A stretch of DNA of 64,000 nucleotides from Gemmatimonadetes bacterium bin94 (GTDB lineage: Bacteria > Gemmatimonadota > Gemmatimonadetes > Longimicrobiales > Gaopeijiaceae). The stretch is taken from NCBI GenBank assembly GCA_002238865.1, contig MPNE01000004.1, positions 1 through 64,000 on the forward strand. The letters are read 5' to 3'. Both the position numbers and the translations under genes were made by a program. Position 1 is the stretch's first letter. Every line of letters begins with the position of its first letter. The notes beneath the pieces are model-generated. The model worked only from the letters and a program-made list of their open reading frames with translations. It was not told the DNA's origin and did no database searches. Positions 1 to 64,000 of the stretch are shown one piece after another.

Positions 1-532
1 TCCCGCGATCCGCTTCTGGTCGAGGAGGAGGGAGCGTACAGGGGACCTCGACCGGGTCAGGATGTCGTGGAGCCTCTTCCCCGTGAAGGAGCGTGCCAGC
101 GGCTCCGGGGCCAGGCGGCGGGCGCAGCCCGGCGCCCCGCGGCCCCCGGCCGGTCCACTCGGCTCGCGGGACCCTCGTCAGGCGGCCGAAGCGGCGAACG
201 TCGTCGTAGGTGACGCAACCTCCGTCCTCGAGGCGAAAGAGAACGGCAGGGTGTGTGGAGCGGGGGTGTGGCCCGGGCCTGGGCGATGACATGATGCGCC
301 CGGTCATGCCCAGGTTGACCGCGACGCGGGCCGCATCGTCCAGGGTGAAGACCACGTTCTTGCCGCGGCGCCCCACCTCGGCGAAGCGGCTTCCGGCCAA
401 TGCCGCGGCGAAGCGGCGGCTCGGACCCGTCACCACGTCGTCGCGCAGCACGGTCACGCTCCCGATGACCCTGCCGGGCAGGACCTTGTTCAGCCCCCTT
501 GCGATGATCTCGGCCTCGGGGAGCTCGGGCAA
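1..532 (-). pseudogene. mutM: Formamidopyrimidine-DNA glycosylase (Fpg/MutM), TTG start, frameshifted and truncated by window edge
   Basis: Reverse strand from TTG at 532 reads MPELPEAEIIARGLNKVLPGRVIGSVTVL...VNLGMTGRI...DDVRRFGRLTRVPRAEW. The family continues as RRLAPEPLARSFTGKRLHDILTRSRSPVRSLLLDQKRIAG in a different frame (from about 120 to 1). Confidence 0.8.
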
Positions 533-536
533 GGCA

Positions 537-1835
537 CTACTCCAGCGCGACGGCGGCGCCGCTCGAGCTGCCCCGGCGCGACGCCTCGCGCCATCCGATG
601 TCTTCACGGAACTGCCGTCCTTCGAAGGTGATCGCCCGTGCCACCGCGCGGCTCGCGCGCCGCGCTCGTTGAAAATCCGGATCGACCGCCGTCACGGCCA
701 GGACGCGCCCTCCCGAGGTTACCAGCTGTCCATCGGCCAGCGACGTTCCTGCGTGGAAGACCTGCACATCGCCAGGAAGCGGCGGGATCGAGATCGGGGC
801 CCCCTTCGGGTAGGAGCCCGGATATCCGGGGGCCGCGAGCACCGTCGTCACGGCCGCGGCGTCCTCGAAGACGGGCGTGTGTCCGCCGAGTCCGCTGCCC
901 TCCGCGACCGCCATCATGGGGTCGAGGAGCGACGAGGAGAGGAGCGGGAGCACCGCCTGGGTCTCCGGGTCGCCGAACCTGCAGTTGAACTCGACGACGC
1001 GGGGGCCTTTCGGCGTGACCATCAGTCCGGCGTACAGGAGTCCGCGGAAAGGGCTTCCAGCGTCTGCAAGCGCTTTCAGCACCGGCTCGATCACAATGTC
1101 GCCAACATCCGCCATCAGCGCGTCGGTGACGAACCCGACCGGCGCATAGGCGCCCATCCCCCCGGTGTTCGGACCCGTGTCGCCCTCCCCGATGCGCTTG
1201 TGGTCCTGGGAGGGGAGAAGGGTCGTGTAGTCCTCCCCGTCGGTGATGCAGAAGACGGAGAGCTCCTCTCCCTCCATGTACTCCTCGATCACGACCTGGC
1301 TGCCCGCTTGCCCGAACGCTCCGTCGAGCATGCTCCGCGCGGTGCGCACCGCTTCGGACTCGGTGTCACACACCACCGCGCCCTTGCCTGCCGCCAGACC
1401 GGAGGCCTTGACGACTACCGGGGCCCCGTGCGCCTCGATGAAAGCGGCCGCCAGATCCGGGTCCGTGTGCACCTCGTAGGCAGCGGTGGGCACGTCTGCG
1501 GCCGCCATCAGGTCCTTGGCGAACGCCTTGCTCGATTCGATCCGCGCAGCACCCGCCGATGGGCCGAACACCGGCACGCCGGACCGCTGCATACGGTCGG
1601 CGAGCCCCGCGGCAAGCGGGTTCTCGGGGCCGATGACGGCCAGATCGATCCGCCGCGAGGCCGCCCACCCCGCGAGAGCCACCACGTCCGTCGGGGAGAT
1701 GTCGACCCCCTGGCAGATCCCGGTCATGCCTCCATTCGGGCGCGTGGCGTAGAACGAAGCGTTCGGGGCGTCCCGGCGAAGCTTCCACAACAGGGTGTGT
1801 TCGCGACCCCCGTTGCCGACGATCAGAATACGCAT
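537..1835 (-). CDS. purD: Phosphoribosylamine--glycine ligase
   Basis: MRILIVGNGGREHTLLWKL start and ATP-grasp motifs (VVVKASGLAAGKGAVV, VEFNCRFGDPETQAVLPLL). The ORF opens at 1862; start chosen at 1835. Confidence 0.95.
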   Translation of the reverse strand: MRILIVGNGGREHTLLWKLRRDAPNASFYATRPNGGMTGICQGVDISPTDVVALAGWAASRRIDLAVIGPENPLAAGLADRMQRSGVPVFGPSAGAARIESSKAFAKDLMAAADVPTAAYEVHTDPDLAAAFIEAHGAPVVVKASGLAAGKGAVVCDTESEAVRTARSMLDGAFGQAGSQVVIEEYMEGEELSVFCITDGEDYTTLLPSQDHKRIGEGDTGPNTGGMGAYAPVGFVTDALMADVGDIVIEPVLKALADAGSPFRGLLYAGLMVTPKGPRVVEFNCRFGDPETQAVLPLLSSSLLDPMMAVAEGSGLGGHTPVFEDAAAVTTVLAAPGYPGSYPKGAPISIPPLPGDVQVFHAGTSLADGQLVTSGGRVLAVTAVDPDFQRARRASRAVARAITFEGRQFREDIGWREASRRGSSSGAAVALE

Positions 1836-1845
1836 GGGCCGCTCG

Positions 1846-2850
1846 TCACTTCCTGAAGGCATCCATGAAGCTTCCGCTCACCCGTTTGGCGGCGTCGGCC
1901 ATATTGTCGACGAACTCCCTGGCACCGGTCCTGTATGCGTCTGCCGCCTGGGACAGGTCCTCCTTGTATGCAGGGTTGGGTTCCCCGCGACGCTGGTATT
2001 CACCCCGCAGGACCCGGTCGTACGAGCCTTCCTCGATCCAGGCGCGCAGTTCGGAGAGCCGAAGAACCCAGAACGGATGAGTCTGGCCGAGCAGGTTCAG
2101 GACCTTGAAGACCTGGTCGGCAAGGTCGCCGGACTCCCGGTACTCTTCGGCCTGGCGGATGAACTCGGGAAGAGAGGTCTCCTCATCCTTGCCGCCCCCT
2201 GCCATTTTCAGCATCGACGACATCACAACGTCCGGTTCCTGGATCGCCAGGAGTCCGGCCCGGTCCGCGGACAATTCGCTCTTGCGGGACCATTCCAGAA
2301 GGGCCACCAGGATCGCCCTTGCCGCCAGCCCCACGATCGGAAAGCCGAGTTGCGCGAGCTGCATGAGCAGTTCGGTCATCGTCTTGTAGAGCACGTGGTC
2401 GCTCATGACGTGTCCCGCTTCGTGGCCGAGCACATACGAGACCTGCTCGTCGGTCAGGAGTGCCAGCGTGCCCGAATTGAGGATGATGAAGGGCTCCTTC
2501 ATCCCGTAGGCCCCGGCGTTGACGACGGGGTTCTGTGAAACGAACAGGGGGTAGGTCTCGGGGGCGTCGAGGGTGTCGCACACATTGCAGTACAGCTCCC
2601 AGATACGGGGGAACTGATTCGGTCCCACCCGGACGGCGTTCGCCTGGAAGGCGAGCCGGATCGGCTTTTCGCCGAAGAAGCCGAAGAGGGCGCGCAGCAC
2701 CTGGTCGAACATGGGGAGCTTGCGCAGCGCGGCCAGAGCCGCCCGGTCGGCGCTGTGCTCCCACGTCCTGGACGAGATGTCGGTGAGTACGCGTGGCGCC
2801 CGCGCATCCGCGTGCGAAGCATCTCCGTATGTATAGTCGTTGTCAGTCAT
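1846..2850 (-). CDS. M48-family zinc metallopeptidase
   Basis: HExxH motif in VLGHEAGHVMSDH, with a membrane-like segment after it. Confidence 0.85.
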   Translation of the reverse strand: MTDNDYTYGDASHADARAPRVLTDISSRTWEHSADRAALAALRKLPMFDQVLRALFGFFGEKPIRLAFQANAVRVGPNQFPRIWELYCNVCDTLDAPETYPLFVSQNPVVNAGAYGMKEPFIILNSGTLALLTDEQVSYVLGHEAGHVMSDHVLYKTMTELLMQLAQLGFPIVGLAARAILVALLEWSRKSELSADRAGLLAIQEPDVVMSSMLKMAGGGKDEETSLPEFIRQAEEYRESGDLADQVFKVLNLLGQTHPFWVLRLSELRAWIEEGSYDRVLRGEYQRRGEPNPAYKEDLSQAADAYRTGAREFVDNMADAAKRVSGSFMDAFRK

Positions 2851-2909
2851 TGGTCATCCTTGCTTGATCAGGCGCATGAACACTCCCGCCCGGAAGTTCC
2901 CGGGTGGAT

Positions 2910-4118
2910 TCATCTACGAAGCCCCCGGTCGAGGTCTTCCACAAGATCCCGCCAGTCCTCGATTCCAGCCGAGAGGCGCACCAGGCCGCCCGTGATGCCC
3001 ATTCGCAGGCGCGCGTCCTCCGGAACCGACGCGTGGGTCATGACCGAGGGAACGCAGATCATCGACTCCACCCCGCCGAGACTCTCGGCCAGGCGGAAGA
3101 TCCGGGTGCCTTCGGCGAGGCGCTTCGCGTCGGACTCCTCCACCTCGGCCGACAGCATCCCGGAGAAGCCCGTCATCTGCGTGGCGGCCAGCTGGTGCTG
3201 CGGATGGGAAGCGAGCCCCGGGTAGTGGACCGTGCGAACCATGGGGTGCGCCTCGAGGAATTCCGCGATCCGCATCCCGTTCTCGTTGTGGCGTTCCATG
3301 CGGACGTGCAGGGTCCTGGTGCCCCTCAGCGTCAGCCAGGAATCCATGGGGCCCGGAATGGGTCCGGTGGACTTTCGTACGAAACGGATCTCATCCGCGA
3401 GGGCGTCGTCGTCGAGCACCAGGATTCCCCCGAGCACGTCGGAGTGTCCGTTCAGGTACTTTGTGGTGGAATGAACGACCACATCGGCACCCATTGCCAG
3501 AGGCTGCTGGTTGTACGGAGACGCGAAGGTGTTGTCGACGCAGAGGACGGCGTCGTGATCGCGGGCGACCCTTGCGACCGCTCCGATATCGGTGATCCGC
3601 ATGAGGGGATTCGACGGGGTCTCGAGGTGGATCAGCCCGGTCTCGGGGCGCATCGCCTCGCGCACCGCCGCCACGTTGCGGCAGTCCACCAGAGTGACGC
3701 CGATCCCCAGGCGGTCGAGCACCTGCGTGAACATCCGCGTGGTGCCGCCGTAGGTGTTCTCTTCGCTGACGATATGGCCTCCGGCCGCAACCGCTTTCAC
3801 GAGGCACTCGATCGCGGCCATGCCGCTGGCGAAGGCGATACCGTGGTTGCCGGCCTCGAGATCGGCGATGTTGGCTTCGGTCGCCTCCCGGGTGGGGTTT
3901 TGCAGCCGGGCGTATTCGTAGCCGGTGTGTCTGCCCAGGCCTTGCTGTACGTAGGTCGAGGTCTGGAAGAGGGGGGTGGTGATCGCCCCCGTGACCGGTT
4001 CGGGAGACTGGCCGGCATGGACGCAGCGGGTAGCGAAGTGGCTGCGCGAAACCTTGGCGCGGGAGGCCCCGCGCCCTTCGGCGGGCTTCACGTCGCGGGA
4101 CGCGGGTTGCTGGGACAA
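2910..4118 (-). CDS. Cys/Met metabolism PLP-dependent enzyme (cystathionine gamma-synthase/lyase family)
   Basis: TRCVHAGQSPEPVTGAITTPLFQTSTY and PLP lysine motif HSTTKYLNGHSDVLGG; C-terminal RLSAGIEDWRDLVEDL. Confidence 0.9.
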   Translation of the reverse strand: MSQQPASRDVKPAEGRGASRAKVSRSHFATRCVHAGQSPEPVTGAITTPLFQTSTYVQQGLGRHTGYEYARLQNPTREATEANIADLEAGNHGIAFASGMAAIECLVKAVAAGGHIVSEENTYGGTTRMFTQVLDRLGIGVTLVDCRNVAAVREAMRPETGLIHLETPSNPLMRITDIGAVARVARDHDAVLCVDNTFASPYNQQPLAMGADVVVHSTTKYLNGHSDVLGGILVLDDDALADEIRFVRKSTGPIPGPMDSWLTLRGTRTLHVRMERHNENGMRIAEFLEAHPMVRTVHYPGLASHPQHQLAATQMTGFSGMLSAEVEESDAKRLAEGTRIFRLAESLGGVESMICVPSVMTHASVPEDARLRMGITGGLVRLSAGIEDWRDLVEDLDRGLRR

Positions 4119-4351
4119 GCGGTCGGCCTCGGGGTGGCTGGCATGGAAGGAGTGCTGGCGCGATATGCGTGACCATTCGCGCCGCGCAGCGGACAGGGTT
4201 CAATCTAGTCCATCCGCGACGGAAGTGCCCGACCGTCGCGGCGCAAGGTGGCGGGGCGTTCCTCCCGCCGCCGCGCCCCGCTAGCTTTGCCTCAACGGGC
4301 CGGGCTGGACGGTGTCCGGCCAACCCGCACCACGGAGGAAGATCCGGTCCA

Positions 4352-5746
4352 ATGCCGATCCGTTTGCCTTCCGGCCTGATGGTCGGCGTCTCGGGCTTTC
4401 GCGGCCGCGTCGGTGCGTCCCTTACTCCGGAGTTGATCGCGGGCCTGGCGGCCGCCTACGGGACGTTTCTGCGCGAAGAGGGGGACGGCGACCGGATCCT
4501 CGTCGGGCGGGATTCGAGGACATCGGGACCGATGCTGATGAGGGCGGCCGTTGCGGGACTGCTCTCCGCGGGCTGCCGGGTGGCCGAGCTCGGGGTCGTC
4601 CCCACGCCCACGCTCATGCTTGCCGTGCGAGACGAGGGCGCCGCCGGCGGGATCGGGGTTACGGCGAGCCACAACCCCGCGGAATGGAACGCGCTCAAGT
4701 TCGCCGTGAAGGGGGGGACGTTCCTGCCTCCGGCGCGGATGGCGCGCTTCCAGGCCATGATCCAGGAGCGGGATCCGGCGAGGGCGCCGTGGCACCGGCT
4801 CTGCCGCGTGACCCACGACGACGGGGCGGTGCGGCGGCACCTCGATCGCATCCTCGACCTCCCGTTCCTGGATGTCGAAGCGATTCGGAGCGCGCGGATC
4901 AGGGTTGCGCTGGACTGCGTCAACGGGGCTGGCGCCCTGATCATGCCCGAGCTTCTTGCCCGCCTCGGCTGCGAGGTGCACGGCATCGGCATGGAGCCGG
5001 ACGGCCGATTTCCCCGGGACCCGGAACCCACGGCCGCGAACCTCGGCGCGCTGGGTGTCCTGGTGGGGTCCCGCCGGGCCCGGATCGGCCTTGCGGTGGA
5101 CCCGGACGTGGATCGCCTCTCGCTTGTGGACGAGAAAGGACGTGCGCTGGGCGAGGATCTCACTCTGGCCCTGGCCGCGGACGTGGTGTTGCGGCGAAGG
5201 CCGGGGCGCGTGGTGACCAACCTGTCGACGAGCCGGGTGGTGGACGACGTGGCCGCTGCGCATGGGTGCCGGGTGATCCGCGCCCCCGTGGGCGAGATCA
5301 ACGTGGTGGTGCGGATGTTGGAGGTGGACGCGGTGGTGGGCGGGGAGGGGAACGGGGGGGTGATCCTGCCCGCGCTTCACCACACCCGCGACGCCCCCCT
5401 GGGGGCCGCCCTCCTCCTTCAATACCTGGCGGACGAACCGGGGGCGCCGCTCTCGACGCGTATCGCGCGCCTGCCGTCCTACCGGATCGTGAAGGAGAAG
5501 GCCGCGTTCCCTCGCTCCGCCCTTCCGGCCGCGTACGAGGCCCTGCGGGACGGGATGCCGGGCGGTGACCGGGATGAGAGCGACGGACTGCGCATCGAGT
5601 GGCCGGAGCAGGGGAGCTGGCTCCATGTTCGTCCCTCGGGGACCGAACCGGTGGTGCGCCTGATCGCCGAAGCTCGCGACACATCGTCCGCGCAGGCGCT
5701 GGTGGATGCGGCAGGCGGCATCCTGCAGCGTACGGCCCGAAGCTGA
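4352..5746 (+). CDS. glmM: Phosphoglucosamine mutase / phosphohexomutase family
   Basis: GVSGFRGRVG start, catalytic loop GVTASHNPAEWNALK, DPDVDRL metal loop, RPSGTEPVVR phosphate loop; followed by glmS. Confidence 0.85.
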   Translation: MPIRLPSGLMVGVSGFRGRVGASLTPELIAGLAAAYGTFLREEGDGDRILVGRDSRTSGPMLMRAAVAGLLSAGCRVAELGVVPTPTLMLAVRDEGAAGGIGVTASHNPAEWNALKFAVKGGTFLPPARMARFQAMIQERDPARAPWHRLCRVTHDDGAVRRHLDRILDLPFLDVEAIRSARIRVALDCVNGAGALIMPELLARLGCEVHGIGMEPDGRFPRDPEPTAANLGALGVLVGSRRARIGLAVDPDVDRLSLVDEKGRALGEDLTLALAADVVLRRRPGRVVTNLSTSRVVDDVAAAHGCRVIRAPVGEINVVVRMLEVDAVVGGEGNGGVILPALHHTRDAPLGAALLLQYLADEPGAPLSTRIARLPSYRIVKEKAAFPRSALPAAYEALRDGMPGGDRDESDGLRIEWPEQGSWLHVRPSGTEPVVRLIAEARDTSSAQALVDAAGGILQRTARS

Positions 5747-5747
5747 T

Positions 5748-7586
5748 ATGTGCGGGATCATCGGATACGTGGGGCCCAAGCGCGCCTCCCCCATCCTGAT
5801 GGAGGGGCTGAAGCGCCTCGAGTACCGGGGATACGATTCGGCGGGGCTCGCAGTAGTGACTCCGAGCGGAGGTGTGCAGGTCGAGAAGCAGCCCGGCAAG
5901 ATCAGCCGGCTCGAAGACGCTCTGCAGGGAAAAATGCCGAAGGGAGGGTGCGGGATCGCTCATACGCGTTGGGCGACGCACGGTGCTCCCAGCCGCGCCA
6001 ACGCCCATCCGCAGCTGTCGCCGCACGGCGACATCGCTCTTGTGCATAATGGAATCATCGAGAGCGCGGCCCGCCAGCGCCCGAGGCTCAGGGATCTGGG
6101 CTATGAATTCCGGAGTCAGACGGACACGGAGGTCCTCGTCCACCTGATCGACCTCGCCTTTCGCGAGACCGATCGGCTCGAGGACGCGGTGGCGAGCGCG
6201 CTGTCGCGGATCGAGGGGACGTACGGGATCGCCGTCGTGAGTGCCCGTGATCCGGGCAAGATCGTGGTGGCGCGCAACGGCAGCCCGGTCCTTCTGGGGG
6301 TTGGCGGGAAGGACGAGTATTTCGTCACATCGGACGCGGCCGCGGTCGTTGCCCACACGCAAAGGGTGGTTCGGCTGCGGGACGGAGATTCGGCCGTTCT
6401 GAGCCCGGAAGGCTACCGCACATTCGACCCCGCGCGGCGGGCGGTCAGCAGGGGTGCGCAGATCGTCACCTGGAGCGCCGACGCCATCGGCAAGGGCGGC
6501 TACGACCACTACATGTACAAGGAGATCCGGGAGCAGCCGGCTTCACTGCGCGACGTGATGCGGGGACGGTTGCTGGAGGAGGAGGGCGGCGCCAGGCTGG
6601 GTGGGATCACCATGTCCGACCGCGAGCTGCAGGAGGTGGACCGGATCGTCATCACAGCGTGCGGGACGAGCTGGCACGCCGCGCTGATCGGTGCCTACAT
6701 GCTGGAGGAGATGGCGCGGATCCCGGTCACGGTCGAGTACGCGTCCGAGTTCAGGTACCGGAATGCCGTGCTGAGCGGAAAGACGCTGGTGCTCGGGATC
6801 AGCCAGTCCGGCGAGACCGCGGACACCCTGGCCGCGCTCAGGGAGGCCAGGCGGCGGGGGTGCCGGACCATGGGCATCGTGAACGTGGTCGGGTCCAGCA
6901 TCGCCGCCGAGACCGATTTCGGAATCTACCTTCACGCCGGACCGGAGATCGGAGTCGCGTCCACCAAGTCCTTTTCCAGCCAGATCGTTGCACTGGCTCT
7001 CTTCACCCTTTACATCGCCCGGCGCAGGGACATGTCGATCCTGGAGGGGCGCGAGATGGTGCGTGCGCTTCAGCGGCTGCCTGGCCAGGTCGAAAGGGTT
7101 CTGGAGGTGGACGACCAGGTTCGGGAACTGGCCCGCGCATACGCGGCCGCACCGAATTTCCTCTACCTGGGGCGTGGCTACCAGTTCCCGGTGGCCCTCG
7201 AGGGAGCCTTGAAGTTGAAGGAGGTAAGCTACATCCATGCAGAAGGTTACCCGGCTGCGGAGATGAAACATGGGCCCATTGCGCTGATCGACGAGAACAT
7301 GCCGGTGGTCGTCCTCGCGCCCAGGGATGCGGTGTACGCGAAGACGCTGTCGAACATCGAGGAGGTGAGGGCGCGCCACGGTCGCGTGATCGCGGTGGTG
7401 AACGACGGGAACGAGGACACGATGACCTGCGTCGACGAAAGGATCGTCATCCCGGCGGCGATGCCGGCGCTGCTGCCCGTGCTGGCGACGGTGCCGCTTC
7501 AGCTCCTTGCATACCATGTGGCGGTCACGCGGGGCTGCGATGTTGACCAACCGCGGAATCTTGCCAAATCGGTGACCGTGGAGTGA
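5748..7586 (+). CDS. glmS: Glutamine--fructose-6-phosphate aminotransferase (isomerizing)
   Basis: [10 protein letters not shown]-terminal nucleophile Cys, SIS domains, C-terminal [13 protein letters not shown]. Confidence 0.97.
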
Positions 7587-8023
7587 GGATCGTCCTGCAG
7601 CGGGTTTCGGAAGCGTCGGTCCATGTTGAAGGGAGGGTCGTGGGTGCCATCGGGGCCGGGTTCGCGCTGCTCGCGGGATTCACCGAGGGCGATGACCGGG
7701 CCGCCGTTTCATGGATGGCGGACAAGGTCGTGGGGCTCCGCGTCTTCCCCGACGAGCAGGGGAGAATGAACCGTTCGCTCCTTGACGTGGGGGGCGAGGT
7801 GCTCGTCGTGAGCCAGTTCACCCTCTACGGGGATGTCCGCAAGGGTCGGCGGCCGTCGTTCGTGAAGGCCGCGCGGCCGGAGGTTGCGGTGCCGCTATAC
7901 GAGGCATTCGTGGCGGAGCTCGAGCGGCGCCTGCCGCACCGGGTCCGTACCGGCGAGTTCGGTGCGGTGATGCAGGTGGCGCTCGTCAACGACGGCCCGG
8001 TGACGTTGATGATCGAGCGATGA
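7583..8023 (+). CDS. dtd: D-aminoacyl-tRNA deacylase
   Basis: [17 protein letters not shown]..., [19 protein letters not shown] and C-terminal NDGPVT motif; GTG start overlapping glmS by 4 bp. Confidence 0.95.
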
Positions 8024-8676
8024 TGAAACGAACCCGATCGGCGCCGGCCGTGTCCGATCCGCCGCTGCCCCTGGTCCTGGCTTCCGCTTCGCCGCGCCGG
8101 GCCGATGTGCTGAGGATGCTCGGACTCGCCTTCGTGGTTGCGCCCGCCGAGGTCGAGGAGCGGAGGCGGAAGGGAGAGCCGCCGCGCGAGTACGTCGAGC
8201 GCCTGTCCCGGGAGAAGGTCCTGGAGGTCGTGCCGGCACACCCCCGGGCTCTGGTCGTCGGCGGCGACACGATCGTGGTCCTCGACCGGCGGGTGCTGGA
8301 GAAGCCGCGTGACCGGGCCGGTGCCGTTGAAATGCTGTCCGCGCTGTCGGGGCGGGCCCACCGCGTGTATTCGGGTCTGGCGGTCGCCGCCAACGGCGAG
8401 ATCGCATCGAGCGTGGCCGTGGCCCGGGTGATCTTCCGGACCTGCAGCCGCGAGGTGATCGAGCGTTACGTGGATACGGGGGAGCCGCTCGACAAGGCGG
8501 GGGCGTACGGAATCCAGGGTTACGGGGCGGCGCTGGTGGAGCGTGTGGAGGGTGACTACTACACCGTCGTCGGCATGTCGGTGGCCGCGTTCGTGGGGTT
8601 GCTGCCGTCCGTGGGCTTCGAGTACATGCCCGGACGGTTGATCACCCGGCGCGCGCCGGGGGCGGGGGTATCGTGA
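8020..8676 (+). CDS. maf: Maf-like nucleoside triphosphate pyrophosphatase
   Basis: [58 protein letters not shown]. Confidence 0.93.
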
Positions 8677-10160
8677 GCGGGGGTGCGGTGCTTGCGATCG
8701 ACCAGGGCACCACCGGGTCGGCGGCCCTCGTGGTCACGGCCGACGGTGAGGTCGCCGGAAGAGCCTACTCGGAGTTCACCCAGTACTTCCCGAATCCGGG
8801 GTGGGTCGAACACGATGCGGAGGAGATCTGGAGGGTTACGTCCCGCGTGGCGAGGGAGGCGCTGGCCGCCGCGGGTACCCCGGTGGCCGCCGTCGGGTTG
8901 ACGAACCAGCGTGAAACGGTCGTCGTGTGGGATCGCGAGACCCTCGAGCCGTTGCACAGGGCCATCGTATGGCAGGACCGGAGGACGGCGGAAATGTGCC
9001 GGCGGCTAAGGGATGGTGGCCACGAGGCCATGGTCCGCCGCCGCACCGGGTTGCTCCTCGACCCGTACTTTTCGGGGACCAAGCTTCGCTGGCTCCTGGA
9101 GGCGGATCCCGATCTGGCCGCTCGTGCCCGCTCGGGAGAGGTGGCCGCCGGGACGATCGACGCCTGGCTGGTCGCGCGGCTCACGGCCGGCGCCGTCCAC
9201 GCGACCGACCCCACCAATGCGTCACGCACACTCCTGTTCGACCTCGATGAGGGCGACTGGAACGACGAACTGCTCGCCCTGATCGGCGTGCCGGGGGAAG
9301 TCCTTCCGGAAGTCCGCCCCAGCTCCGGCGACTTCGGGGTCACGGACGGGGACGCGCTCGGGATCGAAGTCCCCATCGGGGGCGTCGCGGGGGACCAGCA
9401 GGCGGCGCTGTACGGCCAGCGTTGCTGGGAGGCCGGCACGGGAAAGTGCACCTACGGGACGGGCGCGTTCCTCCTGTTCAACACCGGCAGCGAACGGGTG
9501 GCTTCACGTCACGGGCTGCTGACCACCGCCGCCTGCGACGCACTGGGTAGGCCCGCGTACGCGCTGGAAGGCTCGATCTTCGTGGCCGGCGCGGCCATCC
9601 AGTGGCTGCGTGACGGGCTCGCCGTTCTGGACGACGCCGCCCGCAGCGAGGAGATGGCCCGCTCGCTCGACGGCAACGACGGGGTGTACCTGGTCCCCGC
9701 GTTCGTCGGGATGGGCGCCCCCCACTGGCGGCCGGACGCCCGCGGCTCGATTACCGGGCTGACCCGCGGCACGACCCGCGCGCACCTGGTGCGGGCGGCG
9801 CTGGAGGCGATGGCCTACGGGACCCGAGACATCCTGGAGGCGATGGAGCTCGACGCCGGGATGCGCGCCACCGCGCTCAAGGTGGACGGAGGCGCGGCAA
9901 GGAACGACTGGCTCATGGAGTTCGTCGCGGGGATCCTGGGGGTCGCTGTGAGTCGGCCCGCGATGGTGGAGACCACGGCTCTGGGCGCGGCGGGGCTGGC
10001 CGGCCTGCGCGCCGGCGTCTGGAGTGCCCCGGATGATTTCGCGGCGGCGTGCGGCCCGGGGCGGACCTTCGCCCCGTCCGTGAACCTGGTAGAGAGAGAA
10101 GCGCTGATCGCCGGTTGGGAACGAGCGGTGCGGGGCACGCTCGCGGTGCTGGACGGGTAG
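8673..10160 (+). CDS. glpK: Glycerol kinase
   Basis: AIDQGTTGSAALVV, QDRRTAEMCRRL, GDQQAALYGQ, KVDGGAARNDWLMEF; FGGY family. Confidence 0.93.
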   Translation: MSGGAVLAIDQGTTGSAALVVTADGEVAGRAYSEFTQYFPNPGWVEHDAEEIWRVTSRVAREALAAAGTPVAAVGLTNQRETVVVWDRETLEPLHRAIVWQDRRTAEMCRRLRDGGHEAMVRRRTGLLLDPYFSGTKLRWLLEADPDLAARARSGEVAAGTIDAWLVARLTAGAVHATDPTNASRTLLFDLDEGDWNDELLALIGVPGEVLPEVRPSSGDFGVTDGDALGIEVPIGGVAGDQQAALYGQRCWEAGTGKCTYGTGAFLLFNTGSERVASRHGLLTTAACDALGRPAYALEGSIFVAGAAIQWLRDGLAVLDDAARSEEMARSLDGNDGVYLVPAFVGMGAPHWRPDARGSITGLTRGTTRAHLVRAALEAMAYGTRDILEAMELDAGMRATALKVDGGAARNDWLMEFVAGILGVAVSRPAMVETTALGAAGLAGLRAGVWSAPDDFAAACGPGRTFAPSVNLVEREALIAGWERAVRGTLAVLDG

Positions 10161-10270
10161 CGGGGGGTGGCCACCGACCCCGGCTTGCATACATTACTCA
10201 TACCGGCAGCAGTCGGGCCGCGGGTTTACGCATGTTGAGTCCCGGGTAACGGGGCCGGAGCGAAGCTGCT

Positions 10271-10693
10271 ATGAAAAACGGACGTTTCTTCGTCGGCCTG
10301 GTCGGCGTTGCGGCCATCGTGGCCTACCTGATGTGGACCGGGATCAGCGACAGCATGGTGTACTACCTGACCCCGGTCGAGTTGATGGAGCGGGTCGACA
10401 GCGATCCGGCCTTCCACGACATCGGGGTGAAGGTCAGTGGCCGGGTTGTGGAGGGGTCGTGGACCCGTGAGCATGGTTCCACCGGCGCTCACTCGTTCAT
10501 GGTCACGGACCTGGAGGACGCCGAGGTCGCCTTCGCGGTGCACTATGACGACATCGTGCCGGACACCTTCAACGACCGCGCCGAGGTGGTCGTGGAGGGC
10601 AACTACGGCACCGACGGGGTCTTTCGGGCGCACACCGTGCTGACCAAGTGCGGCAGCAGGTACGAAGCCACCGAGGAGGAGCTGGCGGCGTGA
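10271..10693 (+). CDS. ccmE: Cytochrome c maturation heme chaperone CcmE
   Basis: N-terminal TM, ...YYLTPVELMER..., OB-fold-like region VKVSGRVVEGSW...; immediately upstream of ccmF. Confidence 0.85.
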   Translation: MKNGRFFVGLVGVAAIVAYLMWTGISDSMVYYLTPVELMERVDSDPAFHDIGVKVSGRVVEGSWTREHGSTGAHSFMVTDLEDAEVAFAVHYDDIVPDTFNDRAEVVVEGNYGTDGVFRAHTVLTKCGSRYEATEEELAA

Positions 10694-12753
10694 CGATCCT
10701 GGGCGAAATCGCCCTCTGGATTGCGCTCCCCGTTGCCCTGTGGGGGGCTTTCGTTTCGTTCATCGGCGGCCAAAGGGGCAGGAGCGATCTCGTACTGAGC
10801 GGCGAGCGCACCGTTCATGTCGTCACCCTGCTGCTCGTGCTTACCTCGCTGGGAATCATCGCGGCCTTCGTGGGCAACCAGTACGAGTACCGCTACGTCG
10901 CCAACTACTCCAACCGTGAACTGGACACCTACTTCAAGGTGGCCGGACTGTGGGCCGGGCAACGCGGGTCGCTGGTCTTCTGGACACTTCTGCTGTCGGT
11001 GTTCTCGTCGATTGCCGTCTACACCAACCGGCGCCGCAACCGGGAGTTCATGCCGTATGTGAGCGGCACCCTGCTCGGCCTGCTCACCTTCCTTCTCGTG
11101 GTGTTGCTCTTCGCGGACGTCAACCCCTTCGAGCGACTGGGATTCACGCCCGCCAACGGCCGCGGCCTCAATCCCCAGCTGCAGAACTACTGGATGACGA
11201 TTCATCCACCCACGCTCTACCTGGGCTTCACCGCCTTCGCGGTCCCTTTCGCTTTCGCGGTCGCGGCCCTCCTCACCAACCGGCTGGATTCTCGCTGGAT
11301 CGCCGTCACGCGCCGCTGGATTCTCCTCAGCTGGTTCTTCCTCACCAACGGGATCATCTTTGGGATGAGGTGGGCGTATGTGGAGCTCGGGTGGGGGGGA
11401 TACTGGTTCTGGGATCCGGTGGAGAATGCGTCGCTGCTCCCCTGGCTGACCGCCACCGCCTTCCTGCACTCGATCCAGATCCAGGAGACCCGGGGCATGT
11501 TGAAGGTGTGGAACATGTGCCTGGTGGTCGTCACCTTCCTCCTCACGATCTTTGCGACCTTCCTCACGCGATCCGGGCTTATCGACTCGGTGCACACCTT
11601 CGCCGAGAACTTGAGAATCGCGTACATCTTTCTCGGCTTCATGGGCGGGCTGATCGCGTTCTCGATCGTGCTGATCGTCTACCGGCTGCCGTCGCTCCGG
11701 TCGGAGAACCACTTCCAGTCCTTCCTGTCGCGCGAATCCGCGTTTCTGTTCAACAACCTGCTCCTGGTCGGGGTCACCTTCGCGGTTATCTGGGGAACCC
11801 TCTTCCCGCTCATCACCGAGGGGTTCTTCGGACAGAAGATCAACGTGGGTCCGCCCTTTTACAATCGGGTGAACATCCCGATCGGGTTGAGTCTGCTGGC
11901 CCTCATGGGCATCGGTCCGGTGATCGCATGGCGACGCGCATCGCCGCGCAACCTGCGCAGGAACTTCACGGTCCCCCTGGCGGCCGGGGCCGGCACTCTG
12001 GGTGCGCTCCTGACGCTGGGGATACGGCATGGAATGGCGCTTGCGACCTTCTCCATCGCGGTCTTCGTCATGACGATCGTCGTCATCGAGTTCTGGAAGG
12101 GGACGACGGCGAGGGCACGGATTGCCGGCGAAGGGGCGTTCCGCGCGCTCGCCAGCCTGGTGAAGCGAAACCGGCGCAGGTGGGGAGGCTACATCGTGCA
12201 CGCCGGAGTCGTGGTCGTGTTCACCGGCCTCGGAGGAGCCGCGTTCGATGCGCGGGTCGAGCAGGATCTGGTGCCGGGCGAGTCGATGTCACTGCGGTCG
12301 GCGCTCGGAACCGAGTACCGCCTGGAGTACGAGAGCCTCTCCCACTCCCGGCCGCGGGTCGCCGACGACGTGCGCGAGAACGACTGGCGCTGGACCGCGC
12401 TTCTGACCCTCTACCGGAACGGTGAGCGGGCCGGCATCATGCGGCCCGAACGGCGGATCTACCCGGTCATGGGCGAGGCGTCCACGGAGGTCGGGATTGC
12501 CAGCACCGCCTTCGAGGATCTGTACGTGATTCCGAAGGACGTGGATCTGGACAGCGAGACGGACATGGTCACCTTCGAGGCGAAGGCGCTGCCCCTGGTC
12601 CCCTGGATCTGGTACGGCGGCCTGATCGTCACGATCGGCGCACTCGTGGGGATGTGGCCCGGCGGCCGTGTTCCCGTGCGGGCGACCGCGCGCCGACCCG
12701 TTTCCAGGGACGCCGTCCCCGGCGGGCACCGGGCCGTGGCGAGCACGCCGTGA
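10690..12753 (+). CDS. ccmF: Heme lyase subunit CcmF
   Basis: WWD domain WGGYWFWDPVENASLLPWLTATAFLHS; multi-TM; GTG start overlapping ccmE stop. Confidence 0.93.
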   Translation: MTILGEIALWIALPVALWGAFVSFIGGQRGRSDLVLSGERTVHVVTLLLVLTSLGIIAAFVGNQYEYRYVANYSNRELDTYFKVAGLWAGQRGSLVFWTLLLSVFSSIAVYTNRRRNREFMPYVSGTLLGLLTFLLVVLLFADVNPFERLGFTPANGRGLNPQLQNYWMTIHPPTLYLGFTAFAVPFAFAVAALLTNRLDSRWIAVTRRWILLSWFFLTNGIIFGMRWAYVELGWGGYWFWDPVENASLLPWLTATAFLHSIQIQETRGMLKVWNMCLVVVTFLLTIFATFLTRSGLIDSVHTFAENLRIAYIFLGFMGGLIAFSIVLIVYRLPSLRSENHFQSFLSRESAFLFNNLLLVGVTFAVIWGTLFPLITEGFFGQKINVGPPFYNRVNIPIGLSLLALMGIGPVIAWRRASPRNLRRNFTVPLAAGAGTLGALLTLGIRHGMALATFSIAVFVMTIVVIEFWKGTTARARIAGEGAFRALASLVKRNRRRWGGYIVHAGVVVVFTGLGGAAFDARVEQDLVPGESMSLRSALGTEYRLEYESLSHSRPRVADDVRENDWRWTALLTLYRNGERAGIMRPERRIYPVMGEASTEVGIASTAFEDLYVIPKDVDLDSETDMVTFEAKALPLVPWIWYGGLIVTIGALVGMWPGGRVPVRATARRPVSRDAVPGGHRAVASTP

Positions 12754-13214
12754 CCGTTCTGATCGGCGGCGTGCTCCTTGCCGCCGGGGTGGTGCTCTTC
12801 ATCCTCGAGCCCGTGTTTTCGGGGCGAAGCGCGCCGTTGTACAGCGGTGACGACGACTATGACGACTCCGCTGCCCGCCGCCGCATCGCGCTGACCGCGC
12901 TGCGCGATCTGGAGTACGACAGGGCCACCGGCAAGCTGGACAGCAACGACTACCGGCAACTGAAGGCGGAGTTGTCGCGGGAAGCGCTCTCCCACCTCCA
13001 GAGGGACGACGGGGCCGGCGACGGCGGTGAATCGGCCATGGAACGCGCGTCGCGGGATCTCGAAGAGGAGATCGACCAGCTTCGCAGTGCTCTCCGGGAA
13101 GGGATGCTGTGTCCTTCCTGCGAGCACCTGAACAACGTCGGCGCACGGTTCTGCGGACGATGCGGGGGCGCGCTCCATGCCGAGGAAGGACGCGCGCCCG
13201 GAGTCGGCTCTTGA
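12750..13214 (+). CDS. CcmI-N-terminal-like membrane protein with C-terminal zinc ribbon
   Basis: N-terminal TM, ALRDLEYDRATGKLDSNDYRQLKAELSREAL (CcmI-like), C-terminal CPSC-(13)-CGRC zinc ribbon; sits between ccmF and ccmA. Confidence 0.65.
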   Translation: MTVLIGGVLLAAGVVLFILEPVFSGRSAPLYSGDDDYDDSAARRRIALTALRDLEYDRATGKLDSNDYRQLKAELSREALSHLQRDDGAGDGGESAMERASRDLEEEIDQLRSALREGMLCPSCEHLNNVGARFCGRCGGALHAEEGRAPGVGS

Positions 13215-13915
13215 CCCTGGAGGGAAAGGGTCTCGTCTGCAGCTACGGCGCGACCCGTGCCCTGGACGGGGTGGACGTCATGGCGGCCAGCCGGGAGATT
13301 CTGGCCGTTGTGGGGCCCAACGGGGCAGGGAAGACCACGCTGCTGAAGGCGCTGAGCGGCGAGCGCAGACCGGACGGGGGGCGCGTTCTGCTGGACGGCT
13401 CGGTGGTCTCCGGTGCGGATAACCGTTGGCGGGCTCGGCTGGGGCTGGTCTCCCACCGCACCGGACTGTACCGAAAGCTCACCGTGCTGGAGAACCTGCA
13501 CTTCTTCGCCTCTCTGCGCGGAGTGCCGCGAACCCGTACGGTGCTCATCGATGCGCTGGAGACGGTGGGTGCGTCCGATCTGGCCCCCGCACGGGTGGAG
13601 GCTCTCTCGCGCGGGCAGCGCCAGCGCGTCGCGCTGGTGCGGTCCCTGCTTCACGATCCCGACGTGCTCTTCCTGGACGAGCCCTTCACCGGGCTGGATC
13701 CGGGCGGGGCCGCGGCGCTGGAGGACGCGCTGCGGTCGAGAAGGTCCGCGGGACGAATCGTCGTGCTGGTCACCCACGACCTGCCACGGGGTCTGACGCT
13801 GGCGGACCGCGTGGTCGTCGTCCGAAGAGGCCGGAAAGTCTTCGACGGCGAGGCCCACCGGAAGGGAGCGGGCGATCTGCTGCGGTTCTTCACGGCGGGA
13901 CCGGAGGAGGCATGA
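13211..13915 (+). CDS. ccmA: Heme exporter ATP-binding protein CcmA (TTG start)
   Basis: Walker A GPNGAGKTTLLKAL, signature LSRGQRQRVALVRSLLHDPDVLFLDEPFTGLD; followed by ccmB/ccmC. Confidence 0.9.
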   Translation: MTLEGKGLVCSYGATRALDGVDVMAASREILAVVGPNGAGKTTLLKALSGERRPDGGRVLLDGSVVSGADNRWRARLGLVSHRTGLYRKLTVLENLHFFASLRGVPRTRTVLIDALETVGASDLAPARVEALSRGQRQRVALVRSLLHDPDVLFLDEPFTGLDPGGAAALEDALRSRRSAGRIVVLVTHDLPRGLTLADRVVVVRRGRKVFDGEAHRKGAGDLLRFFTAGPEEA

Positions 13916-14589
13916 CCGAGCTTCGCTGGATCTGGCTCATCGCCCGGAAGGATCTGCTTCTCGAGCTGCGCTCCGGCGGCAGACTCCTCTCCATGATCGC
14001 ATTCGTGGTGCTCGCCGGCTTCCTGTTCGCGTTCGCCCTGGACCAGAGCCGGGTGGCGGGCCGGGATGTGGTGGCGAGCCTGACGTGGCTGACGATCCTC
14101 TTTGCCTCCACCGCCGGCGCCGGCCGGATCTTCGACTCGGAAGAGGAAGACGGGGCCTTTCGGCACATCCTGCTTACGCCGGTTTCACGCGGGGCGGTGT
14201 TCCTGGGCAAAGCGTCCGCGAACCTCGTGCTGATCTGGCTCGTAGCGGCGCTTTCGTTCACCTCGCTCAACACCTTCATGGGGGTCCGCTCCCCGGGTTC
14301 CCTGGCGGCGCACGCCGCCGTCCTGCTGCCCGGGACGATCGGACTGGCGGCGACCGGAACCTTCTTCGGGCGCATGTCACGGCACAGCGCGCTCGGCGAT
14401 ACATTGCTGCCCGTTCTGACCTTCCCGCTGCTGGTGCCCCTCGTCTATTTCGGCGCTACGGCGTCGGCGCGGGTTTTCCTGGAGCTTCCCTGGACCGAGA
14501 TTTCAGGCCTGGTGCGATTGCTGTGGGCCTTCGCCCTCGGCTCCATCGCAATCGGAGCCTTTCTCTTCCGCCACGTCACCGACGAATAG
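13912..14589 (+). CDS. ccmB: Heme exporter permease CcmB
   Basis: IWLIARKDLLLELRS, EEEDGAFRHILLTPVSR, multi-TM; ATGA overlap with ccmA. Confidence 0.9.
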   Translation: MTELRWIWLIARKDLLLELRSGGRLLSMIAFVVLAGFLFAFALDQSRVAGRDVVASLTWLTILFASTAGAGRIFDSEEEDGAFRHILLTPVSRGAVFLGKASANLVLIWLVAALSFTSLNTFMGVRSPGSLAAHAAVLLPGTIGLAATGTFFGRMSRHSALGDTLLPVLTFPLLVPLVYFGATASARVFLELPWTEISGLVRLLWAFALGSIAIGAFLFRHVTDE

Positions 14590-14590
14590 G

Positions 14591-15295
14591 ATGCACGGAA
14601 TGGAGCGAAGACCACGCGTTGCCGGACTTGCCCTCGTGACGGGCGGAGTGGCCACGATGCTGCTCGTGCACTGGATGGTGGCGTTCTGGGTACCCACCGA
14701 AGCGTCTCAGGGCGTGGTCCAGAGGATCTTCTACGTCCACGTTCCCGCGGCCTGGACCACCTTCCTCGCCTTCGGCATCGTCGCGCTCGCGAGCGCGGCC
14801 TATCTGTGGCTGGAGGACGAGCGCGCGGACGCAGCGGCGGTAGCGGCGGCGGAGGGAGGCCTGATCTTCGGCGCGATCATGCTGATATCGGGTCCGTTGT
14901 GGGGGCGGATCGCGTGGGGCACCTACTGGACATGGGAGCCCCGCCTCACCCTGACCCTGCTCCTCTGGTTCACCTACCTGGGGTATTTCCTCATCCGCGG
15001 CTCGGTGGCGGATCCCAGACGGGGGAAGCGGTTCGCCGCGGTCGTGGCGGTGATCGGGTCGCTCAACATTCCGCTTATCCATGTGAGCGTCTCCTGGTTC
15101 AGGTCGCTGCACCCCGGACCGGTGGTGATCAAGCCGGAGGGACCCACTCTTCATCCCGACATGCTGGCCACGCTGCTGACGTCGTTGGCCGGCTTCACCC
15201 TTTTGTTTCTCGGCCTTTTCAGCTTCCGCTACGCAGTCGAGCGGTTGGGCAGGCGTTCGCTCCCGGGTGGGGCGGCGGGGCCGATGGAGGACTGA
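14591..15295 (+). CDS. ccmC: Heme exporter protein CcmC
   Basis: VQRIFYVHVPAAWTTF, WGTYWTWEPRLTLTLLLWFTYLGYF tryptophan-rich motif. Confidence 0.93.
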   Translation: MHGMERRPRVAGLALVTGGVATMLLVHWMVAFWVPTEASQGVVQRIFYVHVPAAWTTFLAFGIVALASAAYLWLEDERADAAAVAAAEGGLIFGAIMLISGPLWGRIAWGTYWTWEPRLTLTLLLWFTYLGYFLIRGSVADPRRGKRFAAVVAVIGSLNIPLIHVSVSWFRSLHPGPVVIKPEGPTLHPDMLATLLTSLAGFTLLFLGLFSFRYAVERLGRRSLPGGAAGPMED

Positions 15296-15296
15296 C

Positions 15297-15518
15297 ATGG
15301 CTTCCCGGAGCGTCGTCTTTCGCAGTTGCGCGGCTTTTCTCTTTACGCTGGCGGTCCCCGCGGTCGCGCTGGCCCAGACCACGGGGGGCGGACGCGGCGC
15401 GCTGCGCCCCTACGTCCACATCTTTCTGGCGTACGGAGCGGTCTGGATCCTGATCCTCGTATGGGTCTGGCTCATTGCCCGGGGATTGAAGCGCGTGACG
15501 GCGCGCCATCCGGACTGA
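15297..15518 (+). CDS. ccmD: CcmD-like small membrane protein
   Basis: Small TM protein after ccmC, YVHIFLAYGAVWILILVWVWLIARGLKRV. Confidence 0.6.
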   Translation: MASRSVVFRSCAAFLFTLAVPAVALAQTTGGGRGALRPYVHIFLAYGAVWILILVWVWLIARGLKRVTARHPD

Positions 15519-16893
15519 GGACTTCGCCAAGGTCTGGCCGGCCGGCGACCTCGGCGGCGAGGTCCTCTGCCGTGTCGATGTCCGACTCCACCTCCAGGTG
15601 GGTGACGCTCAGCCCGAGTTCGGCGCACCTGGACAGGGTCTCCGCGAGGACCGACTCCGTGCTCCAACGGATGCCCGTGAAGAGTTCCGGACGGGGCTCG
15701 CCGAGCGCCATCAGGTAGTACCCTCCGTCAGAGGCCGGTCCGAGCACGACGTCGGCCGAGTCCAGCGCCTCGATCGCGCGCGTGATCGTTCGGGACGTGA
15801 CCGCGGGGGTGTCCGTCCCGATGACGACAACGCGGCTCGAGCGCTCGAAGCCGCGGCGGAACATGCGGGACATCCTGGCGCCCAAATCGCCGTCGCCCTG
15901 GTGCCAGTACCGCCGCGGGGCAGATCCGAGCCACTCCCGGACTTCGGCCTCGGCTCCACCCGGATCGTAGCATACGGTCAGGGCGGCCGGCGCCGGCGCC
16001 ACCCGGTCGACGATCAGGCGTCCCATGCGCCGGTACACGGCGGCCGCTGCCTCGTGGCCCAGTTCCCGCGCGAGCCGGGTCTTCACGGTTCCGGGACGGG
16101 GTGCCTTGGCGAAGACGAGCAGGGTGGCCTGAGGATCGCCGGGGCGTGGGGCTCCCGGGTCGCGATCGCGACCGACGCTTCTTCGCGGCGGATACCGCGC
16201 GGCCAGAGCGGAGGGGGCCGCGCCCGCCAGAAACCGGGTGATCAGGCGCACGTTTCGGAGCCACCCCCTGACGCGGCCCTCCTCTTCGTAGCGGCGGGGG
16301 CTGGTGGCGACCGCAGCCGGGAGGCGAAGGAGCCGTCCCGCGAGCAACAGCCGGCGGTTCAGCGTGACGTCCTCCATCAGCGGCTCGTCGGGGTAGGGGC
16401 CCAACGTGAAGAGGAGGTTGCGCCGGATCAGGAGGCCCTGGTCACCGTAGACGAGCCCCAGGCGCCGCTCGCGGATCCGTTGTCCCCTCTCGATGACGCG
16501 GTAGAAGAAGTGCTCGTGCGAGATGGAGAGTCCGAAGTGCGCCGCCATCGGCCCGTCTTCGCGAACGTGGGTTTCGATGGCCTGGAGAGCCGGCTTGCCG
16601 AGGCGCGAATCGGCGTGCAGAAACAGCAGCCAGCGTCCCGCGACCCACCGGGCGCCGGCGTTCATTTGACGCGCCCTTCCACGCCGCCCCCTCATGACGT
16701 GGGCGCCGCGGGCTCTGGCGACCGACACCGTTGCGTCGCGCGAGCCACCGTCGACCACCATGACGATGTGTTCCAGCGTGAGCCGGGACAGGTCGCTCAG
16801 CAGGCCGGGAAGGGTCTCGGCCTCGTCCAGTGCGGGGATGACGATGCCGAGTGCGGGCGTCCCGCCGCCACCGCCCGCGTGGGGACTGACCAC
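15472..16893 (-). CDS. Fused glycosyltransferase: N-terminal TIGR04283-type GT2 plus C-terminal TIGR04282/DUF2064-type domain
   Basis: GIVIPALDEAETLPGLL...VDGGSRDATV...LFLHADSRL (GT2), then LLVFAKAPRPGTVKTRLARELG...VVIGTDTPAVTSRTI...GPASDGGYYLMAL (DUF2064-like). Confidence 0.85.
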   Translation of the reverse strand: MVSPHAGGGGGTPALGIVIPALDEAETLPGLLSDLSRLTLEHIVMVVDGGSRDATVSVARARGAHVMRGRRGRARQMNAGARWVAGRWLLFLHADSRLGKPALQAIETHVREDGPMAAHFGLSISHEHFFYRVIERGQRIRERRLGLVYGDQGLLIRRNLLFTLGPYPDEPLMEDVTLNRRLLLAGRLLRLPAAVATSPRRYEEEGRVRGWLRNVRLITRFLAGAAPSALAARYPPRRSVGRDRDPGAPRPGDPQATLLVFAKAPRPGTVKTRLARELGHEAAAAVYRRMGRLIVDRVAPAPAALTVCYDPGGAEAEVREWLGSAPRRYWHQGDGDLGARMSRMFRRGFERSSRVVVIGTDTPAVTSRTITRAIEALDSADVVLGPASDGGYYLMALGEPRPELFTGIRWSTESVLAETLSRCAELGLSVTHLEVESDIDTAEDLAAEVAGRPDLGEVLSPDGAPSRASIPGQ

Positions 16894-16899
16894 AAGGCG

Positions 16900-18456
16900 C
16901 TACCGTGACGCGTCGTTCAGGGTCCAGTCGTAGTCGAGAAACTCCAACTCCGCGGCGGAGCTGAGGAGCGCTTCCCCGGCATCGCCCTCGGCGAACCCCG
17001 CCAGGAATGACCGAATGCCCTCGACACCTCCGAAATCCTCCTGGAACCATTCGAGCACACGGTTGACCTGGACCGTCTCCGGGCTCTGGCCCATCACCAC
17101 CCGGAAGTGTGCGGGATCCTGCACGAAGGCGCGCACCCGCGCATCCAGCTGGTCCTCGAGCGAGTGTCCTTCGTACGCCCGGTCGATCAGGGGCGGACAG
17201 CTCCGCGCCGCGCAGTTGATCGCGAAGTGAATTCGCGGGTCGCCCATGGGCCGGATGATCTCGTGCTCGATTTCGTCCAGCGACCGCACCTTGCCCGCCA
17301 CCGGGCAGTGATCACCGGTAAAGACGTCGGAGATCTGCCACACCGAATTGTCCGGCCTGCCCGCGGCAGCGTTCTTGAGCCGCTGCAAGCCCCCGGCCTT
17401 CCTGATCGGATAGTGTTCGATCACCCGCTTGAGCATGCACGCGTTGTAGGCGTTGATCCAGAAGGCGAGTCGCTCCGCGGCGGACGCCTCCGCGAGGGCG
17501 GCCGGGCTGGCCGTGTCCAGCATGTCGATGTAGCGGTAGAGACCCGACGGGTCCGCGGCCAGCCGCTCGTAGTGGACGCCCGGGAGCTCGACGACATCCG
17601 CGAGGACTTCGGTGAAAACCGCGTGGCCGGGAAGCTGGAGGGCCGGGGTGGACGAGGCGACTCCGCGCCCGGCAAGCACTGATCCGCAGACAAGCGCGAC
17701 AACCGCGGTCATCCCCGGCAGGCGAACATTCATGCGCTTGAGTATTGCGGGGAGGAAGCTCAGCAGCAAGAGGAGGACACCCGCAAGAAGTACGCGGAGC
17801 AGCGCGTCCCGCGACGCTTCCCGGGAACCCTGAAGGAGGGCGTCCGCGAAGAAGGTGTAGACCGCGGTGCCGGGCAGGATGCCTACAAGGGTGGCGACCG
17901 CGTAAGTGCGCCAGCGGAGCGGCATGAGCCCGGACCCGAAGTTGAGGGCGTTGAAGGGCACGAGCGGAATGAGCCGTAGTGTGAGCAGCCCGCGGAATCC
18001 GTGACGATGGACGACATCGTCCAGCTTTTGGAGTGCCGTGGAGTCCTTTCCGATCAGACCCCGGATGCCGTCCCTCCCCAGCGTGCGCGCGATGAGGAAT
18101 GCCGCGTTGGCGCCGATGTTGGCGGCGACGAAGTTGAAGAGGGTGCCCCAGTAGAAGCCGAAGAGGGCGCCGCCCGCGAGGGTCAGGATCGTTCCCGGCA
18201 CCGCCAGCGACGTCGCGGTGGCATAGATGGTGACAAAGATGAACGGGGCCCATGGATGGCCGCTCAGCCAGGCCATCGCTTCCCCGATTCCCTCCCGGGT
18301 CAGGTAGTTGCTCACGGGCGTCTGCGTCGCCACCAGGTAGCCCCCGGCCAGGACGGCAACGAGCAGGGCGAGTTTGAGCAGAGGGCCTGTCCGGTTCGGG
18401 CCGCCCGTGCCGGGGACATCGCCTCCGGGACGCCCGGTTTCGTCTACTTGAGCCAT
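16900..18456 (-). CDS. Fusion of VTT/TVP38-TMEM64 membrane domain with DUF547 domain
   Basis: N-terminal TATSLAVPGTILTLAGGALFGFYWGTLFNFVAANIGANAAFLIAR and LRLIPLVPFNALNFGSG (VTT); C-terminal FWINAYNACMLKRVIEHYP...IHFAINCAARSCPPL (DUF547). Confidence 0.85.
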   Translation of the reverse strand: MAQVDETGRPGGDVPGTGGPNRTGPLLKLALLVAVLAGGYLVATQTPVSNYLTREGIGEAMAWLSGHPWAPFIFVTIYATATSLAVPGTILTLAGGALFGFYWGTLFNFVAANIGANAAFLIARTLGRDGIRGLIGKDSTALQKLDDVVHRHGFRGLLTLRLIPLVPFNALNFGSGLMPLRWRTYAVATLVGILPGTAVYTFFADALLQGSREASRDALLRVLLAGVLLLLLSFLPAILKRMNVRLPGMTAVVALVCGSVLAGRGVASSTPALQLPGHAVFTEVLADVVELPGVHYERLAADPSGLYRYIDMLDTASPAALAEASAAERLAFWINAYNACMLKRVIEHYPIRKAGGLQRLKNAAAGRPDNSVWQISDVFTGDHCPVAGKVRSLDEIEHEIIRPMGDPRIHFAINCAARSCPPLIDRAYEGHSLEDQLDARVRAFVQDPAHFRVVMGQSPETVQVNRVLEWFQEDFGGVEGIRSFLAGFAEGDAGEALLSSAAELEFLDYDWTLNDASR

Positions 18457-19883
18457 TGGATGATCCGCTTGAGGGTTCTGCCCGAGGCCGTATCGAGGCG
18501 CGAGCGCATGAATTCGCCGGAGGCTCTCTTCACCCCCTCGACCATGGTGGGGTAGGGGAAGATCGTGTTGGCCACCTGGCTCAGGCCGAGGCCGTGCTGC
18601 TTCGCAAGGACGAGGGGCAGGATCAGGTCCCCGGCCCCGTGCGCGACGATGGTGGCCCCGAGGATCCTCCCCTTGCGATCCGCGGATACCTTTACGAAGC
18701 CCACCGCCGAGCCGTCCACGATGGCCCGATCGAGGTCATCCATGCCGTAGCGGTAGGTAATGCCGCCCACAGCCTCGGCCTCCGCTTCCGACAGCCCGAC
18801 GTGGGCGATCTCGGGGTCCGTGAAAGTGACCCAGGGAACATTGTCGTAACGGATCTTCGTCCTTGCGGGCAGGATGGCGTTGCGCAGGGCCGCCTTGGCC
18901 ATATGCTCCGCGACGTGGGTGAACTGCAGTGCGCCGGTGACGTCGCCGACCGCCCACGCCGTTCGGGACGACGTCCGCAGGTGATGGTCGACGACGACCG
19001 CTCCACGCTCCGTCCGGATGCCGGCTGCGTCGAGGTTCATCCCGTCCGTGCAGGGTCTCCGGCCGGTCGCCACGAACAGTCGGGAGGCCTCCACCCGGGA
19101 CCCGTCGTTCGCTTCCACCACGGTCCGGCCGCCCTCCATGTGCACAGCGGCGGCAGCAGTGCCGACGCGCACGTCGATGCCTTCCTCCACCAGAAGGGCA
19201 TGCATGAAGGCCGCGACATCGGGATCCTCCTTGATCAGGATCGATGGCGCCATCTCGAGCACCGTCACGCGCGAGCCCAATCGCGCAAAGACCTGTGCGA
19301 ACTCGACCCCGATCGGGCCGCCCCCGAGGATGACGATGGACTCCGGCAGTTCGTCCTGGTCGAAGACGGTTTCGTAGGTCCAGTAGCCGGAGGATTCCAG
19401 GCCGCTGATCGGGGGCACCGCGGGCACCGCGCCGGTAGCGATGACAAAGCGCTTCGCCTGCACCCTGCCGACTCCCTCCACCTCCACGGTGGACTCGTTC
19501 ACGAACCGGGCGGTTCCGAAATGAACGGCAACGCCCATCTTGCGGAAACGCTCGGGGTCGTCATGGTGTGCGACCGTTCCGCGCGCTGCCCTCATGCGAT
19601 CCATGATCGCACGGAATTCGTGCCTTTCCCGGGCGGGACGGAGCCCCAGTCCGTCCGCGCGGTCCATTCCGCGCGCCAATCGCGCGGATGCGATGAGTGC
19701 CTTCGAGGGCACACAGCCCGTCCAGAGGCAGTCGCCCCCCAGCGCGGCTTTCTCGACGATCGCCGGGTTGAGGCCCAGGTAGGCTGCCCCCGCTGCAGAG
19801 ACCAATCCCCCCGTGCCTCCGCCGAGGGCCACGAGATCGTAGGTCCCTGAAAAATGGTCCCGTTCAGACATGTACTTGCCCAT
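18444..19883 (-). CDS. FAD-dependent pyridine nucleotide-disulfide oxidoreductase (MerA/Lpd-like)
   Basis: LGGGTGGLVSAAGAAYLG, redox motif GGDCLWTGCVPSKAL, NAD motif ILGGGPIGVEFAQVF, C-terminal dimerisation domain. Confidence 0.85.
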   Translation of the reverse strand: MGKYMSERDHFSGTYDLVALGGGTGGLVSAAGAAYLGLNPAIVEKAALGGDCLWTGCVPSKALIASARLARGMDRADGLGLRPARERHEFRAIMDRMRAARGTVAHHDDPERFRKMGVAVHFGTARFVNESTVEVEGVGRVQAKRFVIATGAVPAVPPISGLESSGYWTYETVFDQDELPESIVILGGGPIGVEFAQVFARLGSRVTVLEMAPSILIKEDPDVAAFMHALLVEEGIDVRVGTAAAAVHMEGGRTVVEANDGSRVEASRLFVATGRRPCTDGMNLDAAGIRTERGAVVVDHHLRTSSRTAWAVGDVTGALQFTHVAEHMAKAALRNAILPARTKIRYDNVPWVTFTDPEIAHVGLSEAEAEAVGGITYRYGMDDLDRAIVDGSAVGFVKVSADRKGRILGATIVAHGAGDLILPLVLAKQHGLGLSQVANTIFPYPTMVEGVKRASGEFMRSRLDTASGRTLKRIIQWLK

Positions 19884-19924
19884 GGATAGGAATAGCTTTG
19901 TAGCGCGCAAAGGGTTCCGCACGA

Positions 19925-19940
19925 GGACAGGTACCTGTCC
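19925..19940. promoter_or_regulatory. Perfect 16-bp palindrome GGACAGGTACCTGTCC in the divergent flavoprotein/recA intergenic region
   Basis: Sequence equals its own reverse complement; lies 15 bp upstream of a TTGACC...TATCTT -35/-10-like pair. Confidence 0.55.
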
Positions 19941-19955
19941 GTGACGTCAAGGGAC

Positions 19956-19983
19956 TTGACCGGGACCCATTTCGCATTATCTT
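19956..19983 (+). promoter_or_regulatory. Candidate sigma70-like promoter for recA
   Basis: TTGACC (19956-19961), 16-nt spacer, TATCTT (19978-19983). Confidence 0.4.
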
Positions 19984-20066
19984 CGGTTTCAGGTTCTGCC
20001 CGTGGCTTCCTCCGATGCTTCCGGCAGAGCGCACAGCGATCCCCCGCCGCAAGGGAAGGCCACTCG

Positions 20067-21173
20067 ATGTCCAGGAGTTCAACGTCCAGGAGTTCAGCAT
20101 CCGGTACGAACGGTAAGGAACAAAAGCAACGAGAGAAAGCGCTCAACACGGCTCTTACCCAGATCGAACGGTCATACGGGAAGGGTGCCATCATGCGCAT
20201 GGGTGCCGATGGCGCCAGCCTGCAAATTGAAAGCATATCGACGGGGGCGATCAACCTGGATGCCGTGATCGGCATCGGCGGGATTCCCAAGGGTCGGATC
20301 AGCGAGGTCTACGGACCGGAGTCTTCCGGAAAGACCACGCTCTGTCTCCACGTGATCGCGAATGCGCAACGTATGGGAGGCATCGCGGCCTTCATCGATG
20401 CGGAGCACGCGCTCGACATCCGGTACGCGCGAAAGTTGGGCGTCGACGTCGACAACCTCCTGGTTTCGCAGCCCGACACGGGCGAGCAGGCGCTGGAGAT
20501 CGCCGAGGTGCTGATTCGCAGCAACGCCGTGGACGTGATCGTCGTGGATTCGGTGGCGGCCCTCGTGCCGCGCGCCGAGATCGAGGGCGAAATGGGGGAC
20601 TCGCATGTGGGACTCCAGGCCCGCCTCATGAGCCAGGCGCTCAGGAAGCTCACGGGCGCGGTGAGCCGTTCCAACGCAGCCGTCATCTTCACCAACCAGA
20701 TCCGTGAGAAGATCGGCGTCATGTTCGGCAGTCCCGAAACCACCTCCGGGGGGCGCGCCCTCAAGTTCTACGCCTCTCTCCGCCTGGACATTCGGCGAAT
20801 CGGCGCCCTCAAGGACGGCCCCGAGATCATCGGCAACCGGACCCGTGTGAAGGTGGTGAAGAACAAGTGCGCGCCCCCCTTCAAGCAGGCCGAATTCGAT
20901 ATTCTCTACGGCAAGGGGATCAGCCACACCGGGTTGCTCATCGACGTCGGCGTGAATCATGGCATAGTCGACAAGGCCGGATCATGGTTTTCCTACGGAG
21001 ACCTTCGTCTGGGGCAAGGCAAGGAGAACGTGCGGACCTTCCTCGAAGAGAACGAGGACGTGGCCCGCGAAATCGAAGCGCGCCTGCTGGCGGCACTGGG
21101 CATCAAGCGGGAGGAGGACCATCCCCGATCCGATGCGGAGGGCCGGGAAGCTCCCGCTGTAAAGGTCGTTTGA
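20067..21173 (+). CDS. recA: Recombinase RecA
   Basis: [67 protein letters not shown]. Confidence 0.98.
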
Positions 21174-21380
21174 CGGTGCGAGGGGCAGGGTAGGGACCCG
21201 CGGCCCGACGACCGTCCGTGTGGACGGCTTGCGCGCGCGCCCGGGGCTTGCGCCATCACGGGCGCATCTCTTCCCGTTTGGGTTAAGTTGTATGGGTCCA
21301 TCACGCCGTGCTTCCGTCGGCCTTCGCCCTTCCCGCCAGTGACCCGAGTGACCGGCGATGACCTGCTACCGTTTCGTCCG

Positions 21381-24068
21381 ATGAAATCCGCCGACATCCG
21401 CCGGAGCTTCCTGGAATTCTTCCAGGCCCGAGGCCACGACATTCGTGCCAGTGCGTCCCTGGTGCCGGGCAACGACCCGACGCTGCTCTTCACCAACGCC
21501 GGCATGGTCCAGTTCAAGGGAGTCTTCCTGGGGGACGAGACGCTGCCGTTCGTACGTGCCGTCACCTCGCAGAAGTGCGTGCGCGCCGGGGGAAAGCACA
21601 ACGACCTCGAAGAAGTTGGCCGAACCGCGCGGCACCACACCTTCTTCGAGATGCTGGGAAACTTCTCGTTCGGCGACTACTTCAAGCGCGAAGCCATCGA
21701 GTATGCGTGGGAGTTCCTGACGGTGGACATGGCCCTCGATCCGAACCGGCTGTTCACGACGGTGCATTACACTGATGACGAGGCCGCCGGTCTCTGGACG
21801 GAGATCGCCGGCGTGCCGGCGGATCGGGTCTACGCGCTCGGTGACAAGGACAACTTCTGGCAGATGGCCGACACCGGTCCGTGCGGCCCGTGTTCCGAGA
21901 TCCACTATGACATGCGTCCGCCGGACGAGTGGGGGACCGTCCCCGGCAAATCCGAATTTGAGAAACGGGGCGAGGCGGGGGAGTTCCTGGAGCTCTGGAA
22001 CCTGGTCTTCATGCAGTTCGACCGGGACGAATCGGGGGTGCAGCATCCCCTCCCGGCCCCCAGCATCGATACGGGGCTCGGGCTGGAGCGGCTGGCGGCG
22101 GTGATGCAGGGGGTGGACAGCAACTACCACACGGATCTGTTCCGGCCGCTGCTGGATCGGGTGGCCGAGGTCGTCGGGCGGCCATACGACGCGGCCACCG
22201 AAGAGGGCGTGTCCTATCGGGTGCTGGCCGACCATGCGCGGGCGGTGGCGTTCCTGCTGGGGGACGGCGTATTCCCGTCCAACGAAGGGCGCGGCTACGT
22301 TCTGCGCCGGATTCTGCGGCGGGGAGTGCGTCACGCCTGGCTGCTCGGCAGGCGTGAGCCGACCCTGACCCAGGTGGCCGCGCGGGTGATCGACGAGATG
22401 GCCGGTGCCTACCCCGCGCTGGAGGCCCGGCGGGAGGGCGTTCTGACGACGGCCCGGAGCGAAGAAGAGCGGTTTCTGGCTACGATCGACGGCGGGATGG
22501 AACGGCTCGAGCGTGTGGCGCCGGCGTTGGAGGGGGCCACTTCGTCCCGTCCCGTGATTCCCGGCGCCGACGTGTTCCAGCTCTACGACACTTTCGGGTT
22601 TCCGGTGGATCTGACCCGGATCGTGGCTGGGGAGCGGGGCTACGATCTGGATATGGCAGGGTTCGACAGCGCGCTGGAAGAGCAGAGGGAGAGGTCGCGG
22701 GGATTTGCAAGTCGACTGTCGCTGACTGCCTCACGGAGGGCTGCCGTTGGCCAGAGTCCCGTGTCGCCCTGGAGAATGGCCGACGATGCACCCACCCAAC
22801 AATTCGTCGGTTACGACACCCTCGACGCCGAGACCAGGGTAATCGGTTTTCGCGCGGCCAAAGACGGCCGGTCCGAGCTCGTCCTGCAGCAATACCCCTT
22901 CTACGCGGAGGGCGGTGGGCAGGTCTCCGATCGGGGCCGTGTATCAGGTGACAGCTGGAGCATGGAAGTGGCCGCGGTCCGCCGCGAGGGTGATCACATC
23001 GTGCTTTGCGGAACGCCCGCCGGTGACTTCCCCGGGGAAGCCGTCCTCCGCTCCACCGTGACCGCCCGGGTCGACCCACGTCACCGCCGTGACACCGAGC
23101 GCAACCACACGGCTACGCACCTCCTCCACGCGGCGCTGCGCTCGGTCCTTGGGGACCACGTCCGCCAGCGCGGCTCCCTGGTGGCCCCCGACCGGCTCCG
23201 CTTCGACTTCGCCCACACGGCGCCCATGACCCGCGCCCAACTGGAGGAGGTCGAATCCATGGTCAACGAGGGGATCTGGGTCAATCACCCGGTGGGGATC
23301 GACATCCGTCCCTTCGATGCGGCGGTACAGGCGGGGGCGATGGCCCTTTTCGGTGAGAAGTACGCCGCCGCGGTGCGGGTTGTGGACATTCCCGGCGTGA
23401 GCCTGGAACTCTGCGGAGGCACGCATGTGGGGCGCACCGGAGAGATCGGGCTGTTCAAGGTCACTTCGGAGACGGGGGTCGCGGGGGGAGTGCGACGAAT
23501 GGAGGCCCTGACCGGGGCCGAGGCCTTCGGTCATCTTGCCGCCTTCCAGGTCCGCCTGGAGGAGCTTGCCGTGTCGCTGAAGGCGTCACCGGACAACGTC
23601 GAGCGGCGCGTCAGGGAGCTGGTTGGCGAAAAGGCCGACCTGGAAGCGCTGATCGACGAGCTGCGGCGCGACGGCGGTGGTGGAGCCGAGATCCTTGCCG
23701 AGTCCGAATTCGAGGCGTCCGGTCACCGCGTGACCTACCGTGGCGTGCGCATGAAAGCCCGTGGCGCACAGGACGCGAGGGCGTGGGGAGACAGCTTCCG
23801 CGACTCCTCCGAAGCCGCAATTGCGGTGGTGGCGGCAGACATGCCGGGCGACAAGCATGCCCTCTTCGCCTTCGCCACCGACCGCGCCATCGCCGCCGGA
23901 ATCAGGGCCGACGCCGTCGTGCGGGAGGTCGCCGCGACGGTGGGAGGGCGGGGGGGTGGGAGGCCCCACATGGCGCAGGCGGGGGTGGCGGACCCGGGTG
24001 GGCTCGAAGCGGCGATCCGGGCCGGCGCCGGGGTTGTCCAGGATCTGGGCCGCAGACAGTCCCCATGA
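21381..24068 (+). CDS. alaS: Alanine--tRNA ligase
   Basis: MKSADIRRSFLEFFQARGHDIRASASLVPGNDPTLLFTNAGMVQFK; editing-domain RNHTATHLLHAALR and CGGTHV. Confidence 0.98.
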   Translation: MKSADIRRSFLEFFQARGHDIRASASLVPGNDPTLLFTNAGMVQFKGVFLGDETLPFVRAVTSQKCVRAGGKHNDLEEVGRTARHHTFFEMLGNFSFGDYFKREAIEYAWEFLTVDMALDPNRLFTTVHYTDDEAAGLWTEIAGVPADRVYALGDKDNFWQMADTGPCGPCSEIHYDMRPPDEWGTVPGKSEFEKRGEAGEFLELWNLVFMQFDRDESGVQHPLPAPSIDTGLGLERLAAVMQGVDSNYHTDLFRPLLDRVAEVVGRPYDAATEEGVSYRVLADHARAVAFLLGDGVFPSNEGRGYVLRRILRRGVRHAWLLGRREPTLTQVAARVIDEMAGAYPALEARREGVLTTARSEEERFLATIDGGMERLERVAPALEGATSSRPVIPGADVFQLYDTFGFPVDLTRIVAGERGYDLDMAGFDSALEEQRERSRGFASRLSLTASRRAAVGQSPVSPWRMADDAPTQQFVGYDTLDAETRVIGFRAAKDGRSELVLQQYPFYAEGGGQVSDRGRVSGDSWSMEVAAVRREGDHIVLCGTPAGDFPGEAVLRSTVTARVDPRHRRDTERNHTATHLLHAALRSVLGDHVRQRGSLVAPDRLRFDFAHTAPMTRAQLEEVESMVNEGIWVNHPVGIDIRPFDAAVQAGAMALFGEKYAAAVRVVDIPGVSLELCGGTHVGRTGEIGLFKVTSETGVAGGVRRMEALTGAEAFGHLAAFQVRLEELAVSLKASPDNVERRVRELVGEKADLEALIDELRRDGGGGAEILAESEFEASGHRVTYRGVRMKARGAQDARAWGDSFRDSSEAAIAVVAADMPGDKHALFAFATDRAIAAGIRADAVVREVAATVGGRGGGRPHMAQAGVADPGGLEAAIRAGAGVVQDLGRRQSP

Positions 24069-24364
24069 CGATCGGGGAATGGATCGACCAGCGGGATCGC
24101 CGGGTCCCGGCGGCGCTCCGCTCACGGCTGCGGGCCGATGGGACGGCCACCCTCGAGGCGCTGCTGAGTGCCGCCGAAGCCGAGTTGGAGGTGTGCGCGG
24201 GGCTGGCCAACCAGGATCGGGCGGCCGCCTTCGCCCTTCTGGCCGCGGATGCCTATCTCACGTATGCGTGTCTGCGGGCTGCCGCGGGGCGTGGGTGCGG
24301 AGACGCACTCCGGGAAATCACGAGACGGACTGCAGGGGGCTGGTCGGCCAGGGCCGAAGCATGA
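24065..24364 (+). CDS. Hypothetical small protein
   Basis: ATG overlaps alaS stop by 4 bp and its stop overlaps the next ATG by 4 bp; 99 aa, Ala-rich, no recognised family. Confidence 0.6.
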   Translation: MTIGEWIDQRDRRVPAALRSRLRADGTATLEALLSAAEAELEVCAGLANQDRAAAFALLAADAYLTYACLRAAAGRGCGDALREITRRTAGGWSARAEA

Positions 24365-25164
24365 CTGAAGCGTACAGCGATTTTCACAGTCACCTGGTTC
24401 CAGGGGTAGACGACGGCTCCCGTACCCTTGATGAGGCGCTGCACTCCGTCGACCGAATGGTCGGTGCCGGGGTCAGCCGGATCATCACCACTCCGCACTT
24501 TCGTGCTTCATCCATGTCGACAGCGCGATACGGCGACCCCCTGGCATTCCTCGACCGCCAATGGTGCGTGCTTCGCGACGCTGCCCGGAAGGCGTATCCC
24601 CACCTGGATTTGCGGCTGGGCCTCGAAGTGAGGCTCGATGTCCCCGACCCGGACCTGTCGGATCCTCGGCTTCGCCTCGGCGGCACTCCCTTCACCCTTG
24701 TGGAGTGGCCGATGTTCACGGCACCCCCGGGCGCTCCTGAAGTGCTGGCGCGACTGGTGCGTGACGGGTTCATCCCCGTTGTCGCCCACCCCGAGCGATA
24801 TTACGGCATTGACGGGGAGATGGAGGTGGTTCGCGACTGGAAGGAGGCTGGCGCGTTCCTGCAGGGGAGCTATGGTTCCCTTGCCGGCCAGTACGGTCGG
24901 GGTCCGAAGGCACGGGTCCTCCGACTCCTGGAGATGGGTCTGCTGGACTATCTCTCGTCGGACTTCCACGGACGGCCCGAATACACCTTCTACCTGAAAA
25001 GGGGGGTAAGCGAGCTTCAGCGGCGCGGAGGCGGCGGTCACCTCGATCTGCTCGCCAAGGTGAATCCCGCCCGGCTCTTTCGGGGCGAGCTCCCCCTTCC
25101 GGTGCCGCCGCTGGTGATGGAAGAACCCGTTCGGCACCTGCTTCGGAGCTGGCTCGATGACTGA
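24361..25164 (+). CDS. PHP-type protein tyrosine phosphatase (CpsB/CapC/YwqE family)
   Basis: DFHSHLVPGVDDGSRTLDEAL, TTPHF, PVVAHPERY, SDFHGR metal-ligand motifs. Confidence 0.88.
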   Translation: MTEAYSDFHSHLVPGVDDGSRTLDEALHSVDRMVGAGVSRIITTPHFRASSMSTARYGDPLAFLDRQWCVLRDAARKAYPHLDLRLGLEVRLDVPDPDLSDPRLRLGGTPFTLVEWPMFTAPPGAPEVLARLVRDGFIPVVAHPERYYGIDGEMEVVRDWKEAGAFLQGSYGSLAGQYGRGPKARVLRLLEMGLLDYLSSDFHGRPEYTFYLKRGVSELQRRGGGGHLDLLAKVNPARLFRGELPLPVPPLVMEEPVRHLLRSWLDD

Positions 25165-25819
25165 TGGGATCGGGCTGGAGCGAGGCCTCGGCGAACTCGC
25201 CGAACTGGCGCGGGCCGTGTCTGTAGCCTGCCACGAAGCGATCACGGACTATGCCGTCAGAGCCCTGGCCACGATCGATGCAGGGGGCAAGATCCTGTTC
25301 TGTGGCAATGGGGGCTCCGCCGCCGACGCCCAACACCTGGCCGCCGAGTACGTCGTCCGGCTCTCACGTGACCGCCAGGCCATGCCGGCCCTGGCGTTGA
25401 CGACCGACACCTCCATCCTCACCGCGTGCGCCAACGACCGCGGCTACCGTGAAGTCTTCGCCCGTCAGGTGGAAGCGGTGGGGGCACCGGGCGACCTTCT
25501 CGTTCTCCATTCTACCTCGGGGCAGTCCGACAACCTGCTCGTCGCTGTGACACGGGCACGCGCGGCGGGACTGTCGACCGTGGGCGTTCTGGCCCGAGGT
25601 GGCGGGCGGCTTCGTTCCCTGGTGGATGTCGCTGTGGTCGTACCGACCGATCGTGCTTCACGGGCTCAGGAGATTCACCTTGCGATCGGCCATATTGTGT
25701 GCGCCCACGTGGAGGAATCGCTCTTCGGTGGGCTGCCGGCGAGGGCACCGCGGGCACGGTCACGGACGAGCAGCAAAGACCGGGGCGGCGGTATCCGTGG
25801 TGCACGGGCCCGGGAATGA
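25157..25819 (+). CDS. gmhA: Phosphoheptose isomerase-like SIS-domain protein
   Basis: ILFCGNGGSAADAQHLAAEYVVRL, TTDTSILTACANDRGY, STSGQSDNLL, EIHLAIGHIVCAHVE. Confidence 0.85.
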   Translation: MTDGIGLERGLGELAELARAVSVACHEAITDYAVRALATIDAGGKILFCGNGGSAADAQHLAAEYVVRLSRDRQAMPALALTTDTSILTACANDRGYREVFARQVEAVGAPGDLLVLHSTSGQSDNLLVAVTRARAAGLSTVGVLARGGGRLRSLVDVAVVVPTDRASRAQEIHLAIGHIVCAHVEESLFGGLPARAPRARSRTSSKDRGGGIRGARARE

Positions 25820-26604
25820 TGAAAGGGGGAGCCGAATTGAGTGGATTGGATCTGCAGTTGAAGGGGAAGCGTGCCCTCGTCACGGGCGGGTCACGTGGCG
25901 TCGGGGCAGCAGCCGTTCACCTTCTCTCGAAGGCGGGCGCCGATGTCGGCATCGCCTATCACAACAGGGCTGCCGAAGCCGAAGACGTGGTGGACGCGGC
26001 GAGGGCGAGGGGTGTGCGGTGTTGGGCCGAAGCAGGTGACCTGACGGACAGGAACGTCGTCGACCGGCTCTTCGAGCGGGTCGTCTCGGAGTTCGGCGGG
26101 CTCGACATCTTCGTCGGGAATGCCGGAGTCTGGCCCGTGGCCGACATACCGGTGTCGGAGATGGACGATGCGCGCTGGCACAGGACTGTCGCCGTTAATC
26201 TCGACTCGATCTTCTTTACCACACGGGCGGCACTCCGGTGCATGAGCGACGACGGGCGCGTTGTTCTGGTAAGCTCTACTGCGGGACAGCGGGGTGAAGC
26301 CTATCATTCGGACTACGCCGCAACCAAGGGCGCGATCATCTCCCTTGTGAAGGGTCTCTGCACCGAGGTGGGCGACCGGGGCATCACCGTCAATGCCGTG
26401 GCTCCCGGGTGGATCGACACAGAGATGTCGCAGAACGCGCTGCAGGGAGAGGACAGGGAAGCGATCGAAGCAGCCATCCCCATCGGCAGAGTCGCCACCG
26501 CGGAAGACGTTGCCGGGCCGATCGTGCTGCTGTGCTCGGACATGGCCCGTCACATCACAGGCGAGACCGTCAATGTCAATGGGGGATCGGTACTGGCAGG
26601 GTGA
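25816..26604 (+). CDS. SDR-family oxidoreductase (FabG-like)
   Basis: ALVTGGSRGVGAAAV (TGxxxGxG), VGNAGVWPV, YAATKGAIISLVK, TVNAVAPGWIDTEM. Confidence 0.9.
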   Translation: MMKGGAELSGLDLQLKGKRALVTGGSRGVGAAAVHLLSKAGADVGIAYHNRAAEAEDVVDAARARGVRCWAEAGDLTDRNVVDRLFERVVSEFGGLDIFVGNAGVWPVADIPVSEMDDARWHRTVAVNLDSIFFTTRAALRCMSDDGRVVLVSSTAGQRGEAYHSDYAATKGAIISLVKGLCTEVGDRGITVNAVAPGWIDTEMSQNALQGEDREAIEAAIPIGRVATAEDVAGPIVLLCSDMARHITGETVNVNGGSVLAG

Positions 26605-27872
26605 ATCTCGAGGGTTGTGCCCCCAGGGCCGTCATGGGAATCGTATCCCGGTTGGAAGATGCCGGCTTCGAGACCTGGGCCGTGGGCGGTGCGGTGCGGG
26701 ACGTGGTGCGGGGAAGTCCCGGGGCCCGCGAGGACTGTGATCTCGCCACACGTGCCACGCCTGCCGAAGTCAGACGTCTCTTTCCGCGTACCGTCCCTCT
26801 GGGGATCGACTACGGGACCGTGGGGGTCTTTGGAGAGGACGGCGTACTTTACGAGGTGACGACCTTCCGCCACGACGTGTTGACCTACGGACGCAAGGCC
26901 GTCGTGGCGTTTGCCGAGACGCTCGAAGAGGACCTAGCGCGGCGTGACTTTACCATCAACGCCATCGCGTGGCATCCGATTCGTCGAGAAGTCCTGGATC
27001 CCCACGCCGGGAGGAAGGATATCGAGGACGGCGTGCTGCGCGCGGTCGGAAGCGCATCGGAGCGGTTTCGCGAGGACTACCTCCGCATCCTGCGAGGACT
27101 CCGCTTCGCGGGGATTTTCGGGCTGGAGATTCATGACGACACCTGGAAGGGCCTCGTGGAAGCGGTGCCGGGACTCGCGGATCTGTCCATGGAGCGGGTC
27201 CGCGAGGAGTTGATGAAGGTCCTCGGCAGCGGTGCCCCTTCGCGGGCCCTCCGTCTGTACGAGAGGTCCGGGGCATTGGCCGAGATCCTGCCCGAGTTCG
27301 GCGAAGCCTTGACCGAATCCGCCCTGGACACCGTGGACGCGCTCGGCAGGCACCGGCCCGTGCTCCGGGTGGCGGCGCTCCTCCTGTTCGGGTTGGGGAA
27401 GGCCGCGCCGGCGATGGTCTCGCGCCTGCTGGTCCGCCTGCGGTTCTCGAACGCTGAAATCGGGCGCATCCTGGCGGCCATGAGCGGGGGCCTTGGGCCG
27501 TCGTCACGCCTTCTCCGAGATCCCCGTGCGCGACGGCAGTGGGTCGCGACAAGTCGGCCGGAGGGCGTACGCGATGTCTTCCGCATCTGGCTGGCCGCGA
27601 TTCGGGCGGGATTGGTGGGGGCGGACGCATCGTCGACGTTGCAGGTGATCGCCGAGGTCAGACGTGATCTTCGCGCCGGCGTCCCCGTCTCGTTGGGCGG
27701 ACTGGCCATCGCGGGGCGTGATCTGATCGCGCTCGGGTGGTCCCCGGGTCCGGGAATCGGCTCAACGCTGCGTGCGCTCCTGGAGGCCGTCTGGGAGGAT
27801 CCGTCTCTGAACGATCGCGCCACCCTGGAACGACTGGCGGCAGAGATGGTGTCACCGGGGGCCGGAGCGTGA
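26601..27872 (+). CDS. cca: CCA tRNA nucleotidyltransferase / poly(A) polymerase family
   Basis: AVGGAVRDVVRG, EDCDLATRATP, RRDFTINAIAW, FREDYLRILRGLRFAGIFGL. Confidence 0.9.
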   Translation: MNLEGCAPRAVMGIVSRLEDAGFETWAVGGAVRDVVRGSPGAREDCDLATRATPAEVRRLFPRTVPLGIDYGTVGVFGEDGVLYEVTTFRHDVLTYGRKAVVAFAETLEEDLARRDFTINAIAWHPIRREVLDPHAGRKDIEDGVLRAVGSASERFREDYLRILRGLRFAGIFGLEIHDDTWKGLVEAVPGLADLSMERVREELMKVLGSGAPSRALRLYERSGALAEILPEFGEALTESALDTVDALGRHRPVLRVAALLLFGLGKAAPAMVSRLLVRLRFSNAEIGRILAAMSGGLGPSSRLLRDPRARRQWVATSRPEGVRDVFRIWLAAIRAGLVGADASSTLQVIAEVRRDLRAGVPVSLGGLAIAGRDLIALGWSPGPGIGSTLRALLEAVWEDPSLNDRATLERLAAEMVSPGAGA

Positions 27873-29233
27873 GCGACAGCCTCGACCTGTTTCCCGGAGA
27901 GGTCCGGGAGCCCGGAGGGGACACCTGGGGGCGCGGCCGGACCTCTCCGGATGCGAGCCGCGCGGCTCCCCTGGCGGCGCGCATGCGTCCCCGTACCCTC
28001 GACGAGTTTCGCGGCCAGGATGGGGTCGTGGGTCCGGGTGGGGCCGTCGGCGCGATGATCGAGAGCGGCAGGATCTCCAGCTTCATTCTGTGGGGACCAC
28101 CCGGGTCCGGAAAGACGACCCTCGCCCGGCTGGTGGCCCACTCCGCCGACGCCGCGTTCGTTGCATTCAGCGCGGTCACGGAAGGCGTCGCCCGGGTGCG
28201 GGAGATCATCGCCGAGGCAAGGGCCCGGCGGCGAGCCACGGGCCGGGGGACCATACTCTTCTGCGACGAGATCCACCGCTTCAACAAGGCCCAGCAGGAC
28301 GCGTTCCTCCCGTTCGTCGAGGATGGAGCCGTAGTGCTGATCGGGGCCACCACCGAGAACCCGAGCTTCGAGGTGGTGCGTCCGCTGCTATCGCGCGCGC
28401 CCGTGGTGGTCCTCGATCCTCTATCGCGAGCGGACCTGGTTGGGGTGCTCCGCGACGCGCTGAAGGATCCGGAACGCGGCCTCGGGTCGGCATCGATTGC
28501 CGTATCGGACGAGGTGATCGACCGCATCGCCGATGCCGCCGACGGCGATGCGCGCCGTGCGCTCGGGATCCTGGAGCGGGCCGCCGGAGTCCTGCCCGCA
28601 GGAGAGGCCTTGACGCTGCGGACGGTGGAAGCCGCCATTCAGCGTCGCTTCGCCGTCTACGACAAGTCGGGGGATCAGCACTACGGTCACATATCGGCCC
28701 TCCACAAATCGGTGCGTGGGGGTGACCCCGACGCGGCCCTGTACTGGCTCGGCCGAATGCTGGATGCGGGGGAGGATCCGATGTATATCGCGCGGCGACT
28801 TGTCCGGATGGCGGTCGAGGACATCGGCCTTGCGGAGCCCGCTGCCCTTCAGGTCGCGCTCGCCGCGCGGGACGCGTACCGCTTTCTGGGCTCTCCGGAG
28901 GGCGAACTGGCGCTGGCCCAGGCCGTGGTGTACCTGGCGGGGAGTCCCAAGTCGAATCGGCTCTACAGGGGGTGGGGCAGCGCGCTGAGCCGGGCCCGTG
29001 AGACTCCTTCGGCGCCCGTGCCGTTGCATCTTCGCAATGCCCCGACGCAATTGATGAAGGAATTGGGGCACGGCGAGGGGTATCTTTACGATCCGGACCA
29101 GCAGGGAGGCGTCTCCCGCCAGCACTACCTTCCGGACGGCATGAAGGGCGAACGGTTTTATGGCCCCGGAGACACCGGCTGGGAGGCCGGCCTGAAGCGT
29201 CGCCTGTCCGAGTGGCAGGAAAAGAGGAGGTAG
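27869..29233 (+). CDS. rarA: Replication-associated recombination AAA ATPase RarA/MgsA
   Basis: LAARMRPRTLDEFRGQDGVVGPGG, GPPGSGKTTLARL, FCDEIHRFNKAQQDAFLPFVE, GATTENPSFEV. Confidence 0.95.
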   Translation: MSDSLDLFPGEVREPGGDTWGRGRTSPDASRAAPLAARMRPRTLDEFRGQDGVVGPGGAVGAMIESGRISSFILWGPPGSGKTTLARLVAHSADAAFVAFSAVTEGVARVREIIAEARARRRATGRGTILFCDEIHRFNKAQQDAFLPFVEDGAVVLIGATTENPSFEVVRPLLSRAPVVVLDPLSRADLVGVLRDALKDPERGLGSASIAVSDEVIDRIADAADGDARRALGILERAAGVLPAGEALTLRTVEAAIQRRFAVYDKSGDQHYGHISALHKSVRGGDPDAALYWLGRMLDAGEDPMYIARRLVRMAVEDIGLAEPAALQVALAARDAYRFLGSPEGELALAQAVVYLAGSPKSNRLYRGWGSALSRARETPSAPVPLHLRNAPTQLMKELGHGEGYLYDPDQQGGVSRQHYLPDGMKGERFYGPGDTGWEAGLKRRLSEWQEKRR

Positions 29234-30546
29234 AAGTCATTCCAACCCGGTCGATGGACGTGCGCGCTCCCGTCGAGCGCGCGATCCTGGTCGGAACGCC
29301 GAGCGGATCGGAGCGCGTGGGACGCGCGAGGGAACACCTCGCGGAGCTCGCGCGCCTCACCGACACGGCGGGCGGTCAGGTTGTGGGGGAGCTCATTCAA
29401 CGGCTTCAATCTCCGCGGACCCGGTACTACCTGGGAAAGGGCAAGGCCACCCTGTTGGCCGAGCTGGTGGAGGAAAGGGATGCCGATCTCGTCGTCTTCG
29501 ACGATGAGCTGACCCCCGCGCAGGGGAAGAATCTGGAAACCCTGTGCGACGTGCGCGTCATGGACCGCGCCGAGCTGATCCTGGACATCTTCGCGACCCG
29601 GGCGCGGACCTACGAAGCGCGCATGCAGGTCGAGCTGGCCCAGCTGCAATACCTGTTGCCGCGGTTGCGGCGCATGTGGGTTCACCTCTCGCGAATACGC
29701 GGCGGCATTGGGCTGCGGGGCCCGGGAGAGACCCAGCTCGAGACCGATCGACGGCTCATCGGCACCCGTATCGCGGAGCTGCGCCGCAAGTTGAAGGTCG
29801 TCGCTCGCTCCCAGGCCACACAGCGCAAGGGGAGGGAGGGCCGGTTCCGGGCGGCGCTCGTGGGGTATACCAACGCCGGCAAATCGTCGTTGCTTCAGGC
29901 CCTCTCGGGCTCGCGGCAGTTTGTTGAAGACCGCCTCTTCGCAACGCTCGACGCGTCGACCCGTGTGGTGAGTCTGGGAGGGGGGCACGAGGCTCTCGTC
30001 ACCGATACGGTGGGTTTCATCCGCAAGTTGCCCCACCATCTCATCGCCTCGTTCCGGTCTACCCTCGAAGAGGCGCGCGAGGCCGATGTCCTGCTACACG
30101 TCATTGATTCGTCGCACCCCGATCGGGACAGCCAGCGTCAGGTCGTGCGCACGGTGCTCGATGACCTGGGGCTGAAACAGCGACCGCGAGTCCTCGTGTT
30201 CAACAAGATCGACCTTTTGGGAAGCGATGATCTGCTGGCCCTCCGGAAACGTGTCACCGCCCCCGGCACCCCACGAGCCCTCTTCACCTCGGCTGTGACC
30301 CCAACGACGCTGAAACCCCTCGGGGACGAACTTCGGGCTCGAATTCGGGCACGGATGCAGCAGGTCAGCATTGAAGTTCCCGTGGAGGAGGGAAAGACCC
30401 TGGCCAGACTGTACGAGCAGGGCGAGGTGCTTTCGCGGCAACAGGAGGGTACAACCGTGAGAATCGTCGCCAAGGCGCCGCCCGCCCTGATCGGCCAGCT
30501 ACGTGCTCGCCACGGAGTCCGTGTCACACGGGATGGCCAGCACTGA
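29212..30546 (+). CDS. hflX: GTPase HflX
   Basis: [67 protein letters not shown]. Start could be ATG 29254. Confidence 0.95.
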
Positions 30547-30616
30547 TATACTCACCAGACGCGTCCGGGCACGGCACCCGGACGAGCAAGACCAAACCCG
30601 CTTCGAGGATCCTTCG

Positions 30617-31387
30617 ATGAGGCTCTACATCAACATCGATCATGTCGCCACGGTGCGTCAGGCGCGCCGGACCGACGAACCCGATCCCGTCCGCGCGGCG
30701 GTGCTCGCAGAATTGGGAGGCGCCGACGGGATCACCATCCACTTGCGAGAGGACCGCCGCCACATCAACGACCGTGATGTGCGCCTCCTGGCGGAGACCG
30801 TCCGCACCGGCATCAACTTCGAACTGGCGGCGTCCGCGCCCGTCGTCGACATCGCGGTGGAACTGGCGCCCATGCAGGCGACGCTGGTGCCCGAGAAGCG
30901 GGAGGAGGTGACCACCGAAGGGGGATTGAACCTGGCTTCCGACGCCGTGCGGGCGGGAGTCGCCGCCTCCCTGCGGCGGCTCGAGGCTGCGGGTGTCCGC
31001 ACGTCCCTCTTCATCGACCCCGACCTGGACGCCCTGGACCATTCAGCGGCGCTGGGAGCGAACGCGGTGGAGTTGCACACCGGCGAGTACGCCAACGCCA
31101 GGGGCGACGCGGACAGAGCGACGGAGCTGGCCCGTCTCGCCCGGGCGTCGGACCACGGCCATTCGCTGGGCCTTGCGGTGCACGCCGGACACGGTCTCAC
31201 CTACGAGAATGTCGTTCCCGTCGCGGCGCTTCCCCACATCGAGGAGTTGAACATCGGCCACAGCGTGGTCTCTCGAGCGGTTCTGGTGGGGCTGGAGCGG
31301 GCAGTCAGGGAGATGAAGGAGATCGTCGGTGGGGCCCCCGGACGCGTTCGGCACCCGGCTGGCTGGGTTCCCCCGATAGGCTTCTAG
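30617..31387 (+). CDS. pdxJ: Pyridoxine 5'-phosphate synthase
   Basis: [54 protein letters not shown] region, [11 protein letters not shown]. Confidence 0.97.
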
Positions 31388-32428
31388 GTGCGCCGGAACT
31401 GGCAGCTACTGCTCGGCCTGGGGATCGTCGCGGTCCTCCTCTGGTGGTTGTTCCGGGACCTCGATCCCGCCCGGGTGTGGAACGAGATACGAAGCGCGAA
31501 CGTCGCTCTTCTGCTCCTGACCACCGTTGTCACGATGGGAGCCTTCTTCACCCGTGCGGTCCGCTGGCGGTTCTTTCTCGCGCCCGTACACCCGGATAGC
31601 CCCCTCGGATCACGTTTTGCGGGTGTTTGCGTCGGATTCATGCTGAACAACCTCCTGCCGTCCGGGCGGGTGGGGGAGCTGGGGCGCGCATATGCATACA
31701 GCCGCCTCGAACCGGTTTCGCTATCGACTGCGGTTGCGACCCTCGTTGTCGAACGGCTGCTCGATGGTGTGGCTATCCTGGTCCTTCTTGTCCTGGCGAT
31801 CACGGGCCCCGGTTTCCCGGCGGAGACCCTCCCGGCAGAGCTGGTCGCCTCAATCCGCCTGGTTACCGTCTTCCTGGGTATTGTTCTGGCTGCAGTGGTT
31901 CTCCTGGTCGCGTTTCCGGGCCCTGCGGTGCGGATCTGCGGCCGGGTGGCGGGCCGCCTTCTGCCCGACCGCCTGGGTACGGGAGTGGTCGGAGTCATAA
32001 GCGGGGTGGTCGACGGTCTGGCGTCGATGCGCGGCTGGCGCCACATGCTCCCGGCCCTGCTGTGGAGCTTCGTGGTGTGGACGGTTCAATCCCTCTCCTT
32101 CTGGATCGGGTTTCTGGCGTTCAATATCGACCTGCCCTTTGCCGCCGCGGTGGTCACGAACGCGGCCATCGCTGTCGCGGTCACGCTGCCCGCGGCTCCC
32201 GGATACCTCGGCACCTTCCAGATCGGCGCCTCCCTTGCCCTGGTCGAGATCTACGGTGCAGGGGACGAGCAGGCGCTCGGCTTCGCCCTCGGGTGGCACC
32301 TGGTGAACTTCATCCCCATAACGCTCGCGGGCCTCTGGTACACCCGGCGCCTGGGGATCTCGCTCAGCGACTTCAGGGACCGGCGCGGGGAAGGCAAGGA
32401 CGCCGCCGGGCCCGGGAGTTCACGGTGA
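31388..32428 (+). CDS. Lysylphosphatidylglycerol synthase TM-region / UPF0104-like membrane protein
   Basis: Multi-TM, RAVRWRFFL, NNLLPSGRVGELGRAYAYSR, LERLLDG-like, LPAAPGYLGTFQ. Confidence 0.8.
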   Translation: MRRNWQLLLGLGIVAVLLWWLFRDLDPARVWNEIRSANVALLLLTTVVTMGAFFTRAVRWRFFLAPVHPDSPLGSRFAGVCVGFMLNNLLPSGRVGELGRAYAYSRLEPVSLSTAVATLVVERLLDGVAILVLLVLAITGPGFPAETLPAELVASIRLVTVFLGIVLAAVVLLVAFPGPAVRICGRVAGRLLPDRLGTGVVGVISGVVDGLASMRGWRHMLPALLWSFVVWTVQSLSFWIGFLAFNIDLPFAAAVVTNAAIAVAVTLPAAPGYLGTFQIGASLALVEIYGAGDEQALGFALGWHLVNFIPITLAGLWYTRRLGISLSDFRDRRGEGKDAAGPGSSR

Positions 32429-33366
32429 AGCCGCGTATGGCCGGCGGGGTCTCCGTGCAATGTCCCGCCAAGGTCAATCTGTTCCTCCGGATCCTGGCAC
32501 GGGAGGATTCGGGATACCATCAGATCGAGACCCTCTTCCAGGCCATCGCTCTCTTCGACCGTCTTGAGGCGTATCCGGCGCGCCACGGGATCGAACTCGA
32601 AGTCAGGGGGAGCGATGCGGTCCCGGGGCTCGGCGACCTCACCGCCGATCTGGACGATCCGGACAGCAATACGGTCGTCCGCGCGGCACGGGCCTTCTTC
32701 GACGCCACCGGCATCGCTCCGGCCGTCTTCCTGGTCCTGACAAAGGCCATTCCGGCCAGGACGGGGCTGGGCGGCGGATCGTCCGACGCTGCGGGCGCCC
32801 TTGCCGCGCTGAACATGCTGCACGGGATGCCGTTGCACGGCGCCGATCTGATGAGAATAGGCGGCAGGATTGGAGCCGATGTGCCCTTCTTCTCGGCGGG
32901 AATGCCCACGGCACTGGCCTGGGGCCGCGGGGACCGGCTGTGCGGAGTCCAGCGACCACCCGCCGCGCCCGTGGTGCTGGCGATCCCCCACACGCGCATC
33001 TCCACGGCTGCGGCCTACCGCGAGCTCTCCGACATGCTGGTGCTTCCGGCTCCTCCGGCACGGCTCCCGGGGCTGGCGTCGAGGGATTGGAGGAGTCTCG
33101 CGGACCTTCAGTGGAACGATTTCGAGAGAGCGTCTTTCGAACGGGCCCCCGAATTGGCGGAAGTGCGTGGCGCTCTGGAGGACGGGGGAGCTCTTCTGGC
33201 CCGCATGACGGGAAGCGGCTCAGCGCTTTTCGGGGTGTTCGAGGCCGGGGAGGAGGATCGGGCTCGAAGGGCGGCCGAAGCGGCGGATTCGATGGCCGGG
33301 GTTCGCGCGGCTCTGGTGGCCTCGACCTTGACGAAGATGCCGGGGGTGGAGCCTCGCCACCCTTGA
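32425..33366 (+). CDS. ispE: 4-diphosphocytidyl-2-C-methyl-D-erythritol kinase
   Basis: CPAKVNLFLRILARE.DGYHQIETLFQAI, IPARTGLGGGSSDAAGALAALN, MTGSGSALFGVF. Confidence 0.93.
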   Translation: MKPRMAGGVSVQCPAKVNLFLRILAREDSGYHQIETLFQAIALFDRLEAYPARHGIELEVRGSDAVPGLGDLTADLDDPDSNTVVRAARAFFDATGIAPAVFLVLTKAIPARTGLGGGSSDAAGALAALNMLHGMPLHGADLMRIGGRIGADVPFFSAGMPTALAWGRGDRLCGVQRPPAAPVVLAIPHTRISTAAAYRELSDMLVLPAPPARLPGLASRDWRSLADLQWNDFERASFERAPELAEVRGALEDGGALLARMTGSGSALFGVFEAGEEDRARRAAEAADSMAGVRAALVASTLTKMPGVEPRHP

Positions 33367-33413
33367 AGGCCCCCCGGCGCCTCCGCTACGATACCGTGGT
33401 CGAGATCCGCGAA

Positions 33414-33484
33414 TGGCCCGTCGTCTAATGGCAGGACACCGGTCTTTGGAACCGGCGGTGGTGGTTCGAATCCACCCGGGCCAA
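33414..33484 (+). tRNA. tRNA-Gln (anticodon TTG)
   Basis: Acceptor TGGCCCG/CGGGCCA, anticodon stem CCGGT/ACCGG with loop CTTTGGA, T arm GTGG-TTCGAAT-CCAC; CCA not encoded. Confidence 0.93.
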
Positions 33485-33506
33485 TTGACGGTCGATTGAC
33501 GGGTCG

Positions 33507-33902
33507 CTAAGGGGCGTCGCTTCCGAAGGTGCCTGATTCGCGAACACGCTTCTCCAGGCGGTCGATGAGGTCGTCCGCGTCCGCGCCCAGGAGGGCGTCC
33601 GGGTCGAAATCGCCTCCTCTGTCGCCGACGGTGCCCCGGTCCGGCTCCCGAACGCTCAGCCCCTTTACCCGGTGCAGTCCGAGCCATCCCTCGAAACGCT
33701 GGCTGAGCCGCACCACGCCGTAGAACATCCGGGTTTGCCCCGCGCCCACTGTCAGATCGACGATGATCGCCAGCACCGAAAGGCTGATCGCGACCATGTC
33801 CTTGACGCCGTCCAGGGCCAGCTTGAGCTGGAAGACGAGGAAATCGCGGATTGTCACGCTCCGCGAAGGCGCAACCGGGAGGTTCTTGCCAGGTTCGGAC
33901 AT
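33507..33902 (-). CDS. Hypothetical protein with one predicted hydrophobic segment
   Basis: MSEPGKN...DFLVFQLKLALDGVKDMVAISLSVLAIIVDLTVG; start chosen at the ATG at 33902. Confidence 0.6.
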   Translation of the reverse strand: MSEPGKNLPVAPSRSVTIRDFLVFQLKLALDGVKDMVAISLSVLAIIVDLTVGAGQTRMFYGVVRLSQRFEGWLGLHRVKGLSVREPDRGTVGDRGGDFDPDALLGADADDLIDRLEKRVRESGTFGSDAP

Positions 33903-34019
33903 GAGCGAGGTTCCATTCCACTTCGGAGAACGTCCGTGCCGGTGGGCGCGCGTACTCGATGTTGCCGGACCCACGGCATATCCTCAAGGTATAGCTTCCC
34001 CGCATACCTCGCCCAAGCC

Positions 34020-35780
34020 ATGCTCACTACCACTGCCTTCACGGTCGTACTGCTGGCCACGGCCGGCGGCCCGGCACCCACGCCTGCGGCCGACGCCGTG
34101 CCCATGGCGCGCGCCATGCCTCTCACCCCGGTTTCGGCACCCTCGCCGCGCCTGCAGGCGGCCGACGACTCCGCCTCGACCCTGAGGGACGCGCGGGAAC
34201 TCCAGGCGCGCTTCGAGCGTCAGCGTCTCCGGGAGCTGCCCCGAGTGATGGGTAGCGGCGGCCACGCGTGCGACGACATGATCGGTCGCCTGTGCATCTG
34301 GGACGATGGCGACGAAGGCTGGACCATGCAGGAAGAACCGGAAGCCATTGGGGTTGCACGCGCGCGGCTGCTGGATTCGCTGCACTCCCTCGCGCGGAGG
34401 ATCCCCGGAGATCCCTGGGTGTTCGGCCAGCGCGTCCGCTATCTGGTCGAAGCTGGCCGTCTGGACGAAGCCCGGTCGCTGACGGGGGCGTGCGGCCTCG
34501 CGGAGACGTGGCGGTGTGACGCGTACCTGGGATTCGTGCATCACCAGCAGGGGCGCACGCGCTCCGCGGAACTGGCCTTCCGACGGGCACTGGACGCGAT
34601 GCCTTCCGATACCCGCGGCGATTGGACGGATCCCGACCCGGTGCTCGATCGCGACCTCCGCGACTGGCTTGGGGAACAGGCCGACTCGGCCCGGGCGCTG
34701 GCCAGGTTGTGGTTGCTGGCGGACCCGCTCTTCCTGGCCCAGGGCAATGACCGGTGGACGGCGCACCTCAGCCGCTGGGTGTACGCCATGAGCTCGGAGG
34801 GGGCGCAAAGTCCGCATCAACTTCGCTGGGCCGACGATCTGACCGAGGCCGTCGTACGGTACGGGTGGCCGGTGGCGTGGGAACGTTCGTGGCCCCGGGC
34901 GGGGCAGACATCGTCCTACGTGACAGGACGTGATCCGCCAGCCGCCGTGCGGACATTCCCGCCCCGCGAAGTCCTCGAGCGGGATCCTGAGCGGGCAGGA
35001 CCGATCATGTGGGGAATCGAAGACGGTCATGCCCGGAGCGTTCACCTCCCGCCGTACCTGGACACCCTTGGTGTTCTCGGAGGACAGGTGGGACGCTTCT
35101 GGCGGCGCGACGGCGTCACCATCGTGGGTGCGGCGATGGCCGACGGCACGTCGCGGCTGCTCGCGGGCTTGTTCGTGGAACAGGACGGCACGTTGGAGGT
35201 CGATGTGCAAGCGTCCACGGACCCGGGAGGCACAGTGCGCCTTTCCGGTCGTGCGCCGTGGGCCGATTGGGGGATCGTGAGTCTGGAGGCCTGGGATCGG
35301 GAGGCGCGCCGCGCCTACCGCATGCGTCTGGCCGTGGGACTGCGGGAACTGGCGCCAGACCTCTTCGCACTGTCCGACGTCATGCTGCTGGAAGCCGGGG
35401 CCGAACCGGACAGCTTCGCCGAGATGCTCGATGCTCTCCGAGGCTCCACCGAGGTGGGAGCGGACGAGGCGCTGGGCGTCGCCCTTGAGGTCTACGGGCT
35501 GGGATTTCGGGCGGAGGCCGTGGACTTCCGTGCCTGGGTGGAGGAGCGGGAAGCGGGCTTCTTCTCCCGCGCCGCTCGCTGGCTGAGGATCGGCGGTCCG
35601 AAGGAGAAGGTCTCGCTGCGTTGGCAGGAGGCGGGTCCGGACGAGCCGCGGCCCCTTTTTCGAGCTCTGGACATCACGCTGCCGGGCCTCGAGCCGGGGG
35701 AGTATGTGGTGGTCGTCGAGGTCGCTGTGCCCGGACGCTCGCCCCTCACCGGACGCCGTCCGTTCACCGTACGGCAGTGA
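34020..35780 (+). CDS. Hypothetical secreted/periplasmic protein, possibly GWxTD/TPR-type
   Basis: N-terminal hydrophobic signal-like region; TPR-like QQGRTRSAELAFRRALDAM; YGWPVAWE; C-terminal beta-rich PGEYVVVVEVAVPGR...PFTVRQ. Confidence 0.6.
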   Translation: MLTTTAFTVVLLATAGGPAPTPAADAVPMARAMPLTPVSAPSPRLQAADDSASTLRDARELQARFERQRLRELPRVMGSGGHACDDMIGRLCIWDDGDEGWTMQEEPEAIGVARARLLDSLHSLARRIPGDPWVFGQRVRYLVEAGRLDEARSLTGACGLAETWRCDAYLGFVHHQQGRTRSAELAFRRALDAMPSDTRGDWTDPDPVLDRDLRDWLGEQADSARALARLWLLADPLFLAQGNDRWTAHLSRWVYAMSSEGAQSPHQLRWADDLTEAVVRYGWPVAWERSWPRAGQTSSYVTGRDPPAAVRTFPPREVLERDPERAGPIMWGIEDGHARSVHLPPYLDTLGVLGGQVGRFWRRDGVTIVGAAMADGTSRLLAGLFVEQDGTLEVDVQASTDPGGTVRLSGRAPWADWGIVSLEAWDREARRAYRMRLAVGLRELAPDLFALSDVMLLEAGAEPDSFAEMLDALRGSTEVGADEALGVALEVYGLGFRAEAVDFRAWVEEREAGFFSRAARWLRIGGPKEKVSLRWQEAGPDEPRPLFRALDITLPGLEPGEYVVVVEVAVPGRSPLTGRRPFTVRQ

Positions 35781-35880
35781 GGGGCCGCCCGGGTCGTCCA
35801 GGGCCTCACGTCAGATTGGCGAATGCGCTATTATTAACGGCTGTCGCGGAAGCGTAATCAACCCCCCTCACCTCCCTGCC

Positions 35881-36870
35881 ATGGACGACAAGAATGCGCG
35901 CGGCCCCCTCCTGCTCCTCGCGGGGCGGGCCAACCGACCGCTGGCGAGCGAGATCGCCGACAAGTTGGGCACGACGGCGGATGGGGTCAGCATTTTCAAC
36001 TTCGCCGACGGCGAGATCTTCGTTCGGATCGATCGCAACGCGCGCGGGCGCGACGTCTTCATCATTCAGCCGACCGTGGCCAACGCCGACAACATCATGG
36101 AGCTCCTGCTTCTGATCGACGCCGCGAAGCGGGCCTCCGCCGAGCGGGTTACCGCGGTCGTACCCTACTTCGGCTACGGCCGCCAGGACCGGAAGGACCA
36201 GCCCCGTGTCGCAATAGGGGCCAAGCTGGTTGCCAATCTCATGGTGGCGGCGGGTGCCGACCGCGTTGTGAGCATCGACTTTCATCAGCACCAGATCCAG
36301 GGGTTCTTCGACATTCCGGTCGACCATCTCTACGCCGCACCGGTCTTCACGGACTACTTCCACGAGAAGCGGTTCAGCAACCTGGTGGTGGTAGCCCCCG
36401 ATGTCGGTTCGGGCAAGATGGCGCGGGGTTTCGCCAAGCGGCTCGGGGCCTCCTTCGCCATCATCGACAAGCGCCGACCTGCCGCCAACGTCGCCGAAGT
36501 GCTCAATGTGGTCGGCGACGTCGCGGGCCGGACGTGCCTCGTGACCGACGACATGATCGATACCGGCGGTACGATCGCGCAGGGGGTGCACGCCCTGAAG
36601 GAGCGTGGGGCCAAGCGGGTCTATGTGGCGGCCACGCACGCCCTGCTGTCCAACGAAGCGGTCGAGAGACTCGAGGCTTCGCCACTTGAAGAGCTCGTCG
36701 TCACCAATACGATCCTCATACCGGACGCCAAGCGGTTCAGCCGCATGAAGGTACTTTCGGTCGCGGATCTTCTGGCGAGGGCGATCACCTACATTCACTC
36801 GAACGCGTCGGTCAGCCAGCTGTTCGCAATCAAGGAACGAAAGGGTTCGCCCAAGGTCGCTCTCGCTTGA
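35881..36870 (+). CDS. prs: Ribose-phosphate pyrophosphokinase
   Basis: FADGEIFVRIDRNARGRDVFIIQPT, PYFGYGRQDRKDQPR, VTDDMIDTGGTI. Confidence 0.96.
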   Translation: MDDKNARGPLLLLAGRANRPLASEIADKLGTTADGVSIFNFADGEIFVRIDRNARGRDVFIIQPTVANADNIMELLLLIDAAKRASAERVTAVVPYFGYGRQDRKDQPRVAIGAKLVANLMVAAGADRVVSIDFHQHQIQGFFDIPVDHLYAAPVFTDYFHEKRFSNLVVVAPDVGSGKMARGFAKRLGASFAIIDKRRPAANVAEVLNVVGDVAGRTCLVTDDMIDTGGTIAQGVHALKERGAKRVYVAATHALLSNEAVERLEASPLEELVVTNTILIPDAKRFSRMKVLSVADLLARAITYIHSNASVSQLFAIKERKGSPKVALA

Positions 36871-36900
36871 GCGGCGCCGGGCGCCCGACGGAATACAATC

Positions 36901-37545
36901 ATGGCCAGACTCAACCTCGAAACACGCGATGCATCCGGGAAGGGCGTAGCACGCAAGCTTCGCCGGGCCGGGCGCGTACCCGGCGTGATCTACGGCGGCG
37001 GGGGCGACCCCGTGCTGGTCTCGATGGATTCACGCGAGACATTCAATCTCTTCCAGTCGATTCCGGTGGACAACACGATTCTGCAGTTGCATGTGGGGGA
37101 CCGCAAATCGGAGCGGGCACTGGTGCGTGAAGTACAGGTGCATCCCTACCGCCCCGAGCTTCTCCACGTCGACTTCATACGGATCCGGCGGGGCGTGCCG
37201 ATTGAGGTTCAGATCCCTCTGCACTTCGTTGGTCTCCCCGAAGGCGTCCGCAGCGAGGGCGGCACGCTCGAACAGGTCATCCACGACATCACGGTCAAGT
37301 GCGTGCCCTCCCGTATTCCCGAGGCCATCAATGTCGACGTCTCGCATCTTGGAATCGGCGATGTGGTTCGCGCCGGCGAGATCGACATGCCGGAAGGCGT
37401 GGAAAACCTGATGGATCCGGGCCGGACGATATGCGGTGTCGCGGTACCCAGGGCGATCGAGGAGGAAGAGGAAGAGGAAGCCGACGAAGGTATCCTGCCC
37501 GTTGGAGAATTCCCGACCGACGAGCCCGACGAGGCTGGCGGTTGA
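36901..37545 (+). CDS. rplY: 50S ribosomal protein L25/Ctc-type
   Basis: RDASGKGVARKLRRAGRVPGVIYGGG, HVDFIRI, C-terminal CTC domain; acidic tail. Confidence 0.92.
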   Translation: MARLNLETRDASGKGVARKLRRAGRVPGVIYGGGGDPVLVSMDSRETFNLFQSIPVDNTILQLHVGDRKSERALVREVQVHPYRPELLHVDFIRIRRGVPIEVQIPLHFVGLPEGVRSEGGTLEQVIHDITVKCVPSRIPEAINVDVSHLGIGDVVRAGEIDMPEGVENLMDPGRTICGVAVPRAIEEEEEEEADEGILPVGEFPTDEPDEAGG

Positions 37546-38150
37546 CGGCGGAAGGCGAGGCGGATCTTTCCGGATCCGACCTTCACGCCAAGGTGATCGT
37601 AGGCATCGGCAACCCGGGACCCCGGTACGATGCAACCCGCCACAACGTCGGCTGGTGGGTGGTCGACCGCTTCGCGCACGACCACGAATTCGGTGTCTTC
37701 GAGCGCCGGGGAAAGAGGCTGGAAGTCACAGGCGACATCGGCGGACGCAACATCCTGCTGATCAAGCCCCGGACCTTCGTCAACCTCAGCGGATTGGCGC
37801 TGACCACCTTGTGGCAGATGGACGACTTCGACGCCGGGAGAGATCTTCTGGTCGTGACCGACGACACCAACCTGGAGGTCGGCCGGGTAAGACTGCGGCC
37901 CGGAGGAGGCACGGGAGGCCACAAGGGGTTGAAGTCCATTGCCGGGGTACTGGGGACAAGGAACTACGCCCGGCTCCGGATCGGGGTCGGTGTGCCGCCT
38001 TCCGGCGCGGACTTGTCCGACTGGGTCCTGTCGGAGATGCCGGAGGAGGACGAGGACCGGGTGGCGGGGCTGTTGCCGGAGCTGAGCGAGGCGGTCGCGG
38101 TGTGGGCGGAGCAGGGGGTCGAGGCCGCCATGAGTCAGTTCAATCGATGA
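37542..38150 (+). CDS. pth: Peptidyl-tRNA hydrolase (TTG start)
   Basis: VGIGNPGPRYDATRHNVGWWVVD, KPRTFVNLSG, VTDDTNLEVGRVRLRPGGGTGGHKGLKSI. Confidence 0.95.
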   Translation: MTAEGEADLSGSDLHAKVIVGIGNPGPRYDATRHNVGWWVVDRFAHDHEFGVFERRGKRLEVTGDIGGRNILLIKPRTFVNLSGLALTTLWQMDDFDAGRDLLVVTDDTNLEVGRVRLRPGGGTGGHKGLKSIAGVLGTRNYARLRIGVGVPPSGADLSDWVLSEMPEEDEDRVAGLLPELSEAVAVWAEQGVEAAMSQFNR

Positions 38151-38181
38151 ACCATTCAAACAGAGGAACTGAAGAGCCGTG

Positions 38182-40239
38182 ATGAATCTACTGGACCTTT
38201 CCAACTGGTCGTGGGTGGCGGGAGTCTTCGGGCTGGGCGCCGCGCTTTTCGTGTACCGTTACGTTGTGCGCCAGCCGGCCGGCACGGATGTGATGACCGA
38301 TCTGGCCGACCAGATCCACGACGGCGCCATGGCGTTTCTCCGGCGAGAGTACACGGTGCTGGCAATATTCGTAGCCGTGGTCGCCGTGCTCCTGTTCCTC
38401 GCGATCGGTCAGGCTTCGGCGCTCGCCTACGTGGCAGGGGCCTCATGCAGCGTGATGGCCGGCTTCTTCGGCATGAAGGCGGCCACCCGGGCCAACGTGC
38501 GTACCTCCGCAGCCGCCAACCAGGATGGCCAGGGGAAGGCGCTGCGCATCGCCTTCTTCGGGGGGGCGGTGATGGGGCTCTCCGTGGCGGCACTCGGGCT
38601 CCTCGGCATCGGGGCGCTATACACCCTGCTGGCGTCCGACGCCATCCCGGGCACGAATGACCTTCCCCGCTTCGCCGAAATCATCTCCGGCTTCGCCATG
38701 GGAGCTTCGTCGATCGCACTCTTTGCCCGGGTGGGCGGGGGCATTTTCACCAAGGCGGCCGATGTGGGCGCGGACCTCGTGGGCAAGGTCGAAGCGGGGA
38801 TCCCCGAGGACGACCCCCGCAACCCGGCCACCATCGCCGACAACGTTGGCGACAACGTGGGAGACGTGGCGGGGATGGGGGCCGACATCTTCGAGTCGTA
38901 CGTCGGCTCGATCGTCGCTACCATCGCGATCGGAGCGACGTCCGCGGCCCTGGTGGTCAGCACCACCGAGGCGGTGGCGCTGCCCCTGATCACCGTGCTG
39001 GTGGGCCTGTTGTGCTCCGTGGTCGGCATCGCCGCCATGAAGTTCCTCGAGCGTACCGATCCGGGAGCGGCCCTGCGCAACGTGACCTTCATCTCCGCGG
39101 GGCTCTTCCTCATCGCCATGTTCTTCGTGGTGCGTGCGCTGGACATGACCATCGTCGACCCGGTGACCGGGACCGAGCAGTCGCCGATGGGACCCTTCTG
39201 GGCCATCGTTGCGGGAACCCTCGTCGGGATCCTGATCGGGGTGGTGACGGAGTACTACACCGGAGCGGGCCCGGTCCGGAAGATCGCCGACGCGTCCGAA
39301 ACCGGCTCGGCAACGAACATCATTACCGGACTCGCGGTGGGGATGGAGTCCGTCGCGATCCCCCTGCTCCTCATCTGCGCGGCGATCTTCGTATCCTTCA
39401 CGGCGAGCGGCCTCTACGGGATCGGTATCGCCGCGGTGGGCATGCTTGCCACCGTGGGCGCAACCATGTCCGTGGACGCCTACGGCCCCGTCGCGGACAA
39501 CGCGGGCGGCATCAGCGAGATGGCCGGCCTCGGCCCGGAGACCCGGAAGGTCACCGATTCCCTCGACGCCATCGGCAACACCACGGCCGCCATAGGCAAG
39601 GGCTTTGCCATCGGTTCCGCGGCGCTCACCGCACTGGCACTCTTCTCGGCCTACTCGTCGTCGGTGGGGCTGGAGGTGATCAACATCGTGAATCCGATGG
39701 TGGTAATCGGCCTCTTCATCGGGGGCATGCTCCCCTTCCTGGTAGCCTCGCTCACGATGACGGCGGTCGGCCGCGCCGCAGCCGGCATGGTCGAGGAAGT
39801 GCGCCGCCAGTTCAGGGAGATCCCGGGACTGATGGAAGGGACGGGCAAGCCGGATTCGGCCCGCTGCGTGGATATTTCCACCCGGGCGGCGCTACGCGAG
39901 ATGATTCTGCCGGGGGTCACCGCCGTTCTCGCGCCGGTGATCGTCGGTCGTTTCCTGGGGGTCGAGGCGCTGGGCGGGATGCTGGCCGGCGCCACCGTCA
40001 CGGGGGTGTTGATGGCGCTCTTCATGGCCAACGCCGGGGGCGCGTGGGACAACGCCAAGAAGTACATCGAGGGCGGCGCGCACGGTGGCAAGGGATCCGA
40101 TTCCCACAAGGCCGCGGTCGTGGGAGACACCGTGGGTGACCCCTTCAAGGATACATCCGGGCCGTCGCTCAACATTCTGATCAAGCTCATGGCCGTGGTG
40201 TCGCTGGTCCTCGCCCCCTGGTTCATCAGCGCCGGATGA
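38182..40239 (+). CDS. hppA: Membrane-bound ion-translocating pyrophosphatase
   Basis: Catalytic [60 protein letters not shown]-terminal [22 protein letters not shown]. Confidence 0.97.
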
Positions 40240-41510
40240 TGGCCGCCGCCGGCAAGGAGCGCCCACGGGTGAATGCTCGCGTGTCACCGTCCTTCGACCG
40301 GGCGATCGCCTTCGCGCAGGACCTGATCCGCATCCCGTCGATGCCGGGCGAAGAGGGCGACCTGACCCGGCGCGTCCAGGCCGAAATGGAGTCGCTCGGC
40401 TACGACGAGGTGTACACCGACGAGCTGGGCAGCGTGGTTGGGGTGGTCCGGGGCGGCAAGGGGCCCAGCGTCATGCTGAGCGCCCACCTGGACATGGTGG
40501 CGGCCGGAGACGCCGCTGAATGGGAGTACCCGCCCTTCGACGGAGTGATCGCCGGCGGGTACCTGCACGGCCGCGGCGCCATGGACATCAAGGGACCGCT
40601 CGCGCTGCAGGTTCACGTGGCCGCCGCGCTGAGGGGCAGTGTGGCGGGGGATATCATCGTGGCGCACCCCGTCTACGAGGAACGCGGCGGCTGGGGTATG
40701 GACCACCTCGTCCGCGCAGAGGGCGGCCTCCGTCCCGATGTCGTGATCATCGGCGAGTCGACCCACGGAGACATCGCCATCGGGCACCGGGGCAGGAGCG
40801 AGGTCGAGATCATCGGACAGGGGCTGGCTGGCCACGCATCGGCGCCGGACCGGGCCCGCAACGCCCTGGACCTTGTTCCCGCCATCCTTGCGGGCGTGCA
40901 CGACCTGGCAGCCCGGCAGGAATCCGACGACGTGCTGGGGCCGTCGTCCGTGGTTGCAACCGGTGTCGACGCCGTACCGGCGAGCCTCAATGTGATCCCC
41001 GACCGGGTCACCATCACCCTCGACTGGCGGATCCTCCCGCGCGACACCGCGGAGCAGCTGCTGGGTCGCGTGCGGGACGCCCTCAGGCCCCACCTGGAGC
41101 GGCTGGAGGCGGGCGGCCGCTGGCCTGGCGCGAGCGGGGCGGTGGAGGTGCGTATGGCCACCGAGGTGCAGCGTACATACACCGGCGTGACCGAGGAAAG
41201 ACTACTCCTCAGCCCCGGCTTCCTGATGGACTCGGGCCATCCCGTCGTCGCCGCCGCAGCCCGGGCCGTTGGCACACGGGGCGGAAACGGGGCCCCGGCG
41301 CGGGTCCGGCCGTGGACCTTCGCCACCGATGGCGGCTGGACGTGCGGTGTGCGCGGTATCCCGACGATCGGCTTCGCACCGGGCGAAGAGCGCTACGCCC
41401 ACACCAACACGGAGCGCCTGGAACTGGACGAGGCGCGCTGGGGCTACCGCAGCTACCTGAATCTGGTGCCGGCGGTGCAGGCGGCGGTCGAGCCCGGCTC
41501 TTCCGACTGA
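40236..41510 (+). CDS. M20-family peptidase / ArgE-DapE-type deacylase
   Basis: [73 protein letters not shown]. Confidence 0.9.
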
Positions 41511-41535
41511 CGGCGCATCCCTCTCCGGGGCGCCG
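41511..41535. terminator. Candidate hairpin between convergent genes
   Basis: CGGCGC (41511-41516) / GCGCCG (41530-41535) inverted repeat; no U-tract. Confidence 0.3.
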
Positions 41536-41562
41536 TGAAGCCCAGGGCACGCGGGGCAAGCC

Positions 41563-42645
41563 TCACGCCATCGGAACCGTGCGCAGCACCTTCCCGTCGA
41601 TTCGTTCGAAAATCTCGTCGAGGCTCGTGCCCGTGATCGTGAGCCCGTGGTTCTTGAGCCCCACCACGCATCGGCTGGGATCTTCGGCCTCGCGCACGAT
41701 GTCCGCAACCGCCTGGCCCAGCTCCCGCGTGCCGCACGGGTAGTTGAACTCGGTGGAGCGGATGCCGTTCATCCAGCCGTGAAAGTGCAGGATCGCACCG
41801 ACGTCGGGGTGTTCGCGGTAGATCATCCAGTGCTCGATGGCATCCACCGACACACGCCGCGGTTGCACCGCGGGGGGGTGACTGACGACCATCCCGTTCC
41901 GCTGCGCGTCGTAGTCCTTCACCATGAGGATGTGCTGCCCGATCTCCTTCAGGTTGGACTTGTCCACGCCGCTGGCGCTCATCCAGAACCACTCGTCGTC
42001 GTAGCGGGCCGAGACGTTGCCGTACGACAGGCCCCCAATCCCGAACAGCCGCTTCAAATGGCGAAAGTCGCGCGCGGGGAGAACCTCGTCCACGGGGAAG
42101 GGAGCGGGTAGAAGGTTCAGCTTGTTCAACTGCCGGCCGGCCCGGTAGATGGACGCGGTGATCGCGTCACCGTTCCACAGCGGTTCCGGGAGATCCGGCT
42201 CGAAGAAGTTCTCGATGACCAGTGTCGACAACGCCATGGGCTCGATCCGGGCGTATACCTGCCTGAAGTAGTCTTCCGGGTCGTCGTTGCCATGCACAGT
42301 GTAGTGGCCCTGCTCGAGGGTGACGAAATGAACGTCCGGCCGTGCACCCGACGAAGGGACCAGCCCGACCGCGAGGTTGGCGAGGGCGCGGAGCAGAGTC
42401 GGATACCCCTGTGAGATATGATCCGTGAAAGGGACCGGAAACTCGGTCACGGCGCACACGAAGACGGCCTGGGCGTGGCGCCGAACCGGCCTGGGCTTCC
42501 CCTGCGGGAAAAAGTTCACGACGAGTCTGGCGTCACCGGCGTGCCGGGTATAGCGATGGCCTTCGGACTCCATCACTTTGCGCAGCCCCTCGGAAAACCA
42601 AACGAAGGTCGGGCTGTCCGACGAGCCGACAAAAGTAAAGTCCAT
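41563..42645 (-). CDS. Class II aldolase/adducin-domain protein with unrecognised N-terminal domain
   Basis: C-terminal [34 protein letters not shown] (aldolase II metal ligands); about 190-aa N-terminal extension. Confidence 0.75.
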
Positions 42646-42841
42646 GGACGGTCACCTCTCGGGTTCGATAGTCGTGGTGCGTACATAAGGTCTGTTTCCT
42701 GCGCCGGAACGCAAGACGTGTGCCCCCTGGACGCTCCAACCGGAGCGCACTGGCGGCCTCTGTGCTCCTCGCGGATGCGGCCGCGGGCATCGCACCTTCC
42801 ACCCGCGGGGCCACTCACGCTATACTTGTTCCAACGATCCC

Positions 42842-42862
42842 GCTCCACCTGGGAAGTGGAGC
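42842..42862 (+). promoter_or_regulatory. Stem-loop in the 5' leader of the S6-S18 fusion gene
   Basis: GCTCCAC-CTGGGAA-GTGGAGC perfect 7-bp stem, 7-nt loop, 38 nt upstream of the ATG; a TATACT-like -10 lies at about 42821. Confidence 0.4.
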
Positions 42863-42900
42863 CCGTCACCACCCCGCGGTCCAAGGGAGTTCCCGCGAAC

Positions 42901-43596
42901 ATGAGACCCTACGAAATCGTCTACATTCTGGATCCCGCCCTGGAGCGGGAGGCCGTTGAAGAGAAGCTGGCGACCTTTCACGCCGCTCTCGGTGGCCAGA
43001 TCACCGCTTTCGACCACTGGGGGGTCCGGCAACTCGCGTACCCGATCGGCAAGTCCAGCACCGGCTATTACGTCATCGTACAAGTCGCGACGGATGCCAC
43101 CGCGCTCCCCGAGTTCGAGCGGCTGCTGAAGCTCGACGAGGAGACCATGCGGTACCTGATCGTCCACAACGATGGTCAGCCTACCTCGGGCGCTTCCGTT
43201 CTCGGGGATGTGCGGCCGACCCAGGCCGTGGAGGCGCCTCCGGTCGAAGACGCGGAAGGCGAGGACAAGAAGGAAGGGGACGAAGGGGACGATGGGGGCG
43301 AGGAGGAAGAAGAGGACGAAGAGGATCAGGCCGCGGCCGCCTGGCCCCCCGACTCATCCGGTCCCCCCGAGTTCTCGGGTGCACGGGGCCGCCGCCGGCG
43401 CCATGAAGGACCTCCGATCGTGCACCTGAACTACAAGGACGTTACGACTCTCGCCCGATTCCTGACCGAGCAGGGCAAGATCCTGCCCAGGCGGACAACC
43501 AAGGTGCCGGCGCGCTTCCAACGGCAGCTCGGGACCGCGGTGAAGCGCGCGCGGTTCGTCGCGCTCCTTCCCTACATCAGGGACCACGAGGGTTGA
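42901..43596 (+). CDS. rpsF-rpsR: Ribosomal protein S6 fused to ribosomal protein S18 through an acidic linker
   Basis: N-terminal [23 protein letters not shown]...[23 protein letters not shown] (S6); linker [26 protein letters not shown]-terminal [52 protein letters not shown] (S18). Confidence 0.9.
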
Positions 43597-43600
43597 AATC

Positions 43601-44056
43601 ATGAAACTGATTCTGCGTGAAACGGTCGCGACCCTTGGCCGGGCCGGAGAGGTCGTCAACGTGAAGCCCGGCTACGCGCGCAACTATCTCCTTCCCCGGG
43701 GCCTTGCGTACATGGCGTCCGCGGCGAACGTCGAGCGGATCGAGGAAGAGGCCCGGCGTCGTGAGGAACGGGCGCGGAGGAACTACCTGGAAGGCAACCG
43801 CCAGGCTGCCCAGATTGAAGGGCTGGTCCTCAACGTGGTCGCCAAGGCGGGATCCGAGGGCCAGCTGTTCGGGTCGGTGAACGTCAAGGACATACAGGAG
43901 CGGGTGCAGCAGTCGGGCATCGACTTCGAGCTGGACAGGCGGGCCGTGGTCCTCTCCGAGCCGATCAAGGCCGTGGGCGAGCACCTCGTGCCGATCAGGC
44001 TTCAGCCCGACGTCGAAGTCGAGGTCCGTGTGGTTGTGGAGGCCGAAGAGGATTGA
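43601..44056 (+). CDS. rplI: 50S ribosomal protein L9
   Basis: MKLILRETVATLGRAGEVVNVKPGYARNYLLPRGLA. Confidence 0.97.
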   Translation: MKLILRETVATLGRAGEVVNVKPGYARNYLLPRGLAYMASAANVERIEEEARRREERARRNYLEGNRQAAQIEGLVLNVVAKAGSEGQLFGSVNVKDIQERVQQSGIDFELDRRAVVLSEPIKAVGEHLVPIRLQPDVEVEVRVVVEAEED

Positions 44057-44143
44057 CGTCGTCCCGGCCGGGATCCGCTCGAGGGTGACGGGAAGGAGCG
44101 GACTGCCGCCGGGAGAAGCCGCGCCCCGGAGGGGCAAGCGCGA

Positions 44144-44518
44144 ATGAGCGAGCGGAACGATTTCGAGATGTGGCCAAGGGTCCGTCGAGCCGTTCGCTAC
44201 GCCCTCCAGAGAAAGGCCGGCAAGGTCACGGTCCTGGACCTGCGCCACCTGTCGAGCGCGACCGACTTCTTCGTCATCGCGACAGGGCGATCCGATGTAC
44301 AGGTGCGCGCGATCGCGGAGCACATCATCGATTCGGCAAAGCGCGACGGGAACCGCCCCGAGCATGTGGAGGGACTGGACCAGGGACGGTGGGTGCTTCT
44401 CGACTACATCGACTACGTGGTCCACATCTTCCACCCCGCCGTGCGGGATTTCTACCGCCTCGAAACGCTGTGGGGGGACGCAAAGTCCACGGTGATCGAG
44501 GAAGACCTGAGCGGATGA
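44144..44518 (+). CDS. rsfS: Ribosome silencing factor RsfS
   Basis: VLDLRHLSSATDFFVIATGRSDVQVRAIAEHI, WVLLDYIDYVVHIFHPAVRDFYRLETLWGDAK. Confidence 0.95.
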   Translation: MSERNDFEMWPRVRRAVRYALQRKAGKVTVLDLRHLSSATDFFVIATGRSDVQVRAIAEHIIDSAKRDGNRPEHVEGLDQGRWVLLDYIDYVVHIFHPAVRDFYRLETLWGDAKSTVIEEDLSG

Positions 44519-47500
44519 GACTCAAGTCGCTCAGGCTTCACGGGTTCAAGTCGTTTCCGGACGCGACCCAACTGGACTTCCACGATGGGATCACGGCGAT
44601 CGTGGGGCCCAACGGTTGTGGAAAGTCGAACATCGGCGATGCGCTGCGCTGGGTCCTCGGGGAGCAGCGGCCGACCGCGATTCGCGGTGTCAGGATGGAG
44701 GAGGCGATCTTCCAGGGAACGGTGGCCCGCAGGCCGGTGAATCGGGGGTCCGTCGCGCTGGTCGTATCGAACGAGGACGGAGCGCTCGCGACTCCGTTTC
44801 AGGAAGTCGAGATCGGCAGGACGGTCTTCCGGGACGGAGGCAGCGACTACCGCCTGAACCGGTCTCCATGCCGGCTGCGCGACATCGTCGACCTCTGCCG
44901 CGACACCGGCCTGGGGGCGAACGCCTACTCGCTGATCGAGATCCGCATGATCGACGCCATCCTCTCGGAGCGAACCGACGAGCGGCGGGCTCTTTTCGAG
45001 GAAGCCGCGGGGATCGGCAAGTACAAGGACCGGCGGCGGTCCGCGCTGCGGCGCCTGGAATCCTCGGAAGCCGACCTCCAGCGTGTCGAGGACGTGATCG
45101 GCGAAGTACGGAGCAAGGTCCGCTCTCTCGCACGCCAGAAAGGGAAGGCGCAGCGCTACCGGGAATTGCGGAAGCGCCGGCTGGCGGTGGAAATCGCGGT
45201 AGTGAAGACGGATCTTGAGGCACTCGACGGGCGCCTCGCGGACGTCGACGGCGAGTTGGAACGCGACCGGGAGCAGGCGGCGGGCATGGCCGCGCGCCTG
45301 GCTGCCGCCGAAGCCCGGCTGGAAGGGGCCCGGCTGGCGCACGTCGAAGCCGAGAGGACCCGGAGTGAATCCGCGGCCCGCCTCGACGCATTGGGGGTAG
45401 AGCTCGCCCGGGTCGAAAGGGAGGTGGCGGTCGCCGACGAGCGGATTTCCAACGGCAAGCGCCGGCTGGCGCAGATTTCCAGCGAAGAGGCGGCGACGGC
45501 GACACTTCGCGCGCGTTCGGAGGACGAAATCGTCACGTTGCGGAGTGAACGGGAGGAATGTAAAGCAGCGTTGACATCATGTAATGCGGACTTGACATCC
45601 CGAAAGGGTGCTGCCGCCGAAGTGAGGGTCCGCCTGGACGCGGCCCGGCATGACGTTCGCCAGTTGGAAGCAAGGGGCCGGGCGGTTGCCAGGGACATTG
45701 CCCGGGCAGAGGGGGACACCGAAAGCGCCCGGGTGCAGGCACGGGAGCTGGGGCACAGATTCGAGCGTCTGTCCGCGGATTCCCGGGAGGGGGCCGGCGC
45801 GCTCCGGGACCTGAGGTCCCAGGGAGACCTCTTCGCCGACCGCAGGACGGAGATGGTGAAGAGAGCCGAGGACGCTGCCCGGAACGTGGAAGGAACCCGC
45901 CGGCGAGTGGCGGTGCTGCGGGAACGGCTCCGGGACGCGCGGACTGCGGAGCGGAGTGCAAAGACCCGTGTCGCGTCGCTGGAGGCGGAGGTCGCGGCCC
46001 TTCGTCGCATGACCGGGTCGGGGGAAGACGCGGCCGCGGTGGCTGAATCGGCGAAGGAGGCGTTGCCCGGGGCGGTGCGCGGCACGCTGTCCGACTACGT
46101 GCGGGTCACCGGGACGCCGCCGCGGGTCGTCGACGACATGCTGGGCCGTTTCGGGCTGGCCCTGGTGGTGGGCGGCCAGGAAGACGTCGACCGGATTGCG
46201 GGCTGGTACGAGGCGAACCCGGAGCTGGGGGCCGGCATCGTTCTGCTTCCCATGGACGGGCACCCACGGCCGCGCGGGCCACTGCCTTCGGGCGTCACGG
46301 CGGTCGGTGAGGGCGCGCCATGGGCCGAAGCCCTGCTCGGAGGCGTGTCGGTTGTGGCGGACGAGGCGTCGGTGGAGGCGTGGACCGACCAGCTGGGAGC
46401 GGTGCACCTCGTCCCGCGACAGGGCTTCGAAGGCCGGTTGGAACGGAGGGACCGGATCGATTCACTGGAGACCGAAGCCGCGCTGGCGGCCGCGGGCTTC
46501 AAGAAGGCTCGCGAGAGCTGCAAGCGGCTGGCCGACGAGTGCCGGGAGCGCGAAGAGGAGGCGGATGCGGCGTCGGAGCGGTTGCTGGCGGCCCGGGACG
46601 AAGCGCGCGCCGCGCGCGCCGAGGCGTCCGCGCAGACCGACCGGCGTCAGCAGCTGGCCCGTCACCAGGAAGAGATCGCGCGCCAGTTGGAAGGCACCCG
46701 CGCGGCACGTGACAAGGCCGTCGAACGAAGCCGGACAGCGGCCGCGGACACAGCTCGGCTACGGACGGAGGAGGCCGCGCTCACGGCGAGTCTGGAAGAG
46801 CTGTACGCCGTGCGCGAAGCTGTCGAGGCGGAGTGGGAACAGGCGCGCGACGCCGAATCGGAAGCGACCATCCGGGCAGCCCGGCTCGACAGCGAACTGA
46901 AACGCCTTGACGGACGCCTTTCGGACAGGGAGGCCACGGTGGGCCGGGCCGCCGCACGGATCGACGAACTCGGCCGCGAGGCGAGGTCGCTGGCCACCGG
47001 GATCGAGGAGGTTCTCGCGACGAGGCAGGCCGGGCGGGAGGCCCTGGAGGCGCTGTTTGGAAAGCGCGATGAACTCCGCCGCATACTCTCCGAAGAGAGC
47101 CGCGCCCTGCAGGAAGCAGCCGATGCCGTGAACGATGCCGGGCGGGAGGCTCGCGGGATCCGCGAGCATGAGCGTGCGGCCGTCGGGCGCGGCCACCAGC
47201 TGGAGCTGGAGCGCCAGGACATCCGGAATCGCGCCGGGAGGATCGGGGAGCGGCTGGAGGCCGAATGGGGCCGGCCGCTGGCGGCGCTCCTCGAGGAGGC
47301 CGAACCGGCGGTCGGTGGCGAAGAGGCGTTGCGGGACGAGCTGGAGGACATCGTTCGGCAGCTGGGCACGATCGGCCCGGTCAACATGCTTGCGGTGGAG
47401 GAGCACGCCGAAGAGAGTGCGCGTCTCGATTTCCTGGTTCGGCAGCAGGAGGATCTCAACGCGGCCCGCGACGACCTGCGTGCGGCGATCCGCCGCATCA

Positions 47501-47997
47501 ACCGCGCGGCCACGGAACTGTTCATGACGACCTTCGAGGCGATCCGGGAGAACTTCCGGAAGACCTTCGAGCACCTCTTCAACGGGGGCGAGGCGAACCT
47601 GTGGCTGACGGACCCCGAGAGTCCGCTTGAGTCTCGCGTCGAGATCCATGCCGCGCCCGGCGGCAAGCGAACACAGCGGATCGATCTGCTTTCCGGGGGC
47701 GAACGGGCCCTGACAGCGCTGTCGCTGCTCTTCGGAATCTACCTGGTCAAGCCGAGCCCCTTCTGCCTTCTCGACGAGGTGGACGCCCCTCTGGACGAGT
47801 CCAACATCGAGCGCTTCGTGCGCTTGCTTCAGGGCTTCAAGGCCCAGACCCAGTTCGTGGTCATCACCCACAACCCCCGCACCATCGAGGCGGCCGATTG
47901 GATTTACGGCGTCACGATGGAAGAGCCGGGGGTGTCGTCCATCGTCGGTGTACGGCTGCAAGAGAGGGGAGCGGTCGCCCCGGGGATCGCCGGATGA
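44515..47997 (+). CDS. smc: Chromosome segregation protein SMC
   Basis: MRLKSLRLHGFKSFPDATQLDFHDGITAIVGPNGCGKSNIGDALRWVLGEQ; long coiled coil; LSGGERALTALSLLFGIYLVKPSPFCLLDEVDAPLDESN. Confidence 0.96.
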   Translation: MRLKSLRLHGFKSFPDATQLDFHDGITAIVGPNGCGKSNIGDALRWVLGEQRPTAIRGVRMEEAIFQGTVARRPVNRGSVALVVSNEDGALATPFQEVEIGRTVFRDGGSDYRLNRSPCRLRDIVDLCRDTGLGANAYSLIEIRMIDAILSERTDERRALFEEAAGIGKYKDRRRSALRRLESSEADLQRVEDVIGEVRSKVRSLARQKGKAQRYRELRKRRLAVEIAVVKTDLEALDGRLADVDGELERDREQAAGMAARLAAAEARLEGARLAHVEAERTRSESAARLDALGVELARVEREVAVADERISNGKRRLAQISSEEAATATLRARSEDEIVTLRSEREECKAALTSCNADLTSRKGAAAEVRVRLDAARHDVRQLEARGRAVARDIARAEGDTESARVQARELGHRFERLSADSREGAGALRDLRSQGDLFADRRTEMVKRAEDAARNVEGTRRRVAVLRERLRDARTAERSAKTRVASLEAEVAALRRMTGSGEDAAAVAESAKEALPGAVRGTLSDYVRVTGTPPRVVDDMLGRFGLALVVGGQEDVDRIAGWYEANPELGAGIVLLPMDGHPRPRGPLPSGVTAVGEGAPWAEALLGGVSVVADEASVEAWTDQLGAVHLVPRQGFEGRLERRDRIDSLETEAALAAAGFKKARESCKRLADECREREEEADAASERLLAARDEARAARAEASAQTDRRQQLARHQEEIARQLEGTRAARDKAVERSRTAAADTARLRTEEAALTASLEELYAVREAVEAEWEQARDAESEATIRAARLDSELKRLDGRLSDREATVGRAAARIDELGREARSLATGIEEVLATRQAGREALEALFGKRDELRRILSEESRALQEAADAVNDAGREARGIREHERAAVGRGHQLELERQDIRNRAGRIGERLEAEWGRPLAALLEEAEPAVGGEEALRDELEDIVRQLGTIGPVNMLAVEEHAEESARLDFLVRQQEDLNAARDDLRAAIRRINRAATELFMTTFEAIRENFRKTFEHLFNGGEANLWLTDPESPLESRVEIHAAPGGKRTQRIDLLSGGERALTALSLLFGIYLVKPSPFCLLDEVDAPLDESNIERFVRLLQGFKAQTQFVVITHNPRTIEAADWIYGVTMEEPGVSSIVGVRLQERGAVAPGIAG

Positions 47998-48767
47998 AGC
48001 CCGTACTGACCATCGTCGGCTCGGGGACACTGGTTCCTTCCGGCGACCGGTCCTCGCCCTGCCACCTTGTGGAGTGGGGCGAAATGCGGCTTCTGCTGGA
48101 CGTCGGCCCTGGCGCCGTGCATGGACTGGCGCGTCTCCGCAAGCCCTGGTGGGAAGTCAGTCACACAGTGCTCAGCCACTACCACGCCGACCACTTCGGC
48201 GACCTCGCCCACCTCCTTTTTGCCCTCAAGTGGGCAACTCCCGCCCCTCGGAGCCGGCCACTGCACATCTTCGGGCCACCCGGGCTGAACGACCGGGTGG
48301 AGGCACTCCGGCGTGCGTACGGCGACTTCATGGTGGACCCGGGGTTCGAGGTCGCATACCACGAGGTGGCACGCGAGGGACGATGGAGCAGTGATGAGAG
48401 CGAGCTGTCCCTCCGCTTCGCACCCACCCTGCATGCGGACAACTCGATCGCGGTGCGGGTGGAGATGGACGGCCACTCGCTCGGCTACACGGGAGATACG
48501 GGTCCGGACCCGAAGCTCGGGGACTTCTTTCGCGGGACGGATACCCTGGTCAGCGAATGTGGGCACTCCGATCCGCCACCGTCCGCCTCGCATTTGTCGC
48601 CCGTCTCGGTTGCCGAGATGGCTCGAATTGCCGAGCCGGCCAATCTGGTTCTGACGCACATCTACCCGCCTCTCGATCCCGAATCGGTGCCGGCGCTGGT
48701 ACGTGACGCGGGCTACGAGGGGACCGTCGTGTGCGCGCGGGACGGGCAGTGGTTCGTCGTGGCGTGA
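47994..48767 (+). CDS. MBL-fold metallohydrolase (RNase Z/ElaC-like)
   Basis: SHYHADHFGDLAHL (HxHxDH), GYTGDTGPDPKLGDF, LVLTHIYPPLD. Confidence 0.88.
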   Translation: MKPVLTIVGSGTLVPSGDRSSPCHLVEWGEMRLLLDVGPGAVHGLARLRKPWWEVSHTVLSHYHADHFGDLAHLLFALKWATPAPRSRPLHIFGPPGLNDRVEALRRAYGDFMVDPGFEVAYHEVAREGRWSSDESELSLRFAPTLHADNSIAVRVEMDGHSLGYTGDTGPDPKLGDFFRGTDTLVSECGHSDPPPSASHLSPVSVAEMARIAEPANLVLTHIYPPLDPESVPALVRDAGYEGTVVCARDGQWFVVA

Positions 48768-48912
48768 GGCGCCCGCAGGGAGGTGGGGAAGGCCGCCCCA
48801 CCGACAGGCCGATCCCGTTGCCGGGCAAGGGGGCCGCCCGGCGGGGGCGTGGACCATTCGGGGCACCTTTTGTAGGATCATGCTCCTGTTCCATCACCAC
48901 AGAGGCAGTCAA

Positions 48913-49992
48913 GTGCTGATCGTCATGCACCACCGGGCCACGCCCGCGCAGGTACAGAAGGTCGTCGATACGATCGGCGAGATGGGCTACCGCGCCAAAC
49001 CCATGGTGGGACACCTGCGGTTGGCCATCGGCCTCGTCGGCAACGACGGCGGCGTGGATTCGGCCAGGCTGGCCGGACTCGACGGAGTGCAGGACATCAT
49101 CAAGGTCAGCAAGCCTTACAAGCAGGTGTCGCGGGAGTGGAGGGACGAGGATACGGTTGTCGATCTCGGCAACGGCACCGTGCTCGGCGGCCCGGAGGTC
49201 GTCGTGATGGCCGGACCCTGTGCGGTCGAAGGGCGTGATCAGATCCTCGGTATCGCCGCCCGGGTGCGGGAGCTGGGTGCGAGCGTACTGCGCGGTGGAG
49301 CGTTCAAGCCGCGCACATCGCCCTATTCCTTCCAGGGCCTCGGCCTCAGGGGGTTGGAGCTTCTGGCCGAAGCCCGCGAGGCGACGGGACTTGCCGTCGT
49401 CACCGAAGCCGTCGCCCCGGAGGGCGTGGCCCTCGTGGCCCAGTACGCCGACGTCATCCAGATCGGGGCGCGCAACATGCAGAACTACCCGCTGCTCAAG
49501 AAGGCGGGCAGCGCGGGGAAGCCGGTGCTCCTGAAGCGAGGGATGTCGGCGACCATCACCGAGTTGCTCCTGGCCGCCGAGTACCTTCTCAGCGAGGGCA
49601 ACCCCGACGTCATTCTCTGCGAGCGCGGGGTACGGAGCTTCGACCCTCAGACGCGCAACGTCTTCGACCTGACAGCGATTCCCCTGGTGAAGTCCTTGAC
49701 GCACCTCCCGGTCATCGCCGATCCCAGCCACGCGACGGGGGTGAGGACCAAGGTCACGCCGATGGCGCGAGCCGCGGTGGCGGCGGGAGCCGACGGGCTC
49801 ATCGTCGAAGTCCACCCGAATCCGCCGGATGCCCTCTCGGACGGCGCACAGAGCCTCTATCCGGACCAGCTTTCCGAACTGGTGTCGCAGTGTGGCTCCA
49901 TCGCCCGTGCCATCGGACGCTCGCTGGCGCCCCCGCCCGAACTCCCGGCGGCGGGCCCTGCGTCAGGCCGGGTTGTGCGGGACGTGCGGTAG
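48913..49992 (+). CDS. aroF: 3-deoxy-7-phosphoheptulonate synthase with N-terminal ferredoxin-like domain
   Basis: VVVMAGPCAVEGRDQILGIAARVRELGASVLRGGAFKPRTSPYSFQGLGLRGLELL; LPVIADPSHATGVRTKVTPMARAA. Confidence 0.93.
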   Translation: MLIVMHHRATPAQVQKVVDTIGEMGYRAKPMVGHLRLAIGLVGNDGGVDSARLAGLDGVQDIIKVSKPYKQVSREWRDEDTVVDLGNGTVLGGPEVVVMAGPCAVEGRDQILGIAARVRELGASVLRGGAFKPRTSPYSFQGLGLRGLELLAEAREATGLAVVTEAVAPEGVALVAQYADVIQIGARNMQNYPLLKKAGSAGKPVLLKRGMSATITELLLAAEYLLSEGNPDVILCERGVRSFDPQTRNVFDLTAIPLVKSLTHLPVIADPSHATGVRTKVTPMARAAVAAGADGLIVEVHPNPPDALSDGAQSLYPDQLSELVSQCGSIARAIGRSLAPPPELPAAGPASGRVVRDVR

Positions 49993-50047
49993 AAATCAGT
50001 CCCGCCCTGCCATGGGATCGCCCCGTGGCCATCGCCAGATTGTGCCC

Positions 50048-50419
50048 ATGGACTGCGACAGATTGGGGATCGGACGGCGTGGAGAGGCCCTGGCGGCGGC
50101 GTACCTCGAGAGACGGGGGTGGGTAGTGCTCGGGCGCAACTACCGGGCGGGGCCCCGGGAGATCGATCTGGTGGCCGTCAGGGACGGCGTCGTGGCCTTC
50201 GTGGAGGTCAAGACGCGTTCCACGTCGTCGGGCGGCACCCCTCTCGAACCGATCCGATCCGCCAAGATGCGGGCGGTAGAGGTGGCGGCCAGACGCTGGA
50301 TCCTCGAGCACGGAAAGCCCGGCACCACCTATCGCTTCGACGCCATCGCCGTGAGAATCCGGGGAGCCGCCTCCGAGATCGACCACATTCCCGACGCCTG
50401 GAGACCCGGGAGAAGGTGA
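50048..50419 (+). CDS. YraN/UPF0102 family protein
   Basis: GRRGEALAAAYLERRGWVVLGRNYRAGPREIDLVAVRDGVVAFVEVKTRS. Confidence 0.93.
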   Translation: MDCDRLGIGRRGEALAAAYLERRGWVVLGRNYRAGPREIDLVAVRDGVVAFVEVKTRSTSSGGTPLEPIRSAKMRAVEVAARRWILEHGKPGTTYRFDAIAVRIRGAASEIDHIPDAWRPGRR

Positions 50420-50485
50420 CGAGGTGACGTCGCTTCCGGGTGGGCGGTTCCGTTGACGTCCGCTCGGGGGTCCCGGTAGCTTTCC

Positions 50486-50589
50486 GGGTGCCCCAGGTCC
50501 GTGGGGCGGGAGCCCATGAATCCCGTCAGGACCCCGCCGGTAGCAGCGGTAAGTGCGGTAACCGTCGCCGCGGAGTGCCTGGGGCACCT
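50486..50589 (+). ncRNA. ffs: Small bacterial SRP RNA (4.5S type)
   Basis: Terminal helix GGTGCCCCAGG (50487-50497)/CCTGGGGCACC (50578-50588); domain IV motif CCCGTCAGG...AGCAGCGGTAAG (50522-50553); located directly upstream of dnaX as in many bacteria. Confidence 0.85.
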
Positions 50590-50633
50590 CGCGTCCCTCG
50601 TCAGGCCCACTTCGCGTCATCGACAAAGGCACC

Positions 50634-52388
<1,755 letters not shown>

Positions 52389-52421
52389 ATGGGCGCGCGA
52401 GAGCGCAGCGAGGGCGAAACA

Positions 52422-52739
52422 ATGGCGAACATCCGACAACTGATGAAGATGGGTCAACAGCTCCAGGACAAGATCAAGGAGGTCCAGGACGGTCTTCAGT
52501 CGGAGGAACTTGTGGCCTCTTCCGGCGGAGGCATGGTCACCGCGCGTGTGACTGGCAAGGGGGACCTGAAGAGCATCACCATCGACCCGGAGGTCATCGA
52601 CCCGGAGGATGCGGAGATGCTGGAGGACCTGGTCGTCGCGGCCGTGGCCGAGGCCCAGAACAGGGCGCGCGACTTCTCGGAAGAGCAGATGCGGGGAGCG
52701 GCAGGCGGATTGCCCGTCCAGCTCCCCGGGCTCTTCTAG
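52422..52739 (+). CDS. YbaB/EbfC nucleoid-associated protein
   Basis: MANIRQLMKMGQQLQDKIKEVQDGLQ...GGGMVTARVTGKGDLKSITIDPEVI; between dnaX and recR. Confidence 0.94.
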   Translation: MANIRQLMKMGQQLQDKIKEVQDGLQSEELVASSGGGMVTARVTGKGDLKSITIDPEVIDPEDAEMLEDLVVAAVAEAQNRARDFSEEQMRGAAGGLPVQLPGLF

Positions 52740-52768
52740 AACGGGCCGCACTCGGGATCCGGGCGCAC

Positions 52769-53362
52769 GTGTCGCCGATCGAAGATCTCACGAGGGAACT
52801 GCAAAGGCTCCCGGGGATCGGAAAGAGGACGGCGCTGAGACTCGCCTACCACCTGATCAAGGGGGAAAAGGAGTACATTCACCGCCTTGCCAGGACGTTG
52901 GTGAGGGTAGCGGACCACATTCATCCGTGTCCGGTCTGTGGCAACTACTGCGATGGGAAGCTGTGTTCGGTGTGCAGCGACCCGTCCCGTGACAGGGGCG
53001 TAATCTGTGTCGTGGAAGAAGCGTATGAGGTTGGGGCCATCGAGCGGGCCGGCCGCTACAGGGGGCTGTTCCACGTTCTCGGCGGCCGGCTCTCCCCGCT
53101 CGACGGCATAGGACCGGACACGCTGAATATCGAGGGGTTGGTGCACCGGATCGAAGAAGCGGAGGCCGGTCCGCAGGAAGTCATCCTGGCGACCAACGCC
53201 AGCGTCGAGGGCGAAGCCACCGCCGTGTACCTGGAGAGCCTTCTGCGCCCGCACGAGGTGCGCGTCACACGTCTGGCGCGGGGCATTCCAGTGGGAAGCG
53301 ACCTGGAGTACGTTGATGGAACGACCATTGCCGAGGCCCTTGCAGGGCGCCGGGAGATGTAG
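52769..53362 (+). CDS. recR: Recombination mediator RecR
   Basis: LTRELQRLPGIGKRTALRLAYHL, CPVCGNYCDGKLCSVC zinc finger, Toprim region. Confidence 0.95.
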   Translation: MSPIEDLTRELQRLPGIGKRTALRLAYHLIKGEKEYIHRLARTLVRVADHIHPCPVCGNYCDGKLCSVCSDPSRDRGVICVVEEAYEVGAIERAGRYRGLFHVLGGRLSPLDGIGPDTLNIEGLVHRIEEAEAGPQEVILATNASVEGEATAVYLESLLRPHEVRVTRLARGIPVGSDLEYVDGTTIAEALAGRREM

Positions 53363-53371
53363 GAGACGCAT

Positions 53372-53671
53372 GTGAGCGGTCGGATCCGCAGAATCGGCCT
53401 GTTTCTGCTTGGTGCGGGGGCGGCAGCCGCCCTCGCGGCGCTGGTACTGAGGGACCAGGTGGTCCGTCACCGGCGCGAGCTCTTCAGCGCCAACCCCTTC
53501 CGCAGGCTCGCGGCGCTCCGGCACATGACCGGCGAACCCGCGAGTGTGGATGCGGTCACGGTGCTCCGTGACTTCACTTCCTGGGAACCCCGCCGGCTGC
53601 TGAAGAACCAGGCGACCGCCGTCCTGGCGCGAATGGAAGACGAGTTGAAGCAGAGGGCCGGGATCTCGTGA
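53372..53671 (+). CDS. Hypothetical membrane-anchored protein
   Basis: N-terminal TM (IGLFLLGAGAAAALAALVL), 99 aa, stop overlaps the start of pgsA. Confidence 0.55.
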   Translation: MSGRIRRIGLFLLGAGAAAALAALVLRDQVVRHRRELFSANPFRRLAALRHMTGEPASVDAVTVLRDFTSWEPRRLLKNQATAVLARMEDELKQRAGIS

Positions 53672-54297
53672 ACCTCCCGAACGTGATTACCGTCGCGCGG
53701 ATCGTCGTCTGTCCCGCGATTTTCTACCTTGCCCTCTCACCGGGCACCCTGAGCCGATATTCCGCCTTTGTCCTCTTTTTGGCAGCGGCGTTGTCGGACG
53801 TCTGGGACGGCCACCTTGCACGCAAGCACGGGTGGATCACCGACACGGGGAAGCTCCTTGATCCGATCGCGGACAAGCTGCTGCTGGCGAGCACATTCGT
53901 CCCGATTTTCCTCATCAGCCGCCGGATGGACGGATTCAGCGAGTTGCCGTGGTGGGGAACGCTACCCGTCTGGGTGGTTGTGGTGGTGTTCGGAAGAGAA
54001 CTGTTCGTGACGCTGTTCCGAGGCTACGCGGCTCGTCGAGGGGTGGTGATTGCGGCAGGCAGGTCCGGCAAACAGAAGGCACTGAGCCAGAATTTCTTTG
54101 TCGGCGGACTGCTTCTCTGGTACCCGCTGCAGCGGACAGCCGATGTCGCGGGGTGGTCCGGATGGCTGTGGAGCACCTGGCTTTCCTTCCACTCGACCTT
54201 GATCGCCGTGACCCTGGGGCTGGCCGTGGTGTTGACGGTTCTGTCCATGTGCGACTACCTCTGGCGCTACCGGACGCTGATCACGGGGAGTCGATGA
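53668..54297 (+). CDS. pgsA: CDP-alcohol phosphatidyltransferase (phosphatidylglycerophosphate synthase type)
   Basis: NLPNVITVARIVVCP; CDP-OH-P motif DVWDGHLARKHGWITDTGKLLDPIADKLL. Confidence 0.92.
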   Translation: MNLPNVITVARIVVCPAIFYLALSPGTLSRYSAFVLFLAAALSDVWDGHLARKHGWITDTGKLLDPIADKLLLASTFVPIFLISRRMDGFSELPWWGTLPVWVVVVVFGRELFVTLFRGYAARRGVVIAAGRSGKQKALSQNFFVGGLLLWYPLQRTADVAGWSGWLWSTWLSFHSTLIAVTLGLAVVLTVLSMCDYLWRYRTLITGSR

Positions 54298-54815
54298 CGT
54301 GCGACGGGATCGTGTCGGGCAACCGCTCGACGCGAGATCTCGCGCGCCGGGTTGCGGGGCTTGCCGCTGCGCGGGGGCTGATGGTGGCCACGGCCGAAAG
54401 CTGCACGGGGGGCCTCGTGGCCAAGACGATTACCGATCTCGCCGGGGCATCGGCTCACTTCAGGGGCGGTGTGGTGGCCTATGCCGACGACGCAAAGGTC
54501 CGGCAGCTCGATGTCGATGCCGGAGATATCGACACCCACGGCGCCGTCTCCAGCACCGTCGCCCTGCAGATGGCCCTCGGCGCCTGCCGCCGGTTTTCGG
54601 CCGATGTGGGCATGGCCGTAACCGGGATCGCGGGGCCGGCCGGCGGGACCGCGGAAAAGCCCGTCGGGACGGTGTGGATCGCGGTGGCATATGCGGACGG
54701 AACGGGTACAACCCGTCTGGAGAATCTTGTCGGGGGCCGCGGTTCCATTCGCGAAGAGAGCGTTGCGGCCGTGCTGCGGCTGGCGGCAGAAGTGATTGTA
54801 GACAGGGACAGCTGA
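54294..54815 (+). CDS. pncC: Nicotinamide-nucleotide amidohydrolase (CinA C-terminal domain family)
   Basis: MVATAESCTGGLVAKTITDLAGASAHFRGGVVAYADDAK, AVTGIAGPAGGTAEKPVGTVWIA. Confidence 0.93.
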   Translation: MTCDGIVSGNRSTRDLARRVAGLAAARGLMVATAESCTGGLVAKTITDLAGASAHFRGGVVAYADDAKVRQLDVDAGDIDTHGAVSSTVALQMALGACRRFSADVGMAVTGIAGPAGGTAEKPVGTVWIAVAYADGTGTTRLENLVGGRGSIREESVAAVLRLAAEVIVDRDS

Positions 54816-54993
54816 GCCGGTGCACGCATCGGGTGTGGTTGGCCGGCCGTCGGCGCGATATGGACCCGGGGGCGCGATTCGGAGTAGCTTGGAGGTCTTC
54901 CGCAAGGTCCTCGCCGCGGCGCTCGTACATGCCGGGGCGGGCACCGACCGAAACCGGTCCGCTCACGTTTCCCGAGAATGAGGGTTCGGCGAC

Positions 54994-55716
54994 ATGGCCG
55001 ATGGCTCAGAGGACGAAAGTATGAACGCTTCCGAACGCGATGACACGGATCTGCCCGAGCAGCCGGAGAGGGGATCCGGAATGGATCCCGGTTCGGAGTC
55101 CGCCGCGGACACCGACCCCTTCGGTGGCGACCGCGAAGGCGACGAGGTTGCAGGAGCGGCTGTGGACGCCGAGGCTGCCGGCGACGGTGGAGGCGCCGAA
55201 GATTCCGGGGACGAGGGCGCAACCGGGGCCGCGGACGGAACCGCAGACGTGGCAGGCGCCGCGGACCTGATCGAGGGGCTCCGGCTGGAGCGCGATCGGG
55301 TCAGGGATCAGCACCTCCGACTCGCGGCCGACTTCGACAACTACCGGAAGAGGACCGAGGGCCGGTTGAGACAGCGATGGGACCGTGCGCAGGCGGACCT
55401 GGTCTCGCGCCTTCTGGATCCTCTGGACGACTTGCTGCGGGTCACGGCCCTCGAGCCCGAAACCGCGTCGGTCGAAGCCATCGTAGAGGGAGTTGACCTT
55501 GTTGAGCGCAAGTTCTTCCGGGTACTGGAGGATGCGGGCATCGAGGTGGTCGATCCGCGGGGGCAGGACTTCGACCCGAACACCATGGAAGCCATGATGC
55601 GTGTGCCGGCCGAGTCCGAGGCCGATGACGACGTGGTCGAACGCGTCTTCCAGCGGGGGTACACCTTCAAGGGTCTGCTCGTGCGAGCCGCGCGAGTCAG
55701 CGTCTTCAAGGCCTAG
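54994..55716 (+). CDS. grpE: Nucleotide exchange factor GrpE
   Basis: HLRLAADFDNYRKRTEGRLRQ...LLDPLDDLLRV...FDPNTMEAMMRVPAE...VFQRGYTFKGLLVRAARVSV; long acidic N-terminus. Confidence 0.93.
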   Translation: MADGSEDESMNASERDDTDLPEQPERGSGMDPGSESAADTDPFGGDREGDEVAGAAVDAEAAGDGGGAEDSGDEGATGAADGTADVAGAADLIEGLRLERDRVRDQHLRLAADFDNYRKRTEGRLRQRWDRAQADLVSRLLDPLDDLLRVTALEPETASVEAIVEGVDLVERKFFRVLEDAGIEVVDPRGQDFDPNTMEAMMRVPAESEADDDVVERVFQRGYTFKGLLVRAARVSVFKA

Positions 55717-55728
55717 GCGGTCCGCGGC

Positions 55729-56838
55729 ATGTCCAACACCAACAAGGACTACTACGCGATCCTGGGAGTCGATGCGAAGGCGGACGAAGCGGCGATCAAG
55801 AAGGCGTACCGGAAGTTGGCAAAACAGTATCACCCCGACGCGAACCCGGGAAATCCGCGGGCCGCCGAACGCTTCAAGGAGGTGGGTGAAGCGAATGGCG
55901 TGCTTTCGGATCCGGTGAAGCGGAAGAAGTACGACCAGATGCGGAAGCTCGGAGCATTCGGCTTCGGTGGTGCTCGCCCCGGAGCCCGGGCCCAGCCACA
56001 GGGTTCACCGAGCTTCTCGATCGACGACCTGGGCGGACTGGGTGGATTCTCCGACATCTTCTCGTCGATCTTCGACCGAGGCAAGAAGGGGCAGGCACCG
56101 AAGTCCGGTGGTCCTCGCAAGGGAGCGGACGTCGAGCACCTGGCGGAAATTTCGTTCATGACCGCGGCGAAGGGGAGCAAGATTCCCGTTTCCGTACCCA
56201 TCACCGAGGAATGCGCGACCTGCCGGGGCTCGGGAGGGGCCCCGGGAACCGGATGGAAGAAGTGCGCGGAGTGCAAGGGATCCGGGAGCGTGTCCTTCGG
56301 TCAGGGAGGATTTGCCGTGAACCGGCCCTGTCCCGCATGCGTCGGCCGGGGGGAGAAAGCCGAGCGGACGTGCGGGGCCTGTGGCGGAACCGGCAAGATC
56401 CACCAGGACCGCAAGATCCAGGTCTCGGTTCCGGCCGGTGTCAAGACCGGTTCCAAGGTGCGCCTCACCGGCCAGGGCGAGCGGGGTCAGAAGGGGGGCG
56501 CCCCCGGAGACCTGGTCATCGCCTTCAAGGTCGCGCCGCACCGATTTTTCCGCCGCGAGGGCAACGACATACACGTCACCGTGCCGATCAACCTGGCGCA
56601 GGCCGCATTGGGTTCCAGGATCAGGGTCGGAACCATCTCGGGGAAGAAGGTCGTGTTGCGCATCCCGGCCGGCACCCAGCCCGGCACCCGCTTCAGAATT
56701 CGCGGCCAGGGGATTCGCCGGGAGGGACGGATCGGGGATCAGTACGTGGAGATCAAGGTCGAGATTCCCGAATCCCTGACCGAAGAACAGGCGAGCAGGA
56801 TCCGGGAGTTCGCGACCGATACCGGCCTCAAGTGGTGA
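55729..56838 (+). CDS. dnaJ: Molecular chaperone DnaJ
   Basis: KDYYAILGVDAKADEAAIKKAYRKLAKQYHPDANPGN; four CxxCxGxG-type repeats CATCRGSG, CAECKGSG, CPACVGRG, CGACGGTG. Confidence 0.96.
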   Translation: MSNTNKDYYAILGVDAKADEAAIKKAYRKLAKQYHPDANPGNPRAAERFKEVGEANGVLSDPVKRKKYDQMRKLGAFGFGGARPGARAQPQGSPSFSIDDLGGLGGFSDIFSSIFDRGKKGQAPKSGGPRKGADVEHLAEISFMTAAKGSKIPVSVPITEECATCRGSGGAPGTGWKKCAECKGSGSVSFGQGGFAVNRPCPACVGRGEKAERTCGACGGTGKIHQDRKIQVSVPAGVKTGSKVRLTGQGERGQKGGAPGDLVIAFKVAPHRFFRREGNDIHVTVPINLAQAALGSRIRVGTISGKKVVLRIPAGTQPGTRFRIRGQGIRREGRIGDQYVEIKVEIPESLTEEQASRIREFATDTGLKW

Positions 56839-56840
56839 GT

Positions 56841-56878
56841 CGGGCCGTCCGCGCGACGAGAGTCTTCACCACGGCCCG
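56841..56878. terminator. Candidate bidirectional terminator between convergent dnaJ and mnmA
   Basis: Perfect 8-bp inverted repeat CGGGCCGT (56841-56848)/ACGGCCCG (56871-56878) filling the 40-bp convergent gap. Confidence 0.45.
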
Positions 56879-57991
56879 CTAACGTGGCGCTTCCTCCACG
56901 CGCCGGATCCGGCCTCCGCCTACCACCCGGTCACCGTCGAAGAATACGCTCGACTGGCCGGGCGTGACCGCGATGGCCGACTCCGGAAGCGACAGTGTCA
57001 CCGTGTCGGCGCTACAGGCGTCCACCGTGCACGGCACCGCCGGCGAACGGTAGCGGATCTGGACGGACAGTGCACTGCCGGGCACGGGCGGGGACGCCAG
57101 CCAGTTGAGGTGGCCGACCGAGACTCCCCCGACCGCGAGGAGGTGCCTGGGGCCGACCACCACCTGCCGGGTTTCGGGCCTGATCTCAAGCACGTAATAC
57201 GGTTCGGAGCGGCCTCCGCCGATCCCCTTGCGCTGCCCCACGGTGAAGCCCGAATAGCCGGTGTGCCGGCCCACGACCCGGCCGTGGTGGTCGACGATGG
57301 CTCCGGGCGCAAGAGCGGGGTGCGTTGGCAAGAGCTTCCTGGCCAGGAAGTCCCGGTAGTTTCCGGAGGGGACGAAGCATATCTCCTGTGACTCGGGTTT
57401 GTCCGCGGTCGCAAGGCCAAGTGAGCGGGCCCGGTCCCGGACCTCGGGCTTGGTCAGATCCCCGAGGGGGAAGTGGAGACGGTCGAGAAGGCCGGCAGGG
57501 AGCCCCCACAGGAAGTACGACTGATCCTTGGAGCTGTCCCTGCCGCGGAGCATGCGGGGACGGGCCCCGGAGCGGTCGAGCCTCACGTAGTGCCCGGACG
57601 CCACGCCGTCGCAGTCCAGGATGCGGCCCCGCCTGAACAGGTCGCGGAACTTGGTGTTCGAGTTGCAGCGCACGCAGGGGTTGGGGGTGCGTCCCCGGCT
57701 GTACTCGTCGACGAAATCGTCGATCACGTCCCGGGTGAACTCCTCCTCGACATCGAAGACGTAGTGGGGTATCCCGAGCCGGTCCGCGACGCTCCTGGCA
57801 TCCTGGATCCCGTCCAGGCCGCAACACGTCTTCGTGCTCTCCGCCACGTCCGTGTCGCTGTAGCAGAACGTCTTCATCGTGGCCCCGACGACGTCGTGTC
57901 CGGCCTCGACGAGCATGGCCGCCGCGACCGACGAATCGACGCCTCCCGACATGGCCACCAGAATCCGCCGGGGCTCGTGCACGCCGGTCAT
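56879..57991 (-). CDS. mnmA: tRNA-specific 2-thiouridylase
   Basis: ILVAMSGGVDSSVAAAMLVEAGHDVVGATMK, TPNPCVRCNSNTKF, DQSYFLWGL, SQEICFVPSGNYRDFL. Confidence 0.96.
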   Translation of the reverse strand: MTGVHEPRRILVAMSGGVDSSVAAAMLVEAGHDVVGATMKTFCYSDTDVAESTKTCCGLDGIQDARSVADRLGIPHYVFDVEEEFTRDVIDDFVDEYSRGRTPNPCVRCNSNTKFRDLFRRGRILDCDGVASGHYVRLDRSGARPRMLRGRDSSKDQSYFLWGLPAGLLDRLHFPLGDLTKPEVRDRARSLGLATADKPESQEICFVPSGNYRDFLARKLLPTHPALAPGAIVDHHGRVVGRHTGYSGFTVGQRKGIGGGRSEPYYVLEIRPETRQVVVGPRHLLAVGGVSVGHLNWLASPPVPGSALSVQIRYRSPAVPCTVDACSADTVTLSLPESAIAVTPGQSSVFFDGDRVVGGGRIRRVEEAPR

Positions 57992-59154
57992 GCCGTCACG
58001 AGTGCCCGGGTGCGCTCGACGGCCCGCACTACCCGGTTCACGATTCGGCCCACCTGCCGGGCACGCGTGAGCCGCCCGAAACTCAGCCTCAGGGTGGCCG
58101 CCGTGTCGCCGGGGTACAGTGCCGCCAGGCTTCGACTGGGAGCGCTCGATCCGCTGGCGCAGGCGGACCCGCCCGAGGCCGCGATTCCGCACACGTCGAG
58201 AGCCGCGAGCAGGGTGTCGGAGTCGGCGCCCGGGATCCCGACGGACAGGATGTGCGGAGCTCGGGGCAGCCCGGCCCCGTTGACGCGCAGCCCCGCGATC
58301 CGCCGGGACAGCCGGGACTCCACGTCGTCCCGTATCGAACCGAGCCGGACCGACTCCGCGGGGGCTTCCTCGACCGCCAGCCGCAGCGCCTCGGCGAGCC
58401 CCGCCGCTCCGCCGACGTCCTCGGTTCCGGGCCGCAGACCTCCCTCCTGTCCGCCACCGTAGTGCAGGGGCTCGAGCGCCCGGAAGTCTCTCGCGATCAG
58501 GGCACCGGTTCCCTTGGGACCGTAGATCTTGTGGCCCGTCACGGTCACCAGGTCGACCGGCACCTCCTCCAGGGAAACCGGAATCTTGCCGACCGCCTGC
58601 ACGGCATCGCTGTGCAGCGGGACGCCACGGCGCCGGCACTCCGCGCCGATCTCCGCCAGCGGCAGCACAAGGCCCGTCTCGTTGTTCACCCACATGCACG
58701 ACACCACCGACGGCTTCGCCCGGATGGCCGTCTCCAGGGCATCGAGGTCGAAGTTCCCGTCCCGGAAGCCGACCACCGTGTGCCGTGCTCCCTCGCTCGC
58801 CGCCCGCTCCGCGGCCTCGAACACCGCGGGATGTTCGATCGAGGAGGTCACGACGTGCGGGGTATGCCCGTCGGCCAGCCCCCTCCTCACCCGCCCGAGG
58901 ATGGCCAGATTGTCGGACTCGGTCCCCCCTCGGGTAAAACGCACGTGCGCGGACGATACTCCCAGGGATGCCGCCACCGAGATCCTGGCCGCCTCGAGCC
59001 GGTGCCGAGCGTCGCGCCCCCATCGGTGGCCGCTGGACGGATTCCCGAAGTGGTTCGCCAGACACGCCGACATGGCCTCGGCCACCTCGGGCCGCACGGG
59101 CGTGGTCGCCGCGTGATCCAGGTAGATGGGTTCGTCCGTGCGCATCGTCCGCAC
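57988..59154 (-). CDS. Cysteine desulfurase (NifS/IscS family)
   Basis: IYLDHAATTPVRPEVAEAM, VTVTGHKIYGPKGTGALI (PLP Lys), SGGSACASGSSAPS; overlaps mnmA by 4 bp. Confidence 0.95.
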   Translation of the reverse strand: MRTMRTDEPIYLDHAATTPVRPEVAEAMSACLANHFGNPSSGHRWGRDARHRLEAARISVAASLGVSSAHVRFTRGGTESDNLAILGRVRRGLADGHTPHVVTSSIEHPAVFEAAERAASEGARHTVVGFRDGNFDLDALETAIRAKPSVVSCMWVNNETGLVLPLAEIGAECRRRGVPLHSDAVQAVGKIPVSLEEVPVDLVTVTGHKIYGPKGTGALIARDFRALEPLHYGGGQEGGLRPGTEDVGGAAGLAEALRLAVEEAPAESVRLGSIRDDVESRLSRRIAGLRVNGAGLPRAPHILSVGIPGADSDTLLAALDVCGIAASGGSACASGSSAPSRSLAALYPGDTAATLRLSFGRLTRARQVGRIVNRVVRAVERTRALVTA

Positions 59155-59338
59155 CTCGCTCCGGTTGAAGGCTTCATCCGTAATATGGCGACTTGGGGGG
59201 TTGCCGCGTGAGGTGTTTGATGCAATCCCTTTTCCCCGGTAACTTCATGGCGGCAAACGCCGGGCGCCAGCTCGGCCGGCACCACCGTTCACCGGGGATC
59301 AGTGTCCCCCTTTCCGTCACCGACTTGTCGATCACTCC

Positions 59339-60469
59339 ATGAACCTTCACGAATATCAGGCCAAGGAACTCTTCCGCGCCGCCGGCATGGCGGTCAACCC
59401 CGGTGAAGTTGCGACCGACGCCGAGGGCGCGCGTGCCCTGGCCGAAAAGTACGGCGGCAGTGCGGTGGTCAAGGCGCAGGTCCACTCGGGTGGCAGGGGG
59501 AAGGCGGGAGGGGTCAGGCTGGCGCGCAGTGCCGGGGAAGCCGCCGAACACGCGACCGCCATCCTGGGAATGGAGATCAGCGGCCTCACGGTCGAAAAGG
59601 TCCTGGTGTCGCCCATCGAGAACATCGAGACGGAGGCGTACGTCGGGGTGCTCGTCGACCGGGAGGGACAGTGCCCGGTCTTCATGGTCTCGGCGGAGGG
59701 CGGCGTGGACATCGAGGAGGTCGCGGCAACCCATCCGGAAGCCATCCACCGCCTCAGAGTCGACCCGCGCTACGGGCTCATGCCCCACCAGGCCTACGGG
59801 CTGGCCAGCAAGCTGTACGACGACCCGAAGCTCGTCAGGCAGGGGGCAGGGGTGATCTCCCGGCTGTACGACGTCTTCATGGACAACGGGGCGTCGATGG
59901 CCGAGATCAATCCGCTGATCTCGACGACCGAGGGGGTGGTGAAGGCGATCGACGCCAAGGTGAGCATCGACGACAACGAGCTCTTCCGCCGCACCGCGGT
60001 TGCCGCGTTGCGTGATCCCGCCTCCGAGTCGGCGGCCGACGCGCGGGCCCGGGAAGCCGGCTTGAGCTTCGTCAAGCTCGACGGGAATGTGGGCTGCTGC
60101 GTCAACGGCGCGGGGCTGGCAATGGCCACCATGGACCTCGTCAAGTACTACGGGGGCGAGCCCGCCAACTTCCTCGACATCGGGGGTTCGTCCAATCCGG
60201 ACAAGGTGGTGGAAGCCCTGCGGATCATCACCTCCGATCCCGGCGTGAAGGTGATCCTTTTCAACATCTTCGGTGGAATCACCCGCTGCGACGACGTCGC
60301 ACTCGGCATCGTAGAGGCGGTGCGGAGGATCGGATTCGACCTTCCGCTCGTGATTCGGCTCACCGGGACGAACGAGGAGCTGGCGCGCGGCATTCTGGCC
60401 GAAGCCGGCCTTGCTGCAGTTGCGTCCATGGATGAGGTGGTCGAGCGCGCGGTGCAGCTGGCCCGATAA
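59339..60469 (+). CDS. sucC: Succinate--CoA ligase subunit beta
   Basis: [61 protein letters not shown]. Confidence 0.97.
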
Positions 60470-60521
60470 CTCGAATGCAGACTGCGGCGCGGATGCGCTC
60501 GTAGAGAAGCCAGGGAGATTC

Positions 60522-61406
60522 ATGTCGATCTTCGTTGATGAACACAGCCGGGTGGTCGTCCAGGGAATCACGGGGCGCGACGGTTCCTTCCACACTCGTC
60601 AGATGATGGCATACGGTACGCGGGTTGTGGCCGGAGTCACGCCAGGGAAGGGTGGCCTCGGCTTCGAGGGCCCCGGAGGCAAGGCGGTCCCGATCTTCGA
60701 TACGGTCGCCGACGCGGTGGCCGAGACCGGTGCCGATGCGTCCGTGGTCTACGTGCCACCGGCTTTCGCGGCGAGCGCGATCATGGAAGCCGCCGACGCC
60801 GGCGTCGGCTTTATCGTCTGCGTGACCGAAGGCATCCCGGTGCTGGACATGACCCGGGCCCACGCGCTTGCGAGGGACCGGGGCAGCCGTGTGCTCGGCC
60901 CAAACTGCCCTGGAATCATCTGCCCGGGCAAGACGACGATGGGAATCATCCCCGGACGGATGGTGATCCCCGGGCCGGTGGGCCTTATTTCAAGGTCCGG
61001 CACGCTGACCTACGAAGCCGTGCACCATCTCACCGGGGGTGGTCTGGGACAGACGACGTGCGTGGGGATCGGGGGTGATCCGCTGATCGGGACCAGCTTC
61101 GTGGACTGCCTGAGTGCCTTTGCCGAAGACCCGGAGACCGAGGCCGTCGTCATGATCGGCGAGATTGGAGGCACCGCCGAACAGGAGGCCGCCGCGTGGG
61201 TCAGTGAGAATCTGGACATCCCGGTCGTCGGTTTCATCGCGGGCCGGACCGCACCCCCGGGGACGCGCATGGGACACGCGGGTGCTATTATCAGCGGGTC
61301 GTCCGGCACTGCCGCAGAAAAGACCAAGGCCTTCGAGGACAATGGAATCAAAGTCGCGAAGCGCCCGGTGGAGATCTCCAGACTCGTCGCCGCCGCGCTG
61401 GGTTAG
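60522..61406 (+). CDS. sucD: Succinate--CoA ligase subunit alpha
   Basis: [55 protein letters not shown]-type active site [11 protein letters not shown]. Confidence 0.97.
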
Positions 61407-61427
61407 CAGGTCGCCCACCCGAGTGCA

Positions 61428-62285
61428 ATGAGACTCGGGCAGCTCCTGGTGGAGCCCCGCATCCTGAGCGGGGGTGAGGACGAGTGGGATTCGGGGAGCG
61501 TAGTCCGGGGGCGCGCTTCCGGGCTTGAGGCCGGCCACCCGCTTGCAATCGCCAGCCGCCGCTTGTCGGCGACCGGTGGTATCCCACGCCGCGCAGAGCT
61601 GGCCACGGGTGTCGACCTGGTGGATTTGGGGAGTGATCGGGAATCCCCGGGACTTGTTCTGCGGGTGGTCGATGGGAAAGGGAAGAGAGCCTTCAGTCAG
61701 GCCACCTGGATCACGTGGGGGCTGTCGCGGCCTTCAGTGAACGTCTTTCTGTATCCAGCGCTCCAGCGGCATTCGTCGAGCATCCTCAAGATGGGAGCAA
61801 TAGAAGATATACATAGGATGTTGTCATCCAAATCCTTTGGCGACAATCAGATAGAGACTAGCGTGACAGTAGCTGATGTGGTTGCCCCGCTCACGTACCG
61901 GATCTACCCGGACGCCCCGGTTGGGGAAATCGAACAGCTCATGCTTCGACGTCGGCTGACGGCGGTTCCCGTGGTCGGCTCGAACCACGAGGTGCTGGGC
62001 GTCATCACCATCAGCGACCTGCTGCCCCATGTCCTGCCGGGCGGTGGCGCCAGGAGGACTTCCGGGCGTGACCAGGTAGCGGCAGCCGACATCATGACCC
62101 GGTCGGTGCTGTGCGTCTCCGAAGACGAAGCGCTCCTGGTTGCCAGCCGGTCGATGATCACCCGGGGCGTTTCCCGGCTGCCCGTCGTGCGGGACGGGGA
62201 GCTGATCGGCTTTCTGGAGCGGGAAACGGTCTTGCAGGCCTTCGCCGAGGCGATTGCGGAACCGGTCCGTCCCCGCGTGGGTTGA
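61428..62285 (+). CDS. CBS-pair domain protein with extended N-terminus
   Basis: Two CBS repeats: APLTYRIYPDAPVGEIEQLMLRRRLTAVPVVGSNHEVLGVITISDLL and IMTRSVLCVSEDEALLVASRSMITRGVSRLPVVRDGELIGFLERE. Confidence 0.8.
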   Translation: MRLGQLLVEPRILSGGEDEWDSGSVVRGRASGLEAGHPLAIASRRLSATGGIPRRAELATGVDLVDLGSDRESPGLVLRVVDGKGKRAFSQATWITWGLSRPSVNVFLYPALQRHSSSILKMGAIEDIHRMLSSKSFGDNQIETSVTVADVVAPLTYRIYPDAPVGEIEQLMLRRRLTAVPVVGSNHEVLGVITISDLLPHVLPGGGARRTSGRDQVAAADIMTRSVLCVSEDEALLVASRSMITRGVSRLPVVRDGELIGFLERETVLQAFAEAIAEPVRPRVG

Positions 62286-62352
62286 CTCGCGGCGAATCCG
62301 CTGATTCCGTTCATCTTCGCACGATTTCAATCCGCCATGGGAAGAGTTTTTC

Positions 62353-62769
62353 ATGAACCAGACGCTGGCCATCATCAAACCGGACGCGACCGGCAACGCA
62401 CGAGCCGGGAAAATCCTGTCACACCTTGAATCTGCGGGCTTTGCCCTGAGAGCCGCCCGCATGATGACCCTGACCCGGGCACAGGCCTGTTCGTTCTATG
62501 ACGTTCACCGCGAACGCCCCTTCTACGGCTCGCTCGTTGACTTCATGACCTCGGGGCCCTGTATTCCCATGGTCCTGGAGTCCGCCGATGCGGTGGCAAG
62601 GCTGCGCCGCGTGATCGGGGCGACGGACCCCGCGGAAGCAGAGGAGGGCACCGTCCGCAGTCTCTACGCCGAGTCGAAGGAACGGAATGCGATTCACGCC
62701 TCCGATTCGGACCGGAACGCCGACCGCGAGATCGCGTTCTTCTTCTCCGAGGCCGAACGCCTCGGGTAA
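62353..62769 (+). CDS. ndk: Nucleoside diphosphate kinase
   Basis: MNQTLAIIKPDATGNARAGKIL, RPFYGSLVDFMTSGP, active-site NAIHASDS. Confidence 0.97.
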   Translation: MNQTLAIIKPDATGNARAGKILSHLESAGFALRAARMMTLTRAQACSFYDVHRERPFYGSLVDFMTSGPCIPMVLESADAVARLRRVIGATDPAEAEEGTVRSLYAESKERNAIHASDSDRNADREIAFFFSEAERLG

Positions 62770-62824
62770 CAGCCCGGCCCGTGGACTGCACATTGACATC
62801 AGTCTCGACCGGTTTCTATCTTTG

Positions 62825-63343
62825 ATGTCTATGTTGCGAATCGATCTGCTACGCTTGAAGCGGAGCCGAACGAGCGCCGTGCGTGCTTCCATCCCTCCCG
62901 ATGAAGAGTTGTGGACCGACTCCGGGTTGACATTTTCGGGGGCGGTCGAGGTCGATGGTGCGGCCGCACTCACGGCGGAAGGAGGCGTCGTGGTCCGGGG
63001 CTCGTGGAAGGCCCCGGTGTTGTATGAATGTGGTCGGTGTCTGGAAGCGGTTGATGTCGCCGTGGAGAGGCCCCTAACGTTGCTGTATGCGCCCAGCGGG
63101 GGTTGGGAAGCCGAAGATCCGGATGTACGCACGATCGGTTACCAACAAATAACGCTGGACTTGGAGGAAGCAATCCGAGAGGAAGTTCTGTTGGAAATCC
63201 CCAGGTACTTTCTCCCGGTCGAGAAGGACGGGCGCTGCACGGAGTGCGGCGACCCGGTGGAACGATTCAGGTCGCCTCCGGAGGAACCGGAATCCGGGAC
63301 CGACCCCAGGTGGGCTGTTCTTGAAGCCCTGCAACCAGACTAG
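62825..63343 (+). CDS. DUF177/YceD family protein
   Basis: YECGRCLEAVDVAVERPLTLLYAP...DLEEAIREEVLLEIPRYFLPVEKDGRCTECG; directly upstream of rpmF. Confidence 0.9.
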   Translation: MSMLRIDLLRLKRSRTSAVRASIPPDEELWTDSGLTFSGAVEVDGAAALTAEGGVVVRGSWKAPVLYECGRCLEAVDVAVERPLTLLYAPSGGWEAEDPDVRTIGYQQITLDLEEAIREEVLLEIPRYFLPVEKDGRCTECGDPVERFRSPPEEPESGTDPRWAVLEALQPD

Positions 63344-63355
63344 AAGGAAAATCTC

Positions 63356-63538
63356 ATGGCCGTCCCCAAGAAGCGGGTGTCAAAACAGCGGCAGCGCAAG
63401 CGCCGCACCCATTACAAGGCTTCGAAACCGACTGTGGCAACGTGCTCGCGCACCGGTGACCCCACGCTGCGCCACCGCGTGTGTCCCACATCGGGCATCT
63501 ACCGCGGGAAACAGATCTACGAAGTGGAGGAACAGTAG
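63356..63538 (+). CDS. rpmF: 50S ribosomal protein L32
   Basis: MAVPKKRVSKQRQRKRRTHYKASKPTVATCSRTGDPTLRHRVCPTSGIYRGKQI. Confidence 0.97.
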   Translation: MAVPKKRVSKQRQRKRRTHYKASKPTVATCSRTGDPTLRHRVCPTSGIYRGKQIYEVEEQ

Positions 63539-63573
63539 TACCCTCAGCTTCGACCTTCTCCGAGCCACGTCCG

Positions 63574-64000
63574 ATGAAAATTGCCCTCGACGCAATGGGG
63601 ACGGACGACGCCCCAATCACCGAGATCGCCGGAGCCGTCGTGTCCGTGGGGTTGGATCCGACGTTGCGAGTCATTCTGGTCGGGGACGAGGCCGCGCTCA
63701 CCGGGCCGCTGAGCGAGTTTCCGGCGCAGGAGCAGATCGAGGTGGTCCATGCACCCGACCGAATCGACAGCTCCCTCGCACCCGTGGCGGCCCTTCGCCG
63801 CAGCCCGAACTCGTCCATCGGCGTCGGGTTGGGTCTGCACGCTGCCGGAAAGGCCGACGCGTTCGTGTCGGCCGGCTCGACCGGTGCGGTCATGGCGGCT
63901 TCACTCCGCCTGCTGCGCCCCGTGCGCGGGGTCGACCGCCCACCCGTGGGTACGATGTTCCCGACGCACCTTGGCCCGACTCTGGTGACGGACGCCGGAG
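63574..64000 (+). CDS. plsX: Phosphate acyltransferase PlsX (truncated by window end)
   Basis: MKIALDAMGTDDAPITEIAGAV, GLGLHAAGKADAFVSAGSTGAVMAASLRLL; runs off 3' edge. Confidence 0.95.
   Translation, partial: MKIALDAMGTDDAPITEIAGAVVSVGLDPTLRVILVGDEAALTGPLSEFPAQEQIEVVHAPDRIDSSLAPVAALRRSPNSSIGVGLGLHAAGKADAFVSAGSTGAVMAASLRLLRPVRGVDRPPVGTMFPTHLGPTLVTDAG

Follow-up and report, generated by a model that had tools for sequence, protein, structure and literature searches.

To our knowledge, genome annotation labels every TIGR04282 and TIGR04283 protein "arsenosugar biosynthesis", and the question raised by this locus of Gemmatimonadetes bacterium bin94 is which pathway the two families serve in a genome that carries no ArsS, the radical SAM enzyme of known arsenosugar clusters. 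The initial annotation of the window (the whole stretch of 64,000 nucleotides that was analysed) described three tightly packed minus-strand genes, two of them fusions, with one 6-bp gap and one 13-bp overlap, a description with which coordinates and domain matches agree, and suggested a distinct glycolipid or redox pathway.

A three-gene operon with two fusions

Transcription runs from a MerA-like flavoprotein (gene A) through a VTT-DUF547 fusion (gene B) to a TIGR04283-TIGR04282 glycosyltransferase fusion (gene C), the overlap between the first two lying at 18444-18456 and the gap between the last two at 16894-16899. Gene A (18444..19871, minus strand) encodes an FAD/NAD(P) disulfide oxidoreductase (Pyr_redox_2, 1.3e-56; Pyr_redox_dim, 7.4e-24) of 475 aa when read from the ATG at 19871; the longest ORF, of 492 aa, starts from a GTG at 19922, and the limit had previously been placed at 19883. 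Its redox-active CLWTGC motif (19713..19730, minus strand) contains C48-x4-C53, the CxxxxC that MerA requires, and both cysteine columns are invariant in an alignment of 12 homologues. The best family is that of the PRK06370-type FAD oxidoreductases (473.9 bits, cut-off 620); the mercuric reductase MerA model TIGR02053 gives 372.7, under its cut-off of 454.45, so that "MerA-like", the label already in use, is the correct name and "MerA" is not. The C-terminal vicinal cysteine pair of MerA is absent from the protein, which has Cys only at positions 48, 53 and 274 of 475.

Gene B (16900..18456, minus strand, 518 aa) matches PF09335 and PF04784. The VTT (DedA/TVP38) domain (17845..18201, minus strand; PF09335, residues 86-204, E 3e-27, 96 bits) has an LRLIPLVPFN reentrant-helix motif at residue 160 that is conserved in homologues, and the DUF547 domain (17122..17490, minus strand; PF04784, residues 323-445, E 1e-25) has residues invariant across 14 homologues (INxYN, E, H, C, C and W). 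This fusion is kept in about 20 genomes. AlphaFold gave a confident model of DUF547 alone (pLDDT 93.1, pTM 0.91), for which a search of PDB folds found no match; the full-length model (pTM 0.51) had no PDB match either. Some stand-alone DUF547 homologues start with signal-like peptides, and the domain is probably exocytoplasmic. Fusion of VTT to the FAD oxidoreductase class of gene A is a known general arrangement, seen in the bifunctional TVP38/TMEM64-FAD oxidoreductase proteins (COG0398 DedA plus Pyr_redox_2; PMC10127716), whereas here VTT and oxidoreductase are adjacent genes that overlap, VTT is joined to DUF547 instead, and the operon runs on into the glycosyltransferase pair.

Gene C (15472..16893, minus strand, 473 aa) combines a GT2 glycosyltransferase with a CofC-like nucleotidyltransferase, both above NCBIfam cut-offs. 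The TIGR04283 GT2 domain (16192..16851, minus strand; 212 bits, cut-off 182, residues 15-234) carries the motifs DGGS (48), HADS (93), YGDQG (149) and EDV (174), and the TIGR04282/DUF2064 domain (15559..16122, minus strand; 203 bits, cut-off 134, residues 258-445) the motifs KTRL (271), GTD (359) and DGGYY (389). The latter is related to 3cgx, a putative nucleotidyltransferase (1.1e-49), and to 7p97, a 3-phosphoglycerate guanylyltransferase (7.2e-05), and is predicted to be a CofC-like nucleotidyltransferase.

The three-gene set is kept in all 15 sampled members of the genus, and its occurrence elsewhere is scattered across the Gemmatimonadota and outside the phylum. In the genus and related genera the order MerA-VTT-DUF547-GT83-GT82 (GT83 and GT82 standing for TIGR04283 and TIGR04282) is found between recA/alaS and the ccm genes, and it is also found at other chromosomal sites in other families and on plasmids; as it recurs at several genomic places, the arrangement is not due to chance, and the conserved co-occurrence that the initial annotation had asked about is borne out by gene neighbourhoods. 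Genes that relatives carry between this operon and the ccm genes (an opposite-strand outer-membrane-like protein, a threonine-aldolase-like gene and others) were set aside as pathway members.

ArsS clusters and the radical SAM enzymes of Gemmatimonadota

TIGR04283, TIGR04282, VTT, MerA-like oxidoreductase and DUF547 are shared with ArsS-dependent clusters (ArsS, TIGR04167), in the same order in Acinetobacter. There, the Acinetobacter portensis plasmid pJNE5-X3_NDM-1 carries arsS-[VTT/FAD oxidoreductase]-DUF547-TIGR04283-TIGR04282-methyltransferase-phosphate transporter-mtnP; Cupriavidus has transporter-MTase-ArsS-MerA-VTT-GT83-GT82-MtnP with DUF547 nearby, and on Burkholderia glumae plasmids most of the VTT, MerA-like, DUF547, TIGR04283 and TIGR04282 modules adjoin arsS and mtnP. 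Because these modules adjoin arsS and mtnP on annotated Acinetobacter and Burkholderia plasmids, the operon is an arsenosugar gene set. The fusions differ, those of bin94 joining GT83 to GT82 and VTT to DUF547, whereas the VTT of Acinetobacter is one protein with the oxidoreductase.

A further difference is that bin94 lacks ArsS and MTA phosphorylase. The best match to ArsS in its genome reached 44.8 bits (cut-off 300), and none of the 15 genus members, the single-contig genomes G017 and G058 among them, has one; this is thus not ordinary ArsS-type synthesis, and in that respect the idea of a distinct pathway stands, while its separation from arsenosugars does not, given the company that the modules keep in Acinetobacter, Burkholderia and Cupriavidus. 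MTA phosphorylase (TIGR01694) had no match in the genus at E 1e-40 and was rejected as a universal partner, only 22 of 200 genomes having it at this threshold. As in the ArsS-dependent clusters, ArsM is present: neither ArsS nor ArsM is in the window, as had been stated, but ArsM is found elsewhere in the genome, unlinked (G000:C2:147403-148242; NF008823, 294 bits, cut-off 263) and under the cut-off of the arsenosugar-specific model NF038099.

We then considered 200 Gemmatimonadota genomes, 65 of which have TIGR04283. Exactly one of three radical SAM types is present in 61 of these 65, with no overlap: ArsS in 13, a radical-SAM/ArsM fusion in 4, and in 44 a family that we call rSAM-X, which in bin94 lies outside the window and unlinked to the operon (G000:C11:22143-23141) and tracks it across the phylum. 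TIGR04283 is present in all 44 rSAM-X genomes (Fisher 1.5e-28) and is associated with the presence of any of the three types (1.6e-42) and with ArsS (p=1e-5), all three values being without phylogenetic correction. Three of the four exceptional genomes carry another radical SAM relative, in two cases within the GT82/GT83 locus. Several different radical SAM families use the same TIGR04282/TIGR04283 module. Joint absence is seen even within genera: in g7, G081 and G164 have both rSAM-X and TIGR04283 while G135 and G153 have neither, and g12 (G115, G117) follows the same pattern. About four fifths of the TIGR04283 genomes of the phylum lack ArsS (TIGR04283 without ArsS is about four times as frequent as with it), and substitution by other radical SAM enzymes is the reason that we offer.

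The named family that rSAM-X most resembles is that of the Rv1681 radical SAM proteins (NF049973), but its score, 94.6 bits, is so far below the cut-off of 380 that no named family fits. A very long branch parts rSAM-X from ArsS, and a shared reaction is therefore not implied by sequence. In G038, rSAM-X is linked to the set (rSAM-X, phosphoesterase, MerA, VTT, GT83, GT82). A metallophosphoesterase ortholog with a conserved CxC motif lies directly beside rSAM-X, usually 3' of it, in 27 genomes, counting G077 where it is about 4 kb away. Such a cysteine pair is reported to be essential in the arsenate reductase Car1, a metallophosphoesterase (cited in PMC12124457), to which we liken the rSAM-X-adjacent enzyme of other genera by this motif; the phosphoesterase is outside the operon studied here and the rSAM-X-type ortholog is missing from the genus. 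Distant phosphoesterase homologues adjoin ArsM at about half of the places among the matches listed (hand count). A Chloroflexi bin, G115 and G141 have ArsM itself beside or fused to a radical SAM protein; the one of G115, large and upstream of rSAM-X, is 60% identical to the ArsM that adjoins ArsS in G018. Aldehyde dehydrogenase and phosphopantetheinyl transferase, conserved neighbours of rSAM-X in the genus of bin94, were set aside as partners because they are not beside it in other families.

A predicted ArsS-independent pathway and its alternatives

We propose, at what we judge to be even chances, that these three genes form the downstream module of an arsenosugar-type pathway, with the unlinked rSAM-X standing in for ArsS. 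Observed are which genes are present, the lack of ArsS and a near-perfect co-distribution of TIGR04283 with one of the radical SAM types; from these we infer the following chemistry. rSAM-X would couple 5'-deoxyadenosyl to arsenic, giving an adenosyl-arsenical, from which a nucleoside phosphorylase or hydrolase would strip adenine to leave 5-deoxy-5-arseno-ribose (or its 1-phosphate); the CofC-like TIGR04282 domain would activate this sugar and the TIGR04283 GT2 domain pass it on to an acceptor, glycerol or a lipid; VTT might then move the lipid across the inner membrane, DUF547 modify it on the outer side, and the MerA-like flavoprotein hold arsenic or a thiol partner reduced. The modules shared with arsS clusters, the lack of ArsS in genome and genus, the radical SAM co-distribution and the G038 linkage support an ArsS-independent pathway, and the CxC phosphoesterase and the ArsM of G115 suggest that it is one of arsenic. 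Against arsenic stand the 18 of 44 rSAM-X genomes without recognisable ArsM (single-contig G017 included), the depletion rather than enrichment of rSAM-X with ArsM (p=0.005, no phylogenetic correction) and the lack of MTA phosphorylase in the genus; against the proposal as a whole stand the lack of the phosphoesterase ortholog in the genus, the separate location of rSAM-X and its long branch from ArsS. Our search of the literature on TIGR04282/TIGR04283, arsenosugar clusters, Rv1681 and metallophosphatase found little or nothing on point, and the papers searched say little on how bacteria complete arsenosugars and arsenolipids. For these later steps the operon is a compact candidate set, covering activation, transfer, redox and passage across the membrane, and for rSAM-X, which has no family name, the analysis predicts a definite role and partners.

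A broader version, which we find possible while leaning against it, is that rSAM-X is a new radical SAM class whose adenosylated product is not the one that ArsS makes but a non-methylated arsenical or an adduct free of arsenic, and that TIGR04282/TIGR04283-VTT-DUF547-MerA serves generally to convert 5'-modified nucleosides made by radical SAM enzymes into glycolipids of the membrane, arsenosugars being only one outcome. HpnH adenosylates hopene, and rSAM-X could likewise adenosylate an acceptor other than arsenic, the module making a deoxyribosyl glycolipid and ArsS clusters being its arsenic-specialised version. We hold this arsenic-free pathway to be rather unlikely: the ArsM-free rSAM-X genomes and the depletion, the predominance of TIGR04283 without ArsS and the use of one module by different radical SAM families speak for it, but a Car1-like CxC phosphoesterase, with ArsM-linked homologues, adjoins rSAM-X and ArsM is beside or fused to radical SAM proteins.

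That the genes are independent, with an order merely conserved around recA and ccm, is improbable: the operon does occupy a stable recA/alaS-ccm region in this family, and sub-sets exist (DUF547-GT83-GT82 without MerA-VTT in L057-L062), but the same combinations recur away from that region in G145, G020, G050, G075, G038, G141, Acinetobacter, Cupriavidus and Chloroflexi. It is very improbable that the operon serves to detoxify mercury or another metal through a mercuric reductase, the glycosyltransferase module being a bystander, since gene A, although MerA-like, is under the MerA cut-off and without the vicinal cysteines, no mer gene was recognised in the operon or the flanking genes examined, and its association with VTT is a general one. 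Least credible is an arsS missed in ordinary arsenosugar synthesis, an idea that the draft state of the genome (83 contigs, 97.5% complete) and the association of ArsS with TIGR04283 would favour and that the ArsS-free genus, with its single-contig members, refutes at that level.

On plasmids, a Mycolicibacterium match was rejected as rSAM-X, as it belongs to the Rv1681-type subfamily and its neighbourhood differs; the single full-length relative in context is from Roseomonas, where it is accompanied by DUF547, TIGR04282, VTT and a CxC phosphoesterase.

Gene order, domains and conservation of the operon

As the initial annotation described, the operon comprises three closely packed minus-strand genes, transcribed in the order A, B, C and situated between the ccm genes (cytochrome c biogenesis) and recA/alaS. 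Gene A, encoding a MerA-like flavoprotein (minus strand, stop at 18444), overlaps by 13 bp gene B, a fusion of a DedA-like membrane domain (VTT) with DUF547 (16900-18456, minus strand), which lies 6 bp from gene C, a TIGR04283-TIGR04282 fusion (15472-16893, minus strand). These predicted domain assignments are firm. Gene A is called MerA-like and not MerA because its score is under the MerA cut-off and the C-terminal Cys pair is missing, the redox CxxxxC being kept. Catalytic-type motifs are invariant in both halves of gene C (DGGS, HAD, YGDQG and ED; KTRL, GTD and DGGYY). The TIGR04282 half has a relative among solved structures in 3cgx, a putative nucleotide-diphospho-sugar transferase, and a weak one in 7p97, a 3-phosphoglycerate guanylyltransferase, and for this reason the label "glycosyltransferase" is probably wrong for it; it looks like a sugar-activating partner of the TIGR04283 GT2 glycosyltransferase. 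DUF547 has an invariant H and Cys, and some stand-alone forms have signal-like N-termini. Its AlphaFold model (16900-17634) is confident (pLDDT 93, pTM 0.91) and had no PDB match below E 1; its fold seems to be one for which no related structure has been solved.

Using gene B as query, we found matches somewhere in 111 of 200 Gemmatimonadota genomes (an even draw from the phylum, mostly draft bins; collection scans beyond the phylum used a single query), and the VTT-DUF547 fusion in about twenty. The conserved co-occurrence of these modules, on which the initial annotation depended, was borne out by neighbourhoods in the genus, related genera and other families: MerA-VTT-DUF547-TIGR04283-TIGR04282 is found genus-wide (divided between two contigs in G151) and in related genera, with reduced versions DUF547-TIGR04283-TIGR04282 (loci L057-L062) and MerA-VTT-TIGR04283-TIGR04282 (L065, L067), and with five separate genes in G020 (L064). 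In other families (G145, G020, G050, G075) the set is also found at a distance from recA, so its conservation is not explained by inherited gene order alone. Other genus members carry, between ccm and the operon and on the opposite strand, a conserved outer-membrane-like protein (LRYGSGLLDIPVA...; L036:5440-7155 and equivalents), for which the window has no room at this interval.

Radical SAM proteins accompanying TIGR04283

The reported lack of ArsS, the radical SAM enzyme of the known arsenosugar pathway, extends to the whole genome and to all 15 genus members (0/15). The genome's best sub-threshold ArsS score belongs to a 333-aa protein (G000:C11:22143-23141), here named rSAM-X, whose best named-family score is 94.6 bits for NF049973 (Rv1681) against a cut-off of 380, and which by such scores is outside every named family. 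An ortholog (61%) lies within the same 8-kb stretch as MerA-VTT-TIGR04283-TIGR04282 in G038.

TIGR04283 occurs in 65 of the 200 genomes (64 above the curated cut-off, plus a partial gene in G049). It accompanies rSAM-X in 44/44 genomes, ArsS in 13/15 (a fourteenth, G195, has TIGR04283 cut short by the end of a contig) and, in 4/5, a fusion of PqqD-like, radical SAM and ArsM parts (the radical SAM part is missing from the fifth match). No two of the three types occur in one genome, and exactly one is present in 61 of the 65 TIGR04283 genomes, absence calls being threshold-dependent and Fisher values ignoring phylogeny. The four exceptions shrink to one, G042, whose sampled congeners carry rSAM-X, once further radical SAM proteins are counted: G033 and G199 encode one of the Rv1681 type within the TIGR04282/TIGR04283 locus, and G124 one of the type found in Roseomonas. 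In genera g7 and g12, rSAM-X and TIGR04283 are jointly present or jointly absent, and two genomes of the same family (G092, G187) have ArsS in place of rSAM-X. A maximum-likelihood tree places ArsS and the other radical SAM types in a group each, ArsS being set apart by a very long stem.

The G033 and G199 loci (L109, L110) present another version of the radical SAM-TIGR04282/TIGR04283 pairing, with a putative substrate-binding (PhnD-like) protein also between TIGR04282 and TIGR04283. A variant cluster on a Roseomonas haemaphysalidis plasmid (L129, 48165-64923) contains VTT, an FAD oxidoreductase, two DUF547, a CxC metallophosphoesterase, two radical SAM proteins, TIGR04282 and a PhnD/PhnE-type ABC transporter; ArsS is not annotated there.

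The same modules in ArsS clusters

An Acinetobacter portensis plasmid encodes, in order, arsS, a VTT/FAD oxidoreductase fusion, DUF547, TIGR04283, TIGR04282, a methyltransferase and an inorganic phosphate transporter, followed on the other strand by mtnP (MTA phosphorylase). B. glumae plasmids carry arsS, mtnP, TIGR04283, TIGR04282 and the VTT/FAD fusion inside 14 kb, and an unannotated Cupriavidus plasmid has transporter-methyltransferase-ArsS-MerA-VTT-TIGR04283-TIGR04282-MtnP with DUF547 nearby. In the same phylum, G195 groups MerA, ArsS, VTT and the truncated TIGR04283. From these plasmid clusters and the G195 locus, the modules of the window are therefore usual companions of ArsS. The Acinetobacter cluster (L126, pJNE5-X3_NDM-1, 130975-152235), a complete ArsS-type arsenosugar cluster, adjoins transposase genes; the plasmid is mobilizable and its name refers to NDM-1.

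A candidate arsenosugar-type route and the evidence on arsenic

We give about even chances to the operon being part of an arsenosugar-type route in which rSAM-X substitutes for ArsS, a functional assignment made by guilt by association. ArsS adenosylates arsenic in oxo-arsenosugar biosynthesis (PMC12159101); rSAM-X would perform the equivalent step, a phosphorylase or hydrolase would remove adenine, TIGR04282 would activate the ribose and TIGR04283 transfer it, VTT would translocate the lipid, DUF547 may act on the outer side, and the MerA-like flavoprotein would supply reduction. The main rival, a deoxyribosyl glycolipid without arsenic, we consider unlikely. Several absences count against arsenic: 18 of the 44 rSAM-X genomes, one of them single-contig, have no ArsM (arsenite methyltransferase; NF008823 at 1e-40), no enrichment of rSAM-X with ArsM was seen among the 200 genomes (Fisher, phylogeny ignored), and the own genus has neither an MTA phosphorylase nor the rSAM-X-type phosphoesterase described below.

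Other associations count in favour of arsenic. One metallophosphoesterase has orthologs in 27 rSAM-X genomes, nearly all of them directly adjoining rSAM-X, and its DCQCGYTDP motif is kept in 7/7 examined. In PMC12124457, a metallophosphoesterase encoded beside arsM in an ars operon is reported to be similar to Car1, an arsenate reductase from Rufibacter tibetensis with two essential cysteines, 74 and 76 (a CxC); judging from spacing, the rSAM-X-side motif may correspond to this CxC. Upstream of rSAM-X, G115 encodes an ArsM-like protein of 395 aa, which carries a CC at its C-terminus and shares 60% identity with the ArsM beside ArsS in G018. In Gemmatimonadota and Chloroflexi, a protein of about 825 aa joins PqqD-like, radical SAM and ArsM-like methyltransferase (C-terminal CC) domains and adjoins MerA, VTT, TIGR04283 and TIGR04282 (L112:3750-6227, L141:5264-7744, L175:3440-5971); in G141 and a Chloroflexi bin a phosphate-transporter homologue is also near, and the third bin (L141) is from Gemmatimonadota. 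This fusion may be a single enzyme that both methylates and adenosylates arsenic.

Also in favour of arsenic, more distant homologues of the phosphoesterase lie at most about 3.5 kb from ArsM at 35 of 69 listed places in the phylum (hand count), with CGC kept in those examined. A distant CxC homologue is in the own genome at G000:C42. Metallophosphoesterase genes with an HCGCxYEDP motif are found at G008:C46 (L254) and G187:C385 (L253), the gene order in G008 being ArsR, ArsM, phosphoesterase.
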